From the NCBI RefSeq assembly GCF_011040385.1, contig NZ_JAAIKB010000001.1:1-64000 (forward strand): 64,000 bases of DNA. Reading direction: 5' to 3'. Under the pieces are notes generated by a model that was not told the origin of the DNA, ran no database searches, and was given only the letters and a program-made list of their open reading frames with translations. This stretch comes from Falsiroseomonas algicola (GTDB lineage Bacteria; Pseudomonadota; Alphaproteobacteria; Acetobacterales; Acetobacteraceae). Positions 1 through 64,000 of this stretch are shown piece after piece (position 1 is the stretch's first letter; each line of letters begins with the position of its first letter). A program made the position numbers and the translations under genes.

Positions 1-8
1 TCGGCGGA

Positions 9-191
9 TCAGAGCGTCAGCTTGGCGACGACGCTGGTGAAGAAGGTGCCGAGGCCGGTGCCGAGGGTGGTGAAGGCGGTGATGACGGCGGCGCCGAGGA
101 TGGCGGCGATCAGGCCGTATTCGAGGGCGGTCACGCCCTTCTCGTCCTGGCGGAGGGCGACGACGAGGCGGCGGAAATCGGCGAGGGACAT
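9..191 (-). CDS. Flp family type IVb pilin, copy 1
   Basis: Small 60-residue pilin precursor, the structural subunit of a tight-adherence (Tad/Flp) pilus. Residues 1-18 form a basic leader, followed by the prepilin-type junction GVTALEYGLIAA, with the Glu-Tyr pair typical of Flp pilins, and a hydrophobic helix to the C terminus. A TadV/CpaA-type prepilin peptidase would be expected to cleave before the hydrophobic segment, but no tad/cpa assembly genes are in the window. It is the second gene of the pair in transcription order, 34 bp after copy 2, and is probably co-transcribed from the promoter near 510-556. The weak ribosome site is GGAA upstream of the ATG at 191. Confidence 0.9.
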   Translation of the reverse strand: MSLADFRRLVVALRQDEKGVTALEYGLIAAILGAAVITAFTTLGTGLGTFFTSVVAKLTL

Positions 192-225
192 GGTGGCGTT
201 CCGTTCTGGAGGGCGGTTCGGCGGA

Positions 226-402
226 TCAGAGCGTCAGCTTGGCGACGACGCTGGTGAAGAAGGTGCCGAGGCCGGTGCCGAGGGTGGTGAAGGCCGTGAT
301 GACGGCGGCGCCGAGGATGGCGGCGATCAGGCCGTATTCGAGGGCGGTGACACCCTTCTCGTCCTGGCGGAGGGCGGCGAGGAGGCGGCGGAAATCGGAC
401 AT
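226..402 (-). CDS. Flp family type IVb pilin, copy 2
   Basis: 58-residue Flp pilin precursor, identical to copy 1 from the DEKGVTALEYG segment to the end. The start at 402 is chosen because AAGGGA lies eight bases upstream on the minus strand; an in-frame ATG at 459 would add 19 residues not found in the duplicate. It is the promoter-proximal gene of the pair. Complete identity of the mature parts suggests a recent duplication or gene conversion, possibly for gene dosage of a very abundant subunit. Confidence 0.9.
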   Translation of the reverse strand: MSDFRRLLAALRQDEKGVTALEYGLIAAILGAAVITAFTTLGTGLGTFFTSVVAKLTL

Positions 403-807
403 GGGGTGATCCCTTTCTGGTCTGCCCCACGGCGCGGCCATGGGTGGGTAGGTGTTCACCGCGGCTCGGGCCTGGCTGCGGCGTGTATCAATATTGAGCC
501 CGTAACGGTTTTATGATCGGTGCGCCTCAGGGTTGCAAGACTTAAGTTTGTCTTAAGTTTTAGACGAGTCATGCCTGGCGCCATCCCAGATCGTCGGAAA
601 ATGGCGGACATCCGCCGATGAGAATGCCATTCGCATCGTCTCAACCTATGCGGATCATCGCGACGCCCCAGCCACGGGCGATACCAACTCACGATTGCGT
701 GAATGTCTCTGAAGTAAAATCGTGTCGCATTAAGCGAGAATCGCGGCCGGGCTTCCCCGCCCGGCATCGCTGCCGCTAGGCTTCCCGCATCGCCGGAGGA
801 CCGCCCG
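403..807. other. Divergent intergenic region between pilins and peptide ABC operon
   Basis: This region of about 400 bp is clearly less GC-rich than its surroundings. It contains the leftward pilin promoter with the CtrA-type box. GGAGGA at 795-800 is a clear ribosome site for the binding protein starting at 808. I found no convincing rightward -35/-10 pair; TTGCGT near 694 and TAAAAT near 714 are too close together for a standard sigma-70 spacing. Confidence 0.5.
510..556 (-). promoter_or_regulatory. Putative CtrA-controlled pilin promoter
   Basis: TTAA at 542-545 and TTAA at 553-556 are separated by exactly seven bases, matching the CtrA full-site TTAA-N7-TTAA. Read leftward, the box is followed after four bases by TTGCAA (538-533), 17 bases and CATAAA (515-510), a plausible -35/-10 pair. 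The box therefore sits where CtrA activates class II promoters. CtrA control of Flp pilin genes is established in Caulobacter; applying it here is inference. Confidence 0.55.
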
Positions 808-2406
808 ATGCATCCCAGCCTCACCCGCCGCACCCTGCTCGCCACCGGAACCGCCGCGCTGGCCGCGCCGGCCATCGCGCCTGCCGCGGCACAGTCGCCG
901 CCTGGCGTCATCGTCATGGCCAAGCAGATCGACGACATCACGAGTCTCGATCCCGCGGAGGCATTCGAATATACCGGCACCGAAATCATCGGGAACGTCT
1001 ACCGGAAGCTGGTGACCACGCCGAATGAGGATCCGGCGCGGCTGGTCGGCGACCTCGCGGAAAGCTGGACCACGTCTGATAACCGAATCTTTACGTTCAC
1101 GCTGAAATCAGGGGTTAAATTCGCTTCTGGCGCGATCGTGACGGCGGAGGACGCGGCCTTCTCGCTCCGTCGCGCCGCCATCCTCAACAAGTCGCCCGCC
1201 TTCATCATCAACCAGTTCGGCTTCACCAGGGAGAATGCGGAGCAGCGCATCCGCGCCACCGATGCCCGCACGCTGGTGCTTGAATGCGCCGCGCCGACCT
1301 CGGCAAGCTTCCTCTACTACTGCCTCTCCGCCGCGGTGGGTTCGATCGTGGAGAAGGCCGTCGTCATGGCGCGCGCCCAGGGTGATGACCTGGGCAATGG
1401 ATGGCTGAAGCAGAACTCCGCCGGCGGCGGCGCCTATGTGCTGCGCCAGTGGCGGGCCAGCGAGAGCGTGATGCTCGACGCCAACCCGAATGCCGATCCC
1501 GCGCCCCGCACGCGGCGAATCGTCATCCGCCACATGCTGGACAGCTCCGCCCAGCTGCTCGGCCTGCAGCGCGGCGACATCGACATCGCCCGCAACCTGG
1601 TGGCGGACCAGATCAATGGGCTGCGCAACGACAACCGCTTCCGCATCATGCCGCAGCGCAAGGCGAGCCTGATGTATCTCAGCCTGTCCCAGCGCCATCC
1701 GGCGCTGGCGAAGCCGGAGGTGCGCCAGGCCATCAAGCTCGCCATCGACTATGAAGGCATCCAGCGCAACATCGTCTCCACCACCTATGCCGTGCACCAG
1801 GCCTTCCTGCCGGAAGGCCTGCCCGGCGCGCTGACGGAGAAACCCTTCGCCCAGCGGCAGGAGGAAGCACGCGCCCTGCTGCGCCAGGCCGGCTACCCGA
1901 ACGGGCTGGAAGTGGCGCTCGACTACTCCTCCGGCGCGCCCATCTCCGACATCGCCCAAGCCATCCAGGCGCAGCTCGGCGCCGTCGGCATCCGGCTGCG
2001 GATGGTGGCCGGGGAGATGCGGCAGGTCATCACGAAGACCCGCGCCCGGCAGCATGAGATGGCGATTGTCCGCTGGGGGTCCGACTATTTCGACCCGCAC
2101 AGCAATGCCGAGGCCTTCAGCATGAACCCGGACAATGGCGACAATGCCCGGAACCGCACCCTGGCCTGGCGCGCGAGCTGGGAGATCCCGGAGATCACCG
2201 CCCGCACCGCGGCCGCCGTGACGGATACCGACAGCGCGCGTCGCGTCGCCACCTACCAGGCGCTGCAGCGCGAACACCAGCAGGTCTCGCCCTTCGTCAT
2301 CATGCTGCAGGAGATCGAGGTGGCGGTGACGCGCGCCAATGTCACGGGCCTCGAGCTCGGCCCGATGAGCGACCGCACCAACTTCGCCGGAATCGTGAAG
2401 GCGTGA
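808..2406 (+). CDS. ABC transporter substrate-binding protein, peptide/nickel family (SBP_bac_5)
   Basis: 532-residue extracytoplasmic solute-binding protein of the DppA/OppA family, feeding the coupled permease/ATPase genes that follow. A twin-arginine signal (RRTLLATG, Arg 7-8) with a cleavage region APAAAQ near residue 28 predicts Tat export. The mature protein opens with a typical SBP_bac_5 segment (DDITSLDPAEAFEYTG). The GTG start of the next gene lies inside its last codons (overlap at 2403-2406). Substrate class (peptide, glutathione, nickel complex) cannot be told from sequence. Confidence 0.9.
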   Translation: MHPSLTRRTLLATGTAALAAPAIAPAAAQSPPGVIVMAKQIDDITSLDPAEAFEYTGTEIIGNVYRKLVTTPNEDPARLVGDLAESWTTSDNRIFTFTLKSGVKFASGAIVTAEDAAFSLRRAAILNKSPAFIINQFGFTRENAEQRIRATDARTLVLECAAPTSASFLYYCLSAAVGSIVEKAVVMARAQGDDLGNGWLKQNSAGGGAYVLRQWRASESVMLDANPNADPAPRTRRIVIRHMLDSSAQLLGLQRGDIDIARNLVADQINGLRNDNRFRIMPQRKASLMYLSLSQRHPALAKPEVRQAIKLAIDYEGIQRNIVSTTYAVHQAFLPEGLPGALTEKPFAQRQEEARALLRQAGYPNGLEVALDYSSGAPISDIAQAIQAQLGAVGIRLRMVAGEMRQVITKTRARQHEMAIVRWGSDYFDPHSNAEAFSMNPDNGDNARNRTLAWRASWEIPEITARTAAAVTDTDSARRVATYQALQREHQQVSPFVIMLQEIEVAVTRANVTGLELGPMSDRTNFAGIVKA

Positions 2407-3410
2407 GGCTCCGCGCCCTTGGCGCGACGCTGGTCACCGTGCCGATCACGCTGTTCGGCCTGGTGCTGGTGACCTTCCTGATCGGCCGGGTCGTGCCCAT
2501 CGACCCGGTGCTGGCCATCGTCGGCGACCGCGCGCCGCAGGAGGTGGTGGAGCGCGCGCGGCTCGAACTCGGCCTCGACCGGCCGCTGATCGAGCAGTTC
2601 TTCCGCTTCGTCGTACAGATCGCGCAGGGCGACCTCGGACGCTCGGTGATGACGGCGAACCCGGTCACCCAGGACATCGCCCGCTTCTTCCCCGCCACCT
2701 TCGAACTGGCGACGGTCGCGATCATCCTGGCCGCTCTGGTCGGCGTGCCGATCGGCGTGCTGGCGGCGGTGCGCGCGGGCAGCTGGACGGACCAGGCGGT
2801 GCGGCTCTTCTGCCTGGCGGGGCACTCCCTGCCGGTCTTCGTGCTCGGCCTGCTGTCCCTGCTGCTGTTCTACGCGAAGCTGGGCTGGGCGCCCGGGCCA
2901 GGGCGGCAGGGCATCGCCTATGAGGACATGGTCGATGTGCGGACCGGCGTGCTGACCCTCGATGCGGCGCTGGCGCGGGATTGGGGCGCCTTCTGGGACG
3001 CCCTCGCGCACCTCGCCCAGCCCGCGGGGGTGCTGGCCTTCTTCTCCCTCGCCTATATCGCCCGGATGACGCGCGCCTTCATGCTGGCGGAGCTGTCCTC
3101 CGAATACGTCACCACCGCCCGCGCCAAGGGCCTGTCGGAGACGCGCATCATCTGGCGCCACGCCTTCCGCAACATCGCCATCCCGCTGGTCACGGTGCTG
3201 GCGCTGACCTATGCGGGGCTGCTGGAAGGCGCGGTGCTGACGGAGACGATCTTCTCCTGGCCCGGCCTCGGCCAGTACCTGACGGTGTCCCTGCTGAATG
3301 CCGACATGAATGCCGTGCTCGGGGCGACGCTGGTGGTGGGGCTGATCTATGTCGCGCTGAACCTCTTCGCCGACCTCCTCTACCGCCTGCTGGACCCGCG
3401 CGTGCGATGA
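2403..3410 (+). CDS. ABC transporter permease, DppB type
   Basis: 335-residue inner-membrane permease with the first transmembrane helix at residues 8-30 (TLVTVPITLFGLVLVTFLIG) and the BPD_transp_1 EAA-type loop around TTARAKGLSETRI. The start is GTG at 2403, overlapping the stop of the binding protein, so translation is coupled. It pairs with the DppC-type permease starting at 3407 to form the membrane channel. Confidence 0.92.
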   Translation: MRLRALGATLVTVPITLFGLVLVTFLIGRVVPIDPVLAIVGDRAPQEVVERARLELGLDRPLIEQFFRFVVQIAQGDLGRSVMTANPVTQDIARFFPATFELATVAIILAALVGVPIGVLAAVRAGSWTDQAVRLFCLAGHSLPVFVLGLLSLLLFYAKLGWAPGPGRQGIAYEDMVDVRTGVLTLDAALARDWGAFWDALAHLAQPAGVLAFFSLAYIARMTRAFMLAELSSEYVTTARAKGLSETRIIWRHAFRNIAIPLVTVLALTYAGLLEGAVLTETIFSWPGLGQYLTVSLLNADMNAVLGATLVVGLIYVALNLFADLLYRLLDPRVR

Positions 3411-4300
3411 TCAGCCGGGCATGGCTCCTGAGCGACCAACCCGCGTCGCGCGCCCAGGCCGCCTGGGGGCGGCGCTACCAGGCCTGGCTGGCCTTCCGCC
3501 GCGATCCGCTGGCCGTCGCCGGGCTCGCGGTGGCGCTGGCCATGCTGGTGATGGCCGTCTTCGCGCCGCTGCTCGCGACGCATGACCCCGGCGCGCAGGA
3601 CCTTGCCAACCGGCTGCAGCCGCCCTCCGCCGAGCATTGGTTCGGCACGGATGAGCTGGGGCGGGATGTCTGGTCGCGCATCCTCTACGGCGCCCGGATC
3701 ACCCTCGGCATGGTCGTCGCCGTGGTGCTGCTGGTGGCGCCTGTCGGCCTGCTGGTGGGCTGCGCGGCCGGTTACGCGGGCGGATGGCTGGACCGCATCC
3801 TGATGCGGGCCACGGATGTCTTCCTGGCCTTCCCACGGCTGATCCTGGCGCTGGCCTTCGTCGCCGCCATGAAGCCCGGCGTGGAGAGCGCCATCGCCGC
3901 CATCGCGCTGACGGCCTGGCCGCCCTATGCCCGGCTGGCGCGGGCGGAGGCGCTGCGCATCCGCGATGCCGACTTCATATCCGCCGTGCGCATGGCCGGC
4001 GCCTCCCCCTGGCGGATCGTGCTGCGGCACGTCGCGCCGGTCTGCATCCCGTCGCTGGTGGTGCGCGTCACGCTCGACATGTCCTCCATCATCCTGACGG
4101 CGGCGGGGCTCGGCTTCCTCGGCCTTGGGGCTCAGCCGCCGCTGCCGGAATGGGGCACGATGATCGCGACGGCGCGGCGCTTCATCCTGGAGCAGTGGTG
4201 GGTGCCGGTGATCCCGGGCATCGCCATCTTCCTCGCCTCCCTGTCGTTCAACCTGCTGGGCGACGGGCTGCGGGACGTGCTGGACCCGAAGCAGCGATGA
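3407..4300 (+). CDS. ABC transporter permease, DppC type
   Basis: 297-residue permease. It has the N-terminal cytoplasmic segment and first helix usual for DppC (oppC_N, residues 25-60), the FGTDELGRDVWSR motif characteristic of the family, and a C-terminal BPD_transp_1 domain with the EAA-like loop near ISAVRMAGASPWRI. The ATG at 3407 overlaps the previous stop (ATGA). A longer in-frame upstream reading is only an alternate frame of the previous gene. Confidence 0.92.
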   Translation: MISRAWLLSDQPASRAQAAWGRRYQAWLAFRRDPLAVAGLAVALAMLVMAVFAPLLATHDPGAQDLANRLQPPSAEHWFGTDELGRDVWSRILYGARITLGMVVAVVLLVAPVGLLVGCAAGYAGGWLDRILMRATDVFLAFPRLILALAFVAAMKPGVESAIAAIALTAWPPYARLARAEALRIRDADFISAVRMAGASPWRIVLRHVAPVCIPSLVVRVTLDMSSIILTAAGLGFLGLGAQPPLPEWGTMIATARRFILEQWWVPVIPGIAIFLASLSFNLLGDGLRDVLDPKQR

Positions 4301-5130
4301 CGCATCCCCTGGTTGAGATCGCGGATCTTCGCGTCGATTTCCCGGGCCCGAACGGCTTCGTGCCCGCCGTGCGCGGCGTGTCGCTGACCATGGGGCGGGA
4401 GAAGCTCGGCATCGTCGGCGAGTCCGGCTCCGGCAAATCCGTCACCGGGCGCGCGCTGATGCGCCTGCTGCCGCCGCAGGCGCGCGTGGCGGGGTCGCTG
4501 CGCTTCGATGGCATCGACATCGCGGCCGCCACGCCCCGCGCCATGCGGAAGCTGCGCGGCGCCCGCATCGGCCTGGTGCTCCAGGACCCGAAATTCTCGC
4601 TCAACCCCGTCATGACCGCCGGCGCGCAGATCGCGGAGGCCTGGGCCACCCATCAGCGCGGCAGCGCGCGGGACGCCCGCGACGCCGCGATGCGCCTGCT
4701 GGAACAGGTGCTGATCCGCGACCCCCGCCGCGTCTTCGACGCCTATCCGCACGAGCTCTCCGGCGGCATGGGCCAGCGCGTGATGATCGCGATGATGCTG
4801 GCGCCGGAGCCCGACCTGCTGATCGCGGACGAACCCACCAGCGCGCTCGACGCCACCGTGCAGGCGGAGATCCTGCGGCTGATTGACCGCCTAGTCTCCG
4901 ACCGCGGCATGGGGCTGATGCTCATCAGCCACGATCTGCCGCTGGTCTTTCGCTTCTGCGACCGCGTCGCCGTCATGTATGCGGGCCGGGTGGTTGAGGA
5001 GGTGGCCGCGAAGGACCTGCACGCCGCGACCCATCCCTATACGCGGGGCCTGCTGGACTGCATGCCGCGCCTCGATGCGCCGCGCGCGCGGCTCCCCGTC
5101 CTCACGCGCGATCCGGCCTGGCTGGCATGA
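4297..5130 (+). CDS. ABC transporter ATP-binding protein, DppD type
   Basis: 277-residue ATPase. Walker A is GESGSGKSV (about residues 42-50), the signature is LSGGMGQRV and Walker B is [12 protein letters not shown], followed by the switch histidine in LISHDL. It is shorter than classic DppD and ends soon after the core domain, without the Cys-rich oligopeptide C-terminal extension (oligo_HPY) seen in the second peptide operon of this window. The ATG overlaps the DppC stop. Confidence 0.92.
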   Translation: MTHPLVEIADLRVDFPGPNGFVPAVRGVSLTMGREKLGIVGESGSGKSVTGRALMRLLPPQARVAGSLRFDGIDIAAATPRAMRKLRGARIGLVLQDPKFSLNPVMTAGAQIAEAWATHQRGSARDARDAAMRLLEQVLIRDPRRVFDAYPHELSGGMGQRVMIAMMLAPEPDLLIADEPTSALDATVQAEILRLIDRLVSDRGMGLMLISHDLPLVFRFCDRVAVMYAGRVVEEVAAKDLHAATHPYTRGLLDCMPRLDAPRARLPVLTRDPAWLA

Positions 5131-5861
5131 TCGAGGTCCAGGACCTCCATGTCCGCTTCGGCGGCGTCCATGCCGTGCGCGGCGTCTCCTTCGCCATCGC
5201 GGCCGGGGAGAGCTTCGGCCTGGTCGGCGAGAGCGGCTCCGGCAAATCGACGGTGCTGCGCGCGCTGGCCGGGCTGATCCCTGGCTGGACGGGCGCGATG
5301 ACCCTGCAGGGCAGGCCCCTCGGCGCCCGCCGCGACCGCGCCTTCTTCCGCAGTGTGCAGATGGTGTTCCAGGACCCCTATGGCTCGCTGCATCCCCGCC
5401 AGACCGTGGACCGCATCCTGGCGGAGCCGCTGGCGATCCATGGGCTTTCCGATGCCGAGGCCCGCATCCGCCGCGCGCTGGAGGAAGTCGCGCTCTCCCC
5501 CATCGTCCGCTTCCGCTACCCCCACCAGCTCAGCGGCGGCCAGCGCCAGCGGGTCGCCATCGCCCGCGCCCTGATCGCCGACCCCTCCGTGCTGCTGCTG
5601 GACGAGCCCACCAGCGCGCTGGATGTGTCGGTGCAGGCGGAGGTGCTGAACCTGCTGGCGGACCTCCGCGCCGCGCGGCAACTCACCTGCATCCTGGTCA
5701 GCCACAACCTCGCGGTGGTGGCGCATCTCTGCGCGCACCTCGCGGTCATGCAGCAGGGCCAGGTGGTGGAGGCGCTGGATGTCGCCAGCCTGCGCGCAGG
5801 CCAGGCCCAGCACCCCCACACCCGTGACCTGGTCGCGCTGTCGCGCGACCTGGAAGCTTAG
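5127..5861 (+). CDS. ABC transporter ATP-binding protein, DppF type
   Basis: 244-residue ATPase with Walker A GESGSGKST, signature LSGGQRQRV, Walker [16 protein letters not shown] and switch histidine in LVSHNL. It is the last gene of the operon, overlaps its predecessor by ATGA, and is also short of a C-terminal extension. Its TAG stop (5859-5861) overlaps the TAA stop of the convergent gene on the other strand within the four bases TTAG. Confidence 0.92.
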   Translation: MIEVQDLHVRFGGVHAVRGVSFAIAAGESFGLVGESGSGKSTVLRALAGLIPGWTGAMTLQGRPLGARRDRAFFRSVQMVFQDPYGSLHPRQTVDRILAEPLAIHGLSDAEARIRRALEEVALSPIVRFRYPHQLSGGQRQRVAIARALIADPSVLLLDEPTSALDVSVQAEVLNLLADLRAARQLTCILVSHNLAVVAHLCAHLAVMQQGQVVEALDVASLRAGQAQHPHTRDLVALSRDLEA

Positions 5862-6451
5862 CCCGCCGCGCGCGATGCGCCCTGGTCATTCGCGCCGCGA
5901 CGCTCGTGGCGCCCCTCGCGGAACTCCTCGATCATCTTGCGGCAGAAGGCCGGGATGTCGCCGGGGTTGCGGCTGGTGACGAGGCCCTGGTCGGTGACGA
6001 CCTCCGAATCCTCCCACTGCGCGCCGGCGTTCCGCAGATCGGTCTTGAGCGACGGCCAGGACGTCATCCGCCGGCCGCGCACGCCCTCGGCATCGATCAG
6101 CGTCCATGGGCCATGGCAGATAGCGGCGATGGGCTTGCCGGACTGCACGAAGTGCTTCGTGAAGACCACCGCCTTCTCCGTCATGCGCAGCGTGTCCGGG
6201 TTCATCACGCCGCCGGGCAGGACCAGCGCGTCGAAGCTCTCGGCCTTGGCCTCATCCAGCGTCTGGTCGACGGCAACGCTGTCGCCCTTCTCGTCATGCT
6301 TGAAGCCCTGGATGGTGCCGGACTTGATGGAGACGATGGAGACGCTCGCACCCGCTTCCTTCAGCGCGCGCACGGGCTCCGTCAGCTCCACCTGCTCGTA
6401 GCCATCGGTTGCCAGCACCGCGACCTTCTTGCCGCTCAGTTCATTGGCCAT
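5858..6451 (-). CDS. Type 1 glutamine amidotransferase-like protein, PfpI/DJ-1 superfamily
   Basis: 197-residue cytosolic protein of the PfpI/YraA branch. The nucleophile elbow AICHGPW carries Cys112 followed by His113, and the conserved acidic residue is near the start (DGYEQVEL, Glu19). The family includes stress-linked deglycase or protease-like proteins whose chemistry is disputed, so only the fold and Cys are claimed. The start at 6451 has a strong site (GAAGGAG) nine bases upstream; an ATG 60 bases earlier lacks one. It converges on the peptide ABC operon with overlapping stop codons. Confidence 0.88.
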   Translation of the reverse strand: MANELSGKKVAVLATDGYEQVELTEPVRALKEAGASVSIVSIKSGTIQGFKHDEKGDSVAVDQTLDEAKAESFDALVLPGGVMNPDTLRMTEKAVVFTKHFVQSGKPIAAICHGPWTLIDAEGVRGRRMTSWPSLKTDLRNAGAQWEDSEVVTDQGLVTSRNPGDIPAFCRKMIEEFREGRHERRGANDQGASRAAG

Positions 6452-6511
6452 GCTCAAATGCTCCTTCGAATGTCCCGGCGGAAAGCGCGCCGCGCACCCC
6501 GATGGTTCCAT

Positions 6512-6796
6512 TCAGCAGGCCGGCAGGGCGAGCACCGGTGCCGCTTCCCACACCACCGCGAGCGCCGAGAAGGCCGCGATGCCGACCGCGAGTCCGCCGA
6601 GGAAGCCGCCCCGGCTGCGCCGCGCCACCACGGCCAGGACCAGCAGCAGCGCCAGCGCGACCACGCTGGCGCCGATGACGAGCGGCATGACGATGCTGGG
6701 CCGCCCGACCTCGCAGGCCAGCGCCTGGCCGCCATAGACCAGGCCGAAATGCAGCGCCCAGATGACGATGCCGAGGAGGGAGGCCGCGACGCCCAT
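6512..6796 (-). CDS. Small membrane protein, last gene of the oxidase operon
   Basis: 94-residue protein with three predicted membrane segments (about residues 5-25, 37-58 and 66-90) and no catalytic motif I recognise. A Trp-His pair (IWALHFGLVY) is inside the first helix. Its ATG overlaps the stop of the fused oxidase subunit I/III gene (TGATG), so it is translationally coupled. By position it may be a small oxidase subunit or assembly helper, comparable to subunit IV proteins, but that is inference. Confidence 0.7.
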   Translation of the reverse strand: MGVAASLLGIVIWALHFGLVYGGQALACEVGRPSIVMPLVIGASVVALALLLVLAVVARRSRGGFLGGLAVGIAAFSALAVVWEAAPVLALPAC

Positions 6797-9324
6797 CACG
6801 CCACCCCCGCGCCGCGCGGGAAAAGGTGCGTCAGCGCCAGCCCCGCCAGCGCCTGTCCCACGACGTAGAACCAGAACAGCCGCACCACGTCGAAGCTCAC
6901 CCGCCGCACGGCACCCACCAGCCCCGCCGCGATGCGCGCCACCACATACATCGCCATGACGGCGATGATGCCGAGGTGCAGAAGCTGCCAGAACTGGTTG
7001 GCGTAGAGCGAGGCGCCGAAGGCATGCGCGGTCGGCCGCACGCCGGCCTCCCACAGCGCCTGCAGGTCGAGCCCCATGCCGGCGCCGAGCAGCGCCAGCG
7101 CCACCAGCAGCAGCGCCGCCACCGCCCATCGCCCGCCGCGCTTCAGCACGGCATCGGACAGCATCACCACCGCCGCGCTCGCCGCCACCAGCGCGGCGCT
7201 GATCGCGGGCGCCATCAGGCCGGGCAGGGTGGTGCCGGAGGGCGGCCAGGATTCCGGCCCGTTAGACAGCCAGAGGAAGATGTGGGTGAAGGCGACGCAG
7301 CCGAAGACCGTGCCATCCACCAGCATCAGCACCACCACGGCCCACCAGCCGAGGTTGTCGCGCCCCGTGACGTAGAGCGGCAGCGTGTAGCCGCCGCCGA
7401 TATCGGCCGGCCCGCGCACGGGTCCGAGATCCGTGCCGGTCCACAGCCAGTAGAGCACCGCCGCCAGCGCCACCGCGCCGAAGGCCGCGCTGATCATCAC
7501 CCATTGCACCGTCAGCGCCAGGAAGAAGCCCGCCGTGCCGACAGCGGCGATGACATGCGCCCAGCCAGGCCCGGGCACGATGGCGATGTATTGCGGTGCG
7601 GCATCGACCGCGCTGGTCACCAGCGTCTCCCGGCGCCCGCTCACGGTCCCCGGCAGGAAGTGCTGCCCGGCCTCCACCTGCGCCGCCAGCCCGGGCTGGT
7701 CCCAGAGCGGGTCGCGGGAGGTGATGAGGGGAATGCTCCGCGTGTTGTAGTTGCCCTGGGGCAGCCACTCCAGCGATCCCGCCTTGTGCGGATTGGAATC
7801 CGTCCCGCCCGAGGACATGCGGAAGTTCTTCGCGAGGTCCGCGATCAGCAGCACGATCCCCAGCGCGGAGACACCCGCGCCGATGGTGGAGAGGATGTTC
7901 CAGAGCTCCAGCCCCATCCCCTCGGGATAGGTCCAGACGCGCCGCGGCATGCCCATCAGCCCCGCGACATGCATCGGGAAGAAGGTCAGGTTGACGCCGC
8001 CGAAGAGCAGCCAGAACACCCAGCGCCCGTATCGCAACCCGCCGCCCGACGCCAGCGGTGCCCAGTAGTAGAGGCCGGCCAACAAAGGAAACACCATGCC
8101 GCCGATCAGCACGTAGTGCAGGTGGGCCACGATGAAGTAGGTGTCGTGCGCCTGCCAGTCGAAGGGCACGACGGCCACCATCACGCCGGTCAGCCCGCCG
8201 AGGACGAAGATGAAGAGGAAGCCGATGACGAAGAGCATCGGCACCTCCATCCGCGGGCGGCCCGACGCCAGCGTCGCGATCCAGGCGAAGACCTGCACGC
8301 CGGTCGGCACCGCGACGGCGAAGGACGCCGCGCTGAAGAAGGCGAGCGACAGGGAAGGGATCCCTGTGGCGTACATGTGGTGGACCCAGAGCCCGAAGCT
8401 CAGGAAGCCCGTCGCCACCAGCGCCGTCGCCACCAGCCCGTAGCCGACAAGCCGCGTGCCGGCCATGGCCGGCACGATCATGGAAACCGCGCCGGCGGCC
8501 GGCAGGAAGATGATGTAGACCTCCGGGTGGCCGAAGAACCAGAACAGATGCTGCCACAGCAGCGGATCGCCGCCGCGCGCCGACAGGAAGAAGGGCCAGT
8601 CGAAGGCGCGTTCCAGCTCCAGCAGGATGGTCGCCAGGATCACTGCCGGGAAGGCGAAGACGATCATCACCGCGAAGACCAGCATGGCCCAGGCGAAGAT
8701 CGGCATGCGGCCCAGCGTCATCCCCGGCGGGCGGTTGCGCAGCACGCCCACGATGATCTCGATGGCGCCGGCGATGGCGCTGATCTCGATGAAGCCGATG
8801 CCGAGCAGCCAGAAATCCGCGTTGATCCCGGGCGAGTATTCCTTGCCGGTCAGCGGCGGATACATGAACCACCCGCCATCGGGGGCGACACCCCAGAACA
8901 GCGAGAGGAAGAAGAAGAAGCCGCCGATGGCATAGGCCCAGAAGGCATAGGCCGAGAGCCTCGGGAAGGGCAGGTCCCTCGCCGCCAGCATGGCGGGCAG
9001 CAGGTAGACGCCCAGCGCCTCCACCGCCGGCACGGCGAAGAGGAACATCATCGCCGTGCCATGCACGGTGAAGACCTGGTTGTAGGTCCCGGCCTCCAGG
9101 ATGTCGTTACCGCCGACGGTCAGCTGCGCGCGCATCAGCAGCGAAAGGATGACGGCGAAGACGCAGAACAGACCGGCGGTGCCGAGGTAGAGCACCCCGA
9201 TCCAGTTGTTGTTGACGACAGTGACGAAGCGCCAGCCGCGCGGACGTTTCCAGACTTCCTCCAGCGCCTCCAGCTCCCCCTCCGGCCGGGGCAGGGGGTT
9301 CGGCAGCGCTTGGGTCGGGGTCAC
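6796..9324 (-). CDS. Cytochrome c oxidase, fused subunits I and III (CtaD-CtaE fusion)
   Basis: 842-residue heme-copper oxidase core. The subunit I part (residues 1 to about 560) has the low-spin heme histidine in VFTVHGTAMMF, the CuB/Tyr motif WFFGHPEVYI (an A-type oxidase with the cross-linked Tyr and the proton-channel Glu), the CuB histidine pair WVHHMYATG and the heme histidines in VAHLHYVL. After about residue 620, helices with DNLGWWAVVVLMLVDGT and a C-terminal FWYVVGQ-like region match subunit III. The GTG start at 9324 overlaps the subunit II stop. It reduces O2 to water at the inner membrane using electrons from the cytochromes encoded upstream. Confidence 0.93.
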   Translation of the reverse strand: MTPTQALPNPLPRPEGELEALEEVWKRPRGWRFVTVVNNNWIGVLYLGTAGLFCVFAVILSLLMRAQLTVGGNDILEAGTYNQVFTVHGTAMMFLFAVPAVEALGVYLLPAMLAARDLPFPRLSAYAFWAYAIGGFFFFLSLFWGVAPDGGWFMYPPLTGKEYSPGINADFWLLGIGFIEISAIAGAIEIIVGVLRNRPPGMTLGRMPIFAWAMLVFAVMIVFAFPAVILATILLELERAFDWPFFLSARGGDPLLWQHLFWFFGHPEVYIIFLPAAGAVSMIVPAMAGTRLVGYGLVATALVATGFLSFGLWVHHMYATGIPSLSLAFFSAASFAVAVPTGVQVFAWIATLASGRPRMEVPMLFVIGFLFIFVLGGLTGVMVAVVPFDWQAHDTYFIVAHLHYVLIGGMVFPLLAGLYYWAPLASGGGLRYGRWVFWLLFGGVNLTFFPMHVAGLMGMPRRVWTYPEGMGLELWNILSTIGAGVSALGIVLLIADLAKNFRMSSGGTDSNPHKAGSLEWLPQGNYNTRSIPLITSRDPLWDQPGLAAQVEAGQHFLPGTVSGRRETLVTSAVDAAPQYIAIVPGPGWAHVIAAVGTAGFFLALTVQWVMISAAFGAVALAAVLYWLWTGTDLGPVRGPADIGGGYTLPLYVTGRDNLGWWAVVVLMLVDGTVFGCVAFTHIFLWLSNGPESWPPSGTTLPGLMAPAISAALVAASAAVVMLSDAVLKRGGRWAVAALLLVALALLGAGMGLDLQALWEAGVRPTAHAFGASLYANQFWQLLHLGIIAVMAMYVVARIAAGLVGAVRRVSFDVVRLFWFYVVGQALAGLALTHLFPRGAGVA

Positions 9325-10256
9325 TTCAGGCTCTCCAGCCAGGCGGAGACGGCGCGGAGTTCCGGGCCATCCAGCGCATTCGCGAAGCTCGGCATGCGGT
9401 TGCCGGGCTTGAGGTCCTGCGCGCCGGCGATCCAGCCCGCGATCGTGCCCTCGTTCATCGGCAGGGTGCCCGCGCCGATGGTGAGCCGCCCGCCGAGTGC
9501 CGTCAGGTCCGGCCCGATCCGCGCATCCCATTCCGTGCCGCGCACGGCATGGCAGCCGCCGCAGCCGGCGGCGGCGAAGACGGCCCGCCCCATCTCATGC
9601 TGCGGCGGCGTGGCGGCGGGCAGGCGCTGGCGGTCCAGCCAGGCCTCGTAGGCCGGCGGCGTTTCCGCCACCACCATGAAGGCCATCAGCGCATGCTGCG
9701 TGCCGCAGAATTCCGTGCATTGCCCGCGCATCGCGCCGGGCCGGTCGGCGCGGATGGTGCGCCGGTTCACCAGGCCCGGGATCATGTCGATCTTGCCGTG
9801 CAGCGCGGGGATCCAGAGGCTGTGGATCACGTCGCTGGCCGTGACTTCCAGCACCACGTCGCGGCCGGTCGGGATGCGGATCTCGTTGGCGGTGACGATG
9901 CCGCCGCCGGGCAGCGTGCCGGGGTAGCGCACCTCCCACCAGAACTGGTGGCCGATCACCTCGATCCGCAGCGGCGGCTCCCCGCCGGGCATGGGCAGGC
10001 CGAGTGCGCGGGCGAGCCCCAGCGTGTGCAGCAGCAGCGCCGTCAGCACCACCACGGGCATGACGATGCCGCCCGCCACGATGAAGCGCGGATTGCCGAG
10101 CGTGCGCCGCACCCGCGCCGCGCCATAGAGCGCGACGAGCAGGAAGCCCAGCACCGCGACGAACAGGATCAGCCCGCCACCGAAGAGCAGCCAGGCCAGC
10201 GTCGCGAGCCTGTCGCCATCCGGCCCGGCGGTGTCGAAGACGTTCTGGCTGTTCAT
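9321..10256 (-). CDS. Cytochrome c oxidase subunit II with C-terminal cytochrome c domain (caa3 type)
   Basis: 311-residue membrane-anchored subunit. Two helices (about 20-45 and 58-80) precede the cupredoxin domain, whose CuA ligands are His145, Cys180, Glu182, Cys184, His188 and Met191. A fused cytochrome c domain follows with CGGCH (232-236) and a likely axial Met288 in RMPSF. The fused heme lets the oxidase take electrons from other cytochromes without a soluble carrier. The gene is coupled at both ends, by ATGA with the small cytochrome upstream and GTGA with the subunit I/III gene downstream. Confidence 0.93.
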   Translation of the reverse strand: MNSQNVFDTAGPDGDRLATLAWLLFGGGLILFVAVLGFLLVALYGAARVRRTLGNPRFIVAGGIVMPVVVLTALLLHTLGLARALGLPMPGGEPPLRIEVIGHQFWWEVRYPGTLPGGGIVTANEIRIPTGRDVVLEVTASDVIHSLWIPALHGKIDMIPGLVNRRTIRADRPGAMRGQCTEFCGTQHALMAFMVVAETPPAYEAWLDRQRLPAATPPQHEMGRAVFAAAGCGGCHAVRGTEWDARIGPDLTALGGRLTIGAGTLPMNEGTIAGWIAGAQDLKPGNRMPSFANALDGPELRAVSAWLESLK

Positions 10257-10606
10257 CGCAGCGTCACCAGGAAGGCCGCGACATGGCGGAGCTGCGCGTC
10301 ATCCAGCGCCGGCGCCGGCATGGCGGTGCGCGGCGCGATCGCCGCTGGGTCGCGCAGGAAGCGGATCAGGTTGTCCGGCGTGTTCGGCAGCACGCCGGCG
10401 ACGTAGCCGCGGCGCGCGAAGCCCTGCAGCGAGGGCCCCGCATGGCCCTGCGGCGCGCCGGAACCGGGCACCACATGGCAGGCCGTGCAGCCCTGCGCGG
10501 CGACGATCCTGCGCCCCTCCGCCGCATCGCCGCCGGCGATGGTCGGGACAGGATCCTCCCCGCAGCCCATCAGGAGCAGCGCCGCGATGATCGTGAAGCG
10601 CCTCAC
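10253..10606 (-). CDS. Monoheme c-type cytochrome lipoprotein
   Basis: 117 residues starting at GTG 10606, which overlaps the previous stop (GTGA). A short signal ends in the lipobox LLMGC (Cys15), predicting a lipid-anchored periplasmic protein. Heme attachment is CTACH (40-44), with a probable axial Met in TAMPAPAL. It lies between two diheme cytochromes and the oxidase subunit II gene and is a plausible electron relay between them. Confidence 0.88.
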   Translation of the reverse strand: MRRFTIIAALLLMGCGEDPVPTIAGGDAAEGRRIVAAQGCTACHVVPGSGAPQGHAGPSLQGFARRGYVAGVLPNTPDNLIRFLRDPAAIAPRTAMPAPALDDAQLRHVAAFLVTLR

Positions 10607-11301
10607 GGCGTGCGGAGGGAGGCGAACCAGAGCGCGACGGCGTCGATCTCCTCCTCGCTCATCCCCGCGGCGATGGCCGGCATCACCGCCAGCGCGCCGG
10701 GCCCCCGGGCGCCATGCTTCCACAGGCGCAGCTGCAACGCCGTGTAGCCGGCATACTGCCCCGCCAGCGCCGGCACGCCCGGCGGGCCGCCCTCGCCACG
10801 CTGGCCATGGCATTGCACGCAGGCGGTCACGCCGCGATCGGGCGCGCCCACGGCATGCAGGGATGCGCCCAGCTGCGTGACGCGCGCAGGCGCGGTGGGT
10901 GCCGCCGGGATCGGCGCCGTCTGCGCCGCATACCAGGCGGCGACATCCTGCATCTGCCGGTCGGTCAGCCCGCGCGCGATGGGCGTCATCGCCGCATTCG
11001 GCCGTTGCCCCTGCGCGTAATCCTGCAGCGCGCGATAGAGGTACCAGGCCGGCTGGCCGCCGAGCCGCGGAAAGGCGCCGCTGCCATCCCCCGCGCCGTC
11101 GATGCCGTGGCAGGACACGCAGGACCACCCGGCCTCACGCTCCCCGCCCACGGCCACGGCGCGACCGGCACGGGGGTCGCCCGCCTGGGGCTGCGCCTGT
11201 TGCGGCGCGGGCCAGAGCGGGGCCATGCCGAAGCGCGGCGCCTGCTGCGCCGCCGCGGTGCCGGCCAGCAGCAGCGCGCAAGCGATCAGCGCGCGCCTCA
11301 T
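10603..11301 (-). CDS. Diheme cytochrome c, c4-like (second of two)
   Basis: 232-residue periplasmic cytochrome with a cleavable signal (about residues 1-19) and two heme-binding sites, CVSCH (61-65) and CVQCH (161-165), each with a downstream Met (AAMTPIA and AVMPAIA). The two halves are homologous, as in cytochrome c4. Its ATG overlaps the stop of the neighbouring diheme cytochrome (ATGA). It likely shuttles electrons from the GMC dehydrogenase toward the oxidase. Confidence 0.88.
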   Translation of the reverse strand: MRRALIACALLLAGTAAAQQAPRFGMAPLWPAPQQAQPQAGDPRAGRAVAVGGEREAGWSCVSCHGIDGAGDGSGAFPRLGGQPAWYLYRALQDYAQGQRPNAAMTPIARGLTDRQMQDVAAWYAAQTAPIPAAPTAPARVTQLGASLHAVGAPDRGVTACVQCHGQRGEGGPPGVPALAGQYAGYTALQLRLWKHGARGPGALAVMPAIAAGMSEEEIDAVALWFASLRTP

Positions 11302-12005
11302 CGCAGCACCCCGGTGCCGGTGCTGGCGGCCGCCTGGCGGACGCTGGCGAAGTAGAGCGAGACGGCCTTGATGTCGTCATCCGACAATCGCTTCGCGATC
11401 TGCGCCATCGCCTGGTGGGACGCGCCCTCGGCCGGCGCTTCGCCATCGCGCCATGCGGTCAGCCTGGCGGCCAGGTAGCCCGCGGGCTGGCCGGCCAGGC
11501 GCGGATAGATCGGCGCGATGCCGATGCCGGCCGGGCCGTGGCAGTTCTGGCAGGCCTGCACGCCGATATCGGCGCCGCCGGAGGCCGAGAGCATGCCGCC
11601 GCGCTGCAACAGCATGACGTCGCCGAGCGGCTGCGGCTCCGGCACCCGCACGGGCTGCGTGGCGTAGTAGATCGAGACATCGCGCCGCTGCTCCGGCGTC
11701 ATCGCCGCGGCGATGGGGGACATCACCTCGTTCCGCCGCGCGCCGCTGGCATAGCGGTCGAGCTGCAGCAGCAGGTATTCCGCGCTCTGCCCCGCCAGCG
11801 CGGGGAACAGCGCCGCCTGCTGCCCCGCGCCATCGAAGCCGTGGCAGGAGAAGCAGGCCCCCTGCTGCCCCTGGCCGCCGCTGCCAGCGGCCACCGCGCG
11901 GCCGCTGGCGATGCGCTGCGGATCGGGGCGCGCGCCCAGCAATTCCTCCGCCGCCACGCCGCCCACCACCGCGATCGCCACGGCGATGCCGAACGCGGCC
12001 CTCAT
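11298..12005 (-). CDS. Diheme cytochrome c, c4-like (first of two)
   Basis: 235-residue cytochrome with an N-terminal signal or anchor helix (residues 4-19), CFSCH (51-55) and CQNCH (152-156), with Met ligands in EVMSPIA and QAMAQIA. The start at 12005 overlaps the stop of the GMC flavoprotein (ATGA). It directly follows the dehydrogenase, as in other membrane-bound three-subunit sugar dehydrogenases where a multiheme cytochrome is the electron acceptor. Confidence 0.88.
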   Translation of the reverse strand: MRAAFGIAVAIAVVGGVAAEELLGARPDPQRIASGRAVAAGSGGQGQQGACFSCHGFDGAGQQAALFPALAGQSAEYLLLQLDRYASGARRNEVMSPIAAAMTPEQRRDVSIYYATQPVRVPEPQPLGDVMLLQRGGMLSASGGADIGVQACQNCHGPAGIGIAPIYPRLAGQPAGYLAARLTAWRDGEAPAEGASHQAMAQIAKRLSDDDIKAVSLYFASVRQAAASTGTGVLR

Positions 12006-13780
12006 GCCTGCACCAGCGGGCGCGGGTCGCGCATGTAGTCGTCCCGGATCGCCCGCGCGGCCCAGAGCGCCAGCGCCCCCACCGTGCCGGTCGGGTTGTA
12101 GCCTGGATTGTGTGCGAAGGTGCTTGCGCCCATGACGAAGACGTTGTGCGCGTCCCAGCACTGCAGGTAGCGGTTCAGCACGCTGTCGCGCGGGTTCGTG
12201 CCCATGATGGTGCCGCCCGTGTTGTGCGTGGTCTGGTAGGGCACGACGCTGTAGCGCCCGCGCCGCCGGCTCGCCTCCACGCGCCCGTTGCGGGGGGCGG
12301 CGATGACGCGGCCGATCTCCTCCGCCTTGTCCGTCACGAAATCCGCCATCAGCCGGTCATTGGCCGGGAAGTCGAAGGTCATGCGCAGCAGCGGATTGCC
12401 GAGGCTGTCCCTGTAGGTGGGGTCCAGGTCCAGGTAGTTGCCGCGATGCGGCATGGACGATCCGTGCACGGACAGGGAGAGCGTGGAGTTGTAGTGCCGC
12501 TTCACCGCCTGCTTCCACGCGCTGCCCCAGCGCGGCGTATCGCCCGGCACCGGGTGATGCTCGATCGGTCGCCCGCCGGTCGTATAGGCCGCGATGTAGC
12601 CACCGCCGACGAAGCCAAGGCCGCCGTGGTCGAATGCCTCCCCGTTCCAGTCGTTGATCGCGGCCCCCAGCGCGCCCGCGCCCATATAGGGGTTGATGCG
12701 CGTGCCCTCATCCATGAAGACGGAGACACCGGCCATGGTCTGGTAGGTGTAGTTCTTGCCGACGCTGCCTTCGCCCGTCGCGGGATCGTAGGGCTGGCCG
12801 ATGCCGGAGAGCAGCAGCAGCCGCGCATTGTGGTAGGCGAAGGCGCAGAGGATCACGAGGCCCGCGGGCTGGAACACCTCCCGCCCCATGCCGTCGATGT
12901 AGGTCACGCCCGTCGCCCGCTTTGCCGTGCGGTCGTATTCGACTCTCGTGACGGTGCAGAGCGTGCGCAGCTCGAATTCGGGCTTGCCCATCAGTGCCGG
13001 CAGCACGCAGACCTGCGGGCTGGCCTTGGCGAAATGCTCGCAGCCGAAGCGTTCGCAGAAGCCGCAGGCGTTGCAGGGCTGCATCTCGCAGCCATAGGGG
13101 TTGCGGTAGGGGCGGCTGAGATTAGCGGTCGGCACGGGGAAGGGATGCGCGCCCACCTCCGCCGCGGCGCGGGTGAACAGCGCCGCCGCGTTGGGCTGCG
13201 GCATGGGCGGGTTCGGGAATTCGTCGCTGCGCGGCGCCTCGAAGGGATCGCCGCCGGGCTGGATCTGGCCTCGCAGATTGCCGGCCTTGCCGCCGATGCC
13301 GCAGATCTTCTCGAAGCGGTCGTAATGCGGCTCCAGCTCCGCATAGGTGACGCCCCAATCCTGGATCGTCAGCCCCTCCTGGATGATGCCGCGGCCATAG
13401 CGCTGCTCCAGATGCGACTTCAGCACGAAGTCGCTTTCCTGGAAGCGCCAGGTCTGGCCGTTCCAATGCACGCCCGCGCCGCCCAGGTGATTGCCGGGCA
13501 GGAAGGAACCGAGCTGCCGCACCGGCAGCGCGACCTCCGCCTGGTAGTTGCGGAAGGTCACCGTCTCCGTCGCGGGATCGAGCATGAGGCCGTGGCGCAC
13601 GGCGTAGCGCAGCTCGTCATGCATGGTGGGGGACTGGAAATCCGGCACGGTCTGCCGCGGATGCCCGCGTTCCAGGCCGACGACGCGGTGCCCCGCATCC
13701 GTCAGCTCCTTCGCCAGCAGCGCGCCGGTCCAGCCCATGCCGACAAGGACGACATCAACCTCGGGAAGCCTGGTGGTCAT
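12002..13780 (-). CDS. GMC-family flavoprotein dehydrogenase (gluconate/glucose dehydrogenase-like large subunit)
   Basis: 592-residue flavoprotein. The FAD-binding Rossmann motif VGMGWTG is at residues 13-19, and a GMC C-terminal domain holds the catalytic-region histidine in YQTTHNTGG and NPTGTVGALALWA. A cysteine cluster at 231, 236, 239, 242 and 247 resembles the Fe-S site of bacterial FAD-dependent sugar dehydrogenases. There is no signal peptide; in this family the large subunit is exported bound to the Tat-signal small subunit, encoded just upstream. It oxidises a sugar, sugar acid or polyol in the periplasm; the substrate is unknown. Confidence 0.88.
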   Translation of the reverse strand: MTTRLPEVDVVLVGMGWTGALLAKELTDAGHRVVGLERGHPRQTVPDFQSPTMHDELRYAVRHGLMLDPATETVTFRNYQAEVALPVRQLGSFLPGNHLGGAGVHWNGQTWRFQESDFVLKSHLEQRYGRGIIQEGLTIQDWGVTYAELEPHYDRFEKICGIGGKAGNLRGQIQPGGDPFEAPRSDEFPNPPMPQPNAAALFTRAAAEVGAHPFPVPTANLSRPYRNPYGCEMQPCNACGFCERFGCEHFAKASPQVCVLPALMGKPEFELRTLCTVTRVEYDRTAKRATGVTYIDGMGREVFQPAGLVILCAFAYHNARLLLLSGIGQPYDPATGEGSVGKNYTYQTMAGVSVFMDEGTRINPYMGAGALGAAINDWNGEAFDHGGLGFVGGGYIAAYTTGGRPIEHHPVPGDTPRWGSAWKQAVKRHYNSTLSLSVHGSSMPHRGNYLDLDPTYRDSLGNPLLRMTFDFPANDRLMADFVTDKAEEIGRVIAAPRNGRVEASRRRGRYSVVPYQTTHNTGGTIMGTNPRDSVLNRYLQCWDAHNVFVMGASTFAHNPGYNPTGTVGALALWAARAIRDDYMRDPRPLVQA

Positions 13781-13790
13781 GGGGCGTCCC

Positions 13791-14531
13791 TCAGCGATGG
13801 TTCATGGGCGCGGCGTGGTGCGCATGCTCGGCCATCGCCTGCGCAATGCCGCGCGGCGTGCGGTCGAAGCGGAGGTTGTGGCGCCCGACCAGCTCCACAT
13901 AGCCGGCATAGGGACCGGGGAAGCCCACCAGCTTCCAGCCGATCATGTCGCGGTTGCCGCCATGGATCGGGTCGCTGAAGAAGCCCTCGATCGTGTTGGC
14001 CAGCAGCGTCTCGAAGAACAGGGATGACGGCGCGGCCTCGAACACCGCCTCGCCGGTCTCCAACTTGCGCAGCACCTCGTCCTGCAGCCGCTGGTCGAGG
14101 TCCTGGAAGGCGCGGCCGTAATTCTGGCGCGTCCAGCCGGCGAAGGCGGGCAGGGCGGCGCGGTAGAGCGTGGCGGGGGTGAAGGGCAGCTGGTAGCCCT
14201 GCTCCGCCGTGCCTTCCCGGAACGGCCCCTGGCGGTAGAGCCGGCTGCCCGTGCCGTAGCTGCCGGCCAGCTGCCGGTCGATGAATTCCGGCACCCCCGC
14301 GGCGATGGCGCCGGGGCTTTCGGGATCGGCGGGGATCAGCCGCTCCATCGCCGCGGAGACCATCGCGGCCTCGTCACCGGTGAAGAACTCCCAGACATGC
14401 GGGGCAGGGGGCGCCGCCGGCGCCTGGCCATGCGCATGGGGCTGCGCCTGTGCTGGCACGACGACCGGCGTCGCTGCCGCGGTGCCGCCGGCGATCAGCA
14501 GGCCGCGGCGGGAAAGGTCGGGCGTGCTCAT
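13791..14531 (-). CDS. Gluconate 2-dehydrogenase subunit 3 family protein, Tat signal
   Basis: 246-residue small subunit. The twin-arginine signal SRRGLLIAGG (Arg 7-8) with a cleavage region VVPAQAQ would co-export the large flavoprotein. The mature domain has the family pattern FFTGDEAAMVSAAMERLIP and ends with WKLVGFPGPYAGY. The start at 14531 has AAGGAA upstream; an earlier ATG at 14567 is less likely. It lies 10 bp before the GMC gene. Confidence 0.9.
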   Translation of the reverse strand: MSTPDLSRRGLLIAGGTAAATPVVVPAQAQPHAHGQAPAAPPAPHVWEFFTGDEAAMVSAAMERLIPADPESPGAIAAGVPEFIDRQLAGSYGTGSRLYRQGPFREGTAEQGYQLPFTPATLYRAALPAFAGWTRQNYGRAFQDLDQRLQDEVLRKLETGEAVFEAAPSSLFFETLLANTIEGFFSDPIHGGNRDMIGWKLVGFPGPYAGYVELVGRHNLRFDRTPRGIAQAMAEHAHHAAPMNHR

Positions 14532-14542
14532 CGGGTGTTCCT

Positions 14543-15517
14543 TCACAGGCCGCTCTTGGCACGGCATTGCTCGAGCACGGCATCGCGCAGTCCTTCGCAG
14601 ACGGCACCGAGGACGCGTTCGCGACGATCGGCGCCCTCGCGGACAGGGGCGGCTCCGGGCTGCGGCCCGCTGCTGCCCGTCGTCACCTCGCCGGTCGTCA
14701 GCACGCCGACGCTGACCGGCGCGCGGGAGGTGGCGCCCGGCGTCGTGGTGGTGGCGTCATTGCCCTGCGCGAAGGCGAGGCCCGGCGCCAGCAGCAGGAG
14801 CGCGAGCGCCACCGTCGCGGGCTTCAGCAGCCTCGCCATGCCGGCGGCCAGCACGGCGCCCAGCAGTAGCCCGCCCGGCACCCACATCAGCAGCCCGCCC
14901 AGCTGCTGGTCCTCCAGCACCGAAAGGCCCCAGGCGAGGGTCACGCCCTCGACGTGTTCCGCGTAGAGCGCCCGCGGCGCGAAGGTCAGCAGCGCGCCCA
15001 GCACGCCCATCTGGATGGCGGTGACCAGCCCGGCCAGCGCCGCCGCTTCCGGCCGCGGCGCCATGCCGCGCAGCAGCGCGACCCAGAGCCAGACGGCGCT
15101 GCCGAGCAGCGTGGCGTGCATGGCCCAATAGGCGTTGCCATCGGGCGCGAAGGTGGCGGCATAGGCCAGCGGCGCGTGCCAGAACCACAGCGCGGCGCCG
15201 AAGGCGAAGGCGGGCAGCGCCGTGCCGATCGGCCGGCCGCGCGCCAGGGCCGTGGCCAGCAGCGGCGCCGCCACGAGCGCCACCAGCAGGTGCTGGCCCG
15301 ACCGCGCGGCGAAGAGCGCGACGGAAAGGTTGCAGAGCGGCGACACCAGCGCCGCCGCCAGCACCGCCCAGCCCAGCAAGGGCAGCGTGGCCCTCCGCGC
15401 CGCCGCCGCCAGCGTGCCCAGCGCACCCGCGGCCAGCAGCGTGATCAGGACAGGGTCGAGGTTCCAGGCGGCGCCGCCGGGCAGGGGCGCCGCGCCGCAA
15501 TAGGGTATGCCTGACAT
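14543..15517 (-). CDS. caa3-type oxidase assembly protein CtaG family, with C-terminal secreted-like extension
   Basis: 324-residue protein, first gene of the respiratory run. Residues 1 to about 235 are polytopic (about seven helices) with the CtaG_caa3 pattern, including histidines in FWHAPLAYAA and the Leu-Glu-Asp-Gln-Gln segment of LSVLEDQQLGGLLMWVPGG; the family helps insert copper into the oxidase. From Met225 the reading frame continues as a perfect signal-peptide look-alike (basic MARLLK, hydrophobic core, AFA cleavage site), followed by a Thr/Pro-rich tail and two cysteines (VCEGLRDAVLEQC). This may be a fusion, or an internal start encoding a separate small periplasmic protein. Confidence 0.78.
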   Translation of the reverse strand: MSGIPYCGAAPLPGGAAWNLDPVLITLLAAGALGTLAAAARRATLPLLGWAVLAAALVSPLCNLSVALFAARSGQHLLVALVAAPLLATALARGRPIGTALPAFAFGAALWFWHAPLAYAATFAPDGNAYWAMHATLLGSAVWLWVALLRGMAPRPEAAALAGLVTAIQMGVLGALLTFAPRALYAEHVEGVTLAWGLSVLEDQQLGGLLMWVPGGLLLGAVLAAGMARLLKPATVALALLLLAPGLAFAQGNDATTTTPGATSRAPVSVGVLTTGEVTTGSSGPQPGAAPVREGADRRERVLGAVCEGLRDAVLEQCRAKSGL

Positions 15518-15622
15518 GCCGAGCCCCTCGTCGCCTCAACAGGCCAACGGAGCGAAGGCGGATAGGTTGCAATGACGGCGCGCGGCGCCGATCACGCCGC
15601 GTTCAGCGAGGAGGGAGCGTTC

Positions 15623-16663
15623 TCAGCCGGGGCAGCGATACCGCGTCACGCCATCCGCCCCCGCTTCCCGCAGCAGTCGTCCGCGCGCCACCAGCCAGTT
15701 CAGATGCGCCAGCCCCTCGCCGATGACGAAGAGAATCTGGTCCAGGTCGTAGTCGCGCTGGAACATCAGCCGCGCCGCCTCATAGGCCGTGCGCGGCTGC
15801 ACGCAGATCGCCTCCAGCAGCGCCAGCCGTTCGGCGTGATGCGCGGCCAGCACCTTGATCCGTTCGTGCAGCCCGAAGAAGGGATCGCCGTGGGAGGGCA
15901 GGACGAGCGTGTCCTCCGGCAGCGCCAGCAGCCGATGGTTGCTGTCGAGGAAATCCGCGAGGGGATCGGCCTCCGGCTCCGGCGGGAAGACGCCGACATA
16001 GGGGGAGATGCGCGGCAGCACCTGGTCGGCCGCGATCAGCACGCCGGCGTCGCGGCCATGCAGCAGCATCATCTCCGGCGCATGGCCGCGCCCGACATGC
16101 AGCGTCCAGTCCGCATCGCCCACGCGCAGCACCTGCCCCGCGGCGATGCGCCGGTGGCGGAGCGGCAGCGGCACCACATCCGGCCGGTAGAAGGGCCGCC
16201 GCCCCAGCACGTGCCGCAGATACTCGGGCGGCGCACCCGCCTGCTGCCCCAGCGCGGCCTGCTCCGTGATCAGGGATGCCGGGTCCTCCAGCAGCAGCAG
16301 CCGCGCCTGCAGGTATTCGCTGCGCGCCATCAGCAGCGGCGCATCCCAGCGGTCGCAGATCCAGCCCGCCAGGCCGACATGGTCGGCATGGAAATGCGTG
16401 ACCAGCACGCGGGTGACGGGAAGCCCCTCCAGGTATTCCGCGAAGATGGAATCCCAGGCGAGGCGCGTCGCGGGCCGGTTGATGCCCGCATCCACCAGCA
16501 GCCAACCCGCGCCGTCGCGCAGCAGCCAGCAGTTCACATGCCAGGGCGGCCCTTCCAGTGGCATGCGGATCCAGAGCAGCCCGGGCCGGATCGCCACCGC
16601 CTGGCCAGGGCCGGGCGCCTCGGGAATCCCGGCCCGCGTCGCGTCGCCGTCGGAAATGGTCAT
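15623..16663 (-). CDS. MBL-fold metallo-hydrolase
   Basis: 346 residues with the zinc-binding motif HFHADH (90-95), upstream Asp in LLVDAGINRP, downstream His in GRGHAPEM, Asp in AADQVL and a late His in PSHGDP: the complete ligand set of the glyoxalase II/beta-lactamase fold. A C-terminal winged-helix-like tail of about 80 residues follows, as in LACTB2-type or RNA/thioester hydrolase relatives. No operon partner; 105 bp separate it from the ctaG-like gene downstream. Confidence 0.85.
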   Translation of the reverse strand: MTISDGDATRAGIPEAPGPGQAVAIRPGLLWIRMPLEGPPWHVNCWLLRDGAGWLLVDAGINRPATRLAWDSIFAEYLEGLPVTRVLVTHFHADHVGLAGWICDRWDAPLLMARSEYLQARLLLLEDPASLITEQAALGQQAGAPPEYLRHVLGRRPFYRPDVVPLPLRHRRIAAGQVLRVGDADWTLHVGRGHAPEMMLLHGRDAGVLIAADQVLPRISPYVGVFPPEPEADPLADFLDSNHRLLALPEDTLVLPSHGDPFFGLHERIKVLAAHHAERLALLEAICVQPRTAYEAARLMFQRDYDLDQILFVIGEGLAHLNWLVARGRLLREAGADGVTRYRCPG

Positions 16664-16960
16664 GCCCCTTCGATGCGAACCACCTGCCTACATCCCAGGC
16701 AGCCGGGCGGCCATCCCGGCTGTCATCGATCGGTCCCGCCAGCGCCTTCTCCCGGGTCCGCTTCAACACCTGCCGGTAGCCTGCGGGCTTCCCACTGTTT
16801 CAGTCACATGCGCCCTTGCGTCGCGCGCCGCGCCCCTCCATGAATGCAGGCAGCGCACGGCGGGCATGCGCCGGGGGCATCGCGATCGGGTTACCGGTCG
16901 GGCACCCTCGGAGCCTCACGACCTTTCCGGCGCGACAGGGGCAATGGGAGGCGTTCGAGG
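16664..16960. other. Divergent intergenic region between MBL hydrolase and liv operon
   Basis: About 300 bp holding both divergent promoters. I see no confident -35/-10 pair. Two inverted repeats overlap at the left end: CTGCCT/AGGCAG at 16684-16702 and CAGCCGGG/CCCGGCTG at 16700-16722 (8-bp arms, 7-base loop). GGGAGG near 16946 is the ribosome site of the GTG-started livG-like gene. Confidence 0.5.
16700..16722. repeat. Inverted repeat, 8-bp arms
   Basis: CAGCCGGG at 16700-16707 and CCCGGCTG at 16715-16722 can form a hairpin with a seven-base loop. It sits in the leader side of the MBL hydrolase (minus) and about 240 bp ahead of the liv operon (plus). It could be an operator or a chance GC-rich hairpin. 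Confidence 0.35.
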
Positions 16961-17737
16961 GTGTCCGACACGATCCTCGAGACCGAGGGGATGACGAAGG
17001 AGTTCCGCGGCTTCGTCGCGGTCAGCGACGTGCGGCTGCAGGTCAAGCGCGGCACGATCCACGGACTCATCGGCCCCAACGGCGCGGGCAAGACCACCTG
17101 CTTCAACCTGCTGACCAAGTTCCTGCCGGTGACGCGCGGGAAGATCAGCTACGAAGGCCGGGACATCACCAACCTGAAGCCGGCCGACATCGCGCGGCTC
17201 GGCCTGGTGCGGTCCTTCCAGATCTCGGCGGTCTTCCCCCACCTGACGGTGCTGGAGAATGTCCGCCTGGCGTTGCAGCGCGCGCGCGGCAATTCCTTCG
17301 ATTTCTGGCGTCCGGAATCGCTGCTGAAGCAGTACGACTCGCGCGCCATGGAACTGCTGGAGGATGTCGGCCTCACGGGCTACGCCCGCCACAATGCGGG
17401 CGAGCTTCCCTATGGCCGCAAGCGGGCGCTGGAGATCGCGACGACGCTGGCGCTCGAGCCCACCATGATGCTGCTCGACGAACCGACGGCCGGCATGACG
17501 CATGACGACGTCGATCGCATCGTCACCCTGGTGAAGCGCGTGGCGGCCGGGCGCACCGTGCTGCTGGTGGAGCACAATCTGAAGGTCGTGGAAGGGCTCT
17601 GCGACACCATCACCGTGCTGGCCCGCGGCGCCGTGCTGGCGCAGGGGGACTACGCCACGGTGTCGCGCAACCCCGAAGTCCAGGCCGCCTATCTCGGCAC
17701 CGATCCCGGCATCGCGGGGAGCACGCAGCATGGCTGA
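16961..17737 (+). CDS. Branched-chain amino-acid type ABC transporter ATP-binding protein, LivG type
   Basis: 258-residue ATPase with Walker A GPNGAGKTT, Walker B MMLLDEPTAGM and switch His in LVEHNL; the signature region reads LPYGRKRALEIATTL, the divergent LivG-type form. The GTG at 16961 is chosen because GGGAGG is about nine bases upstream and the family normally begins there; the in-frame ATG at 16844 would add 39 low-quality residues. First gene of livGFKHM, and it overlaps livF by 8 bp. Confidence 0.9.
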   Translation: MSDTILETEGMTKEFRGFVAVSDVRLQVKRGTIHGLIGPNGAGKTTCFNLLTKFLPVTRGKISYEGRDITNLKPADIARLGLVRSFQISAVFPHLTVLENVRLALQRARGNSFDFWRPESLLKQYDSRAMELLEDVGLTGYARHNAGELPYGRKRALEIATTLALEPTMMLLDEPTAGMTHDDVDRIVTLVKRVAAGRTVLLVEHNLKVVEGLCDTITVLARGAVLAQGDYATVSRNPEVQAAYLGTDPGIAGSTQHG

Positions 17738-18470
17738 GGCGATGACCATGGACCGCCCCGCCGCGACGGGCGCTTCCATGCTGGAGGTGCGGAACCTCGA
17801 GGCCTGGTACGGCGAAAGCCATGTCCTGCACGGGATGAACATCGACATCCGGCAGGGCGAGGTCGTTACGCTGCTCGGCCGCAACGGCGCGGGCAAGACC
17901 TCCACGCTCCGCGCCATCATGGGGCTCACGGGCCGCCGCTCGGGCTCGATCAGGTTCGAGGGCCAGGAGACCATCGGCCTTCGCCCCGACCTCATCGCCC
18001 GCGCCGGCATCGCCTATTGCCCGGAGGAGCGCGGCATCTTCGCCTCGCTCGACGTGACGGAGAATTTGATGCTGCCGCCGGTGATCGCGCCGGGCGGCCT
18101 CAGCATCGAGGAGATCTACACCCTCTTCCCCAACCTCAAGGAACGCGCGCGCAGCCAGGGCACCAAGCTCTCGGGCGGCGAACAGCAGATGCTCGCCATC
18201 GCGCGCATCCTGCGGACGGGCGCGCGGCTGCTGCTGCTGGACGAGCCGTCCGAAGGGCTCGCCCCCGTCATCGTCCAGCAGATCGGCGCCATGATCCGCA
18301 ACATCAAGCAGCGCGGCTTCACCGTGCTGCTGGTGGAGCAGAATTTCCGGTTCGCGCAGACCGTCGCGGACCGGCACTATGTCGTCGAACACGGGCGTGT
18401 CGTGGACGAGGTGGCGAACCATGAGCTCACCGCCAGCCTCGACCGCCTGCACGAATACCTGGGCGTCTGA
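17730..18470 (+). CDS. Branched-chain amino-acid type ABC transporter ATP-binding protein, LivF type
   Basis: 246-residue ATPase with Walker A GRNGAGKTS, signature LSGGEQQML, Walker B LLLLDEPSEGLAP and switch His replaced by Gln in LVEQNF, as is usual for LivF. It forms the ATPase pair with the preceding protein at the inner membrane and overlaps it by 8 bp. Confidence 0.92.
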   Translation: MAEAMTMDRPAATGASMLEVRNLEAWYGESHVLHGMNIDIRQGEVVTLLGRNGAGKTSTLRAIMGLTGRRSGSIRFEGQETIGLRPDLIARAGIAYCPEERGIFASLDVTENLMLPPVIAPGGLSIEEIYTLFPNLKERARSQGTKLSGGEQQMLAIARILRTGARLLLLDEPSEGLAPVIVQQIGAMIRNIKQRGFTVLLVEQNFRFAQTVADRHYVVEHGRVVDEVANHELTASLDRLHEYLGV

Positions 18471-18516
18471 CAAGCCCAGCGGCCGGATCCATCGGACATC
18501 CTCGGAGGAAGCAGCA

Positions 18517-19767
18517 ATGAGCCTTGACCGCCGTTCCGTCATCAAGGGCGCCCTGGGCGCCGCGACCCTGCCCGCGCTGGGCGGGCTGCCCTATCGCAGC
18601 GCCCGCGCGCAGGCGGCCAACACCATCCGCATCGGCGTGCTGAACGACCAGTCCGGCCTCTATCGCGACATCTCCGGCCCGGGCTCCACCCACGCCGTGC
18701 AGATGGCGGTGCGCGAATCCGGCATCACCCAGCGCGGCATCAATGTGGAGGTCGTGCAGGCGGACCACCAGAACCGCCCGGATGTCGGCTCCACCGTCGC
18801 GCGCCAGTGGTATGACCAGAACGGCATCGACGTGATCGTCGACGTGCCGACCTCCTCCGTCGCGCTGGCCGTCAGCACCATCACGCGGGAGAAGAACAAG
18901 CTCTTCATCAATTCCGGCGCCGCGACCTCCGACCTCACCGGCCCCGCCTGCTCCCCCAACACCATCCACTGGACCTACGACACCTACATGCTCGGCAAGG
19001 GCACGGGTGGCGCGATGGTGGCGGCCGGCGGGCGCACCTGGTTCTTCATCACGGCGGACTACGCCTTCGGCCATGCGCTGGAGCGTGACACGACCGCCTT
19101 CGTCAACGCCGCCGGCGGCCGCGTGCTGGGCGGCGTCCGCACGCCCTTCCCGGGCACGACGGACTTCTCCTCCTTCCTCCAGCAGGCGCAGCGGTCGCGC
19201 GCCAACGTCATCGGCCTGGCCAATGCGGGCGGCGACACGATCAACTCCATCAAGCAGGCGGCGGAATTCCGCATCACCCGCGGCGGCACCAAGCTCGCGG
19301 GCCTGCTGGTCTTCGTCACCGACGTGCACTCGCTCGGCCTCGAAGTGGCGCAGGGCCTGGTGGTGACGGAAAGCTTCTACTGGGACCTCAACGACCGCAC
19401 CCGCGCCTTCACGCAGCGCCTCGGCCAGATGCCGGGCAACCTCCGCCCCTCCATGGTGCAGGCGGGCTGCTACTCCGGCGTGCTGCACTACCTGAAGGCG
19501 GTGGCGGAGATGGGTGTCGCGGCCGCCAAGGCCTCCGGCGCCGAAGCCGCTACCCGCATGAAGGCGATGCCCACCAGCGACGACGCCTTCGGGGAGGGCA
19601 CCATCCGCGCCGATGGCCGCAAGATCCACCCGGCCTACCTGTTCGAGGTGAAGACCCCGGCCGAAAGCCGCGGCGCCTGGGACTACTACAAGCTGATCTC
19701 GACGATCCCGGCGAATGAGGCCTTCCGCCCGCTGACGGAAGCCGCCTGTCCGCTGGTCCGTTCCTGA
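18517..19767 (+). CDS. Branched-chain amino-acid type ABC transporter substrate-binding protein (Peripla_BP_6)
   Basis: 416-residue binding protein with a twin-arginine leader (Arg 5-6, RRSVIKGALG) and cleavage region SARAQAA. The mature N terminus IRIGVLNDQSGLYRDISGPG is typical of the LivK-like Peripla_BP_6 family. GGAGGA at 18502-18507 fixes the ATG at 18517. The ligand could be an amino acid, amide, urea or aromatic acid; it is not readable from sequence. A strong hairpin follows 11 bp after the stop. Confidence 0.9.
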   Translation: MSLDRRSVIKGALGAATLPALGGLPYRSARAQAANTIRIGVLNDQSGLYRDISGPGSTHAVQMAVRESGITQRGINVEVVQADHQNRPDVGSTVARQWYDQNGIDVIVDVPTSSVALAVSTITREKNKLFINSGAATSDLTGPACSPNTIHWTYDTYMLGKGTGGAMVAAGGRTWFFITADYAFGHALERDTTAFVNAAGGRVLGGVRTPFPGTTDFSSFLQQAQRSRANVIGLANAGGDTINSIKQAAEFRITRGGTKLAGLLVFVTDVHSLGLEVAQGLVVTESFYWDLNDRTRAFTQRLGQMPGNLRPSMVQAGCYSGVLHYLKAVAEMGVAAAKASGAEAATRMKAMPTSDDAFGEGTIRADGRKIHPAYLFEVKTPAESRGAWDYYKLISTIPANEAFRPLTEAACPLVRS

Positions 19768-19777
19768 TCCTGCCCGC

Positions 19778-19803
19778 GCCCCGGGGGTGACAACCCCCGG
19801 GGC
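19778..19803 (+). terminator. Perfect 11-bp hairpin between binding protein and permease genes
   Basis: GCCCCGGGGGT (19778-19788) and ACCCCCGGGGC (19793-19803) are exact complements around the loop GACA. No T tract follows. In a binding-protein/permease operon such a hairpin usually protects the upstream message or works as a partial terminator, giving more binding protein than permease. Confidence 0.7.
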
Positions 19804-19840
19804 CTCCTGACCGACCACCCAAGCGGGGCGCTGCTGCGGT

Positions 19841-20725
19841 ATGGAAGACCTGCTGTTCGAGATCCAACTGGCCCTGCCGCAGGTCATCCTCGGCGTGATC
19901 AACGGCGCCTTCTATGCGCTGCTGTCGCTCGGCCTCGCCGTCATCTTCGGCATGCTCAACGTCATCAACTTCGCCCATGGCGCGCAGTTCACGCTGGGCG
20001 CCTTCGTGGCGTGGATGCTGCTCTCCTGGCTCGGCATCGGCTACTGGCCGGCGCTGATCCTGGCGCCGCTGATCGTGGGTGCGATCGGCGTCGCGATGGA
20101 ACGGGCCATGATCTCCCGATTGTATCGCATCGACCATCTCTACGGCCTGCTGCTCACCTTCGGCTGCGCGCTGGTGATCGAGGGCGTGCTGCGCAACAAT
20201 TTCGGCTCCTCCGGCCAGCGCTACGCGCCGCCGCGGGAATTCGGCGCGCTCGACCTCGAACTCGGCGACTTCTTCCTGCCGGGCTATCGCGTCTGGGTGC
20301 TGATCGCCGCCACCACCGTCTGCCTGGCCACCTGGCTCGTCATCGAGAAGACGAAGGTCGGCAGCTACCTCCGCGCCGCGACGGAACGCCCGCAGCTGGT
20401 GCAGGCCTTCGGCATCAACGTCCCCCTGATGATGACGCTGACCTATGGCGCCGGCGTGGCGCTGGCCGCCTTCGCCGGCGTGCTGGCCGCGCCGATCTAT
20501 TCCGTCAGCCCCGCCATGGGCGCCAACTTCATCATCACCGTCTTCGCCGTCGTGGTCATCGGCGGCATGGGCTCCATCGCGGGCTCCATCGTCACGGGCT
20601 TCATGCTCGGCCTGATCCAGGGCATCACGGAGGTGTTCTGGCCCGAGGCCTCGCAGACCGTCGTCTTCGTCATCATGGCCATCGTGCTGCTGACGCGGCC
20701 GGCCGGCCTGTTCGGGAGGGCCTGA
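19841..20725 (+). CDS. Branched-chain amino-acid type ABC transporter permease, LivH type
   Basis: 294-residue polytopic permease with the LivH hallmarks NGAFYALLSLGLAVIFGMLN near the N terminus, NFAHGA, and a C-terminal VVVIGGMGSIAGSIVTGF segment. It is 73 bp after the binding-protein gene with the hairpin in between, and immediately before livM. Confidence 0.93.
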   Translation: MEDLLFEIQLALPQVILGVINGAFYALLSLGLAVIFGMLNVINFAHGAQFTLGAFVAWMLLSWLGIGYWPALILAPLIVGAIGVAMERAMISRLYRIDHLYGLLLTFGCALVIEGVLRNNFGSSGQRYAPPREFGALDLELGDFFLPGYRVWVLIAATTVCLATWLVIEKTKVGSYLRAATERPQLVQAFGINVPLMMTLTYGAGVALAAFAGVLAAPIYSVSPAMGANFIITVFAVVVIGGMGSIAGSIVTGFMLGLIQGITEVFWPEASQTVVFVIMAIVLLTRPAGLFGRA

Positions 20726-20727
20726 TC

Positions 20728-21723
20728 ATGGCCGAGGGCAGCATCGCCACCGCATCCCCCGGCGCGCCCCCCGCGACCGATGAGGCTACCTTCTTCGGCT
20801 TCACCCGCCCCCAGGCGGCGGCCTTCCTGGCGCTGGTCGTCATCGTCCTGGCCAGCCCCTTCGTCGTCTATCCCTTCTTCCTGATGAAGCTGCTCTGCTT
20901 CGCGCTCTTCGCCTGCGCCTTCAACCTGCTGATCGGCTATGTCGGGCTGCTGAGCTTCGGCCACGCCGCCTATTTCGGCATGGGCGCCTATGTCAGCGGC
21001 TATGCCGCCAAGGCCTGGGGCGTCACGCCCGAAGTGGCCATCCTGCTCGGCGCCGCGACGGGCGCGCTGCTCGGCATCCCCTTCGGCTGGCTCGCCATCC
21101 GCCGCACCGGCATCTACTTCGCCATGATCACGCTGGCGCTCGCGCAGATGGTCTATTTCTTCTGCGTCCAGGCGCCCTTCACGGGCGGCGAGGACGGCAT
21201 CCAGGCCATCCCGCGCGGGCATCTCTTCGGCATCTTCGACCTGAGCAGCGACTTCGCCATGTACTGGGTGGTGGCCGGCGTCTTCCTGGGCGGCTTCCTG
21301 CTGATCCACCGCGTGGTGCATTCGCCCTTCGGCCAGGTGCTGAAGGCGATCCGGGACAATGAGCCGCGCGCCATCTCGCTGGGCTACCGCACCGACGACT
21401 ACAAGCTGATGGCCTTCGTGCTCTCCGCCGGCCTGGCCGGCCTGGCCGGCGCGGTGAAGGCGCTCGCCATGCGGATCGCGACCCTGACCGATGTCCTCTG
21501 GACGATGTCGGGAGAGGTCGTGCTGATGTCGCTGGTCGGTGGCCTCGGCACCATCTTCGGCCCGGTCGCGGGCGCCGCCGCCATCGTCACCATGCAGACC
21601 TACCTGGCGGAATTCGGCGCCTGGGTGCTGGTGATCCAGGGCGTCATCTTCATCGCCGCCGTGCTGGCCTTCCGCCGCGGCATCGTGGGGGAGATCGGGA
21701 ACCTGCTGCGGGTCAAGCTGTAG
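20728..21723 (+). CDS. Branched-chain amino-acid type ABC transporter permease, LivM type
   Basis: 331-residue permease with about ten helices, the motif LLIGYVGLLSFGHAAYFGMGA, the conserved loop AIRDNEPRAISLGY and C-terminal GGLGTIFGPVAGA. The ATG at 20728 lies two bases after the livH stop, with GGGAGGG upstream. It closes the operon. Confidence 0.93.
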   Translation: MAEGSIATASPGAPPATDEATFFGFTRPQAAAFLALVVIVLASPFVVYPFFLMKLLCFALFACAFNLLIGYVGLLSFGHAAYFGMGAYVSGYAAKAWGVTPEVAILLGAATGALLGIPFGWLAIRRTGIYFAMITLALAQMVYFFCVQAPFTGGEDGIQAIPRGHLFGIFDLSSDFAMYWVVAGVFLGGFLLIHRVVHSPFGQVLKAIRDNEPRAISLGYRTDDYKLMAFVLSAGLAGLAGAVKALAMRIATLTDVLWTMSGEVVLMSLVGGLGTIFGPVAGAAAIVTMQTYLAEFGAWVLVIQGVIFIAAVLAFRRGIVGEIGNLLRVKL

Positions 21724-21729
21724 GTTCTG

Positions 21730-21743
21730 TCACTTTACAGTGA
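21730..21743. repeat. Short inverted repeat
   Basis: TCACT (21730-21734) and AGTGA (21739-21743) flank TTAC, six bases after the livM stop. It is AT-richer than its surroundings and may be part of a promoter or operator for the chemotaxis gene downstream; the arms are too short for a confident terminator. Confidence 0.3.
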
Positions 21744-21767
21744 TGGTTAAGGGTTTCGGCATCAACC

Positions 21768-21791
21768 TGCACCCCGGTCCCCTGGGGTGCA
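21768..21791 (+). promoter_or_regulatory. Hairpin over the ribosome-binding region of a chemotaxis receptor gene
   Basis: TGCACCCC (21768-21775) and GGGGTGCA (21784-21791) are exact 8-bp complements with an eight-base loop. The right arm contains the only purine-rich Shine-Dalgarno candidate (GGGG) before the ATG at 21796, and a GTG at 21787. Folding would hide the ribosome site. Confidence 0.45.
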
Positions 21792-21795
21792 CATC

Positions 21796-23775
21796 ATGCC
21801 GCGACTCTTCCGGACGCTTGCCGCGCGGATCCAGATCGTCCTGGTGCTGCTGTCGCTCTGCGGCGTCGGCGGCGGCGTCGCCGCGCTCTACATCGTCACG
21901 GACTACAATGACGATGTGGAGGAGATGGAAGTCGCCCTGGCCCGCGCGCGCCTGACCGCGCAGCTCGATGGCCAGGTCTATGCCGTGGTGATGGAAAGCC
22001 GCGGTCTCTACCTCTCGAAGGACATGGCGGAGGTCAACCGCTTCGGCGCCGGTCTCCGCCGGCATCTCGCTTCCATCGACCGCCACCTGCGGGAGCTGGA
22101 AGCGAAGACCCCGCCCGGCGATCCCACCGTGCTGCAGGTCGCCGCATCGCTGCGCGACTTCATGCGCTTCCGGGAGGAGATGGTCCGCGTCGCCCAGGCC
22201 GAGGGCGCCGCCGGCGCCGACCGGATGGGCAACAACGAGGTCAACCGCGCCAACCGCACCGCCGTGAACCGCGCGCTGGATGCCGCGACGCAGCGCTTCA
22301 TGGCGGAAGCCGATGCCCTGACGGCGGAGATCAAGGCGCATGGCAGCACGCTCGGCCTGACGGCGCTGATGGCGATCGGCGGGCTCTCCGCCCTCGGCGG
22401 CCTGCTCGCGATCCTGCTGCTGCGCCGCCAGGTCATCCGCCCGCTCTCCCGCCTCACCGCCGCGATGGGCGACATCGCGGAAGGCCGGCTCGACATGGCC
22501 GTGCCGGAGACGGCGCGCGCGGACGAGGTCGGCGCCATGGCCGCGGCGCTGGAGGTGCTGAAGCGGCGAAGCCAGGACGCCGTCCGCCTGCATGCCGAAC
22601 AGGACGCCATCCGCGAAGCCGCCCATGCCGCGGAGACCCGCTCGCTTCGTGCCATGGCGGACCGGGTGGAGGCGGAGGCCCGCACCGCCGCGGAGGCGAT
22701 GGGCCACCAGGTCACCCGGGTCGCCGCCGATGCGGAGGCCATGAGCGCCCAGGCCGCCACCGCCGCGACCGCCACCGCGGATGTCGGCGCCGCCGCCCGC
22801 GCCGTGCTGGAGAACGCCGAGAACGGCGCCGCCGCGACCGAGCAGATGACCGCCAGCATCCGCAGCATCGCGACCGAAGTCGGCGCCGCCGCCGCGGCCA
22901 CGAGCCGCGCGGTGCGGGAGACGGAGGCCGGCAGCCAGGCCATCGCCGGGCTGCAGCAGGCGGTGGCGCGCATCGGCGACGTGGCGCGGCTGATCGGCGA
23001 CATCGCCGGCCAGACCAACCTCCTCGCGCTCAATGCCACGATCGAGGCCGCGCGCGCCGGGGAGGCCGGCAAGGGCTTCGCCGTGGTGGCGTCGGAGGTG
23101 AAGGCGCTGGCCAGCCAGACCGCCCGCAGCACGGAGGAGATCGCCCGCCACATCCAGGAGGTCGGCACCGCGACGGAAGCCGCCGTCGGCGCCGTGCAGG
23201 CGACGCTCGGCACCATCGCCGAACTCGACCGCATCGCGGGCAGCATCGCGGCCGCCATGACGCAGCAGCAGGGCGCCGCCACCGACATCGCCCGCACCGT
23301 CGCCGGCACCGCGACGGCGGCGCGGGAGATGACGGGCCGCATCGCCTCGGTCGGCGAGGCGAGCCGCGAGGTCGGCGATCGCGCCGCCGCGGTCAACGGC
23401 GCGGCCGCCAGCGTGGCCGATGGCATGGCCGCGATGCGGCGCGCCCTGGTGCAGGCGGTGCGCGGATCGACCGATCAGGTGGACCGCCGCGGCGCGCCAC
23501 GCCTGTCCACCGACCTGCCCGCGGTGCTGCGCGCCGATGGGCATGTCCACGCCGTGCGGGTGGACAGCATCGCGGAGGGTGGCGCCGCGCTGTCCAAGGC
23601 GCCCGCGCTGCGCGGCGGCACGGCGGTGACCCTCGACCTGCCCGCGCTTGGCCGAACGCTGGCCGCGCAGGTGCTGGGGGAGCAGGACGGGCAGCTCCGT
23701 CTCGCTTTCGACCAGCCGCTGGAGCCGGCGGCGCTGCGCGACCTGACGGGCGAAAGGTCCAGACAGGCCGCCTGA
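21796..23775 (+). CDS. Methyl-accepting chemotaxis protein with C-terminal PilZ-like domain
   Basis: About 659 residues. A helix at 10-32, a periplasmic sensor region of about 140 residues and a second helix (about 172-197) are followed by HAMP (to about 250) and the MCP signalling hairpin with [18 protein letters not shown] (about 405-425). After the signalling domain, from about residue 564, a PilZ-like unit begins with RRGAPR (the RxxxR c-di-GMP motif). Its second motif reads DSIAEGG, where the usual D/N-x-S-x-x-G has Ile at the Ser position. A GTG at 21787 is an alternative start. No che genes are nearby, so this is an orphan receptor. Confidence 0.85.
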
Positions 23776-23901
23776 TCGCGGCCGGCATTGCCGCCGGCCC
23801 AGGCAGTCTGGCCGGCGCTTGGGCAGATTCCTGCCCCGTGGCGCGCCAAGACGCTGGGATGCAGGCTTGCTTCCACGCAAGTCTGTGTCACATGACCCCC
23901 C

Positions 23902-24608
23902 ATGACCTGGTCCATCCTTGCGCGAGACGCGGCGACGGGCGAACTCGGCGTCGCCGTCGCCAGCCGCTTCCTGGCCGTCGGCGCCCTTTGCCCGCGGGTC
24001 GAGGGCGGCGTCGGCGCCGCCGCCACCCAGGCCCTGGTGAACCCCTTCATCGCGCCCCGCGCGCTAGAAGGGCTGAAGGCGGGGCAGGGGCCTGAGAGGG
24101 CGCTGGCCGACCTGATCGAGGCCGATGCCGGAAGCGCCACGCGCCAGGCCCATGTGCTGGCCGCCGATGGCCGCAGCGCGCGGCACACCGGCGCCGATTG
24201 CGTCGGCTGGTGCGGCCATGTCTCGGGCCCGGACGTCTCCGTCGCCGGCAACATGCTGGCCGGCCCGCAGGTGATCGAGGCGACGCGCGACGCCTTCCTG
24301 GGCAGCGCGGGCCTGCCGCTGGCCGAACGCCTGATGCTGGCCATGGAAGCCGGGGAGGCCGCCGGCGGCGACAAGCGCGGGCGGCAATCCGTCGCGCTCC
24401 AGATCGCCTCGGACGGCCCGATCCCCGACCTCGACCTGCGGGTCGATGACCATGCGGACCCGCTGGCGGAGCTGCGGCGCATCTACCGGGTCTGGCACGG
24501 CTATACCCGCCATTTCCGGCGCTTCCTGCCGGGCGTCGACCACCCCGGCGTCTTCGACCGCGCCGTCATCCAGGCGGCGATCGCCGCGGCGCAGGCGGAG
24601 ACCGAGTG

Positions 24609-24609
<1 letters not shown>
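23902..24609 (+). CDS. DUF1028 domain protein
   Basis: 235 residues starting [21 protein letters not shown], the hallmark of DUF1028, a family with an N-terminal-nucleophile-hydrolase-like fold and unknown substrate. The whole protein is this one domain, ending with a tail of about 60 residues rich in basic and aromatic residues ([17 protein letters not shown]). It heads a peptide ABC operon and overlaps the first ATPase gene (TGATG), so a role in handling the imported peptide or amide is inferred. Confidence 0.85.
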
Positions 24610-26664
<2,055 letters not shown>

Positions 26665-26668
<4 letters not shown>

Positions 26669-28188
26669 CGGCAATGATCCGCAAGACACTCGCCATGGGC
26701 CTCGTCGCCCTGGCAGCGCTCTCCACGGCGCCCGCCGCGCAGGCGCAGAACATCCGCATCGGCCTGCGGGAGGATCCGGACATCCTCGACCCGACGCTGG
26801 CCCGCACCTTCGTCGGCCGCATCGTCTTCGCCGGCCTCTGCGACAAGCTCTTCGACATCAACGACAAGCTGGAGATCGTCCCCCAGCTCGCCACCGGCTA
26901 TCGCTGGGAAGACCCGCAATCGCTGCTCATCACCCTCCGCCAGGGCGTGAAGTTCCACGACGGCGACCCGATGACGGCGGAGTCCGTCGTCTATTCGCTG
27001 AACCGCCACCTGACCATGCAGGGCAGCTTCCGCCGCGGCGAGATCAACTCCATGACCGCGGTGGAGGTGGTGGACCCGCAGACCGTCCGCATCCGCCTGC
27101 GCGAACCCTTCGCCCCCTTCGTGTCGCAGCTGACGGACCGCGCCGGCATGATCGTCTCGCCCCGCGCCGCGGAGGCCGCCGGCCGCAACTTCGGCAACCG
27201 CCCCGTCTGCGCCGGCCCGATGCGCTTCGTGGAGCGGGTCGCGCAGGACCGGATCGTGCTGGAGCGTTTCCCCGAGTACTGGGACGCCTCGCGCATCCAC
27301 CTGAACCGCGTGACCTATTTGCCCATCCCGGACAACACGGTGCGGCTCGCGAACCTGCAATCCGGCTCGCTGGAGATGGTGCAGACGATCGAGCCCGATG
27401 ACCTCCGCCAGGTGAACCGCAACTCGCGGCTGCGCGTCAGCGTCTCCGACGAGCTCGGCTACCAGGGCATCACCATCAACATCGGCAATGGCGCCCGCGC
27501 ACAGACGCCGATGGGCCAGAACCCGCGGGTGCGGGAGGCCTTCGAACTCGCCATCGATCGCGCCGCCATCAACCAGGTGGTCTATGAGGGCCAGTACACG
27601 CCGACCGCCCAGGCGGTGCCGCCCTCCAACCCCTTCCACGCCCGCTCCATCCAGCCGGAAGCCCGCAACGTCGCCCGCGCCCGCCAGCTGCTGGCCGAGG
27701 CCGGCGTGCGCACCCCGGTGCCGGTGGAGATGACCGTCCCGAACAACCCCGATCTCCGCCAGGTCGCGGAGGTGATCCAGGCCATGGTGCGGGAAGCCGG
27801 CTTCGAACTCCGCATCAACGCGATGGAATTCGCCTCCTCCCTCCAGGCCGCGACGCGCGGGGACTTCGAGACCTATCTGCTGGCCTGGTCCGGCCGCGCC
27901 GATCCGGACGGCAATACCTGGACCTTCATCCACACCCAGGGCCCGCAGAATGACGGCAAGTATTCCAACCCCGAGGTCGATCGCCTGCTGAACGAGGCGC
28001 GCGTCGAGACGGATGCGGCCAAGCGCCTCGCCCTCTATGAACGCATGTGGCAGATCAGCCTGCGGCAGGACCGCCACCGCATCTACCTGTGGCACCGCAA
28101 GAACATCGTCGGCCATTCCACGCGCCTCACGGGCTTCGTGCCGGTGCCGGACGGGCTGATCCGCCTGCAGGGCCTGCGCTTCAACTGA
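26665..28188 (+). CDS. ABC transporter substrate-binding protein, peptide/nickel family (second peptide operon)
   Basis: 507-residue SBP_bac_5 protein with an ordinary Sec signal (residues 1 to about 27, ending PAAQAQ), unlike the Tat-signal protein of the first operon. The mature start [19 protein letters not shown] and the central [18 protein letters not shown] motif fit the DppA-like family. The ATG overlaps the ATPase stop (ATGA); an alternative ATG lies nine bases later. A 13-bp hairpin follows the stop. Confidence 0.92.
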
Positions 28189-28194
28189 GCGGCG

Positions 28195-28223
28195 GGCGGG
28201 GGAGGCACGATGCCTCCCCCGCC
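28195..28223 (+). terminator. Perfect 13-bp hairpin after the binding-protein gene
   Basis: The bases at 28195-28207 (GGCGGGGGAGGCA) and 28211-28223 (TGCCTCCCCCGCC) are exact complements closing on a three-base loop CGA. No T tract follows. It sits between the binding-protein and permease genes, as the hairpin at 19778-19803 does in the liv operon, and probably sets a higher level of binding protein. Confidence 0.72.
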
Positions 28224-28252
28224 TCTCCCACGATACCCGGAGCATCGACGCC

Positions 28253-29196
<944 letters not shown>

Positions 29197-29200
<4 letters not shown>

Positions 29201-30081
29201 GCACGACCACCGTGACCGCGCCCGCGCTGGAGAAGGGGCAGTCCCCGGCCCGCCGCGCGCTGCGCCGCTTCCTGCGCCACAAGCTGGCCGTCGCCGGCCT
29301 GGTGGTGGTGCTGGCCTTCATCCTGATCGCGATCCTCGCCCCCTGGATCGCGCCCTACGACCCCATCGCGACCAGCTGGTCGCGCATCCGCAAGCCGCCC
29401 TCGGAGCTGCACTGGTTCGGCACGGATGAGAATGGCCGGGACGTGCTCTCGCGCCTGATCTGGGGCGCGCGCGCCTCCCTCATGGCCGGCGTCATCTCCG
29501 TCATGGGCGCGGTCGCGATCGGCGTGCCCATCGGCCTGCTGGCGGGGCTGGCCGGCGGCTGGGTGGATGCGACGATCTCCCGCATCGCGGATGCCATGCT
29601 CTCCGTCCCCTTCCTGATCCTGGCGATCGCGCTGGCCGCCTTCCTCGGCCCGGCGCTGGAGAATGCGATGATCGCCATCGCCATCACGGCGAGCCCGATC
29701 TTCGTCCGCCTGTCGCGCGGCATGGCGCTGGATGCGAAGAGCACGGATTGGGTGGAGGCGGCGCGCAGCCTCGGCAACCCGCCCTGGCGCACCGCCTTCG
29801 TCCACGTGCTGCCCAACATCATCCCGCCGCTGCTGGTGCAGTCCACGCTGGCGATCGCGGAGGCGATCATCGCGGAAGCCTCGCTGAGCTTCCTCGGCCT
29901 GGGGCAGCAGCCACCGGCGCCGTCCTGGGGCAGCATGCTGAACAGCGCCCAGCGCTTCCTGGACAGCGCCCCCTGGCTGGCCATCGCGCCGGGCGCGGCG
30001 ATCTTCCTGGTCGTGCTCGCCTTCAACCTGGTCGGCGACGGGCTGCGGGACGCGCTGGATCCCCGCGCCGACAGGCGCTGA
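29197..30081 (+). CDS. ABC transporter permease, DppC type (second peptide operon)
   Basis: 294 residues. The N-terminal cytoplasmic segment and helix (about 31-53) precede the family motif HWFGTDENGRDVLSRL and an EAA loop near VEAARSLGNPPWRT. It closes the operon DUF1028-dppD-dppF-SBP-dppB-dppC, whose order is rearranged relative to the first peptide operon in this window. Confidence 0.94.
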
Positions 30082-30098
30082 GCGTCCCGGAGGACGTT
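30081..30098. terminator. Short hairpin between convergent genes
   Basis: AGCGTCC (30081-30087) and GGACGTT (30092-30098) pair, with one G-T, around the loop CGGA, filling the 16-bp gap between the DppC permease gene and the convergent AHSA1 gene. It could serve as a bidirectional terminator; no T tract is present. Confidence 0.4.
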
Positions 30099-30619
30099 CA
30101 GCCCCCTAGCCGTGCCGCGTAGTCCCCCTTCAGCCGCTGCCAGGCCGGCCAGAAGGGGGGCAGGGGCCGGCCCTCCGCCACCGCCACCAGCACGTCGAGA
30201 TGGGCGTGCCAGCCGGCGCTGACATTCATCAGCATCGCGCGCTCCGCCACGCGGCGATGCGTCACGGTCAGCAGCACGCGGCCGCCGGCCGGCGCCAGGG
30301 TGAAGGTCACGCCGCCCGTGCTGCCCCACTCGATGGCCAGCAGCCGCGGCGGGTCCAGCGCCGTGATGCGGCTCGTCATCCGGTGCTCCTCCCCGAAGCC
30401 CTCCGGCCGCTCCCCGCCGCCCAGCGCGTCGTTCCGCCACACCAGCTCGAATTCCGCGCCGAGGCGCAGTTCCATCTCCCCCGCCGCCAGCCAGCGGCGG
30501 CGCAACTCGCTGTCGGTCAGATAGGCCCAGACCCGCTCGATCGGGCCGGGCAGCAGGCGCTGGATGGTCAGGGTGGAATCCCCGTCCACCACGCCATGGG
30601 CATCGATCACGTCGCTCAT
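30098..30619 (-). CDS. SRPBCC/AHSA1 family protein
   Basis: 173-residue START-like protein. It shows the AHSA1 pattern IQRLLPGPIERVWAYLTDSE near the N terminus, followed by RRRWLAAGEMEL and the C-terminal helix GWHAHLDVLVAVAEG. It is coupled by ATGA overlap to an ArsR regulator, a pairing common for AHSA1 proteins. The ligand is unknown; a hydrophobic small molecule is usual for the fold. Confidence 0.88.
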   Translation of the reverse strand: MSDVIDAHGVVDGDSTLTIQRLLPGPIERVWAYLTDSELRRRWLAAGEMELRLGAEFELVWRNDALGGGERPEGFGEEHRMTSRITALDPPRLLAIEWGSTGGVTFTLAPAGGRVLLTVTHRRVAERAMLMNVSAGWHAHLDVLVAVAEGRPLPPFWPAWQRLKGDYAARLGG

Positions 30620-30981
30620 CCTTCCTCTCCCTTCGGGGTCCGGTTGCGCATCGCCTCCTCCTCCCGGAGCAGGCCTTCCAGCACGTCGAGGCGATCGGTC
30701 CAGAAGCGTTCGTAGAAGCCCAGCCACCGATGCGCGGCGGCCAGCCTTCCCGGCGCCAGCCGGCACCAATGGGTGCGGCCCCGGACCTCACGGTGGATCA
30801 GCCCGGCCCGCTCCAGCGCCTGGATGTGCTTGGACGCGGCGGCGAGGGACATGGCGGCTGGCGCGGCCAGTTCGCCCACCGTCCGCTCCCCCGCCGCCAG
30901 GTCACGCAGCATCCGTCGCCGCGTGGCATCGCCAAGGACGTGGAAGACGCTGTCGAGCGGGTGGGATTCTGATTCAACCAT
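30616..30981 (-). CDS. ArsR/SmtB family winged-helix regulator
   Basis: 121 residues with the HTH_20/ArsR core FHVLGDATRRRMLRDLAAGE, recognition helix MSLAAASKHIQALERAGLI and wing VRGRTHWCRL. No metal-binding Cys pair (ELCVC) is present, so it is of the non-metal, AHSA1-linked type. The start at 30981 is preferred by family length; an ATG at 31017 is in frame. A palindrome covers this start codon and is a likely autoregulatory operator. Confidence 0.85.
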   Translation of the reverse strand: MVESESHPLDSVFHVLGDATRRRMLRDLAAGERTVGELAAPAAMSLAAASKHIQALERAGLIHREVRGRTHWCRLAPGRLAAAHRWLGFYERFWTDRLDVLEGLLREEEAMRNRTPKGEEG

Positions 30982-30991
30982 GTCGTTGAAT
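30972..30991. promoter_or_regulatory. Palindromic putative ArsR operator
   Basis: ATTCAAC (30972-30978) and GTTGAAT (30985-30991) are exact inverted repeats six bases apart and overlap the ATG at 30981. A weaker pair, GTCAA/TTGAC, sits just upstream at 31013-31030. Such dyads ahead of arsR-AHSA1 operons are typical self-repression sites. Confidence 0.5.
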
Positions 30992-31029
30992 ATCAGCGCA
31001 GGACCGGAAACAGTCAACCAAATTATTGA

Positions 31030-32943
31030 CTATCGGGCGGGCGTCACCACAGCGGCCTGGATGGCGGGGTGCAGGTCCCGCAGCCGCATCGGCTTGGCCA
31101 GCACGCCGGCGAGGCCCGCTGCCTCGGCCCGGGCGCGCAGCCCGGCCTCCGGCTGTTCCGTCGTGCCGATGATCGGCACCGCGCCCCGCGTCGCCGCCAA
31201 TGCGCGCAGTCGCTCCGCATCCTGCCAGGCCTCTGCCGCATCGAGGTCGAGCATCACCAGGTCGAAGGGCTGGCCGCGCAGCGCCTCGGCGGCAGCCTCC
31301 ACGTCACCGACCGTGGTGGCGGCATGGTCGAGCTGCCGGAGCAGGGCGCCGGCGGCGGTCCGGTGGCTGGGCAGGGGCTCCACCACCAGCACGCGGCGGC
31401 CCTGCGGCGGGTCCATCCGCGCCAGGGCCGGCAGGCCGAGCGGCAGCTCGAACCAGAAGATGCTGCCGCGCCCCGGCCGGCTGTCGAAGCCGATGCGCCC
31501 GCCCATCAGCTCCACCAGCTGGCGGCAGATCGCGAGGCCGAGGCCCGACCCGCCATAGCGCCGGGTCGTGGACATCTCCGCCTGCGCGAAGCGCTCGAAC
31601 AGCCGCGGCCAGGCTTCCTCGGGAATGCCGATGCCGGTATCGGCCACCTCCACGCGCAGCCTTCCGCCCGGTGGCAGGGCCTGCCATTGCGCACGGATGC
31701 GGACCTCCCCGCTCTCGGTGAACTTCACGGCGTTGCCGGCCAGGTTCACCAGCACCTGCGCCACCCGCATGCGGTCGGCCATGACCTGCCGCGGCAGGTC
31801 CGGCGCCATCTCCAGCGTCCAGCCGAGCCCCTTGCGCGACGCCGCGGCCGCCAGCGCGGAGAGTGGCTGCGTCAGCATCCCCACGGTTTCCGCGGGCGCC
31901 GCCTCGATCGTCACGCGCCCGGACTCCAGGCGGGAGATGTCGAGGATGTCGTTGATGATGCCGAGCAGCAGGTTCCCGCTTTCCAGGATCACCTGCACCG
32001 CCTCCCGGTCCGCCTCGTTCAGCTCGGAGGTCGAGAGGATCTGCGCCATGCCGAGGATGCCGTTCAGCGGCGTGCGCACCTCGTGGCTCATATTGGCCAG
32101 GAATTCGCTCTTCGCCCTTGTCGCGACCTCCGCCTGGTCCTTGGCGTTGCGCAGCAGAACCTCCCGCAGCCGCGCCTCCTCCAGCAGCGCGCGCTGCCGG
32201 GCCTCGCTGGCCGACAGCGCCTCCAGCCGCTCCCGCAACGCCGCCGCCATGGCGATGAAGGTGCTGCCGAGCCGCGCGATCTCGTCGCCCCCTCCCGTCC
32301 CGCCCTGCGCGCGAAGCGCCCGGGGATCGAGCGGCGTGTCGTAGTCGCCGCCCTGGATCGCCGCCGCCGCCGCTTCCAGCCGCCGCAGCGGCCGGAACAG
32401 CCAGCGCGACCCCAGCTCCACGATCGGCACCAGCAGCGCGACGCAGAGGATGGCGGCGACGATGCCGCCGGTGACCAGCGCGGCATGCGCCGCCTCGATC
32501 GGCTCCAGGGAGATGCCGAAATGCAGCGTGCCGAGCGGCTGCCCGGCCATGGTGATCGCGGCCTCGTAGACCATGCGGCTCGCGCTGCCTGGCAGGTCGA
32601 GCGGCACCGTCTGGTGGCGGGGCAGGCCATCCCGCGCCACGTCCCAGCCCGCCGCCGCCACCGGCTGGCTCGTGGCATCCAGCAGGACCAGGTGGGCGAA
32701 GCTGCCGGCGTTGACGGATTCCGTGATGATCGCCTGGATCGTGGCGAAGTCCCGCTCCGCCAGCGGCGCCGCCAGCGCGGCTTCCAGGATCGGCCGCGCC
32801 GCCGCGGCCCGGCTTTCGAACTGCGCTTCCAGCACCCGCAGCACCAGCCGGTCCTGGATCACGGTCAGCGCCGTGGCCAGTGCCACCAGCGCCAGCGCGG
32901 CCAGCGAGAAGAGTTTCAGCCGGAAGGGCAGGCGGCGCAGCAT
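31030..32943 (-). CDS. Hybrid sensor histidine kinase with degenerate receiver
   Basis: 637 residues. Helices at about 8-30 and 158-180 bracket a periplasmic sensor domain; HAMP follows. The kinase core has the H box SHEVRTPLN (about 284), N box NAVKFT, G1 DTGIGIP and G2 GSGLGL. The C-terminal receiver (about 515-632) keeps the phospho-acceptor in LVMLDLDA and Lys in LAKPM, but its acidic pocket reads VVEPLP instead of VVDDxx. The gene starts 28 bp after a PhnD-type binding protein gene, its likely partner sensor; no separate response regulator is adjacent. Confidence 0.9.
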   Translation of the reverse strand: MLRRLPFRLKLFSLAALALVALATALTVIQDRLVLRVLEAQFESRAAAARPILEAALAAPLAERDFATIQAIITESVNAGSFAHLVLLDATSQPVAAAGWDVARDGLPRHQTVPLDLPGSASRMVYEAAITMAGQPLGTLHFGISLEPIEAAHAALVTGGIVAAILCVALLVPIVELGSRWLFRPLRRLEAAAAAIQGGDYDTPLDPRALRAQGGTGGGDEIARLGSTFIAMAAALRERLEALSASEARQRALLEEARLREVLLRNAKDQAEVATRAKSEFLANMSHEVRTPLNGILGMAQILSTSELNEADREAVQVILESGNLLLGIINDILDISRLESGRVTIEAAPAETVGMLTQPLSALAAAASRKGLGWTLEMAPDLPRQVMADRMRVAQVLVNLAGNAVKFTESGEVRIRAQWQALPPGGRLRVEVADTGIGIPEEAWPRLFERFAQAEMSTTRRYGGSGLGLAICRQLVELMGGRIGFDSRPGRGSIFWFELPLGLPALARMDPPQGRRVLVVEPLPSHRTAAGALLRQLDHAATTVGDVEAAAEALRGQPFDLVMLDLDAAEAWQDAERLRALAATRGAVPIIGTTEQPEAGLRARAEAAGLAGVLAKPMRLRDLHPAIQAAVVTPAR

Positions 32944-32971
32944 GCCGGTCGCGTGCCCCTGCTGCCCGGGG

Positions 32972-33829
32972 TCAGGCGCTGCGCAGCAGGCTGCGCGTTT
33001 CGTCCACCACGTCGTCCAGCTCCGCCAGGTCGGCCTCCGTCACCGGGCGGATCCCCCGGAAGCCGGTCAGCTCGAAGAACTGGCGCCCGGCCTCGCTGGC
33101 GGGGAAGCGGGTGACGCAGGTGGTGATGCGCCGCGCCTCCGCCTCCGGCATGCCGGCCCGCAGCATCACCAGGAAGCCCGGCACGGTGATGAATTGCTGC
33201 CAGACCACCAGCGTTTCGCGCACGGCGGGGCCGATGGCGTTGAACTCGCCCCGGCTCATCACCGCCAGCGGCGTGGCCGGGCCGGTCAGCAGCTGCGCCA
33301 GGCTGTCCTCGTTCCGCGCATGCACGGCGGTGGCATCGCGGCCGATGGTCACGCCCGCCGCCCGCGCCCAATGGATGAACTTCAGCGCCACCAGCGATTG
33401 CGGATTGGTCATGGCCACCTGCCGACCGCGGATGGCGCCGATATCGGTGATCGGCCGGTCCCGGTGCGTCACCAGCAGGCCGGGGATGCGGGGCTCATAG
33501 ATCGCGAAGGGAACCAGCCCCGCATCGCGCTGCGCCACGCGGCCGAGATTGGCCGCCGTCACCACCAGCCCATAGGCACCCGCAACCGTTCGTTCGTGGA
33601 AGGGCGCCAGCCCCGGCGCCGTGACGACCTCCACCGGCCGGGCGAGGTCCTGTTCCAGGAAGGCGCGGAAGGGCTGGTACTGCGCCAGTAGCACGCGGGC
33701 GCTGACATTGGGCATGACGCCGAACTGCAGCGGCGCCAGCTGGGCCCGGGCGCGGGAAGGCAGCAGGGATGGCATGCAGAGCAGGGAAGCAGCCCCGATG
33801 GCGCGTCGTGTCAGGCGATGACCCACCAT
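32972..33829 (-). CDS. Phosphate/phosphonate-type periplasmic binding protein (PhnD-like), sensor-associated
   Basis: About 285 residues. A twin-arginine segment LTRRAIGAASLL precedes a cleavage region SRARAQ. The mature sequence LQFGVMPNVSARVLLAQYQP and TAPGLAPFHERTVAGAYGLVV match the PhnD/SBP_bac_11-like family. The ATG at 33829 is spaced better from GGAGAA than the adjacent ATG at 33832. No permease or ATPase genes accompany it; the next gene is a histidine kinase, so it probably presents a ligand to the kinase. Confidence 0.85.
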   Translation of the reverse strand: MVGHRLTRRAIGAASLLCMPSLLPSRARAQLAPLQFGVMPNVSARVLLAQYQPFRAFLEQDLARPVEVVTAPGLAPFHERTVAGAYGLVVTAANLGRVAQRDAGLVPFAIYEPRIPGLLVTHRDRPITDIGAIRGRQVAMTNPQSLVALKFIHWARAAGVTIGRDATAVHARNEDSLAQLLTGPATPLAVMSRGEFNAIGPAVRETLVVWQQFITVPGFLVMLRAGMPEAEARRITTCVTRFPASEAGRQFFELTGFRGIRPVTEADLAELDDVVDETRSLLRSA

Positions 33830-33956
33830 CATGCTTCTCCGTTCATTCCCGGGGCCGGCGACGCCTTCATTCTGACACGCAATCGGACCGGGCGCAGCCA
33901 TTCTCGCTGGGTGGACATTGCCAGAATCGGAACCGCGTCCCGGCAACGCCTCCGCG

Positions 33957-33967
33957 CCCCCCCCCCC
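33957..33967. repeat. Homopolymeric tract of 11 C
   Basis: An uninterrupted run of 11 C lies in the intergenic region between the PhnD-like gene (start 33829, minus) and the small membrane protein gene (start 34028, plus). It could vary in length by slippage; in so GC-rich a genome it may also be chance. Confidence 0.6.
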
Positions 33968-34027
33968 GCAACTTGCCGCAAGCAGGCCTTGATGCGGCCC
34001 GGCCGAGGGGCGATCTCTCCGCCCGCC

Positions 34028-34189
34028 ATGCGCCATCACCGTCGATCCGACCAGGACACCCGAACCGGCAGGCTCGCGCGGCCGCGCATCCTGCTGCCCT
34101 CCATCCCCTGGCCGGTCCGCCGCGTTGCGGGGATGTGGATGCTCGGCCTCACGCTCTGGATGGCCAGCATCCTGGCGCTCTTCCGATGA
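34028..34189 (+). CDS. Small single-pass membrane protein ahead of xpaC/telA
   Basis: 53 residues, strongly basic in the first 38 (RHHRRSDQDTRTGRLARPR), then one hydrophobic helix (about 35-51, AGMWMLGLTLWMASILALF). The TGA overlaps the start of the XpaC-like gene (ATGA), which supports translation of this frame. A longer in-frame start at 33818 looks non-coding. The function is unknown; position suggests a membrane partner of the XpaC/TelA proteins. Confidence 0.55.
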   Translation: MRHHRRSDQDTRTGRLARPRILLPSIPWPVRRVAGMWMLGLTLWMASILALFR

Positions 34190-34956
34190 GCACCACGGGC
34201 CCCGGCTGGCGCCACCCCGACGCCTGGCGCGATGCGCGGACCAAGCTGGAAGAGCAGGCCGGGCGCTTCCGCGCCGGCACGCGCGGCCTGCTGCTGCCGC
34301 TCTTCACCTGGCCGCTGCTGCCGGATGCGGTGATCGAGATCGCGCGCGGCAACACGCGTGGCGTGGTGGCGGCCGGGCTCGGCATCGGCCTGCCGCTGCT
34401 GGCGCTGCGCATCCTGCGGCGGGGCAGGGCGGGCGACACGCGCCGCGCCGCCGTCATGGTCGCGGTCGCGACAGGCCTGGTCGCCGGCCTCGGCGCGCAG
34501 ATGGCCGCGCCGCTGGCGGTCCTGCTCGCCGCCGGCGCCTGGGCCGGCACCCGCCTGCTCTATGACGGCGCGGTGCCGGAAGTGGAGGCGCCGGAGCCGC
34601 CGCCCGCCCCGGGCCCGCTGGACGAAGCCCGCGCGCGCCTGGCCCGCATCGCCGCCGCGCCGGCGCTGGCCGGCGTCACCGGCGCCATGGGCTCGGTGCT
34701 CGACGACCTCGATGCCCGCCCCGATCGCCTGCCCCAGGCGCGGCGCTTCCTCGCCGTCCATCTCGATGGGCTGGAACGCATCGCCGACCGCCTGGCCGCG
34801 GGCGCGGAGCCGCCGCCCGGCATGCCGCAACTGCTGACGGACCTCCAATCCGCCGCCGAGGAACTCCGCGCCCGCCTGCGCGCCGAGGAGAGTGCCGCCC
34901 TCGACATCCAGGTGAAGGTGCTGTCCGAGAGGCTGCGCCAGGAAGGATACGCATGA
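34186..34956 (+). CDS. XpaC-like protein (5-bromo-4-chloroindolyl phosphate hydrolysis family)
   Basis: 256 residues. Two membrane segments (about 38-66 and 86-122) are followed by a soluble, helical C-terminal half (about 140-256) ending in a coiled-coil-like segment (LLTDLQSAAEELRARLRAEE). The membrane/helical layout and the coupling to telA fit the XpaC family, known from Bacillus as a partner of toxic-anion-resistance proteins. ATGA overlaps join it to both neighbours. Confidence 0.75.
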   Translation: MSTTGPGWRHPDAWRDARTKLEEQAGRFRAGTRGLLLPLFTWPLLPDAVIEIARGNTRGVVAAGLGIGLPLLALRILRRGRAGDTRRAAVMVAVATGLVAGLGAQMAAPLAVLLAAGAWAGTRLLYDGAVPEVEAPEPPPAPGPLDEARARLARIAAAPALAGVTGAMGSVLDDLDARPDRLPQARRFLAVHLDGLERIADRLAAGAEPPPGMPQLLTDLQSAAEELRARLRAEESAALDIQVKVLSERLRQEGYA

Positions 34957-36032
34957 GCACGACCCAGCCGACCACGACGCCCCCCGGCACCCCCGTCGCG
35001 GAGATCGACGAACTCGCCCGCCAGATCGACCTCTCCGATCCCGGCTCGATCCTGCGCTTCGGCCAGCAGACCCAGACCCGCGCCCAGGCGGCGGCCGATG
35101 CCATGCTGGAAGGCGCGCGGAACCAGGAGACGGGGGAGGCGGGGCGCACCCTCTCCTCCCTGCTCTCCACGCTGCGCGGCTTCGACGTCACCAAGCTCGA
35201 TGAACGCCCCGGCTTCTTCGCCCGCGTCTTCACCAAGGCGGGCGCCGAGGTCACGGGCATCATCCAGAAATACGAGACGGTGAAGGGCCAGATCGAGGGC
35301 ATCGGCGACAAGCTCGACACCCATCGCACGCGGCTTCTGGAGGATGTGGAGCGGCTGGAGCGGCTCTACCAGGCGACGCTGGAGTGGTTCCACGCGCTGG
35401 GCGACCACGTCCAGGCGGGCGAGGCCGTGCTGGCGCGTACGGACAAGGAAGCGATCCCCGCCATGGAGGCCGCCGTCGCCGCCAATCCCGGCGACGATTT
35501 GGCGCCGCAGCGCCTCCGCGACCTCCGCGGCGCGCGGGATGAGCTGGATCGCCGCGTGCACGACCTCCGCCTGACCCGCCAGGTGGCGATGCAGGCGCTG
35601 CCCTCGATCCGCCTTATCCAGGAGAACGACAAGGCGCTGGCCAGCAAGATCCACTCGGTGCTGGCCAATACCGTCCCGCTCTGGCGCCAGCAGCTGGCCC
35701 AGGCCCTGGCCATCCACCGGATGCGCGAGGCCGGGTCGGCGGTGAAGCAGGCGACCGACCTGACCAACCAGCTGCTGACCGCGAATGCCGAAACGCTGCG
35801 CCGCGGCAACCTGGAAGCCCGCACGGAGCTGGAACGCGGCATCTTCGACCTGGCCGCCGTTCAGAAGGCGAATGCCGCCCTGGTCTCGACCATCGAGGAT
35901 TCCCTGAGGATAGCCGACGAGGCGCGCGGCCAGCGCGCCCGCGCGGCGGAGGAACTGGCGAAGCTGGAGGGCGACATCCGCCGCGTGCTCGTCCAGGCCA
36001 AGGCGGGGGCACCGGTCACGCGGCCGGTCTAG
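34953..36032 (+). CDS. TelA-family toxic anion resistance protein
   Basis: 359 residues, almost all alpha-helical and without membrane segments. Typical TelA stretches are present: VTGIIQKYETVKGQIEGIGDKL, LLEDVERLERLYQ, and a late SIRLIQENDKALASKIHSVLANTVPLW region. TelA proteins were named for tellurite resistance and are also linked to envelope stress; direct activity is not known. It overlaps the XpaC-like gene by ATGA. Confidence 0.88.
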   Translation: MSTTQPTTTPPGTPVAEIDELARQIDLSDPGSILRFGQQTQTRAQAAADAMLEGARNQETGEAGRTLSSLLSTLRGFDVTKLDERPGFFARVFTKAGAEVTGIIQKYETVKGQIEGIGDKLDTHRTRLLEDVERLERLYQATLEWFHALGDHVQAGEAVLARTDKEAIPAMEAAVAANPGDDLAPQRLRDLRGARDELDRRVHDLRLTRQVAMQALPSIRLIQENDKALASKIHSVLANTVPLWRQQLAQALAIHRMREAGSAVKQATDLTNQLLTANAETLRRGNLEARTELERGIFDLAAVQKANAALVSTIEDSLRIADEARGQRARAAEELAKLEGDIRRVLVQAKAGAPVTRPV

Positions 36033-36107
36033 GCCGCGCGATCCCGGTTGCGCCGGGCACCCTTCCCGGGCCCAATGGCGGGCAAGAATACCCAGGGAGG
36101 AACGATC

Positions 36108-37076
36108 ATGCCCGCCATCTCGCGGCGTGGGCTGCTTGCCGCGGCCGGCGCCACGCTCGCTGCCCCGTCGCTCGCGCAGTCCTGGCCCTCCGGCCCCATC
36201 CGGATCGTGGTGCCCTTTCCGCCGGGGGGCTCCACCGATGCACTGTCACGGCTGTTGCAACCGCATCTCCAGGCGGCGCTCGGCCAGCCCATCGTGGTGG
36301 AGAACCGCGCCGGCGCCTCCGGCGCGCTCGGCACGGCGCTGGTTGCGCGCAGCCAGCCCGATGGCAACAACTGGGTGCTGGTCTTCGACACCCATGCGGT
36401 GAACCCGTCCCTGATCCCGACGATCGGCTTCGACACGGAAAAGGACCTGACGCCGCTGCTGCTGTTCGGCACGGCGCCCATGGTGCTGACCGCGCATCGC
36501 ACCCGCCCCTGGCGCAGCTTCGCCGAGATGGCGGCCGCCGCGAAGGCGCGGCCCGACACCATCACCTACGGCACCATCGGCAACGGGTCGCTCGCCCACC
36601 TGACCATGGCGCTGGTCGGCCGGGCCGCCGGGCTGCAGCTCGTGCATGTGCCCTATCGCGGCGGCGGGCCGCTGGCCGTGGCGGCCGTGGCCGGGGAGGT
36701 GGACCTGCCCATCGCGACCCGCCCCGCCATCGGCCCGCATATCGACACCGGCGCCCTGCTGCCGCTCGCCCAGACCGGCGCCACCCGCTCCCCCTCCATG
36801 CCGGATATCCCGACGCTGGCGGACTCCGGCGTGGCGGGCATCGATGCCCGCGCCTTCTGGGGCTTCCTCGGCCCCGCGGGCCTGCCGGCGGCGATCCGCC
36901 AGCGGATGGAGGGCGCCATCCGCGGCGCGCTCGCCATCCCCGAGGTCCGCGCCCGCGTCATCGCCCTCGGCATCGACCTCGACCCGCAGGGAGAGGCCGT
37001 CTTCGGCCCCTTCCTCTCCACCCAGATCGCCACCTGGGGCCGGGTGGTGCGGGAGAACGGGATCCGGCCGGATTAG
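36108..37076 (+). CDS. Bug/TctC-type tripartite tricarboxylate transporter substrate-binding protein
   Basis: 322 residues with a Tat-like signal (RRGLLAAAG, Arg 6-7; cleavage region SLAQS). The Bug-family start IRIVVPFPPGGSTDALSRLL, the VVENRAGASGALGT motif and YGTIGNGSLAHL are all present. GGGAGGA lies ten bases upstream of the ATG. There are no TctA/TctB membrane genes nearby, so it is an orphan receptor. Its TAG stop overlaps the TAA stop of the convergent gene. Confidence 0.92.
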   Translation: MPAISRRGLLAAAGATLAAPSLAQSWPSGPIRIVVPFPPGGSTDALSRLLQPHLQAALGQPIVVENRAGASGALGTALVARSQPDGNNWVLVFDTHAVNPSLIPTIGFDTEKDLTPLLLFGTAPMVLTAHRTRPWRSFAEMAAAAKARPDTITYGTIGNGSLAHLTMALVGRAAGLQLVHVPYRGGGPLAVAAVAGEVDLPIATRPAIGPHIDTGALLPLAQTGATRSPSMPDIPTLADSGVAGIDARAFWGFLGPAGLPAAIRQRMEGAIRGALAIPEVRARVIALGIDLDPQGEAVFGPFLSTQIATWGRVVRENGIRPD

Positions 37077-37777
37077 GACTTCCGGTCGAAGCCGAAGGGC
37101 CGCAGCAGCTCATCCGGCTCCGCCTGCGGCAGGTCCTCGTCCCGCTCCGGCAGGCGCCCCTGCGGCGTCAGCCGGTCCACCATGCCCGGCAGGCCGCGGC
37201 TGAGCTGGGACAGGATCTCGTCCTGCCCCTCGCCGGTCGCGGCGGAGAGCTGGTCCAGCGCCTCCGGCGGGATGGCGCGGCGCAGCTCCTCCGGCGAGAC
37301 ATCGCCGTTCGGCCCATCCTGCACCCAGCTATCCACGCGGTCGCCGAGCCCGGCGCCGCGCAGCTGGTCCGTCAGGCTGGTCAGCCCGCGCGCCCCGCCC
37401 TGGCCGCGCATGAGGTAGGCGAGCAGCGCCATCAGGGCCATGCCCTTGATGCCGCCGAGCCCGCTGGCCAGGCCACCGAGCCCGCCGCCGGAGGGCATCG
37501 GGGAGGCCGCGCCCCCGCGCCCGCCCCCCAGCAGCCCGCCCAGGATGCTGCCCAGGCCGCCGCCCAGGCCGCCGCCCAGCCCGCCGCCCATGCCGCCGGC
37601 ATGCCCGCCCGCATAGCCGCCGCCGGACCGCCCGGCCTCCTCATCCGGCAGCCGGGGCCGGCCGAGCGGCGAATCGCCCCATGCGCCGCCCCTGTTGTCC
37701 TGGCGGGGCTGCTGCCCGCCCATCACGCCGCCATCGCCCAGCACGCCCGCGAGGATGCGGGACAGGATATCGCTCAT
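37073..37777 (-). CDS. YidB-like (DUF937-related) protein with glycine-rich linker
   Basis: 234 residues. A short N-terminal helix (MSDILSRILAGVLG) is followed by a long Gly-rich low-complexity stretch (about 50-112, repeated GGGL units) and then a YidB-like C-terminal domain with LTSLTDQLRGAGLGDRVDSW and LDQLSAATGEGQDEILSQLSRGLPGMVDRLTP. The family is small, cytoplasmic or envelope-linked and of unknown function. The ATG at 37777 is supported by GGGAG just upstream; longer in-frame starts read through intergenic sequence. Confidence 0.8.
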   Translation of the reverse strand: MSDILSRILAGVLGDGGVMGGQQPRQDNRGGAWGDSPLGRPRLPDEEAGRSGGGYAGGHAGGMGGGLGGGLGGGLGSILGGLLGGGRGGAASPMPSGGGLGGLASGLGGIKGMALMALLAYLMRGQGGARGLTSLTDQLRGAGLGDRVDSWVQDGPNGDVSPEELRRAIPPEALDQLSAATGEGQDEILSQLSRGLPGMVDRLTPQGRLPERDEDLPQAEPDELLRPFGFDRKS

Positions 37778-37904
37778 GGTCGTCATCTCCCTGATCCCAG
37801 GGGCAACGCCCCCCATCCCACGGGGTTCGCCCATCCCGGCCGCGGCTTGACCCCGCCGCGCCCCGGTGCTGCCGTGCCCATGAAGCGTGAGGAGGGAATG
37901 CGCC

Positions 37905-38972
37905 ATGCGGGCATGGGCCGTGGTCGAGACGGGCAAGCCGTTGCAGGAGGTCGAGTGGCCGACGCCGGTGCCGACCGGCAAGCAGGTGCTGCTGGAAGTG
38001 ACGCATGCCGGCGTCTGCCATTCCGACCTGCATATCTGGGAAGGCGAATACGACCTCGGCAGCCGGGGCAAGATGAAGCTCTCCGACCGCGGGGTGAAGC
38101 TGCCGCTGGCCATGGGGCATGAGACGGTGGGCCGCGTGCTGTCCTGGGGCCCGGAAGCCGAAGGGCAGGGGCTGGAAGTCGGCCAGACCCGCATCGTCTT
38201 CCCCTGGGTGGGCTGCGGCACCTGCGCCCGCTGCCGGGCGGAGGAAGACAACATGTGCGCCAATGGCCGCTCGCTCGGCGTCTTCCAGAATGGCGGCTAC
38301 GCCACCCACATCATCGTGCCGGAACCGCGCCACCTCGTGGATCCCGGCAACCTCGACCTGGCGCTCGCCGCCACCTACGCCTGCTCCGGCATCACCGTCT
38401 ATTCCGCCATCAACAAGCTGATGCCGATGGACCCCGATGATCCCATCGTGCTGGTGGGCGCTGGCGGGCTCGGCCTGCAGGCCATCGCGGTGCTGAAGGC
38501 GCTCGGCCATCGCCGCATCGTCTCCGTCGATGTCAGCGCGGAGAAGCTGGAGGCCGCGAAGGCCGCCGGCGCCACCGACACCGTGGATGCGCGGGGCGAA
38601 GGCGTGACGGCGAAGCTGATGGAGGTCTGCGGCGGCCCCGTCATGGCCGTGGTGGACCTGGTGAATGGCAGCGCCACCGCCCGCTTCGCCTTCGATGCGC
38701 TGGGGAAGGGCGGCAAGCTGGTGCAGGTCGGCCTCTTCGGCGGGGAGCTGTCGCTGCCCCTGCCGCTGATGGCGATGAAGGCCATCACCATCCAGGGTTC
38801 CTATGTCGGCAGCCCGAAGGAACTGCGCGCGCTGGTGAAGATCGCGCAGGGCGGCGCGCTGCCCGCCATCCCCGTGACGCGGGAGCCGCTGCGCAACGCC
38901 GACAGCGCGCTGATGCGGCTCCGCGCCGGCCATGTCACCGGCCGCATCGTCCTGACCGCCGACGCCGCCTGA
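37905..38972 (+). CDS. Zinc-dependent alcohol dehydrogenase (MDR family)
   Basis: 355 residues. Catalytic zinc ligands lie in HAGVCHSDLHIW and MGHETVG; the structural zinc cysteines are GCGTCARCRAEEDNMC. The NAD(P)-binding motif is VLVGAGGLGLQ. GGAGGG precedes the ATG at 37905. No operon partner; a terminator-like hairpin follows. The substrate is probably a short-chain or aromatic alcohol, but unproven. Confidence 0.9.
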   Translation: MRAWAVVETGKPLQEVEWPTPVPTGKQVLLEVTHAGVCHSDLHIWEGEYDLGSRGKMKLSDRGVKLPLAMGHETVGRVLSWGPEAEGQGLEVGQTRIVFPWVGCGTCARCRAEEDNMCANGRSLGVFQNGGYATHIIVPEPRHLVDPGNLDLALAATYACSGITVYSAINKLMPMDPDDPIVLVGAGGLGLQAIAVLKALGHRRIVSVDVSAEKLEAAKAAGATDTVDARGEGVTAKLMEVCGGPVMAVVDLVNGSATARFAFDALGKGGKLVQVGLFGGELSLPLPLMAMKAITIQGSYVGSPKELRALVKIAQGGALPAIPVTREPLRNADSALMRLRAGHVTGRIVLTADAA

Positions 38973-38980
38973 AGAAGACC

Positions 38981-39010
38981 GGGGCGGGGCCGGGAAACCG
39001 ACCCCGCCCC
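38981..39010 (+). terminator. GC-rich hairpin with GAAA tetraloop
   Basis: GGGGCGGGGCCGG (38981-38993) folds onto CCGACCCCGCCCC (38998-39010) with nine outer pairs, one mismatch and three inner pairs around a GAAA loop, eight bases after the dehydrogenase stop. There is no T tract, so rho-independent termination is only likely. Confidence 0.6.
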
Positions 39011-39049
39011 GCCATGGCCGCCGCGCGGTCACCGGCGTAGATTGATGCG

Positions 39050-40438
39050 ATGCAGGACATCGCGCAGGCATCTCCCGCCGCCCGCTACACGCCGCCCTAT
39101 CCGCCGCGGCCGGACAAGGCGCCGCGCAACTTCCGCATGCTGAAGCTCGCGCGCCACAACTGGCTCGCCATCTGGCCCGCCGGCGCCTTCAGGCGCGACG
39201 CGGTCTTCACCCGCGTCCTGTTCCGCGACCTCGTCATCTGCAACACGCCGGAGACCGTCCACCAGGCCTTCGTCGAGCAGCATGAGGCCTTCCAGCGCAA
39301 ATCCGCCCAGCACCGCCACGCGCTGATTCCGCTGCTGGGCGACGGGCTCTTCGTCTCCGACGGCGCGCTGTGGCGGGAAAGGCGGCGCGTGGTGGCGCCC
39401 GTCACCCATGCCTCCCGCCTGCCCGACCTGGCCCCCACCATCACGGAAGCCGCCGCCGATCGCGCCGCCGCCTGGGCCGCCCTGCCGCCCGGCACAACGA
39501 TCGACGTGCTGGCGGAGATGGGGCGCCTGACCGCGGAGATCATCTGCCGCACCATCTTCGGCCGTGCGCTCGGCGCCGATGCCGCCGCCGCCGTCGTCGC
39601 CGCCTTCGCGGAATACCAGCGGGAGATCGGCCAGACCGACATCGCCTCCCTGCTCGGCCTGCCCGACTGGTGGCCCCGCCTGCCCAACCGCCGCGCCCGC
39701 GCCGCCGCCCGCCGCATCCACGCCGTGGTGGATGGCCTGATCGCCGCCATCCTGGATGGCGGGGAGGGGGAGGCCTCCCTCATCCGCTCCATGGCGGAGG
39801 CCAAGGTCCCCGGCACCGACCGCCCGATGGACCGCCGCGCCTTCCGGAACGAGGCCATCGTGCTGTTCATGGCGGGGCATGAGACGACGGCCAATGTCCT
39901 GGCCTGGGCCCTCTTCATCCTGACGCAGGACCCGGCCAGCGCCGACCGTCTTCGGGCGGAGCTTGCCACCGCGCTCGGCGGCCGGCCCGCGACCCATGCG
40001 GACCTGCCCGCGCTGCCCTTCACCCGCGCGGTGCTGGAGGAGACGATGCGCCTCTACCCGCCCGTGCCCATGCTCTCCCGCCAGGCGATCGCGCCCGGGG
40101 AGATCGCGGGCCGGCCGGTGCGGCGCGGCGCCATGGTGCTGGTCGCGCCCTGGCTGCTCCACCGCAACCCCACGATCTGGGAGGAGCCGGACGCCTTCGT
40201 GCCGGACCGCTTCATGCCCGGCGCGCCCCGCCCGCCGCGCCACGCCTATATCCCCTTCAGCACCGGCCCCCGCGTCTGCACCGGCCAGCAGCTCGGCCTG
40301 ATGGAGGCGACGCTCTGCCTGGCGACGCTCTGGCAGGCCGTGCGGCTGGAACTGGTGGAGGGGACGGAGGTCATGCCCGTGGCGCGCCTGACGCTCCGCC
40401 CGGGGGAGGCGCTGCCCATGCGGGTCCGCCCGGCATGA
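39050..40438 (+). CDS. Cytochrome P450
   Basis: 462 residues with every P450 hallmark: I-helix AGHETT (about 275), K-helix ETMR (about 330), the PDRF-type meander EPDAFVPDRFMPG and heme loop FSTGPRVCTGQQL with the Cys near 409. There is no membrane anchor. The sequence style is like bacterial fatty-acid or lipid hydroxylating P450s. No ferredoxin or reductase gene is adjacent. Its TGA overlaps the start of the LpxL-like acyltransferase (ATGA), suggesting a lipid substrate. Confidence 0.92.
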   Translation: MQDIAQASPAARYTPPYPPRPDKAPRNFRMLKLARHNWLAIWPAGAFRRDAVFTRVLFRDLVICNTPETVHQAFVEQHEAFQRKSAQHRHALIPLLGDGLFVSDGALWRERRRVVAPVTHASRLPDLAPTITEAAADRAAAWAALPPGTTIDVLAEMGRLTAEIICRTIFGRALGADAAAAVVAAFAEYQREIGQTDIASLLGLPDWWPRLPNRRARAAARRIHAVVDGLIAAILDGGEGEASLIRSMAEAKVPGTDRPMDRRAFRNEAIVLFMAGHETTANVLAWALFILTQDPASADRLRAELATALGGRPATHADLPALPFTRAVLEETMRLYPPVPMLSRQAIAPGEIAGRPVRRGAMVLVAPWLLHRNPTIWEEPDAFVPDRFMPGAPRPPRHAYIPFSTGPRVCTGQQLGLMEATLCLATLWQAVRLELVEGTEVMPVARLTLRPGEALPMRVRPA

Positions 40439-41430
40439 AGCCGCCGCCCGATCCCCGCACGGATAGTCGCGCGCTGGATGTGCTCTACCCGCCCCCGCCG
40501 CTGCGCTGGGCCGAACGCCGGGCGCTGTGGCGCTACTGGGTGACCGATGTGGTGGCGGGCGCCGCCGACATGGCGCTGCATCACGGGCTGCGGCTGCTGC
40601 CGTCGGAGCGCGTCTCCGCCATCGGCCTGCGCATCGGCGCCTTCCAGTACCGCAAGCGCGACCACGCCCGGGCCCGCGCCCTGCTGCGGCACCTGCGGCC
40701 GGAGGCGACCGAGGCCGAGATCGAGGCGCTGGTGGAGGCGCATTGGCGCCATGTCGGCCGCTGCTTCGCCGAATTCTCCGCCCAGTACCGCTTCCTGCCG
40801 GAAGGCCGGATCGAGATCGAGGGGCGCGAGCATGTGGACGCGCTGCGCGCCGCCGGCCGCCCCGTCATCATCGCCGGCCTGCATGTCGGGAACTGGGAGA
40901 TGGTGCCGGCCGGCCTGGCGAGGATCGGCCTGCCCTTCCACGTCATCTTCCAGCGCCTGCCCAACCGCTTCCGCATGCGCATCGCCTTCAACATGCGCAA
41001 CCACGGGCGCCAATTTGCCAACGCGCCGGTCTCCAACCCCATCCTGCCGACGCTCGATGCCGCCTTCCAGGCGCATCGCCTGCTGGCCGATGGCTCCTCC
41101 GCGCTGCTCTACTACGTCGATGAGTTCTGGGAGGGCCGGGTCCATGCCCCCGCCTTCGGCCGGCCGCCGAAGCTGGACGGCAACATCATGCGGGCCGTGC
41201 GGCTCGCCGCCCATACCGGCGCGGCCATCATCCCCTGCTACGGGCTCCGCATCGCGGATGGCCCCCGCTTCCGCGTCACCTTCCTGCCGCCGGTGGAGGT
41301 CGGCCCCGCCGGCCGCGGCCGCGCGGGCATGCTGGAGGACATGGCGCTACTGGATGCCGCCATCGACCCGGTGGTGCGCGCCCATCCGGAGCAGTGGTTC
41401 ATGCTCCACGCGTTTCGCTTCGACCGCTGA
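40435..41430 (+). CDS. LpxL/HtrB-like lysophospholipid/lipid A acyltransferase
   Basis: 331 residues. The acyltransferase motif HX4E/D appears as HVGNWE (about residue 148), followed by a VIFQRLPNRF segment and the PCYGLRIADGPRF region of the LpxL/MsbB family. Unlike classic LpxL it lacks an obvious N-terminal membrane helix, though residues 30-50 are amphipathic. It probably transfers an acyl chain to lipid A or an ornithine/other lipid. Translational coupling to the P450 is unusual. Confidence 0.85.
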   Translation: MKPPPDPRTDSRALDVLYPPPPLRWAERRALWRYWVTDVVAGAADMALHHGLRLLPSERVSAIGLRIGAFQYRKRDHARARALLRHLRPEATEAEIEALVEAHWRHVGRCFAEFSAQYRFLPEGRIEIEGREHVDALRAAGRPVIIAGLHVGNWEMVPAGLARIGLPFHVIFQRLPNRFRMRIAFNMRNHGRQFANAPVSNPILPTLDAAFQAHRLLADGSSALLYYVDEFWEGRVHAPAFGRPPKLDGNIMRAVRLAAHTGAAIIPCYGLRIADGPRFRVTFLPPVEVGPAGRGRAGMLEDMALLDAAIDPVVRAHPEQWFMLHAFRFDR

Positions 41431-41439
41431 GCGGCGCCC

Positions 41440-41946
41440 TCAGCCCGCCGGATAGGCGGCGCCCGTCACGGGATCGCAGGGCGGGTCGGGCGTCGCCGGG
41501 ATGGCGTGGGCGGCCTTGGCGGCCTCGCCAGGCCGTCCGGTGAACTGCTCCGGCGGATCGCCCGGCGGATAGGCGCCCACCACCAGAAGCCGTCCGGAGG
41601 CGCCGAGGTTGCGGTGCCCCGTGCCCGCCGGCAGCACCACCACGTCGCCGGCCTGCAGGTCCAGCGTCACGCCGGGATCGCCGCCGAGGCGCACGCGCAC
41701 CCCGCCCTCCACGATGGCCAGCGCCTCATGCGCATTGGGGTGGTAGTGGTGGAAGTCGTAGATGCCGTTCCGCCAAGCCGGCGGCCAGCCATGGCGCGCG
41801 AACAGCGCCTCCGCCGCCGCCGGGTCGCCGGAAGGCACGGCGCCGCGATGCAGCAGCACGGGCAGGCGCGGGTTGTTCGGGATATCGCCCCCGCTGCCCG
41901 GCGGCAGCAGCAGCCGTTCCGCCCCGTCGCGTCCGCGTTCATGCAT
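41440..41946 (-). CDS. Cupin-domain protein, YjlB-like
   Basis: 168 residues. The YjlB-type stretch ending in NGIYDFHHYHPNAHEALA supplies His ligands and the Glu of cupin motif 1; motif 2 is LPAGTGHRNLG. Probably a small metal-binding enzyme of unknown substrate. It converges with the acyltransferase gene, with nine bases between them. Confidence 0.85.
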   Translation of the reverse strand: MHERGRDGAERLLLPPGSGGDIPNNPRLPVLLHRGAVPSGDPAAAEALFARHGWPPAWRNGIYDFHHYHPNAHEALAIVEGGVRVRLGGDPGVTLDLQAGDVVVLPAGTGHRNLGASGRLLVVGAYPPGDPPEQFTGRPGEAAKAAHAIPATPDPPCDPVTGAAYPAG

Positions 41947-42008
41947 CGCCCGATCCTCCCGGCCCTGGCTGATTCAAGCATGCCAGGGGCGCGAAGGTTG
42001 CGCGAAGC

Positions 42009-42965
42009 CTATTCGGCGAAAAGCTCCGCCGTGCGGCGCAGATGCTGCGCGACATGCGGGGAGGGTGCGCCCTCCGCCACTTCCTCGAAGCCCCGGATGC
42101 GGGCTTCCATCATGCGCTCCCCGCCGCGCGCCGGGCGGTTGTAGATGAAGCCATGCGTCGAATAGGTGCGGCCGAAGGCATCGTCGTTATGCCCCACCTG
42201 CACCCGCACCGCCGTCCAGTCATTGCGGTCGGAGACATCGATCACGACGACGCCGCGCATCACCGCGCCGCGCCGGATCCCCGGGCCCGCCCAATTGGCG
42301 TGGTCGATATGGATCGTGCGGGCATTCACCACGCGGCTCACCACCGCGACATGGCCGCGGGACATCCCGCCGGAGGCCGTGAAGGCCAGGACGGAGCCGC
42401 GCTCCGGCATGTTGCCGCGGGCATAGGCGCCGGCGGCGTTGTGCCACCACATGCGGGCATCGCCGCTGATGTTCATGCCCGTCGCCATGCGCGCGAAGGG
42501 CACGCAGGACAGGCCGCTGCTGATCGAGACCGGCAGGATCGGCGTGCCGCCCTGGCTGAGGGCAGGCTGGCTGATCGCCGGGTTCGCCAGCGCCGGGCGC
42601 ATCACGCCAACGGAGGCCAATTGCATCGGCGGCGCCGCGACCGCGGCCGGCGCCGTGTTCAGCACGCGCACGCGGGGCGGTGGGGCCGGCGGCGGCGGGG
42701 GCGGCAGGGCGGCGACCTGCGTGCCGCGCTGCGGGGCCGCGGCGGTGCGGCTGGCGGGCTGCGCGGGCTTGGCGGCGGCAACACGGCTGGCGGCCTGGGC
42801 CTGAACGGGGGCGGGGGCGCGAGGCGGGGTCACGGCCACCTGGCCGGGGCGCGCCTGCTTCTGGGCCGTGCGCGGGTTGCGCTCCGTCGCCTGCGCCGTG
42901 TCGATGGAGAAGGCTGCCGTCCCGAACAGGACGCAGAATACAGCCAGCGTGCCCGTCGCCCGCAT
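42009..42965 (-). CDS. Secreted CHAP-domain amidase
   Basis: 318 residues: a signal peptide (about 1-27, ending DTAQA), a Pro/Ala-rich linker (about 28-130, with a run of Pro near 85) and a CHAP domain. The catalytic Cys is in SGLSCVPFAR (about 152) and His in RGHVAVVSRV (about 206). It probably cleaves peptidoglycan peptides in the periplasm or envelope. The ATG at 42965 is chosen for the signal peptide. The 380-bp leader contains several palindromes. Confidence 0.87.
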   Translation of the reverse strand: MRATGTLAVFCVLFGTAAFSIDTAQATERNPRTAQKQARPGQVAVTPPRAPAPVQAQAASRVAAAKPAQPASRTAAAPQRGTQVAALPPPPPPAPPPRVRVLNTAPAAVAAPPMQLASVGVMRPALANPAISQPALSQGGTPILPVSISSGLSCVPFARMATGMNISGDARMWWHNAAGAYARGNMPERGSVLAFTASGGMSRGHVAVVSRVVNARTIHIDHANWAGPGIRRGAVMRGVVVIDVSDRNDWTAVRVQVGHNDDAFGRTYSTHGFIYNRPARGGERMMEARIRGFEEVAEGAPSPHVAQHLRRTAELFAE

Positions 42966-43009
42966 GAGTGATCCCCCGATTGCCTGCCCTACGGGCACCG
43001 GTTGGTGCT

Positions 43010-43021
43010 CCGTGATCACGG
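43010..43021. promoter_or_regulatory. 12-bp palindrome, putative operator
   Basis: CCGTGATCACGG is a perfect palindrome 45 bp before the CHAP amidase start, with a near copy (two changes) about 90 bp further upstream. The spacing and repetition suggest a dimeric regulator site for this gene. Confidence 0.4.
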
Positions 43022-43127
43022 CGGTAACCGGGGCTTGGGGGCGGGGACAACCCGCTCCGTTGTTACCTCGCGAAATCTGGCGTGATTCGCTGATCGAGGG
43101 TCCGTGATCGTGGGCCGAAACAGATAA

Positions 43128-43141
43128 TCGTCCTAGGACGA
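43128..43141. promoter_or_regulatory. 14-bp perfect palindrome, putative operator
   Basis: TCGTCCTAGGACGA reads the same on both strands and lies 163 bp before the CHAP amidase start, in the AT-richer part of the intergenic region. No regulator can be assigned. Confidence 0.4.
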
Positions 43142-43250
43142 AACCTGACGAAACACGACGACACAGTGTTGCGGCATTTTTGCCACGGTTCCGAGGCCTT
43201 CCGCGTCGCTGTCCTGACTCGGCAACATGACTGTCATGCCATGTTGGAAT

Positions 43251-43271
43251 ATGCCCCCGCGCCGGGGGTAT
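43251..43271 (-). terminator. Putative terminator of the RidA gene
   Basis: CCCCCG (43254-43259) and CGGGGG (43263-43268) form a tight hairpin with a three-base loop; flanking ATG/TAT extends it with one wobble. It lies about 75 bp past the RidA stop in the direction of transcription. Confidence 0.4.
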
Positions 43272-43346
43272 TTCGCAGCCCCCCGGAACGACAAGGGCGG
43301 CCGCAGGTTGCCCCGCCGCCGCCCCCATGGGTCCCGGCAAGCTGCC

Positions 43347-43697
43347 TCAGCGGCAGGCCGTGACCATGATCTCCACCAGGTGGCGCGGATCGGCCATGTT
43401 CGCCTCGACGCAGGCGCGCACCGGGCGGCCGGCATCGCCCAGCCACTCGATCCACACCTTGTTCATGGCGTCGCGGTCGCGGATGTCCTTCAGCCAGATC
43501 TGCGCCTGCAGCAGGCGGGTATTGTCCGTGCCGTTCGCCTCCAGCGCCGCGTCGATCTTGGCCAGCACCTGGCGGGTCTGGCCCGTCACGTCCTGGGACA
43601 GGTCGTCGGCCGTCATGCCGGCGAGGTAGACGAAATTGTGGTACTCCACCGAGGAGGACAGGATGGGGTTGCTGCCCTGGCGGGTGATCTTCGACAT
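43347..43697 (-). CDS. RidA family protein (enamine/imine deaminase or relative)
   Basis: 116 residues with the RidA fold pattern: VYLAGMTADDLSQDVTGQTRQVLAKIDAAL and LLQAQIWLKDIRD, ending with the conserved Arg/Glu region RACVEANMADPRHLVEIMVTA. The family hydrolyses reactive enamines; this copy has the later Arg of active members, but I would not assert activity. The start at 43697 has GGAGC upstream. Confidence 0.88.
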   Translation of the reverse strand: MSKITRQGSNPILSSSVEYHNFVYLAGMTADDLSQDVTGQTRQVLAKIDAALEANGTDNTRLLQAQIWLKDIRDRDAMNKVWIEWLGDAGRPVRACVEANMADPRHLVEIMVTACR

Positions 43698-43744
43698 CGC
43701 GCTTTGCTCCTCGAGCGGTTTGGCCCGCATCTCCTAGGCGTGCC

Positions 43745-44068
43745 ATGACGGCCGGGCAAGACGGACGCGCCGGCGCGATCAGGGTGATGCCGGACTATGC
43801 GTGCTGGCCGCTCTGGCGGGATGACGGCGAGGGCGGGAACATCGACCCGGAGACCCTGCCGGTCTCGGCCGCCCTGAAGGCCGCGCTTTCCGCCTGGGCC
43901 GCCTGGTTCGAGGCCGGCTTCGACTGGGACGACCCCGCCGCCTCGCCCCCCATCCCCAATGCGGGCGCCTTTGAGGCCGAGGGACGGCGCCTCGCCGCCT
44001 GGCTCGCTTGCGAACTCGGCCCGGCCTGGCGCGTGCGCTACTGGCGCGATCAGCCGGGAGAGGGCTGA
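43745..44068 (+). CDS. Conserved-type hypothetical protein, 107 aa
   Basis: Acidic, Trp-rich soluble protein (MPDYACWPLWRDDGEGGNIDP, AWAAWFEAGFDWDDP) with no signal or membrane helix. Strong codon-position GC bias over the full length supports coding. The start could be ATG 43745 or 43787. It is divergent from RidA and overlaps the end of the convergent small secreted protein gene by 19 bp. The function is not recognised. Confidence 0.6.
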   Translation: MTAGQDGRAGAIRVMPDYACWPLWRDDGEGGNIDPETLPVSAALKAALSAWAAWFEAGFDWDDPAASPPIPNAGAFEAEGRRLAAWLACELGPAWRVRYWRDQPGEG

Positions 44069-44349
44069 CCCTCCCCATGGTCCACCGCACCCGTCACGCC
44101 ACAGCCGCAGAAGGGGCAGCGGGCCAGGCTGGCCAGTTGCGGCGCGATCGGGGCGGGCAGGGGCCGCCCATCCAGCAGCCGGTCGAGCTCCGCCCGCAGC
44201 GCCTCATGCACCTGCTGTTCCGCGCAGGCGCCGCTGCCGTATTCCGCCACCACCGCGGCGCTCGGCGCCTCCAGCCGGAAGGCGAGGGCAGGCGTGGCCA
44301 TCCCGGCAGCGGGGAGGCAAGCAAGAAAGCGGCGGCGCGGCGTGCTCAT
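44050..44349 (-). CDS. Small exported protein with Cys-rich C terminus
   Basis: 99 residues. A Tat-like leader (TPRRRFLACLPAAG) with hydrophobic core and cleavage near ALA is followed by a helical segment with HEALRAELDRLL and a C-terminal CPFCGCG motif that could bind metal or form disulfides. The start at 44349 follows GGGGG; an upstream in-frame ATG at 44394 overlaps the neighbouring gene end. No family recognised. Confidence 0.5.
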   Translation of the reverse strand: MSTPRRRFLACLPAAGMATPALAFRLEAPSAAVVAEYGSGACAEQQVHEALRAELDRLLDGRPLPAPIAPQLASLARCPFCGCGVTGAVDHGEGQPSPG

Positions 44350-44390
44350 GCCCCCATCATAAGGCAACCGCCCGCCGCGCCGCCACGGTT

Positions 44391-45368
44391 TCATCCGACC
44401 ACGGCGTAGGTGCTGCCCGAGGTCGCGGCGCCGATCATCGCCTCGAACACCGCGACACCGTGGATCGCATCCTCCACCGGCAGCGGGTAGGCGGGGCCGC
44501 CCGCGACGGCCGACGCGAATGCTGCAAGTTCAGCGGCTTCGATGTCGGTCTTCGGAAACTGCTTCACCCAGCCCTCGCCCTCCCGCGGCGTCCAGGTCAG
44601 CTGCTCATGCCCCTGCAGCACCAGGATCCCCTCCGTCCCGAACAGGCCCACGCGCCAGAAGCTGGGCGAGAGCGACAGCGTCGCGAAGCCGACCGTCGCG
44701 CCGCGCTCCAGCAGCCCGAGCATCGCCGTGGTGTCGTCGATCGTCTGGCTGACCTGCGCATGGCTGCGCACCGTCACCTCCTTGAACCGCCCGGCCAGGT
44801 TGATGATGGCGTCGATCATGTGGATGCCCATGCCGCCCATGCCGCCGAGCGGGCTTTCCGCCCGGTCCGCCCGCCACATCCCCGGCACATAGGCCCGCGC
44901 CCCCGGCCCGCTGAACTGCCCTTCCACATGCAGCAGCGTGCCGAGCTGCCCCTCCGCCAGCATCGACTTCATCAGCTGGATCGCCGGCAGGAAGCGCCGG
45001 TTGTGGCCGAGCGCCATCACCACCCCCGCCTCCCGGCAGGCCGCGACGGCGGCGGCGGCGGAGGCCCGGTCCAGCGTGAAGGGCTTCTCGACGAAGACAT
45101 GCTTGCCCGCGCGCGCCGCGGCGATCACCTGCTCCGCATGCTGCCCATGCGGCGTCGCCAGCACCACCGCCTTCACGGCGGGGTCCGCCAGCACCGCATC
45201 GTAGTCCGGCAGCATCCGGATGCCCTTCTCCGCGGCCCAGGCCTCGGCCTTGGCCGGCGTCCGGGTGCACCCCGAGACGAAGCGGATCCCCGCATCGTTC
45301 TTCCCCTGCACGCTGTTGGCCAGCACCTGGCCCCAGCGCCCCATGCCCACGATGGCGGCGTCCAGCAT
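44391..45368 (-). CDS. Gfo/Idh/MocA family NAD(P)-dependent oxidoreductase
   Basis: 325 residues. The N-terminal Rossmann motif is IVGMGRWGQ (6-14), the family signature is HVFVEKPFTL (Lys near 94), and the C-terminal domain carries GGMGGMGIHMIDAI with the catalytic-region His. Likely acts on a sugar, inositol or related cyclic substrate. It follows the MFS transporter gene by 19 bp in the same direction, so the two may be one operon. Confidence 0.9.
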   Translation of the reverse strand: MLDAAIVGMGRWGQVLANSVQGKNDAGIRFVSGCTRTPAKAEAWAAEKGIRMLPDYDAVLADPAVKAVVLATPHGQHAEQVIAAARAGKHVFVEKPFTLDRASAAAAVAACREAGVVMALGHNRRFLPAIQLMKSMLAEGQLGTLLHVEGQFSGPGARAYVPGMWRADRAESPLGGMGGMGIHMIDAIINLAGRFKEVTVRSHAQVSQTIDDTTAMLGLLERGATVGFATLSLSPSFWRVGLFGTEGILVLQGHEQLTWTPREGEGWVKQFPKTDIEAAELAAFASAVAGGPAYPLPVEDAIHGVAVFEAMIGAATSGSTYAVVG

Positions 45369-45387
45369 CGATCCCGTATCCCTCTCT

Positions 45388-46641
45388 CTATCGGTTGGCG
45401 GTGGAGGCTGACTGGCCTTCCAGCGCCGCCTCGATCCGCTTCAGCTTCGTCACACCCCAGGCGAAGACGCCCAGGAACAGCAGGGCGGCCGCGAGCGTCG
45501 GCAGCCGCAGCCCGAACACCTCGCCGAGCCCGCCCAGGATCAGCGCGCCCAGCGCCGGGAAGGCGCGGGTGATCAGGCCCCAGAGGCTCAGCATCCGGCC
45601 GCGATAGGCCGGGTCCGCGGCGCTCTGCAGCAGGGTCTGCACGCTGATCCCGTGCATGGAGGCGACCGCCCCGATCAGCGCGCCGCACAGCATCCCCAGC
45701 GGAAACCACCCCGTGGCGACGAACCCTACCGTCGCCACGGCCTGCGCCAGCGCCGCGAAGATCGCGATCCGCGTCGTCCCCTCCAGCCGGCCGCGCGACG
45801 CCACCCAGAGCCCGGCACAGAGCGCGCCCACCCCGAAGCAGGCAGTCAGGATCGCAAGGCTCTCCGCCCCGCGCCCGAACAGCCGCTCCACATAGGGGGG
45901 CAGGATCTCCTGCACGCCGCGCATCAGCAGCGCCCCCATGGCGGCATAGAGCAGCAGCGGCCCGAGCCCCGGATGCCGCCAGGCATAGCCGAGCCCGCCT
46001 GTCACCTCCCGCCACAGGCTGGCGGAGGCCGGATGCCCGCGCCGTTCCCGCGCATCGACGCGCAGCAGCGCGATGGACAGGATCGCGAAGCTGTAGCCGA
46101 TGGCGTTCCCCGCGATGGCCGGCACCACCCCCCAGGCCGCGATCACCGGCCCCGCGATCGCAGGCCCGGTGAAGCGGGCGACGGCGAAGCACAGCGAATT
46201 GGCCGCGACGGCCGCCGGCAGATCAGCCCGCGCCACGATCCCCGGCATCAGCGTCTGCCGCGCCGGCTGGGCGAAGCTGGCGGCGATGCCGCCGCAGACC
46301 TCCAGCGCCAGCAGGATGCTGATGGTCATGTGCCCGCTGGCCGTGATGCCGGCGACGGCGGCCGCCTGCAGCGCGATCGCCACCTGCGTCCAGATCGCCA
46401 GCTGCACCCGGTCCACCCGGTCCGCGATGGCGCCGGCGATGGGGCTGACCAGCACCGCCGGCGCCAGGTCGCAGAAGGCGACCATGCCCACCCAGAAGGC
46501 GCTGCCCGTCAGCTCCCAGGCCAGCCAGGAGACGGCGATCCGCTGCATCCAGAGGCCCGTCCAGGCCACCATGGAGCCGGAGAAGAACAGCCTCGAATCA
46601 CGGGTCGAAAGCGCCCGGCCCAGCGCGCCGAGCGAGGCCAC
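45388..46641 (-). CDS. MFS transporter, MFS_3/EntS-like
   Basis: 417 residues with about twelve membrane segments. The loop motif GAIADRVDRVQL after helix 2 and the helix 4-5 region ARQTLMPGIVARADLPAAVAAN are typical of the MFS_3 exporter branch. It probably exports a small molecule or siderophore-like compound, or partners the oxidoreductase downstream. Starts at ATG 46641. Confidence 0.9.
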   Translation of the reverse strand: MASLGALGRALSTRDSRLFFSGSMVAWTGLWMQRIAVSWLAWELTGSAFWVGMVAFCDLAPAVLVSPIAGAIADRVDRVQLAIWTQVAIALQAAAVAGITASGHMTISILLALEVCGGIAASFAQPARQTLMPGIVARADLPAAVAANSLCFAVARFTGPAIAGPVIAAWGVVPAIAGNAIGYSFAILSIALLRVDARERRGHPASASLWREVTGGLGYAWRHPGLGPLLLYAAMGALLMRGVQEILPPYVERLFGRGAESLAILTACFGVGALCAGLWVASRGRLEGTTRIAIFAALAQAVATVGFVATGWFPLGMLCGALIGAVASMHGISVQTLLQSAADPAYRGRMLSLWGLITRAFPALGALILGGLGEVFGLRLPTLAAALLFLGVFAWGVTKLKRIEAALEGQSASTANR

Positions 46642-46653
46642 CGCCCGCGCCCG

Positions 46654-47106
46654 TCAGCGCGTCCCGACGCCCGGCGGCGGCAGCGCGCGGCTGGTGGCGG
46701 GCCGGCGCGTGCCGGTCGTGGTGGTCGCGGTGCTGTCGGTCGTCGCCGGCGTCGCCGCCGCCGGACCGCGCACCGGGTCCGGGCTGGCGCGCAGGCATTC
46801 CGCGATCAGCCGGTCGCGGTCGATCTGCGCGGCGCCGCGGTCATTCTCCACCCGCATCATGGGCGCGACGCCCATGGTGCCGCGGCCCGATTCGGTCTCG
46901 TCGCTGCGCATCAGCTGCCCGCGTTCGCGGTACTGCACCACCCGGGTCGCCTGGTCCCGGCACGCCTCGTAGCGCGCATCGCGTTCGCCCCGCGGCACCG
47001 GCGCCGGCGCCGTGATGGGCGTGACCGGCGGCAGGGAGGTTCCACAGGCCGCCAGCGCCAGGATCGGCGCAACCAGCATCAGGCGGGGGAAAGCAGGGCA
47101 GGGCAT
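46654..47106 (-). CDS. Small lipoprotein of unknown function
   Basis: 150 residues with a lipoprotein signal (hydrophobic core and lipobox LAAC, Cys21). The mature part has a helical charged region with two Cys (YEACRDQATRVVQYRERGQ and RLIAECLRAS) and a Thr/Ala-rich disordered tail. Thirteen bases precede the MFS gene, so they may be co-transcribed. No family recognised. Confidence 0.7.
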   Translation of the reverse strand: MPCPAFPRLMLVAPILALAACGTSLPPVTPITAPAPVPRGERDARYEACRDQATRVVQYRERGQLMRSDETESGRGTMGVAPMMRVENDRGAAQIDRDRLIAECLRASPDPVRGPAAATPATTDSTATTTTGTRRPATSRALPPPGVGTR

Positions 47107-47126
47107 GGATCACTCTCTCAGTCGGG

Positions 47127-47624
47127 TCACGCGGGCATGCGCGCGGGGAGCGCCCGGGACAATAGCCCGCGAAGCGCGGCCGCGTCGAACCTTGCCCCGG
47201 AGTCGAGCGGCATGGAGGCCGCGGCGCGCAGCAGCGCCGGGTGCAGCTCCACCCCCTCCGCCGTCACGCTGAACAGCCCGGCCAGCCAGGCGCTCCGCCC
47301 CATCACCTCCACCAGCGCCAGCAGCCGCAGGCAGAGCGAGAGGCCGGCCAGCGTGCCGAGGTCCGCCCGCTGGTCCACCGCCTCCGCCCAGCTGCGCGCG
47401 TCCCGGTCGGCAATGGCGAGTCGGGTGGCGCCGCCATCGGCGCGGCGGAACAGCATGTCGCGGGGCGGCCCCCAGGCACCGGCGGCGGCCCGTGCCCGCG
47501 CCGCGTCCCAGGCGCCGAGCAACGCGGCGGTCGTCACGGCGGGCAGCGATTCCGGCGGCACGGCGATGGCATAGGTCAGGGCACCATCGGCGCCGCCGGC
47601 CACCTTGATCAGGCTGTCTGGCAT
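47127..47624 (-). CDS. Hypothetical protein, 165 aa
   Basis: Soluble protein starting MPDSLIKVAGGADGALTYAI with no signal or membrane helices, rich in Ala and Leu, ending in a helical ARFDAAALRGLLSRALPARMPA segment. GAGGGGA precedes the ATG at 47624. It is 20 bp upstream of the lipoprotein gene. Not recognised; a much longer in-frame extension upstream is antisense to the amidase gene and is rejected. Confidence 0.6.
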   Translation of the reverse strand: MPDSLIKVAGGADGALTYAIAVPPESLPAVTTAALLGAWDAARARAAAGAWGPPRDMLFRRADGGATRLAIADRDARSWAEAVDQRADLGTLAGLSLCLRLLALVEVMGRSAWLAGLFSVTAEGVELHPALLRAAASMPLDSGARFDAAALRGLLSRALPARMPA

Positions 47625-47699
47625 TCCCCTCAGATTGGCCCCGCGGCCAGGGCTTCGCCACCCCTTCGCAAGCGGGGCTGACCGTGGCGTGATGCGGCC

Positions 47700-48968
<1,269 letters not shown>

Positions 48969-49074
48969 ATTGGGAGTGGCAAACCGAACGTCTGCATGGG
49001 ATCCAGCACCAAGAAACGATAACCTGCAACGGCACATCGCCTGGTGTGCAGTCGGTCCCACTACCCTACGGCGC

Positions 49075-49500
49075 ATGGTCAAACCGGGCGGGCGGCGCCA
49101 GATATGCCGCTGGATGAGCGAGATACGCCTTCTAGATTTGAAAGAGCGGGACTTCGCCGAAGTGCTCCAGCAGTGGACGGATACGGTTCAGGTGGATTTG
49201 GGCTTCCCGTTTGGTGCAGCGCGGAAAGCGCTCAATCTCTTCGTCCGCGACTTGTCGCACAATATCTGGATGCGCGAATTACTTTTGCTGGACGCGGTCG
49301 AGAATAAACTTGAGGTACCTCTTGATGGTATCGTAATGCAGAATCTGCGCAAGCGGTGTCCGCGCAGGCTGCCAGCGGTGTCTGTAATCGGCTTAACTCC
49401 GAGTATCAGCGAACGCTACCAGCAGTACGCTTCTGAAATTGCCGCCAGCATGGGTACTTTTCGTGTCCACCTTGATATCGACTGGTGGAGCGGAAACTGA
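49075..49500 (+). CDS. Low-GC conserved-type hypothetical protein
   Basis: About 141 residues at about 52% GC, well below the neighbours. Start uncertain: ATG 49075 or 49114, neither with a good ribosome site. Soluble and mixed alpha/beta: a helical ARKALNLFVRDLSHNIWMRE segment, then EVPLDGIV, and a C-terminal GLTPSISERYQQYASEIA followed by VHLDIDWW. This layout looks like a real single-domain family, but I cannot name it. It lies alone between an amidase and an MCP and was probably acquired horizontally. Confidence 0.6.
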   Translation: MVKPGGRRQICRWMSEIRLLDLKERDFAEVLQQWTDTVQVDLGFPFGAARKALNLFVRDLSHNIWMRELLLLDAVENKLEVPLDGIVMQNLRKRCPRRLPAVSVIGLTPSISERYQQYASEIAASMGTFRVHLDIDWWSGN

Positions 49501-49513
49501 TTCGCGTAGTTCA

Positions 49514-51121
49514 TCACGCCGCCTCCTTCCCCCGCAACCGCTCGATCCCCGCCTCCAGCGCCCGCTGCGCGCCTTCCGGCATCGCCAGGAAGCGCAGCCG
49601 CATCGCGCTGCCCGCCGCGGCGTCCTCCGCCTCCACCACCTCCGCCCGCAACGTCAGCCCCGGGGAGACGCCATCCGCCAGCAGGGTCACGGTGCTGCCC
49701 ACCGGCACCGCCGGCGCGCCGGGCTGGAAGCGGCAGCCGCCGACCGAGATGTCGGCCAGCACGCCGGCGGCCGGACCCTCCGGCGCGCCGGTATCCACCC
49801 GCACGGGCAAGGGCTGCGCGAGCCGCGGATGGGCGCGGCGCTGCGCCTCCGGCGCGGATTCCCGCACCGCCCGCACCAGGTTCCGCCGCAACTCGCCAAC
49901 CCCGGTGCGGGCGTCGGAGGCCGCGGCATTCACCTGCATCGCGCGTTCCACCGCGCCGCCGGTCTCCGCCGCGACGATGTCGATCCGCTGCGTCACGGCA
50001 TCCGTCGCGCGCGTCGTCTCCGCCACCGAGTCCACGATCCGCCGCGTCGCCGCGGATTGCCGTTCCATCGCCGTCGCGATGGCGGCCGCGGCGGCATCCA
50101 CCTCCGCCACCGCATCCGCCATGTCGCCGACGACGGCAACGGCGCGAGAGGTGGCCTGCGTCACCTCCTCCACCTGCCGGGCGATCTCGGTCGTGGCCTT
50201 GGCGGTCTCGGCCGCCAGGCTCTTCACCTCGTTCGCCACCACCGCGAAGCCCTTGCCGGCCTCGCCCGCGCGCGCGGCCTCGATGGTCGCGTTCAGCGCC
50301 AGCAGGTTGGTCTGGCCGGCGATGCCCGCGATCAGGCGCGCGACGCCGCCGATGCGCTCCACCTCCTGCGCCAGCGCATCGATGCTCTCCCGCCCCAGCA
50401 CGCCGTTGCGGCTGGCGCGGCCGGTGGCGTTCGTCGCCTCCCCGATCCGCGCGCTGATCTCCCCGATGGCGGCGGTCAGGTCCTCCGTCGCGGCGGCCAC
50501 GGCCTCCACATTCTGCCGCGCCGCCCCGGCGGCATCCGCGACATCGGCGCAGTTGACGGACACCGTGGCGGCGGACCCCGCCATCGCCTCCGCCTCATCC
50601 GCCATGCGGTCCATGCTGCGGGCCACCAGATCCACCGCCGCGCCGGTGGCGCTTTCCACGCGATCGGCCATGTCCCGGATCGCCTCGCCGCGCGCGGCCT
50701 CCGCCGCAACGCGGGCCTCGGACTCCGCCGCACGACGCGCCGCATCGTCGCGCAGCGCCGCCTGGAAGTCCCGCAGCGCACGCCCGGCCAGGCCCCATTC
50801 GTCGCGCCGGCCGATCCTGGGCATGGCGGCATCCAGCCGCCCGGCCGCCAGCGCATCGACCGCCCCCGCCACCGCCCGAGCCCGCGCCGCAAGGCGCCAT
50901 CCCGCATAGCCCGCCAGCGGCAGCGCCACGACCGGCCAGAGGATCGGCACCAGCGCCAGGGTCCGGCGCGCCGCCTCCGTCCCGCCAGGCTCCGCCAAGG
51001 CAAGGAGCCCAGCCGCCAGCCCCGGCAGCAGCAGCAGCGCCGCCAGGGCGAGGAAGCGGGATGCGATGCCGGACAGCAGCAGGCCGGCGGACCCTGGGGA
51101 GGGCTGGTGGGAAGAAGGCAT
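49514..51121 (-). CDS. Methyl-accepting chemotaxis protein with C-terminal PilZ domain
   Basis: 535 residues. Two adjacent helices (about 15-45 and 60-85) leave almost no periplasmic domain; a HAMP-like linker and the MCP signalling hairpin with [18 protein letters not shown] (about 268) follow. From about residue 428 a PilZ domain has canonical c-di-GMP motifs, RRAHPRL (RxxxR) and [10 protein letters not shown] (DxSxxG). It probably couples c-di-GMP levels to chemotaxis signalling. The start at 51121 has GAGGA upstream; an ATG at 51160 is alternative. Divergent from the cytoplasmic MCP at 51331. Confidence 0.88.
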
Positions 51122-51330
51122 GGAAATCCTCGCGCACCCGCAGGGCGCGGGCGCGGCCACCCTGACGCGAAAGGCTTGAGACGTCGTTACGATGGCCGGG
51201 CGCGAACCCGCGCCACCGGCACGGCGATCACGTTGCGGTTACGATTGAAAATTGCCGTTAATGTTCCTGCAATCCGAAGATCGTAGACGCTCCCGCCAAC
51301 GCCCCCCCCCCGCAGGCCCGGAGCCCCCCC
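51122..51330. other. Divergent promoter region between two MCP genes
   Basis: 209 bp, locally AT-richer around 51235-51275 (TTACGATTGAAAATTGCCGTTAATG), where promoters are most likely. A run of ten C (51302-51311) and a run of seven C (51324-51330) precede the rightward gene; the second lies exactly between its GGAG (51320-51323) and the ATG at 51331. Confidence 0.5.
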
Positions 51331-52797
51331 ATGTTCATGCGCCCCGCCCGTCCGGACCGTCACGCCGAGCGCCTCGCCGCGCTCGATTGCCTGCGCGCCA
51401 AGATCATGATCGCCGATCCCGACCTCAACATCGTCTACCTCAACCGCGCGGTGCGGGAGATGATGGCCGAGGCCGAGGAGGAGCTGAAGCGGGAGCTGCC
51501 GCGCTTCAGCATGGCGACGCTGATGGGCAGCAACATCGACGTCTTCCACAAGACGCCCGACCACCAGCGCCGCATGCTGGCGGCACTCGACAAGCCCCAT
51601 GCCGCCACCATCCGCATCGGCAGCCGCGCCTTCGACCTGCTGGTGACGCCGCTGATGGAAGCCGGCCGCCGCAGCGGCTTCGTGGTGGAGTGGGAGGACG
51701 CGCATCACCGCCTGCTCAACCTCGACTACGCCGCGCAGATCGCCGCCATCCAGCGCGCCCAGGCCGTGATCGAATTCACCGTCGACGGCACCATCATGAA
51801 GGCGAATCAGAATTTCCTTCAGCTGATGGGCTATGCCGAGGCGGAGGTGGCGGGCCGCCACCACCGGATGTTCGTGGATGAGGAAACGGCACGGTCGGCC
51901 GACTACGCCGAATTCTGGCGCAAGCTCGCCTCCGGCGCGCCGCTCGCCGCGCAGTATCGCCGCCTGGCCAAGGGCGGCCGCCCCGTCTGGATCGAGGGCT
52001 CCTACAACCCCATCCTCGACCATCGCGGTCAGGTCACGAAGGTGGTGAAGTTCGCCACCGACATCACCGCGCAGATGGATCTGCTCGGCCAGCTCAAGGT
52101 GCAGATCGATTCCATCGACGTCGCCGTCGGCCGGTCGAACCGGGAAGCCAACGCCGCGCGCGATGCCGTCGGCACCGCGACGGGGGATGTGCACTCCGTC
52201 GCCGGCAATGCCGAAGCGCTCGCCGCCTCCATCAACGCCATCGCCGGCAACATGGAAACCTCCCGCGCCGCGACCGACGTCGCCTTCGAACAGGCGGAGG
52301 CGGTCGGCACCGATACCGATGGCCTCGCCGCCGCGGCCAAGGCCATGGGCGGGATCGTCGCGCTGATCAGCAACGTCGCCAGCCAGATCAACCTCCTCGC
52401 CCTCAATGCCACGATCGAGGCCGCGCGCGCCGGGGAGGCCGGGAAGGGCTTCGCCGTGGTGGCATCGGAGGTGAAGAACCTCGCCATCCAGGCCGCCCGC
52501 GCGACGGAACAGATCACCAAGGAGATCGATGGCCTGCAGGCGCGCTCCGCCAGCGTCGCCATGGCCATGGCCAGCATCCGCGAACAGGTGACGACGGTGC
52601 GGGAGGAAGTCTCCCGCGCCGCCAGCGCCGTCAGCGAACAGGCCGCCGTGACGCAGGAGATGTCGGCCAGCGCGCAGAGCGCCTCCACCGCCGTCGCCAC
52701 CGTGCTCGGCAATGTGGAGGAGATCTCCGCCGCCGTGCAGGAAGTCTCCGGCGCCGTCCGCCAGACGATGGAAGCCGCGCAGGCGCTGGTCAGGTAG
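51331..52797 (+). CDS. Cytoplasmic PAS-domain methyl-accepting chemotaxis protein
   Basis: 488 residues without membrane helices. Two PAS domains lead: residues about 15-115 ([18 protein letters not shown], a TlpA/McpB-like PAS) and about 130-250 ([24 protein letters not shown]). Then comes the signalling hairpin with [18 protein letters not shown] and a long coiled-coil end. The PAS pair suggests sensing of redox state or a cytosolic ligand, as in Aer-like receptors. The stop overlaps the end of the convergent XRE regulator gene by 8 bp. Confidence 0.9.
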
Positions 52798-53596
52798 CGG
52801 CAGCCAGCGCGCGGAGCGCCGCCGCCGTCGCGTCATCCGCGGGGTAGAAGGCCTCGATCGCCAGTTCGGACAGCGTCACCTCCACCGGCGTGCCGAACAC
52901 CGTGGTGGTGGACAGCAGCGAAAGCCGCCCCGCCGGCGTGTCCAGCAGCAGCGGCACGGCGATGCCGCCCGGCGGCAGGGCGGGCGCGGCGGCCGGTGCC
53001 TCCGCCGGCGCCGGCAGGGCGGAGAGTTCCGACAGCAGCGCGGCCAGCACCGGATCGGCCGTCGCCGCCACCTGCCGCCGCAGCCGTTCCAGGATATGCG
53101 CCCGCCATTCCGGCGCATTGCCGATCATCGGCAGCAGCCCGCGGGGATGCAGGCTCAGCCGCAGCACGTTGACGGGCGGCGTCAGCAGCGCCCGGTTCGC
53201 GACGCCGGCCAGCAGCGGCGCCACCGCCGCATTCGCCGCCAGCATCACCCAGTGCCGGTCCACCGCCAGGGCCGGGAAGGGCGCATGCGCGGCCAGGATC
53301 GCCTCCACCACGCCGCGCCAGGGCGCCGCCTCCGCCGCTTCCTCCCGATAGGCGGGCGCATAGCCCGCGGCCAGCAGCAGCGCGTTGCGGTCGCGCAGCG
53401 GCACCGCCAGCTCCTCCGCGATGCGCAGCACCATCTCCCGGCTCGGCCGGGCGCGGCCGCCCTCCACATAGCTCAGATGCCGCTGGCTGATCCCCGCCTC
53501 CAGCGAGAGGTCGAGCTGGCTGCGCCGCCGCCGCTCCCGCCAGGCGCGGAGCAGGGGGCCGATATCCGGCGCGGCGGAGAGGGGATGGGTCTGCAT
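52790..53596 (-). CDS. XRE-family regulator with MmyB-like ligand-binding domain
   Basis: 268 residues. An N-terminal HTH_XRE (about 10-70: [38 protein letters not shown]) is followed by an MmyB/MLTR-like domain (about 95-265) with the [15 protein letters not shown] segment typical of these putative fatty-acid-binding regulators. It is divergent from the membrane protein/hydrolase pair at 53708-55014, which it may control. Confidence 0.9.
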
Positions 53597-53707
53597 GCCC
53601 GAACCCTACCGCGCCGCCCCGCCGCGTCACGATGACCTCGGAGGTCATCGCCGCGCTGCCCGCCCCGGGTGTTGGCTGTCCCCGTCCCAAGCAGAAGGAG
53701 GACGAGG

Positions 53708-54115
53708 ATGTTCACCACCAGGCTGACCCCCACGCGTTTCCTGCGCCTGTCCCTGCTGGCCGATGCCGCGGCCAGCGGTGCCACCGGCCTGCTGCTGGCC
53801 GGGGGCGCGGATTGGCTGGCCGGCCCCTTCGGCCTGTCCGCTGCCCTGCTGCGCGGCGTGGGCCTGTTCTTCCTGCCCTGGGCCGCGCTGGTCGCCTGGC
53901 TGGGCCTGGCGGCCGCGCCGCCCCGCAACGCCGTGCGGCTGGTGGTGGCGCTGAACCTGGCCTGGGTGGCGGAAAGCGCGCTGGGCCTGGCGCTGCTCGG
54001 CGCCACCGCCCTCGGGAACGGCTTCATCGCCTTCCAGGCTGTCGCCGTGCTGGCCCTGGCCCTGGCCCAGGCCGCCGCGCTGCGCCAGGCTCCGCTGCGG
54101 GCGGCGCTGGCATGA
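53708..54115 (+). CDS. Four-helix membrane protein
   Basis: 135 residues with four hydrophobic segments (about 14-35, 40-65, 70-92 and 98-125) and no catalytic motif. AAGGAGG precedes the ATG at 53708, a strong site. It overlaps the hydrolase gene by ATGA and is divergent from the XRE regulator. It resembles small conserved integral membrane proteins of unknown role. Confidence 0.75.
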   Translation: MFTTRLTPTRFLRLSLLADAAASGATGLLLAGGADWLAGPFGLSAALLRGVGLFFLPWAALVAWLGLAAAPPRNAVRLVVALNLAWVAESALGLALLGATALGNGFIAFQAVAVLALALAQAAALRQAPLRAALA

Positions 54116-55014
54116 GCGCGCTGCTCCCGACGGGTCACGTCGTCACGCGCGACGGCGTGGCCCTGTTCAGCCGGGGGGCGGGCGCCGGCCCGCCCGTGCT
54201 GCTGCTGGCGAGCTGGTCGCTCTCCTCCCTCTCCTGGGGCGCCATCATGGCGCGGCTGGCCGGGGAGGGCTTTCGCGCCCTGGCCTATGACCGCCGCGGC
54301 CATGGCCGCTCGGCCGACCCGGGCGGCGCCCAAGGGGAAGGCATGGATTACGACACGCTGGCCGGCGACCTGGCCGATGTGCTGGCGGCGGAGGACCTGC
54401 ACGGTGTCACCCTCGTCGCCATGTCCGGCGCGGCCGGGGAGGCGGTGCGCTGCCTCACGCGCCACGGCGCGGGCCGCATCGCGCGCCTGGTCCTGATCGG
54501 CCCCACCACCCCGCTGCTGCTCCAGCGCCCCGACAACCCGGCGGGCATCCCGGCGGAGGCGCTGGCGGCGCTGCGCGGCGCGCTGCTGGACGACTTCCCG
54601 CGCTGGCTGGCGGAGAATGCCCGCCCCTTCGGCGGGCCGCTTCCCTCCGACGCGCTGCTCGACGCCATCCGCGCCGACGCGCTCACCGCCTCGCTGCCCG
54701 CGCTGCTGGCTTTTCACCAGTCACTGGCCGAGACCGATTTCCGCGCCGAACTCGCGGCCCTCGACCTGCCGCTGCTGGTCATCCAGGGCGATGCGGACGC
54801 CACCTGCCCCCTCGACCTCACCGGCCGTCCGACCGCTGATCTGGTGAAGGGCGCGCGGCTGGTCGTGGTGCCGGGCGGCACCCATGGCCTGATCGCGAGC
54901 CACCCGGCGCTGCTGGCGACGGCAATCGCGGGCTTCGCGCGGGGGGAGGGATCGGCACGAATGCGCCCGAAAACAAGATCAGCTCAGGTCGCCGGTTCTA
55001 GCTCAAGCCAATAG
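54112..55014 (+). CDS. Alpha/beta hydrolase with run-on C terminus
   Basis: 300 residues of the alpha/beta-hydrolase fold: the AYDRRGHGRSADPG strand-loop, nucleophile elbow VAMSGAAG (Ser near 103), acid GDADATCP and His in PGGTHGL. The elbow has Ala where the first Gly of GxSxG is usual. The fold ends near residue 280; the last 20 residues (RMRPKTRSAQVAGSSSSQ) are read from the AT-rich islet that follows, suggesting the native stop was replaced by an insertion or deletion. Confidence 0.85.
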   Translation: MSALLPTGHVVTRDGVALFSRGAGAGPPVLLLASWSLSSLSWGAIMARLAGEGFRALAYDRRGHGRSADPGGAQGEGMDYDTLAGDLADVLAAEDLHGVTLVAMSGAAGEAVRCLTRHGAGRIARLVLIGPTTPLLLQRPDNPAGIPAEALAALRGALLDDFPRWLAENARPFGGPLPSDALLDAIRADALTASLPALLAFHQSLAETDFRAELAALDLPLLVIQGDADATCPLDLTGRPTADLVKGARLVVVPGGTHGLIASHPALLATAIAGFARGEGSARMRPKTRSAQVAGSSSSQ

Positions 55015-55331
55015 GCTCCAATCTTCGGCCCCGTTCCTTCAATTCGTAGACAATATTCTTCCGTAAATGTGAAATTTTGATATTCAATCTTAAATTCAGT
55101 ATAGTGGTCAGCGGCGGTCAACCAACCCTCAGGCCGGATCCAAAGCTTTCCTTCATGCGTTAGGTGTGCTTCGGTTTCTATAACTCGAACTTTATCTCTA
55201 ATCGAGTAAAGTATTTTGCATCGAAATATAGCAATATTCTCGCCGAACCATTTAAGCGCGCCAAGTTTTTCCCAGTGCTGTCCGAAGTCGTAAACCGCCC
55301 GCCAGCGCGATCTAAACCTAGAGACGTTCAC
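54984..55331 (-). CDS. Low-GC hypothetical protein, 115 aa
   Basis: Starts at GTG 55331 behind a near-perfect ribosome site (AAGGAGGTG). Unusually rich in aromatic residues: WRAVYDFGQHWEKLGALKWF, ILYSIRDKV, WLTAADHYTEFKIEYQNF. No signal or membrane helix; not a family I know. About 45% GC against about 70% outside. Its 3' end overlaps the extended hydrolase gene by 31 bp. A structured element starts 48 bp upstream of its start codon. Confidence 0.6.
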   Translation of the reverse strand: MNVSRFRSRWRAVYDFGQHWEKLGALKWFGENIAIFRCKILYSIRDKVRVIETEAHLTHEGKLWIRPEGWLTAADHYTEFKIEYQNFTFTEEYCLRIEGTGPKIGAYWLELEPAT

Positions 55332-55719
55332 GCTACACCTCCTTGACCCTTGTGCGCCTGCAACTTGCGCGGCTATCGGAGACCGTTTGAGAATGCCGGC
55401 GGCTGAGGCTTCGCGAGGGATTTTGCGTGCTGGGAAGGCGCCGGGTGCGGCCGATGCTGGTTGCATCGGCAAGCCCGGCAACGCACCCAGCGCCGAAAAG
55501 CCCAGCGAAACCGACCCGCCGGTGTTCTCAAACGGTCTCTCAGCAGCGTATCGGTACTGCAGTTAGCACATATACTGAAATAGAACACCAAAGAACAAAT
55601 TGCTACGACAGTCATGGCAGAAATAATTTAGATCAGCGCAATTCTTGAGATGTAATTGGATTATCTTCCTACGCGCCGCCTTTTGCATCAAAGTTCAAGG
55701 CGAACGCGGACTCCCCCGC
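55332..55719. other. AT-rich islet with structured element, between two minus-strand genes
   Basis: The region contains the structured element 55379-55539 and a 180-bp stretch from 55540 of about 45% GC with no supported gene; the only plus-strand start there (ATG near 55614) reads five codons. The contrast in base composition with the element's GC-rich interior is sharp. Confidence 0.6.
55379..55539 (+). ncRNA. Putative structured RNA element, copy A
   Basis: 24-base arms 55379-55402 and 55516-55539 pair fully if two G-U pairs are allowed. Inside, CCGATGC/GCATCGG (55451-55469) makes a hairpin with loop TGGTT. Flanking helices are GCTGGG/CCCAGC (55429-55434 with 55501-55506), GGCGC/GCGCC and GGGTGCG/CGCACCC. 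GCGAAACCGACCCGCC (55505-55520) is shared with copy B, and its AACC can pair with the loop GGTT (pseudoknot). No gene follows on the plus strand; on the minus strand it lies 48 bp before the GTG at 55331. The strand is assigned by wobble pattern only. Confidence 0.55.
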
Positions 55720-57366
55720 CTACTTCTTCCCCGCGAACTCCGGCAGCCCCTTCAGGCTCTCCGTCGTGTCGAAGTCGCGCAGCACCGCGTCATTCGCCAT
55801 CTCCACATCGACCAGCCGGTCGGCATGCTTGCCCGCCAAATGCCGCGCGCCGACATCGCCGCTGATGGCCAGCATCTGCGGCAGGAATTCCCGGCTCCAC
55901 AGCATCGGGTTGCCCTGCTTGCCGCGATAGGTCGGCTGCACGATGGCGCGGCCTTCCTCCGGGTCGAAGGCGCTCAGCAGCCGGTCGAGCATCGCCGCCG
56001 TCACCAGCGGCATGTCGCCGAGGCACACCAGCACCCCCTCCGCATCCGGCGGCACCGCCGCCAGCCCGGCCTTGAGGCTGGCCGAAAGCCCCTCCGCATA
56101 GCCCTCCGCATGCGCGAAGAGCACCGGGCGCCCCGCCAGCGCCTCCTCGATCCGCTCCCGCTCATGCCCCGTCACGACGATGACGGGGGAGGCATGGGAG
56201 GCCAGCGCATTGTCCACGACGCGCAGGATCATCGGCAGGCCCTTGGTGTCCGGCACCAGCAGCTTGTTCAGCGGCGCCATGCGGCGCGAACGCCCGGCGG
56301 CGAGCACCAACGCGCAGACCTTGCGCGCGCGGCGCGGCGCGGTGGCCGGCGGCGGCACGCGGGGCGCATCGGCGCGGGGCAGGGGGCGCACCTCGATCTC
56401 CTTCAGCAATCCGCCGACGCCCATGCCCATCACGTCGCGCGCCGTCACGCGGCGCCCGGCGAAGATCCGGGCGAGCACCCAGTCGAAGCCGTTCAGCTTC
56501 GGGCTGCGCGCGCAGCCCGGCAGGACCAGCGCCGGCACCTCCCCGATCCGCCCGAGGCAGATCAGGTTCCCCGGATCGACCGGCATGCCGAAATGCTCGA
56601 TCACGCCGCCGGCGCGCACGATCGCCGCCGGCCCCACATCGCGCCGGTCCACCACGGCCGAGGCCCCGGCCACCAGGAGCAGATCGGCCCCCGCCTTGCG
56701 CAGCCGCGTCAGCGCATCGGCGACCGGCCCTTCCTCATGCCGGACGCGCTCCACCGGCAGCATGGTGCCCATCAGCGCCTTGATGCGCGCCTCGGTCGCC
56801 TCGACCGCGCCCTCCATCACGCTTTCCTTGATGCCCGGCAGTTCCGTCAGCACCAGGCCGACGGAGAGGGGCTGGAAGGGATGGATGGCGATGCCGGTGC
56901 GGCCGCGGGCCATCGCTTCCACCACCTGCAGCACACGGCCGGGGCTGGCGAAGGGGATGACCTTGATGGTGGCCAGCATCTCCTTCGCCGCCACCACGGA
57001 ATGGTTGGGCAGCGTCGCGACGGTGACGCTTTCGTCCACCGCATTGATGCGGTCGATCAGCCCGGCATCGACGGTGAAGAGACCCGCGCTTTCCGCGAAG
57101 AGGTTCACCCGCCCGGTGGCGGCGCGCGATTTCGCCACCAGCGGCGCCATCAGCGCATCCGCGACGCGGTCCGCCGCCTCATCCTCCGGCACGTCGCCGG
57201 CTTCCATGCGCGCGGCGATGACGTCGCGCCGCCCGGCTTCCCGCAGCGCGGCGATCGCGCCCTCATCCAGCACTGTGCCCTTCTTCAGCACGCGCCCGGT
57301 CAGGCGGACGGTATGAGCGAGGACGGCCCCCTTGGCTTCGTCCAGCGGCGTCGGCCCGAAGATCAT
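55720..57366 (-). CDS. MoeA-like molybdopterin-binding / MocA-like nucleotidyltransferase fusion
   Basis: 548 residues. An N-terminal and central MoCF_biosynth-like region (about 1-330, including LLLVAGASAVVDRRDVGPAAI) precedes a C-terminal NTP-transferase domain beginning ALVLAAGRSRRMAPLNKLL (about 352), with LVCLGDMPLV and GNPMLWSREFL. The C-terminal part matches MocA, which makes the cytidylylated molybdenum cofactor for xanthine-oxidase/CO-dehydrogenase-type enzymes. Last gene of the cox-type maturation run, overlapping the XdhC-like gene by ATGA. Confidence 0.9.
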   Translation of the reverse strand: MIFGPTPLDEAKGAVLAHTVRLTGRVLKKGTVLDEGAIAALREAGRRDVIAARMEAGDVPEDEAADRVADALMAPLVAKSRAATGRVNLFAESAGLFTVDAGLIDRINAVDESVTVATLPNHSVVAAKEMLATIKVIPFASPGRVLQVVEAMARGRTGIAIHPFQPLSVGLVLTELPGIKESVMEGAVEATEARIKALMGTMLPVERVRHEEGPVADALTRLRKAGADLLLVAGASAVVDRRDVGPAAIVRAGGVIEHFGMPVDPGNLICLGRIGEVPALVLPGCARSPKLNGFDWVLARIFAGRRVTARDVMGMGVGGLLKEIEVRPLPRADAPRVPPPATAPRRARKVCALVLAAGRSRRMAPLNKLLVPDTKGLPMILRVVDNALASHASPVIVVTGHERERIEEALAGRPVLFAHAEGYAEGLSASLKAGLAAVPPDAEGVLVCLGDMPLVTAAMLDRLLSAFDPEEGRAIVQPTYRGKQGNPMLWSREFLPQMLAISGDVGARHLAGKHADRLVDVEMANDAVLRDFDTTESLKGLPEFAGKK

Positions 57367-58061
57367 CCCTCAGCCCTTTTCTTCGGCCCGCCGCGGCGGG
57401 CGGAGACGATCTGCGCCAGGATGGAGACGGCGATCTCGGGCGCCGTCACCGCCCCGATATCCAGGCCGACCGGCGCCGCGATGCGCGCGATCTCGGCTTC
57501 CGTCAGCCCGGCTTCCGTAAGCCGCGCCACGCGCTTCGCATGCGTCTTCCGGCTGCCGAGCGACCCCACATAGAAGGCCGGGCTGCGCAGCGCCACTTCC
57601 AGCGCCGGGTCATCCAGCTTCGGGTCATGCGTCAGCGTCACGACGGCGGTGCGCGCATCCGGCTTCAGCGCGGCCATCGCCTCATCCGGCCAGTCGCCGG
57701 AGATGGTGACGCGGTCGCCCATCCGTTCCTCGGTCGCGAAGGCGCGGCGCGGGTCCACGACGTTCACCGCGAAACCGAGCGGCAGCGCCATCGGCACCAG
57801 CGCCTGCGCGATATGCACGGCGCCGACGATGATGAGGCGAAGCGGCGGGTTCTCCGGCGCGATGAACCAGGTCTCGTTGCCGATCGTCACGTTGCGCGCG
57901 GCATCCGCATCGATCGCGGCCCGGGCTTCCGCGGCCAGCGCCTCCGGCACCGCGTCCCCCGGCACCAGCAGCTGCGCGCCATCGGGCAGGCGCGTCAGCA
58001 GGGCGAGCGGCACCTTCGCCGCCCGCGCGGCCATCAGCCGGTCGAGGAGGTCACTCTTCAC
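57363..58061 (-). CDS. XdhC/CoxI family protein, Rossmann (C-terminal) part
   Basis: 232 residues: a C-terminal XdhC Rossmann domain with LRLIIVGAVHIAQALVPMA, VVDPRRAFATEERM and the conserved FYVGSLGSRKTHAKR motif. XdhC proteins handle sulfuration and insertion of the molybdenum cofactor. The N-terminal CoxI half is a separate upstream gene here. Coupled to both neighbours by ATGA. Confidence 0.9.
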   Translation of the reverse strand: MKSDLLDRLMAARAAKVPLALLTRLPDGAQLLVPGDAVPEALAAEARAAIDADAARNVTIGNETWFIAPENPPLRLIIVGAVHIAQALVPMALPLGFAVNVVDPRRAFATEERMGDRVTISGDWPDEAMAALKPDARTAVVTLTHDPKLDDPALEVALRSPAFYVGSLGSRKTHAKRVARLTEAGLTEAEIARIAAPVGLDIGAVTAPEIAVSILAQIVSARRGGPKKRAEG

Positions 58062-58399
58062 CCGAGGCGCTCCCCAAGGGGCTCAACGAAGACCTTCAGC
58101 TTGCCGCCGCAGGCCAGTCCCACTTCCCAGGCGCGTTCGTCGCTGATGCCGAAATCCAGCAGCTGCGGCACGCCCGTCTCCATCGTCTCGCGCGCGACCT
58201 CCGCCACCGCCCCCTCGATGCAGCCGCCGGAGACGCTGCCCGCGATGCGCCCGGACGCCGTCACCGCGAGCCGCGACCCGGCGGGGCGGGGGGAGGAGCC
58301 CCAGGTCTCCACGACCGTCGCGATGGCGACGCGCTCGCCCTCCGCCTTCCAGCCGGCGGCGGTGGCCAGGATATCCTCGGAATCGGTGGCGGCGCTCAT
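58058..58399 (-). CDS. XdhC/CoxI family protein, N-terminal part
   Basis: 113 residues corresponding to the XdhC_CoxI domain: ERVAIATVVETWGSSPRPAGSRLAVTASGRIAGSVSGGCIEGAV, with the conserved GGC. In many bacteria this is the first third of XdhC; here it is an independent gene upstream of the Rossmann part, as in some cox clusters (CoxF/CoxI). Overlaps both neighbours. Confidence 0.9.
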   Translation of the reverse strand: MSAATDSEDILATAAGWKAEGERVAIATVVETWGSSPRPAGSRLAVTASGRIAGSVSGGCIEGAVAEVARETMETGVPQLLDFGISDERAWEVGLACGGKLKVFVEPLGERLG

Positions 58400-59598
58400 G
58401 CGGCATTCCCCCTCTGGCCGGCGCGCGGGTCGCTGAGCACGGAGACCAGGTCGCGCAGGCTGGCGAGATTATGGACCGGGCGAAACTCGTCCACATGCGG
58501 AAGCATCGCCCGGATGCCCTGGGATTTGGGCTGGAAGCCGGCGTAACGCAACAGCGGGTTCAGCCAGATCAGCCGGCGGCAGGATTTGCGCAGCCGATCC
58601 GTCGCCTCCGCCAGGCCCTTGGCGCCCTCCCGGTCCAGCCCGTCCGTGATCAGCAGCACCACCGCGCCCTGGCCCAGCACGCGGCGCGACCAGGCCTTGT
58701 TGAAGCCCTCCAGCGATTCGCCGATCCGCGTGCCGCCCGACCAGTCCGGCACCGCATGGGCCACCATCTCGAAGGCCACCTCGGCATCCCGGTGCTTCAG
58801 CTGGCGCGTGACGTTGGTCAGCCGCGTGCCGAACAGGAAGGTGTGCACGCGGTCCCTGTCATTCGCCACCGCGTGCAGGAAATGCACCAGGATCTGCGCG
58901 TAGCGCGCCATGCTGCCGGAAATGTCGCAGAGCGCCACCAGCGGCGGCGGCCGCACCACGCGGCGGCGGCGCGAGATGTCCATGATCTCCCCGCCCGTCC
59001 TGAGGCCTTCCCGGATCGTGGCGCGGAGGTCGGTGTAGGGGCCCGCATGGTCGGGCCGGAACCGCCGCGTCGGCCGCGCATCCAGCGGCAGCACCAGCTT
59101 GCGGATCTCCTTCTTCGCGGCGTTCAGCTCGGCGGCCGACATCGCCTCGAAATCCATGGTCTGCAGGCGTTCGCGCTCGCTGACCGTGAAGGTCATGTCC
59201 ACGCGATCCTCGGGCGGCTGCTCCGGCGGCTTCGGCGGGTTGGGCCGGTCGCCCTGCATCGCCTCCGCCATGCGGCGCGACGCCGGCGATGGCTTGGGCT
59301 GCTCCTTCATCCCGTCCATCAGCGCCATGGCGGCGGCGTGCGCGCTGGCTTCCGGATCGCGCCAGAACAGGCTGAAGGCGTGGTCGAAGAGGAAGAAGTG
59401 CTCGTGCTTGTGGACCATCGTGGCCCGCAGCGCGGCATGGACCTGCGCCTTGTCCCCGATCTCGATCGCCTCCAGCGCCGCCGCGCCCGCCAGCAGCTCC
59501 GCGGGCCCCAGCGGCAGCCCGGCGCGGCGCAGCAGCCGCCCGAAGGCGACCAGGTTGTTGCCGATGGCAGCACCCCCCTCATGCGGGCGGAGCAGCAT
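58396..59598 (-). CDS. VWA-domain protein, CoxE type
   Basis: 400 residues. The N-terminal half is helical (FGRLLRRAGLPLGPAELLAGAAAL is the CoxE start pattern); the C-terminal von Willebrand A domain has MIDAS DISGS (about 222) and later Asp in LLITDGLD. CoxE works with the MoxR ATPase CoxD to mature the CO dehydrogenase active site. ATG 59598 follows AGGA; ATG 59619 is an alternative. Confidence 0.9.
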   Translation of the reverse strand: MLLRPHEGGAAIGNNLVAFGRLLRRAGLPLGPAELLAGAAALEAIEIGDKAQVHAALRATMVHKHEHFFLFDHAFSLFWRDPEASAHAAAMALMDGMKEQPKPSPASRRMAEAMQGDRPNPPKPPEQPPEDRVDMTFTVSERERLQTMDFEAMSAAELNAAKKEIRKLVLPLDARPTRRFRPDHAGPYTDLRATIREGLRTGGEIMDISRRRRVVRPPPLVALCDISGSMARYAQILVHFLHAVANDRDRVHTFLFGTRLTNVTRQLKHRDAEVAFEMVAHAVPDWSGGTRIGESLEGFNKAWSRRVLGQGAVVLLITDGLDREGAKGLAEATDRLRKSCRRLIWLNPLLRYAGFQPKSQGIRAMLPHVDEFRPVHNLASLRDLVSVLSDPRAGQRGNAA

Positions 59599-59638
59599 GG
59601 CGGTCCTGGGAGGGATCATCCGGCCGGGCCCGCCACCC

Positions 59639-60535
59639 TCAGCCCGCCGCCTGCTTCGCCTCGGTCACCAGCCGCGCCGCCTCCGCGCCGCGGATCTTGG
59701 CGATGTCGTCCTGGTATTTCAGCAGCGCGCCCAGCGTCTCATCCACCAGCGCCGGCTCCAGCTCCTTCGCATCCAGCGCGGAGAGTGCCGCCGCCCAGTC
59801 GATGGTCTCCGCCACCCCCGGCGGCTTGAAGGTATCGGCGCCGCGCACCGCCTGCACGAAGGCCACCACCTGCGCGGACAGCCTCTCCCCCACCTGCGGC
59901 GCCCGGATCTTCAGGATCGCGCGTTCCCGCGCCGCATCGGGGTAGTCCACCCAGTGGTAGAGGCAGCGCCGCCGGATCGCGTCATGCACCTCCCGCGTCC
60001 GGTTCGACGTGATCACCACCACCGGCGGCGTCGCCGCGCGCACCGTGCCGAGTTCCGGGATCGTCACCTGGAAATCCGCCAGGATCTCCAGCAGGAAGGC
60101 CTCGAAGGGCTCGTCGGCGCGGTCCAGCTCGTCGATCAGCAGCACCGCCGGCTCACCCTCCAGCGCCTGCAGCAGCGGCCGCGCCTGGAGGAAGCGGCGG
60201 TCATAGATCCCCCGCTCCAGGCTGCCCCGGTCCCCCGCCTCGCCGCTCGCTTCCGCGAGCCGGATCGCCATCAGCTGCCGCGCATGGTTCCACTCATAGG
60301 CCGCGGAGGCCAGGTCCATGCCGTCATAGCATTGCAGCCGCACCAGGCGGCGCGGCAGCTGGGCGGCCAGGACCTTGGCGATCTCCGTCTTGCCCGTGCC
60401 CGGCTCACCCTCGAGCATGATGGGCCGGCCCATCCGCAGCGCCAGGTGGATGGTGGTGGCCAGCTGGCGGTCGGCGACGTAGCCGCCCTCCGCCAGCAGG
60501 CGCTGCGTCGCGGCGACGTCGGCGGGGATGGTCAC
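59639..60535 (-). CDS. MoxR-family AAA+ ATPase, CoxD type
   Basis: 298 residues with Walker A GEPGTGKTE (about 42-50), Walker B AVLLIDELDRADEP, sensor 1 VVITSNRTREV and Arg finger region. CoxD-like MoxR ATPases unfold or remodel the cofactor site of CO dehydrogenase-type enzymes with CoxE. It lies between coxG- and coxE-like genes. Confidence 0.92.
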   Translation of the reverse strand: MTIPADVAATQRLLAEGGYVADRQLATTIHLALRMGRPIMLEGEPGTGKTEIAKVLAAQLPRRLVRLQCYDGMDLASAAYEWNHARQLMAIRLAEASGEAGDRGSLERGIYDRRFLQARPLLQALEGEPAVLLIDELDRADEPFEAFLLEILADFQVTIPELGTVRAATPPVVVITSNRTREVHDAIRRRCLYHWVDYPDAARERAILKIRAPQVGERLSAQVVAFVQAVRGADTFKPPGVAETIDWAAALSALDAKELEPALVDETLGALLKYQDDIAKIRGAEAARLVTEAKQAAG

Positions 60536-60537
60536 GC

Positions 60538-61236
60538 TCAGCCCACCAGGAAGATGAGCGCCAGGATGACGATCATCGCCGCGCCGCCGAACCAGACCTG
60601 GGCCGGGAAGCCCATGAAGTCCTGCGTCAGCAGGCGCAGCGGCAGCGGCATCTCGCCGGAGGTCGGGTTCGGCTTGTGCACCGGCCCGCCGGGGGACTGG
60701 CCCTCCGCCGCATGCTGCGTGATCGGCCCGGCTTCGGCCGAGCCCGCCAGGTATTCCGTATCCGTGCCCGCGACCGCCACCGGCTCCGGCGCCGCCGGCG
60801 CAAGCTGGGCGGCGAAGCGGTCGAAGAACTGGTCGGCCATGGACTTGGCCGTGCTGTCGATCAGCCGCGCGCCGAGCTGCGCCATCTTGCCGCCGACCTG
60901 CGCCTTCACGTTGTAGCGCAGCAGCGTCTCGCTGGGCCCGATCTCGTCCAGCGCCACGTCGGCGCCGCCCTTGGCGAAGCCCATGGCGCCGCCCGTGCCC
61001 TCACCGGAAATGGTGTAGGAGGCCGGCGGGTTGATGTTGGACAGCGTGACCTTGCCGCCGAACTTGGCGGACATCGGGCCGAGCTTCATGGACACCTTGG
61101 CCTGGAACTGGTCATCGCCGATCCGCTCCACGCTCTCGCAGCCGGGAATCGCTTCCTTCAGCACCGCGGGGTCGTTCAGTGCCGCCCAGACCGTTTCGCG
61201 GGGGGCGCCGATCCGGCGTTCGCCAGTCATTTCCAT
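60538..61236 (-). CDS. CoxG-like SRPBCC protein with C-terminal membrane anchor
   Basis: 232 residues. The SRPBCC/CoxG domain (about 1-148: MTGERRIGAPRETVWAALND, GPMSAKFGGKVTL and KAQVGGKMAQLGARLIDSTAK) is followed by a Pro/Ala linker and one C-terminal helix (about 215-231). CoxG anchors CO dehydrogenase to the membrane in Oligotropha. GGAG precedes the ATG at 61236. First gene of the run; the structured element copy B begins about 35-45 bp upstream. Confidence 0.92.
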   Translation of the reverse strand: MEMTGERRIGAPRETVWAALNDPAVLKEAIPGCESVERIGDDQFQAKVSMKLGPMSAKFGGKVTLSNINPPASYTISGEGTGGAMGFAKGGADVALDEIGPSETLLRYNVKAQVGGKMAQLGARLIDSTAKSMADQFFDRFAAQLAPAAPEPVAVAGTDTEYLAGSAEAGPITQHAAEGQSPGGPVHKPNPTSGEMPLPLRLLTQDFMGFPAQVWFGGAAMIVILALIFLVG

Positions 61237-61549
61237 GGGGATCACTCCGTCGGTTGCGGCCGAAATCGAGGACCGTTCGTGAATGCCGGCGGCCGGGGGC
61301 TCGCCAGGGGCCTTGCCGTCCCGGGGCATAGCGGGGCCCGCCGATGCCGGTTGCATCGCCAGGTCCGCCAGGGCGCCAGGGGCGGCGAGGGCCCCGCGAA
61401 ACCGACCCGCCAGTGTTCTCTCCCCGTGTCTTAAGGCCGCCGGGCGCGCCCGGGAAGGGCAGGGGGCACCGCGGACCGGCCCCGCGGACGGGATCGTGAC
61501 GCGCGCGCTGGTTGCCTGTATGCGCAGCGGAGGGGTCTGGGGAGACGAC
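61237..61549. other. Divergent region between coxG-like gene and antiporter gene
   Basis: 313 bp holding the structured element copy B (61271-61420), a 14-bp palindrome CCGGGCGCGCCCGG (61440-61453) and a CCGCGG/CCGCGG hairpin (61469-61487). The last two lie between the element and the antiporter start, where an expression platform would sit if the element acts in cis on that gene. No clear -35/-10 pair. Confidence 0.55.
61271..61420 (+). ncRNA. Putative structured RNA element, copy B
   Basis: It shares with copy A the blocks GACCGTT-YG-W-GAATGCCGGCGGC (61271-61293), CGATGC/GCATCG hairpin (61342-61358, loop CGGTT) and GCGAAACCGACCCGCC (61396-61411), then GTGTTCTC. The spacing between the first two blocks is exactly 47 bases in both copies. 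Its second helix (GCGGGGCCC/GGGCCCCGC, 61331-61339 with 61389-61397) has a different sequence from copy A but the same logic. The loop CGGTT is complementary to AACCG in the conserved block. The arms GAATGCCGGCGG/CCGCCAGTGTTC pair with one C-A mismatch. Confidence 0.55.
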
Positions 61550-62971
61550 ATGATGGGGACGCTGCGCGCGCGACGCGTCGTGACTGGGGCTGCCTGGGCC
61601 CTGCTGCCCGCGATGCTGGTGCCGATGCCGGCCCTGGCGGCCGGGGTATCGGGGGCGGAACTGTCGCTGGCCTGGGCCATTCCCTTCGTGGGCATCCTGC
61701 TTTCCATCGCGCTGATGCCGCTTTTCGCCGCCAGCCTCTGGCACCACCACTACGGCAAGATCGCCGCCATCTGGGCCGTGCTGTTCCTGCTGCCCTTCGC
61801 GGCCTTCTTCGGCCCAGGCGCCGCCTGGTACGAATTCACCCATGTCGCGGTGCTGGAATACATCCCCTTCATCGCCCTGCTCGCCGCGCTCTACACCGCG
61901 GGCGGTGGCGTCATGCTCAAGGGCTCCCTGGTCGGCACGCCCGGCACCAATGTCGCGCTGCTGGCCATCGGCACGGTCATGGCCAGCCTGATGGGCACCA
62001 CCGGCGCCGCCATGGTGATGATCCGCCCGGTGCTGCGCGCCAATGCCTTCCGCCGCAACAAGACCCACACCTTCGTCTTCTTCATCTTCCTGGTGGCCAA
62101 CATCGGCGGCAGCCTGACGCCCGTGGGCGATCCGCCGCTCTATCTCGGCTTCCTCCGTGGCGTGTCCTTCTTCTGGCCCACCACCCACATGTTCAGCGAA
62201 TTCCTGCTCTGCGCCGTGCTGCTGCTGGCGCTCTACTGGGTCTTCGACACCATCGCCTGGAACCGGGAGAAGCCCGTGGCCCCCGTCGCGGCGAAGGAAC
62301 CGCTTTCGATCGAGGGCTGGCTGAACGTCGCCCTGCTGGCCGCCATCGTCGCCGTCGTCATCGCCATGGGCTACGTCAAGCTCGGCGTCGTCCCCGTCCT
62401 CGGCCACCCGATGGAGGTGGAGAAGCTGGTCGGCATCGCCCTTTTCGCCGCCATCACCCTGATCTCCGTCTATGGCACCAGCCCCGCGCTGCGGGAGGCG
62501 AACGGCTTCGCCTGGGGCGCGATCCTGGAGGTCGCCAAGCTCTTCGCCGCCATCTTCATCACCATGGCCCCCGTCCTGGCCATCCTCCGCGCCGGCAGCG
62601 CGGGCGCGGCCGCGGGTCTGGTGGCGCTGACCTCGGATGCCAATGGCGTGCCGATCCCCTGGGTCTATTTCTGGCTGACCGGCGCGCTCTCCTCCTTCCT
62701 CGACAATGCGCCGACCTACATCGTCTTCTTCGAGCTCGCCGGCGGCGACCCCGCCTACCTGATGACGCAGGGCGCGCTGGTGCTGGCCGCCATCTCCTGC
62801 GGCGCAGTCTTCATGGGCGCCAACAGCTACATCGGCAACGCGCCCAACTTCATGGTGAAGGCCATCGTGGAGGAGAATGGGGAGCGCATGCCGAGCTTCT
62901 TCGGCTACTGCGCCTGGGCCGCCTGCATTCTGGTGCCGCTCTTCGTGCTGGTGACCTTCATCTTCTTCTGA
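61550..62971 (+). CDS. NhaD/CitMHS-type sodium:proton antiporter family protein
   Basis: 473 residues. A cleavable-looking N-terminal signal (residues 1-31, ending PALAAG) precedes about eleven helices. The family stretch SLMGTTGAAMVMIRPVLRAN and the NIGGSLTPVGDPPLYLGFL motif match the NhaD / ArsB-like ion-transporter superfamily; SFLDNAPTYIVFFELAGG and MGANSYIGNAPNFM form the second half. GGAG precedes ATG 61550; ATG 61553 is possible. The transported ion is unproven. Confidence 0.88.
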   Translation: MMGTLRARRVVTGAAWALLPAMLVPMPALAAGVSGAELSLAWAIPFVGILLSIALMPLFAASLWHHHYGKIAAIWAVLFLLPFAAFFGPGAAWYEFTHVAVLEYIPFIALLAALYTAGGGVMLKGSLVGTPGTNVALLAIGTVMASLMGTTGAAMVMIRPVLRANAFRRNKTHTFVFFIFLVANIGGSLTPVGDPPLYLGFLRGVSFFWPTTHMFSEFLLCAVLLLALYWVFDTIAWNREKPVAPVAAKEPLSIEGWLNVALLAAIVAVVIAMGYVKLGVVPVLGHPMEVEKLVGIALFAAITLISVYGTSPALREANGFAWGAILEVAKLFAAIFITMAPVLAILRAGSAGAAAGLVALTSDANGVPIPWVYFWLTGALSSFLDNAPTYIVFFELAGGDPAYLMTQGALVLAAISCGAVFMGANSYIGNAPNFMVKAIVEENGERMPSFFGYCAWAACILVPLFVLVTFIFF

Positions 62972-63001
62972 CGCGGCCTGTTCTGACGGGGTGGGGCGGC
63001 G

Positions 63002-63030
63002 TTGACAGCCGCCCCCATCCCGGCAGGATG
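63002..63030 (+). promoter_or_regulatory. Possible sigma-70 promoter for the Bug receptor gene
   Basis: A perfect -35 hexamer TTGACA (63002-63007) is followed 17 bases later by AGGATG, a poor -10. It lies about 35 bases before the ATG at 63064. Weak evidence only. Confidence 0.25.
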
Positions 63031-63063
63031 AACCGGACGTCACGAACGACAACGGAACCGCCC

Positions 63064-64000
63064 ATGCCCTCGCGACGCCTTGCCCTCTCGGCCCTTGGCG
63101 GCATCGCGACGGCGCTGGCGGCGCCCGCGCGGGCGCAGCCCGCCCGCCCCATCCGCCTGGTCATCCCCTTCGCCGCCGGCGGGCCGACTGACATCGTCGC
63201 CCGCCTGGTCGCGGACCGCATGGCGGCCAGGCTTGGCCAGCCCGTGGTGGTGGATCCCCGCCCCGGCGCCGGCGGCGCCATCGCGGCGGAAGCCGTGGCC
63301 CGCGCCGCGCCGGATGGCCTGACCCTGCTGATCGGCACCGCCACCACCCATGCGGTGAACCCGGCGCTGCAGGAAGGCCGGCTGCCCTTCCACCCGATCC
63401 GGGACTTCGCGCCCATCGCGCAGATCGCCCGCGTGCCCATCGTGCTGGTCACTCATCCCGACCTGCCCGCCCGCGACCTCCGCGGCTTCATCGAGTTGCT
63501 GCGCGCCCGGCCCGGCCAGATGAACTACGGCTCCTCCGGCACCGGCTCCATGGGCCACCTTGCGGCGGTGCTGCTGATGCAGCAGCTCGGCGCCCAGGCC
63601 ACCCACATCCCCTATCGCGGCTCCGCGCCCATGGTGGCGGATCTGCTCGCCGGCCGCGTCGAATTCGCGACCGACGCCCTCGCCTCCGTCGTGCCCTTCG
63701 TGCAGGACAGCCGCATCCGCGCCATTGCCATCGCGACCCCCGATCGCGCGGCCGCCCTGCCTTCGGTGCCGACCTTCGCCGAGGCCGGAATGCCGGGCTT
63801 CGAGGCCTATACCTGGAACGTCGTCTTCGCCCCCGCCGGCACCCCCGCGCCGGTCATCCAGCGCCTCAACGCCACGCTGAACGCAGTCGTCGGGGAAGCC
63901 GAGGTCGCGCAGCGCCTGTCGGAGATGGGCCAGCCCGCCGTCACCGGCACGACGCCGGAAGGCACCGCCGCCTTCGTGCAGGCGGAGCTGGCGAAATGGG
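63064..64000 (+). CDS. Bug/TctC-type tripartite tricarboxylate transporter substrate-binding protein, cut by window end
   Basis: The first 312 residues are present; the frame is open at the last base. N-terminal signal with RR (residues 4-5) and cleavage region PARAQ; mature start IRLVIPFAAGGPTDIVARLV, then VVVDPRPGAGGAIAAE and YGSSGTGSMGHLAAVLL are Bug-family marks. GGAACC precedes the ATG. No TctA/B genes are visible. It is about 40% identical by eye to the receptor at 36108. Confidence 0.9.
   Translation, partial: MPSRRLALSALGGIATALAAPARAQPARPIRLVIPFAAGGPTDIVARLVADRMAARLGQPVVVDPRPGAGGAIAAEAVARAAPDGLTLLIGTATTHAVNPALQEGRLPFHPIRDFAPIAQIARVPIVLVTHPDLPARDLRGFIELLRARPGQMNYGSSGTGSMGHLAAVLLMQQLGAQATHIPYRGSAPMVADLLAGRVEFATDALASVVPFVQDSRIRAIAIATPDRAAALPSVPTFAEAGMPGFEAYTWNVVFAPAGTPAPVIQRLNATLNAVVGEAEVAQRLSEMGQPAVTGTTPEGTAAFVQAELAKW

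Follow-up and report, generated by a model that had tools for sequence, protein, structure and literature searches.

Two copies of a dispersed, probably mobile element with a conserved structured core in Falsiroseomonas algicola

Relation to described miniature elements

Bacterial miniature transposons are usually viewed as remnants of one local insertion sequence (IS). The MITEs Correia/NEMIS, ERIC, RUP and QMITE2 are portrayed in passages of two papers (PMC2229807, PMC10969869) as non-autonomous elements of less than 200 bp with terminal inverted repeats, short target duplications and a long stem-loop transcript. A second group of dispersed elements comprises the REP/BIME palindromes with their RAYT transposases; a passage of PMC3733652 reports that GTAG REP ends often provide the flanking ORF with its TAG stop codon.

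The window analyzed here (64,000 nt of contig NZ_JAAIKB010000001.1 of F. algicola) contains two copies, A and B, of an element of about 160 nt (Table 1). A direct-repeat search placed their three blocks in register, 5890–5891 nt apart, with 76–83% identity. The two copies and blocks described in the initial annotation are real and lie where stated, and they belong to a larger family, of which this genome carries no fewer than 23 copies (subfamily 1, 17; subfamily 2, 6). The terminal arms, which in copy A are perfectly complementary over the outer 24 nt of each side, had been missed. Copy B is more diverged, with a match to the own-genome consensus at E 5e-23, and the stretch absent from the empty site of a congener (G583) corresponds to positions 61265–61430. 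Within the right block, CCGACCC is invariant in all 16 aligned own-genome cores.

Table 1. Features of copies A and B in the window.
Feature	Position	Strand	Basis
Copy A, complete element, 161 nt, subfamily 1, ends GAGACCG...CGGTCTC	55379..55539	+	all 161 own-genome consensus positions matched at 90%
Copy A, left terminal arm, 24 nt, perfect complement of 55516-55539	55379..55402	+	sequence, fold
Copy A, conserved core motif GCGAGGGATTTT, left strand	55413..55424	+	kept in relatives from several phyla
Copy A, apical hairpin GCCGATGC-TGGTT-GCATCGGC	55450..55470	+	fold; helix covaries
Copy A, conserved core motif GAAAAGCCC, right strand, pairs with GGGATTTT region	55495..55503	+	fold, covariation
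Copy A, right block AGCGAAACCGACCCGCC	55504..55520	+	sequence
Copy A, right terminal arm	55516..55539	+	sequence, fold
Copy A, TCG flank on the left, perhaps a decayed target duplication; TCA on the right (55540-55542)	55376..55378	.	flanks
Copy B, diverged element	61269..61430	+	own-genome consensus match, empty-site comparison
Copy B, apical hairpin CGATGC-CGGTT-GCATCG	61342..61358	+	sequence, fold
Copy B, right block GCGAAACCGACCCGCC	61396..61411	+	sequence

Copies A and B are probably members of a small, non-autonomous, MITE-like element that is moved in trans and has a conserved structured core. The element is non-autonomous and too short for a transposase gene. It resembles bacterial MITEs in its size below 200 bp, terminal inverted repeats, target duplications and empty sites, but lacks the AT-richness that is typical, although not required, of that class; the cores in this genome mostly have 67–71% GC (range 64–81%), and those of an Oscillospiraceae genome 45–56%. 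It differs from Correia/NEMIS, ERIC, RUP and QMITE2, as judged from their descriptions rather than by alignment, in a cross-phylum core with changing ends, strong core covariation with a one-strand excess of G-U pairs, and TNA or YTAR targets that often lie at stop codons. Like the REP/BIME palindromes it is palindromic and dispersed; however, it is 160 nt long instead of 20–40, has target duplications, and its ends carry no GTAG or CGTC tag and resemble DDE-transposase repeats. An IS200/IS605-type palindromic derivative was also considered and rejected, since such derivatives are not known to leave a target duplication, whereas duplications are present here.

No Rfam family matches the element, in agreement with the initial annotation, which had not recognized it. 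With the window searched at gathering thresholds, no match fell on the element, and the nhaA-I, nhaA-II and DUF1646 models gave none at E up to 10 in positions 55300–61600; for the window and 13 loci of relatives, the sole matches were a tRNA and a group II intron, neither on the element. A search of the open-licence literature, with subscription papers largely outside its scope, returned no description of the element among the matches listed. The occurrence of 'GGAAAAGACCCG' in PMC4711790 is a PCR primer and was taken as chance.

Fold, covariation and strand signature

The whole element folds as a single hairpin, in which the core is conserved whereas the arms vary but stay complementary. Pairing of the arms is seen in 112 of 131 copies, compared with 54 of 393 combinations with shuffled partners. 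Folding energies were computed on 145–146 nt of each copy and compared with 200 dinucleotide shuffles. The plus strand of copy A is 5.8 sd better than its shuffles, none of which is as stable, and the minus strand 4.3 sd better. For copy B (81% GC), the minus strand is unusually stable (z −3.2; 0/200 shuffles as stable), while the plus strand is unexceptional (z −0.56; 57/200); thus, the plus-strand case for copy B comes from homology and covariation, not from energy.

Double changes occur in 33 of 34 pairs, and the covariation score is 0.505, versus 0.149 after shuffling and at most 0.097 after sliding. When 18 Clostridia-labelled copies were folded separately, 16 of 28 pairs were doubly changed. 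G-U pairs outnumber A-C in the core by 226 to 52 (27 to 6 when counted by pair), and in the arms by 113 to 39 in a count made without a structure model. By genome, the arm excess is for G-U in nine and against in two, with four ties, the Oscillospiraceae genome being even at 9 to 9. Selection on a folded strand, which the initial annotation had proposed as acting on RNA or single-strand DNA structure, is strongly supported by the covariation together with the excess of G-U over A-C. Given that excess in the core, the selected entity seems to be one folded strand, probably RNA.

Compensating changes would also be produced by template-switch correction at replication, for which long imperfect palindromes are known substrates and which would keep the arms complementary without selection on structure. 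This process would, however, remove the conserved unpaired loops and the U-G pair found at 34/167 in 48 of 79 rows, and would not generate a G-U excess on one strand. Conserved mismatches and wobbles are moreover present in the near-identical young copies L015 and L016, and template switching is a most improbable account of the family.

A further pairing proposed earlier, between GGTT of the apical loop and AACC of the right block, is not conserved; the two letter sets occur together in just 4 of 79 aligned relatives, and the main stem already engages AACC in pairing.

Empty sites, target duplications and stop codons

Evidence for mobility comes from comparison with relatives. Copy B is missing from the same spacer in all 14 congeners examined, with no model match at that site in any of them; 1 nt lies between the flank matches in G583, and one congener locus (L255) has a longer spacer than the others yet no element match. 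The joined-site comparison took in 14 of the 23 own copies (all except L027, L028, L030, L021, L023, L024, L031, L035 and L036), and 12 of these 14 sites are uninterrupted in at least one relative. For copy A, no counterpart of the site was present among the relatives' matches listed.

Many copies are flanked by TNA or CTAG/YTAR duplications. Among 41 copies with GAG/GTG-type ends, 20 have identical flanking 3-mers (2000 shuffles: mean 6.5, maximum 15) and 21 do not, an exact duplication thus being present in roughly one of every two; the flanks of copies A (TCG/TCA) and B are not exact duplications. YTAR occurs in both terminal zones of 45 of 135 copies, compared with 1 of 657 controls.

Most of the Alphaproteobacterial copies examined adjoin a gene-like stop codon. 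Such a codon lies in a terminal zone of 61 of 87 copies, versus 89 of 6960 control zones (1.3%). Stop codon placement was found in 17 of 20 copies from Aureimonas, UBP9 and Mesorhizobium, and is weak in the Oscillospiraceae genome (5/20; control 3.6% per zone). At 22 of 72 stop-codon ends a gene-like frame continues beyond in the same sense, and the stop-codon test alone cannot separate natural gene ends from genes that the insertion has truncated; three of these ends (L015, L020 and L033) are natural gene ends by the junctions in relatives, which are clean and contain the stop codon or its complement. For copies L026 and L037, the relative likewise has the codon in one sense or the other, with gaps near the junction.

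Hairpins adjoining stop codons can stabilize or destabilize mRNA in other families, according to passages of PMC5082802 and PMC10969869, and the element could in principle be a host cis-regulatory RNA or 3'-UTR stabilizer (a riboswitch, mRNA-end hairpin or RNase III site) that spread for its usefulness at the landing site. This is very unlikely; copies lie equally on either side of neighboring genes (36 left, 36 right) despite the one-strand G-U signature, and the sites of copy B and of most joined copies are empty in relatives, as described above. The initial annotation had hinted more specifically at the nhaA-I, nhaA-II or DUF1646 riboswitches. The ORF downstream of copy B resembles, by eye, an NhaD-type transporter, a position that recalls these riboswitches; however, the element is without an Rfam match and its insertion is not conserved at this locus. 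The hint is unsupported, as copy B represents an insertion specific to this lineage, lacking in the congeners examined, and its family consists of mobile repeats dispersed in the genome. An intrinsic terminator was rejected separately, no T-run being seen by eye after the hairpin in the flanks viewed.

Ends, candidate transposases and distribution

The ends of subfamilies 2 and 1 recall IS of the IS5 and IS1182 families, respectively, although the element itself has no transposase gene. The ends of subfamily 2 (CTAG|CAGGCTGCGGAA) match those of a 1308-bp IS5-family IS in a congener, whose ends are CTAGCAGGCTGCGGAAA, as in that subfamily. For subfamily 1, a search of the own genome with up to two mismatches allowed gave no autonomous IS bearing its ends, two further single end-like sites (L061 and L063) lying outside this comparison. 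The nearest sequence is GAGCCTGTCCGAGAA, at one end of an IS1182-family IS from another genome (G195), identical at 11 of 15 letters; the other end of this IS was not found. L240 was rejected as an IS with G036-type ends, since the sequence resembling an end is directed away from its transposase gene. The core sequence was not seen in the IS ends inspected, which come from a few IS. No match was found to a known transposable element with ends falling on the blocks, which the initial annotation had set as its refuting case, yet the element is itself a transposable element.

The ends of the element, its target duplications and the empty sites agree with the picture of bacterial MITEs reviewed in PMC2229807, and the copies might be ordinary deletion derivatives of local IS, with arms that pair merely as terminal inverted repeats and a core of no special role. 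The match of subfamily 2 to an IS5-family element of the genus agrees with this, but conservation between subfamilies and across phyla sits in the core and not in the ends, the covarying core helices are internal to the terminal repeats, and the G-U excess marks a single strand. As a common core is not expected from independent deletion derivatives, this reading is already strained, and we regard it as unlikely.

For the preferred reading, a MITE-like element with a structured core, resident DDE transposases of the IS5/IS1182 type would bind the arms, which would also serve as terminal inverted repeats, and move the element in trans. One of the two strands of a TNA or YTAR target contains a stop codon; insertions at such codons would leave genes unbroken, and it is these that would survive. 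Less certainly, the folded plus strand, as RNA or extruded single-stranded DNA, may be needed for the propagation of the element rather than for a neighboring gene, because copies flank genes in both orientations equally while the G-U signature marks one strand. It is possible, though doubtful, that the family represents an unnamed cross-phylum class of mobile elements in which the inherited unit is the folded strand, the core (RNA or single-stranded DNA) is required, and the outer arms are interchangeable and tuned to the DDE transposase of the host. With a structured core that is kept while the ends change, a dependence of DDE-transposon parasites on a folded nucleic acid becomes open to testing, as does the route by which elements reach near-harmless sites such as stop codons. 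Being RNA-like, located near gene ends and without a match to Rfam 15 in the searches run, such a family could pass for riboswitches or sRNAs.

Phage or plasmid cargo was rejected as an origin; a distant blastn of plasmids and phages with a single 161-nt query and a search of viral contigs with one exact pattern, both narrow tests, gave no match. Further homologs, which the initial annotation had proposed to look for, were found beyond the own genome; of 200 Acetobacteraceae genomes, 31 contain the core, including this one. Alphaproteobacteria retain it with compensating changes, as do genomes labelled UBP9, Verrucomicrobia and Clostridia; one Oscillospiraceae MAG has 38 matches, other Pseudomonadota have weaker ones, and the terminal arms vary among subfamilies. 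In three own copies (L027, L028 and L030, on contigs C2, C13 and C34), one end is replaced by a common flank.

Copies of the element in the F. algicola genome

The positions that the initial annotation gave for copies A and B were confirmed in the sequence, and their three shared blocks were recovered by a repeat search, in register and at a spacing of 5890-5891 nt. The outer 24 nt on either side of A are exactly complementary, and A is therefore a single end-to-end hairpin. Between the two copies lies a cluster of genes resembling MobA-, XdhC-, VWA/CoxE-, AAA/CoxD- and CoxG-like genes (names assigned from the ORF sequences), which we take to serve molybdenum hydroxylase maturation.

With a 161-nt query, and with 40 of 85 first-look candidates scored, at least 17 copies of subfamily 1 (A and B among them) and at least six of subfamily 2 were found in the 6.56-Mb genome. 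Both subfamilies have the same core, the conserved inner hairpin, and differ in their ends, which are GAGACCG or GTGACCG in most copies of subfamily 1 and CTAG followed by CAGGCTGCGGAAGAACGGG in subfamily 2. Folding gave a common single hairpin with identical internal loops for nearly all 23 copies, with a different fold for L030. The right-hand block GAAACCGACCCGCC occurs exactly at nine places in this genome and with one mismatch at five more; ten of these 14 loci are within elements and four (L011-L014) are outside. The right arm of copy L029 has about 25 additional nucleotides, which form a second hairpin. Copies L027, L028 and L030 have a truncated end in common (GCATCAGTTTGAG or its complement) and a near-identical flank of about 50 nt close to contig starts; these ends look as if cut by another repeat or broken in assembly.

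Locations of the copies and associated features (positions without a prefix refer to the window, G000:C11:1-64000, where G000 is the F. algicola genome)
Feature	Location	Strand
Copy A	55379-55539	+
Copy B	about 61269-61430	+
Flanks of B	61000-61264 and 61431-61800	
Gene cluster	55720-61240	-
Copy L029	G000:C22:70210-70395	
Copy L027	G000:C2:69-222	
Copy L028	G000:C13:69-224	
Copy L030	G000:C34:234-384	
Group II intron domain match	L340:231-310	-

Selection on the folded structure

The structure of the element is under selection, as had been proposed from A and B. For 79 aligned cores (78 distinct), the covariation score was 0.505, against 0.149 for shuffled and at most 0.097 for slid alignments. 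In this alignment 92.2% of cells pair and 33 of 34 core pairs have changes on both sides, counts that are biased towards the structure because the alignment was fitted to it. A separate check used 18 Clostridia-labelled copies, aligned with MAFFT and given their own fold: the core hairpin was comparable, and 16 of its 28 pairs have changes on both sides. Conserved unpaired letters are present on both sides of the hairpin, and the arms were therefore not simply copied from each other. The outer arms pair in 112 of 131 copies, versus 54 of 393 with shuffled partners.

If selection acted only on the double-stranded DNA, G-U and A-C would be about equally frequent. At paired core positions, counted in 98 rows after two reverse-strand matches had been dropped from 100, G-U/U-G outnumber A-C/C-A by 226 to 52, or 150 to 52 without two wobble-rich pairs, and 27 pairs lean to G-U, six to A-C and one is tied; this alignment was built with a structure model and may slightly favor G-U. 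Of 41 groups, 29 lean to G-U and four to A-C, with eight ties, several of the groups being single loci and some of these from one genome. Among 133 copies, 119 form at least 10 of the 14 outer-arm pairs; in these, paired ungapped with no structure model, G-U leads A-C by 113 to 39, with nine genomes for the excess, two against and four tied. The p-values for wobble pairs cannot be read literally, since the cells share ancestry. Given the excess of G-U, the form under selection appears to be the folded + strand, as RNA or single-stranded DNA. In folding energy B stands out on the - strand but not on the +, which counts against this assignment; A stands out on both strands, more so on the +.

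Distribution across genomes and phyla

The covariance-model search of the family that the initial annotation suggested was made with R1, built from 16 of the 23 own cores. It matched 31 of 200 genomes (19 of 102 genera; E up to 0.001, own genome included, 17 candidates per genome scored), and 8 of 385 genomes in a class sample (own included, eight candidates scored per genome). In the named species collection, 98 stretches fit a pattern of 24 fixed bases, GAGGGATTTTTNG and GGAAAAGACCCG separated by 50-80 nt, where a rough estimate with equal base frequencies predicts well under one chance match in 257 Gb. The titles of 80 of these include Plastoroseomonas, Belnapia, Roseomonas, Aureimonas, Mesorhizobium liriopis and Acetobacter garciniae, as well as UBP9, two Verrucomicrobia MAGs, and Oscillospiraceae and Clostridia MAGs.

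A broader model, R2, contains 79 sequences, none titled Verrucomicrobia, Oscillospiraceae or Clostridia, and five copies so titled match it with 45-58 bits. Scans of 13 whole genomes (E up to 0.001) gave 46 matches in Aureimonas psammosilenae, 38 in one Oscillospiraceae MAG and one in another, 31 in one UBP9 MAG, and one and three in two Verrucomicrobia MAGs. MAG labels may hide contamination, which is unlikely for the first Oscillospiraceae MAG because its 38 matches spread over many contigs. In the class of that genome, 24 of 291 genomes, counting that one, match at E up to 1e-4, and in a Pseudomonadota sample 23 of 398 match, own included, 15 of the 23 outside the own class. Weak matches in these two scans need care: among 12 loci viewed from them, seven (L490-L493, L495, L499, L500) are single hairpins with arms extending past the core, and five (L494, L497, L498, L501, L502) have no clear hairpin reading. 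Copies L451, L482 and L483, from Oscillospiraceae and UBP9 genomes, adjoin or lie inside the end of another copy; elements therefore cluster or nest.

Insertion sites, ends and mobility

The flanks of B match genome G583 with 1 nt in between. Both are present in all 14 congeners, with a spacer shorter than that of F. algicola by 57 nt in L255 and by at least 136 nt in each of the remaining 13. An R2 scan of the B locus in these congeners found no element at the site, the sole match being weak (11 bits) and elsewhere in L253. When 14 own sites were joined with the element removed and searched in the genus, 12 were found without interruption in one relative or more; L029 was matched on one side only, and the joined site of A had no relative among the matches listed. 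The junctions align cleanly at L015, L020 and L033, where the relative carries the stop or its complement, and well but with gaps near by at L026 and L037; the others have small indels and no insert of about 160 nt. At the L018 site, G589 has a related copy whose right half is altered.

Of 41 copies with ends of the GAG/GTG type, 20 have identical 3-mers on the two flanks; these are 20 of the 24 that have TNA on both sides. YTAR is found in both terminal zones of 45 of 135 copies versus 1 of 657 controls; TNA and YTAR each include a stop codon on one or other strand. After six of 93 copies had been dropped for short flanks, 61 of the remaining 87 have the stop codon of a gene-like ORF within the 22-nt terminal zone of one or both sides, compared with 89 of 6960 control zones. 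The 72 stop-bearing ends comprise 36 left and 36 right, and in 71 the stop is at the boundary or just outside, not deeper in the element's end. A gene-like frame continues in the same sense beyond 22 of the 72, and thus some could be cut genes or merely precede a following gene; L015, L020 and L033, among the 22, are natural gene ends, judged by relatives. This placement recurs in 17 of 20 copies from Aureimonas, UBP9 and Mesorhizobium and, with a looser gene test, in 5 of 20 from the Oscillospiraceae genome. A and B are exceptions, each upstream of an ORF.

Element ends vary from genome to genome, the commonest by eye being YTAR followed by GGCCCGTTAGACAAG in G036, GAGACTGTTTCATAAA in G011, CTAGGGCCTGTTAGGG in G138, CTAGGTCCAATCGACATTC in G072 and CTAGGCGCTGTTTGAAAA in the Oscillospiraceae genome. 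A transposase survey covered 59 loci in ten genomes. An IS5-family element of 1308 bp in congener G095 (L239; NCBIfam NF033581, above cut-off) has the subfamily 2 end, CTAGCAGGCTGCGGAAA, at both ends. The left end of an IS1182-family element in congener G195 (L230; NF033551, above cut-off), GAGCCTGTCCGAGAA, has 11 of 15 letters in common with GAGACCGTTTGAGAA, and a search for its second end found none. The own genome yielded no insertion sequence with ends of subfamily 1.

The element is a MITE, a short non-autonomous transposon, to judge by its size, its duplications and its ends, compared with MITEs as described in PMC2229807 and PMC10969869. It differs from the ordinary picture in that the core is conserved and covaries across phyla while the ends change, and in that one strand is marked. 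These features suggest that resident DDE transposases would mobilize the element in trans, that insertions at stop codons would survive and, as the least certain step, that the folded strand may be needed for propagation. GTAG REPs, as described in PMC3733652, are a precedent for repeat ends that supply stop codons. A Group II intron domain match (41.5 bits, gathering 40) lies some 90 nt away from one of the Verrucomicrobia copies.
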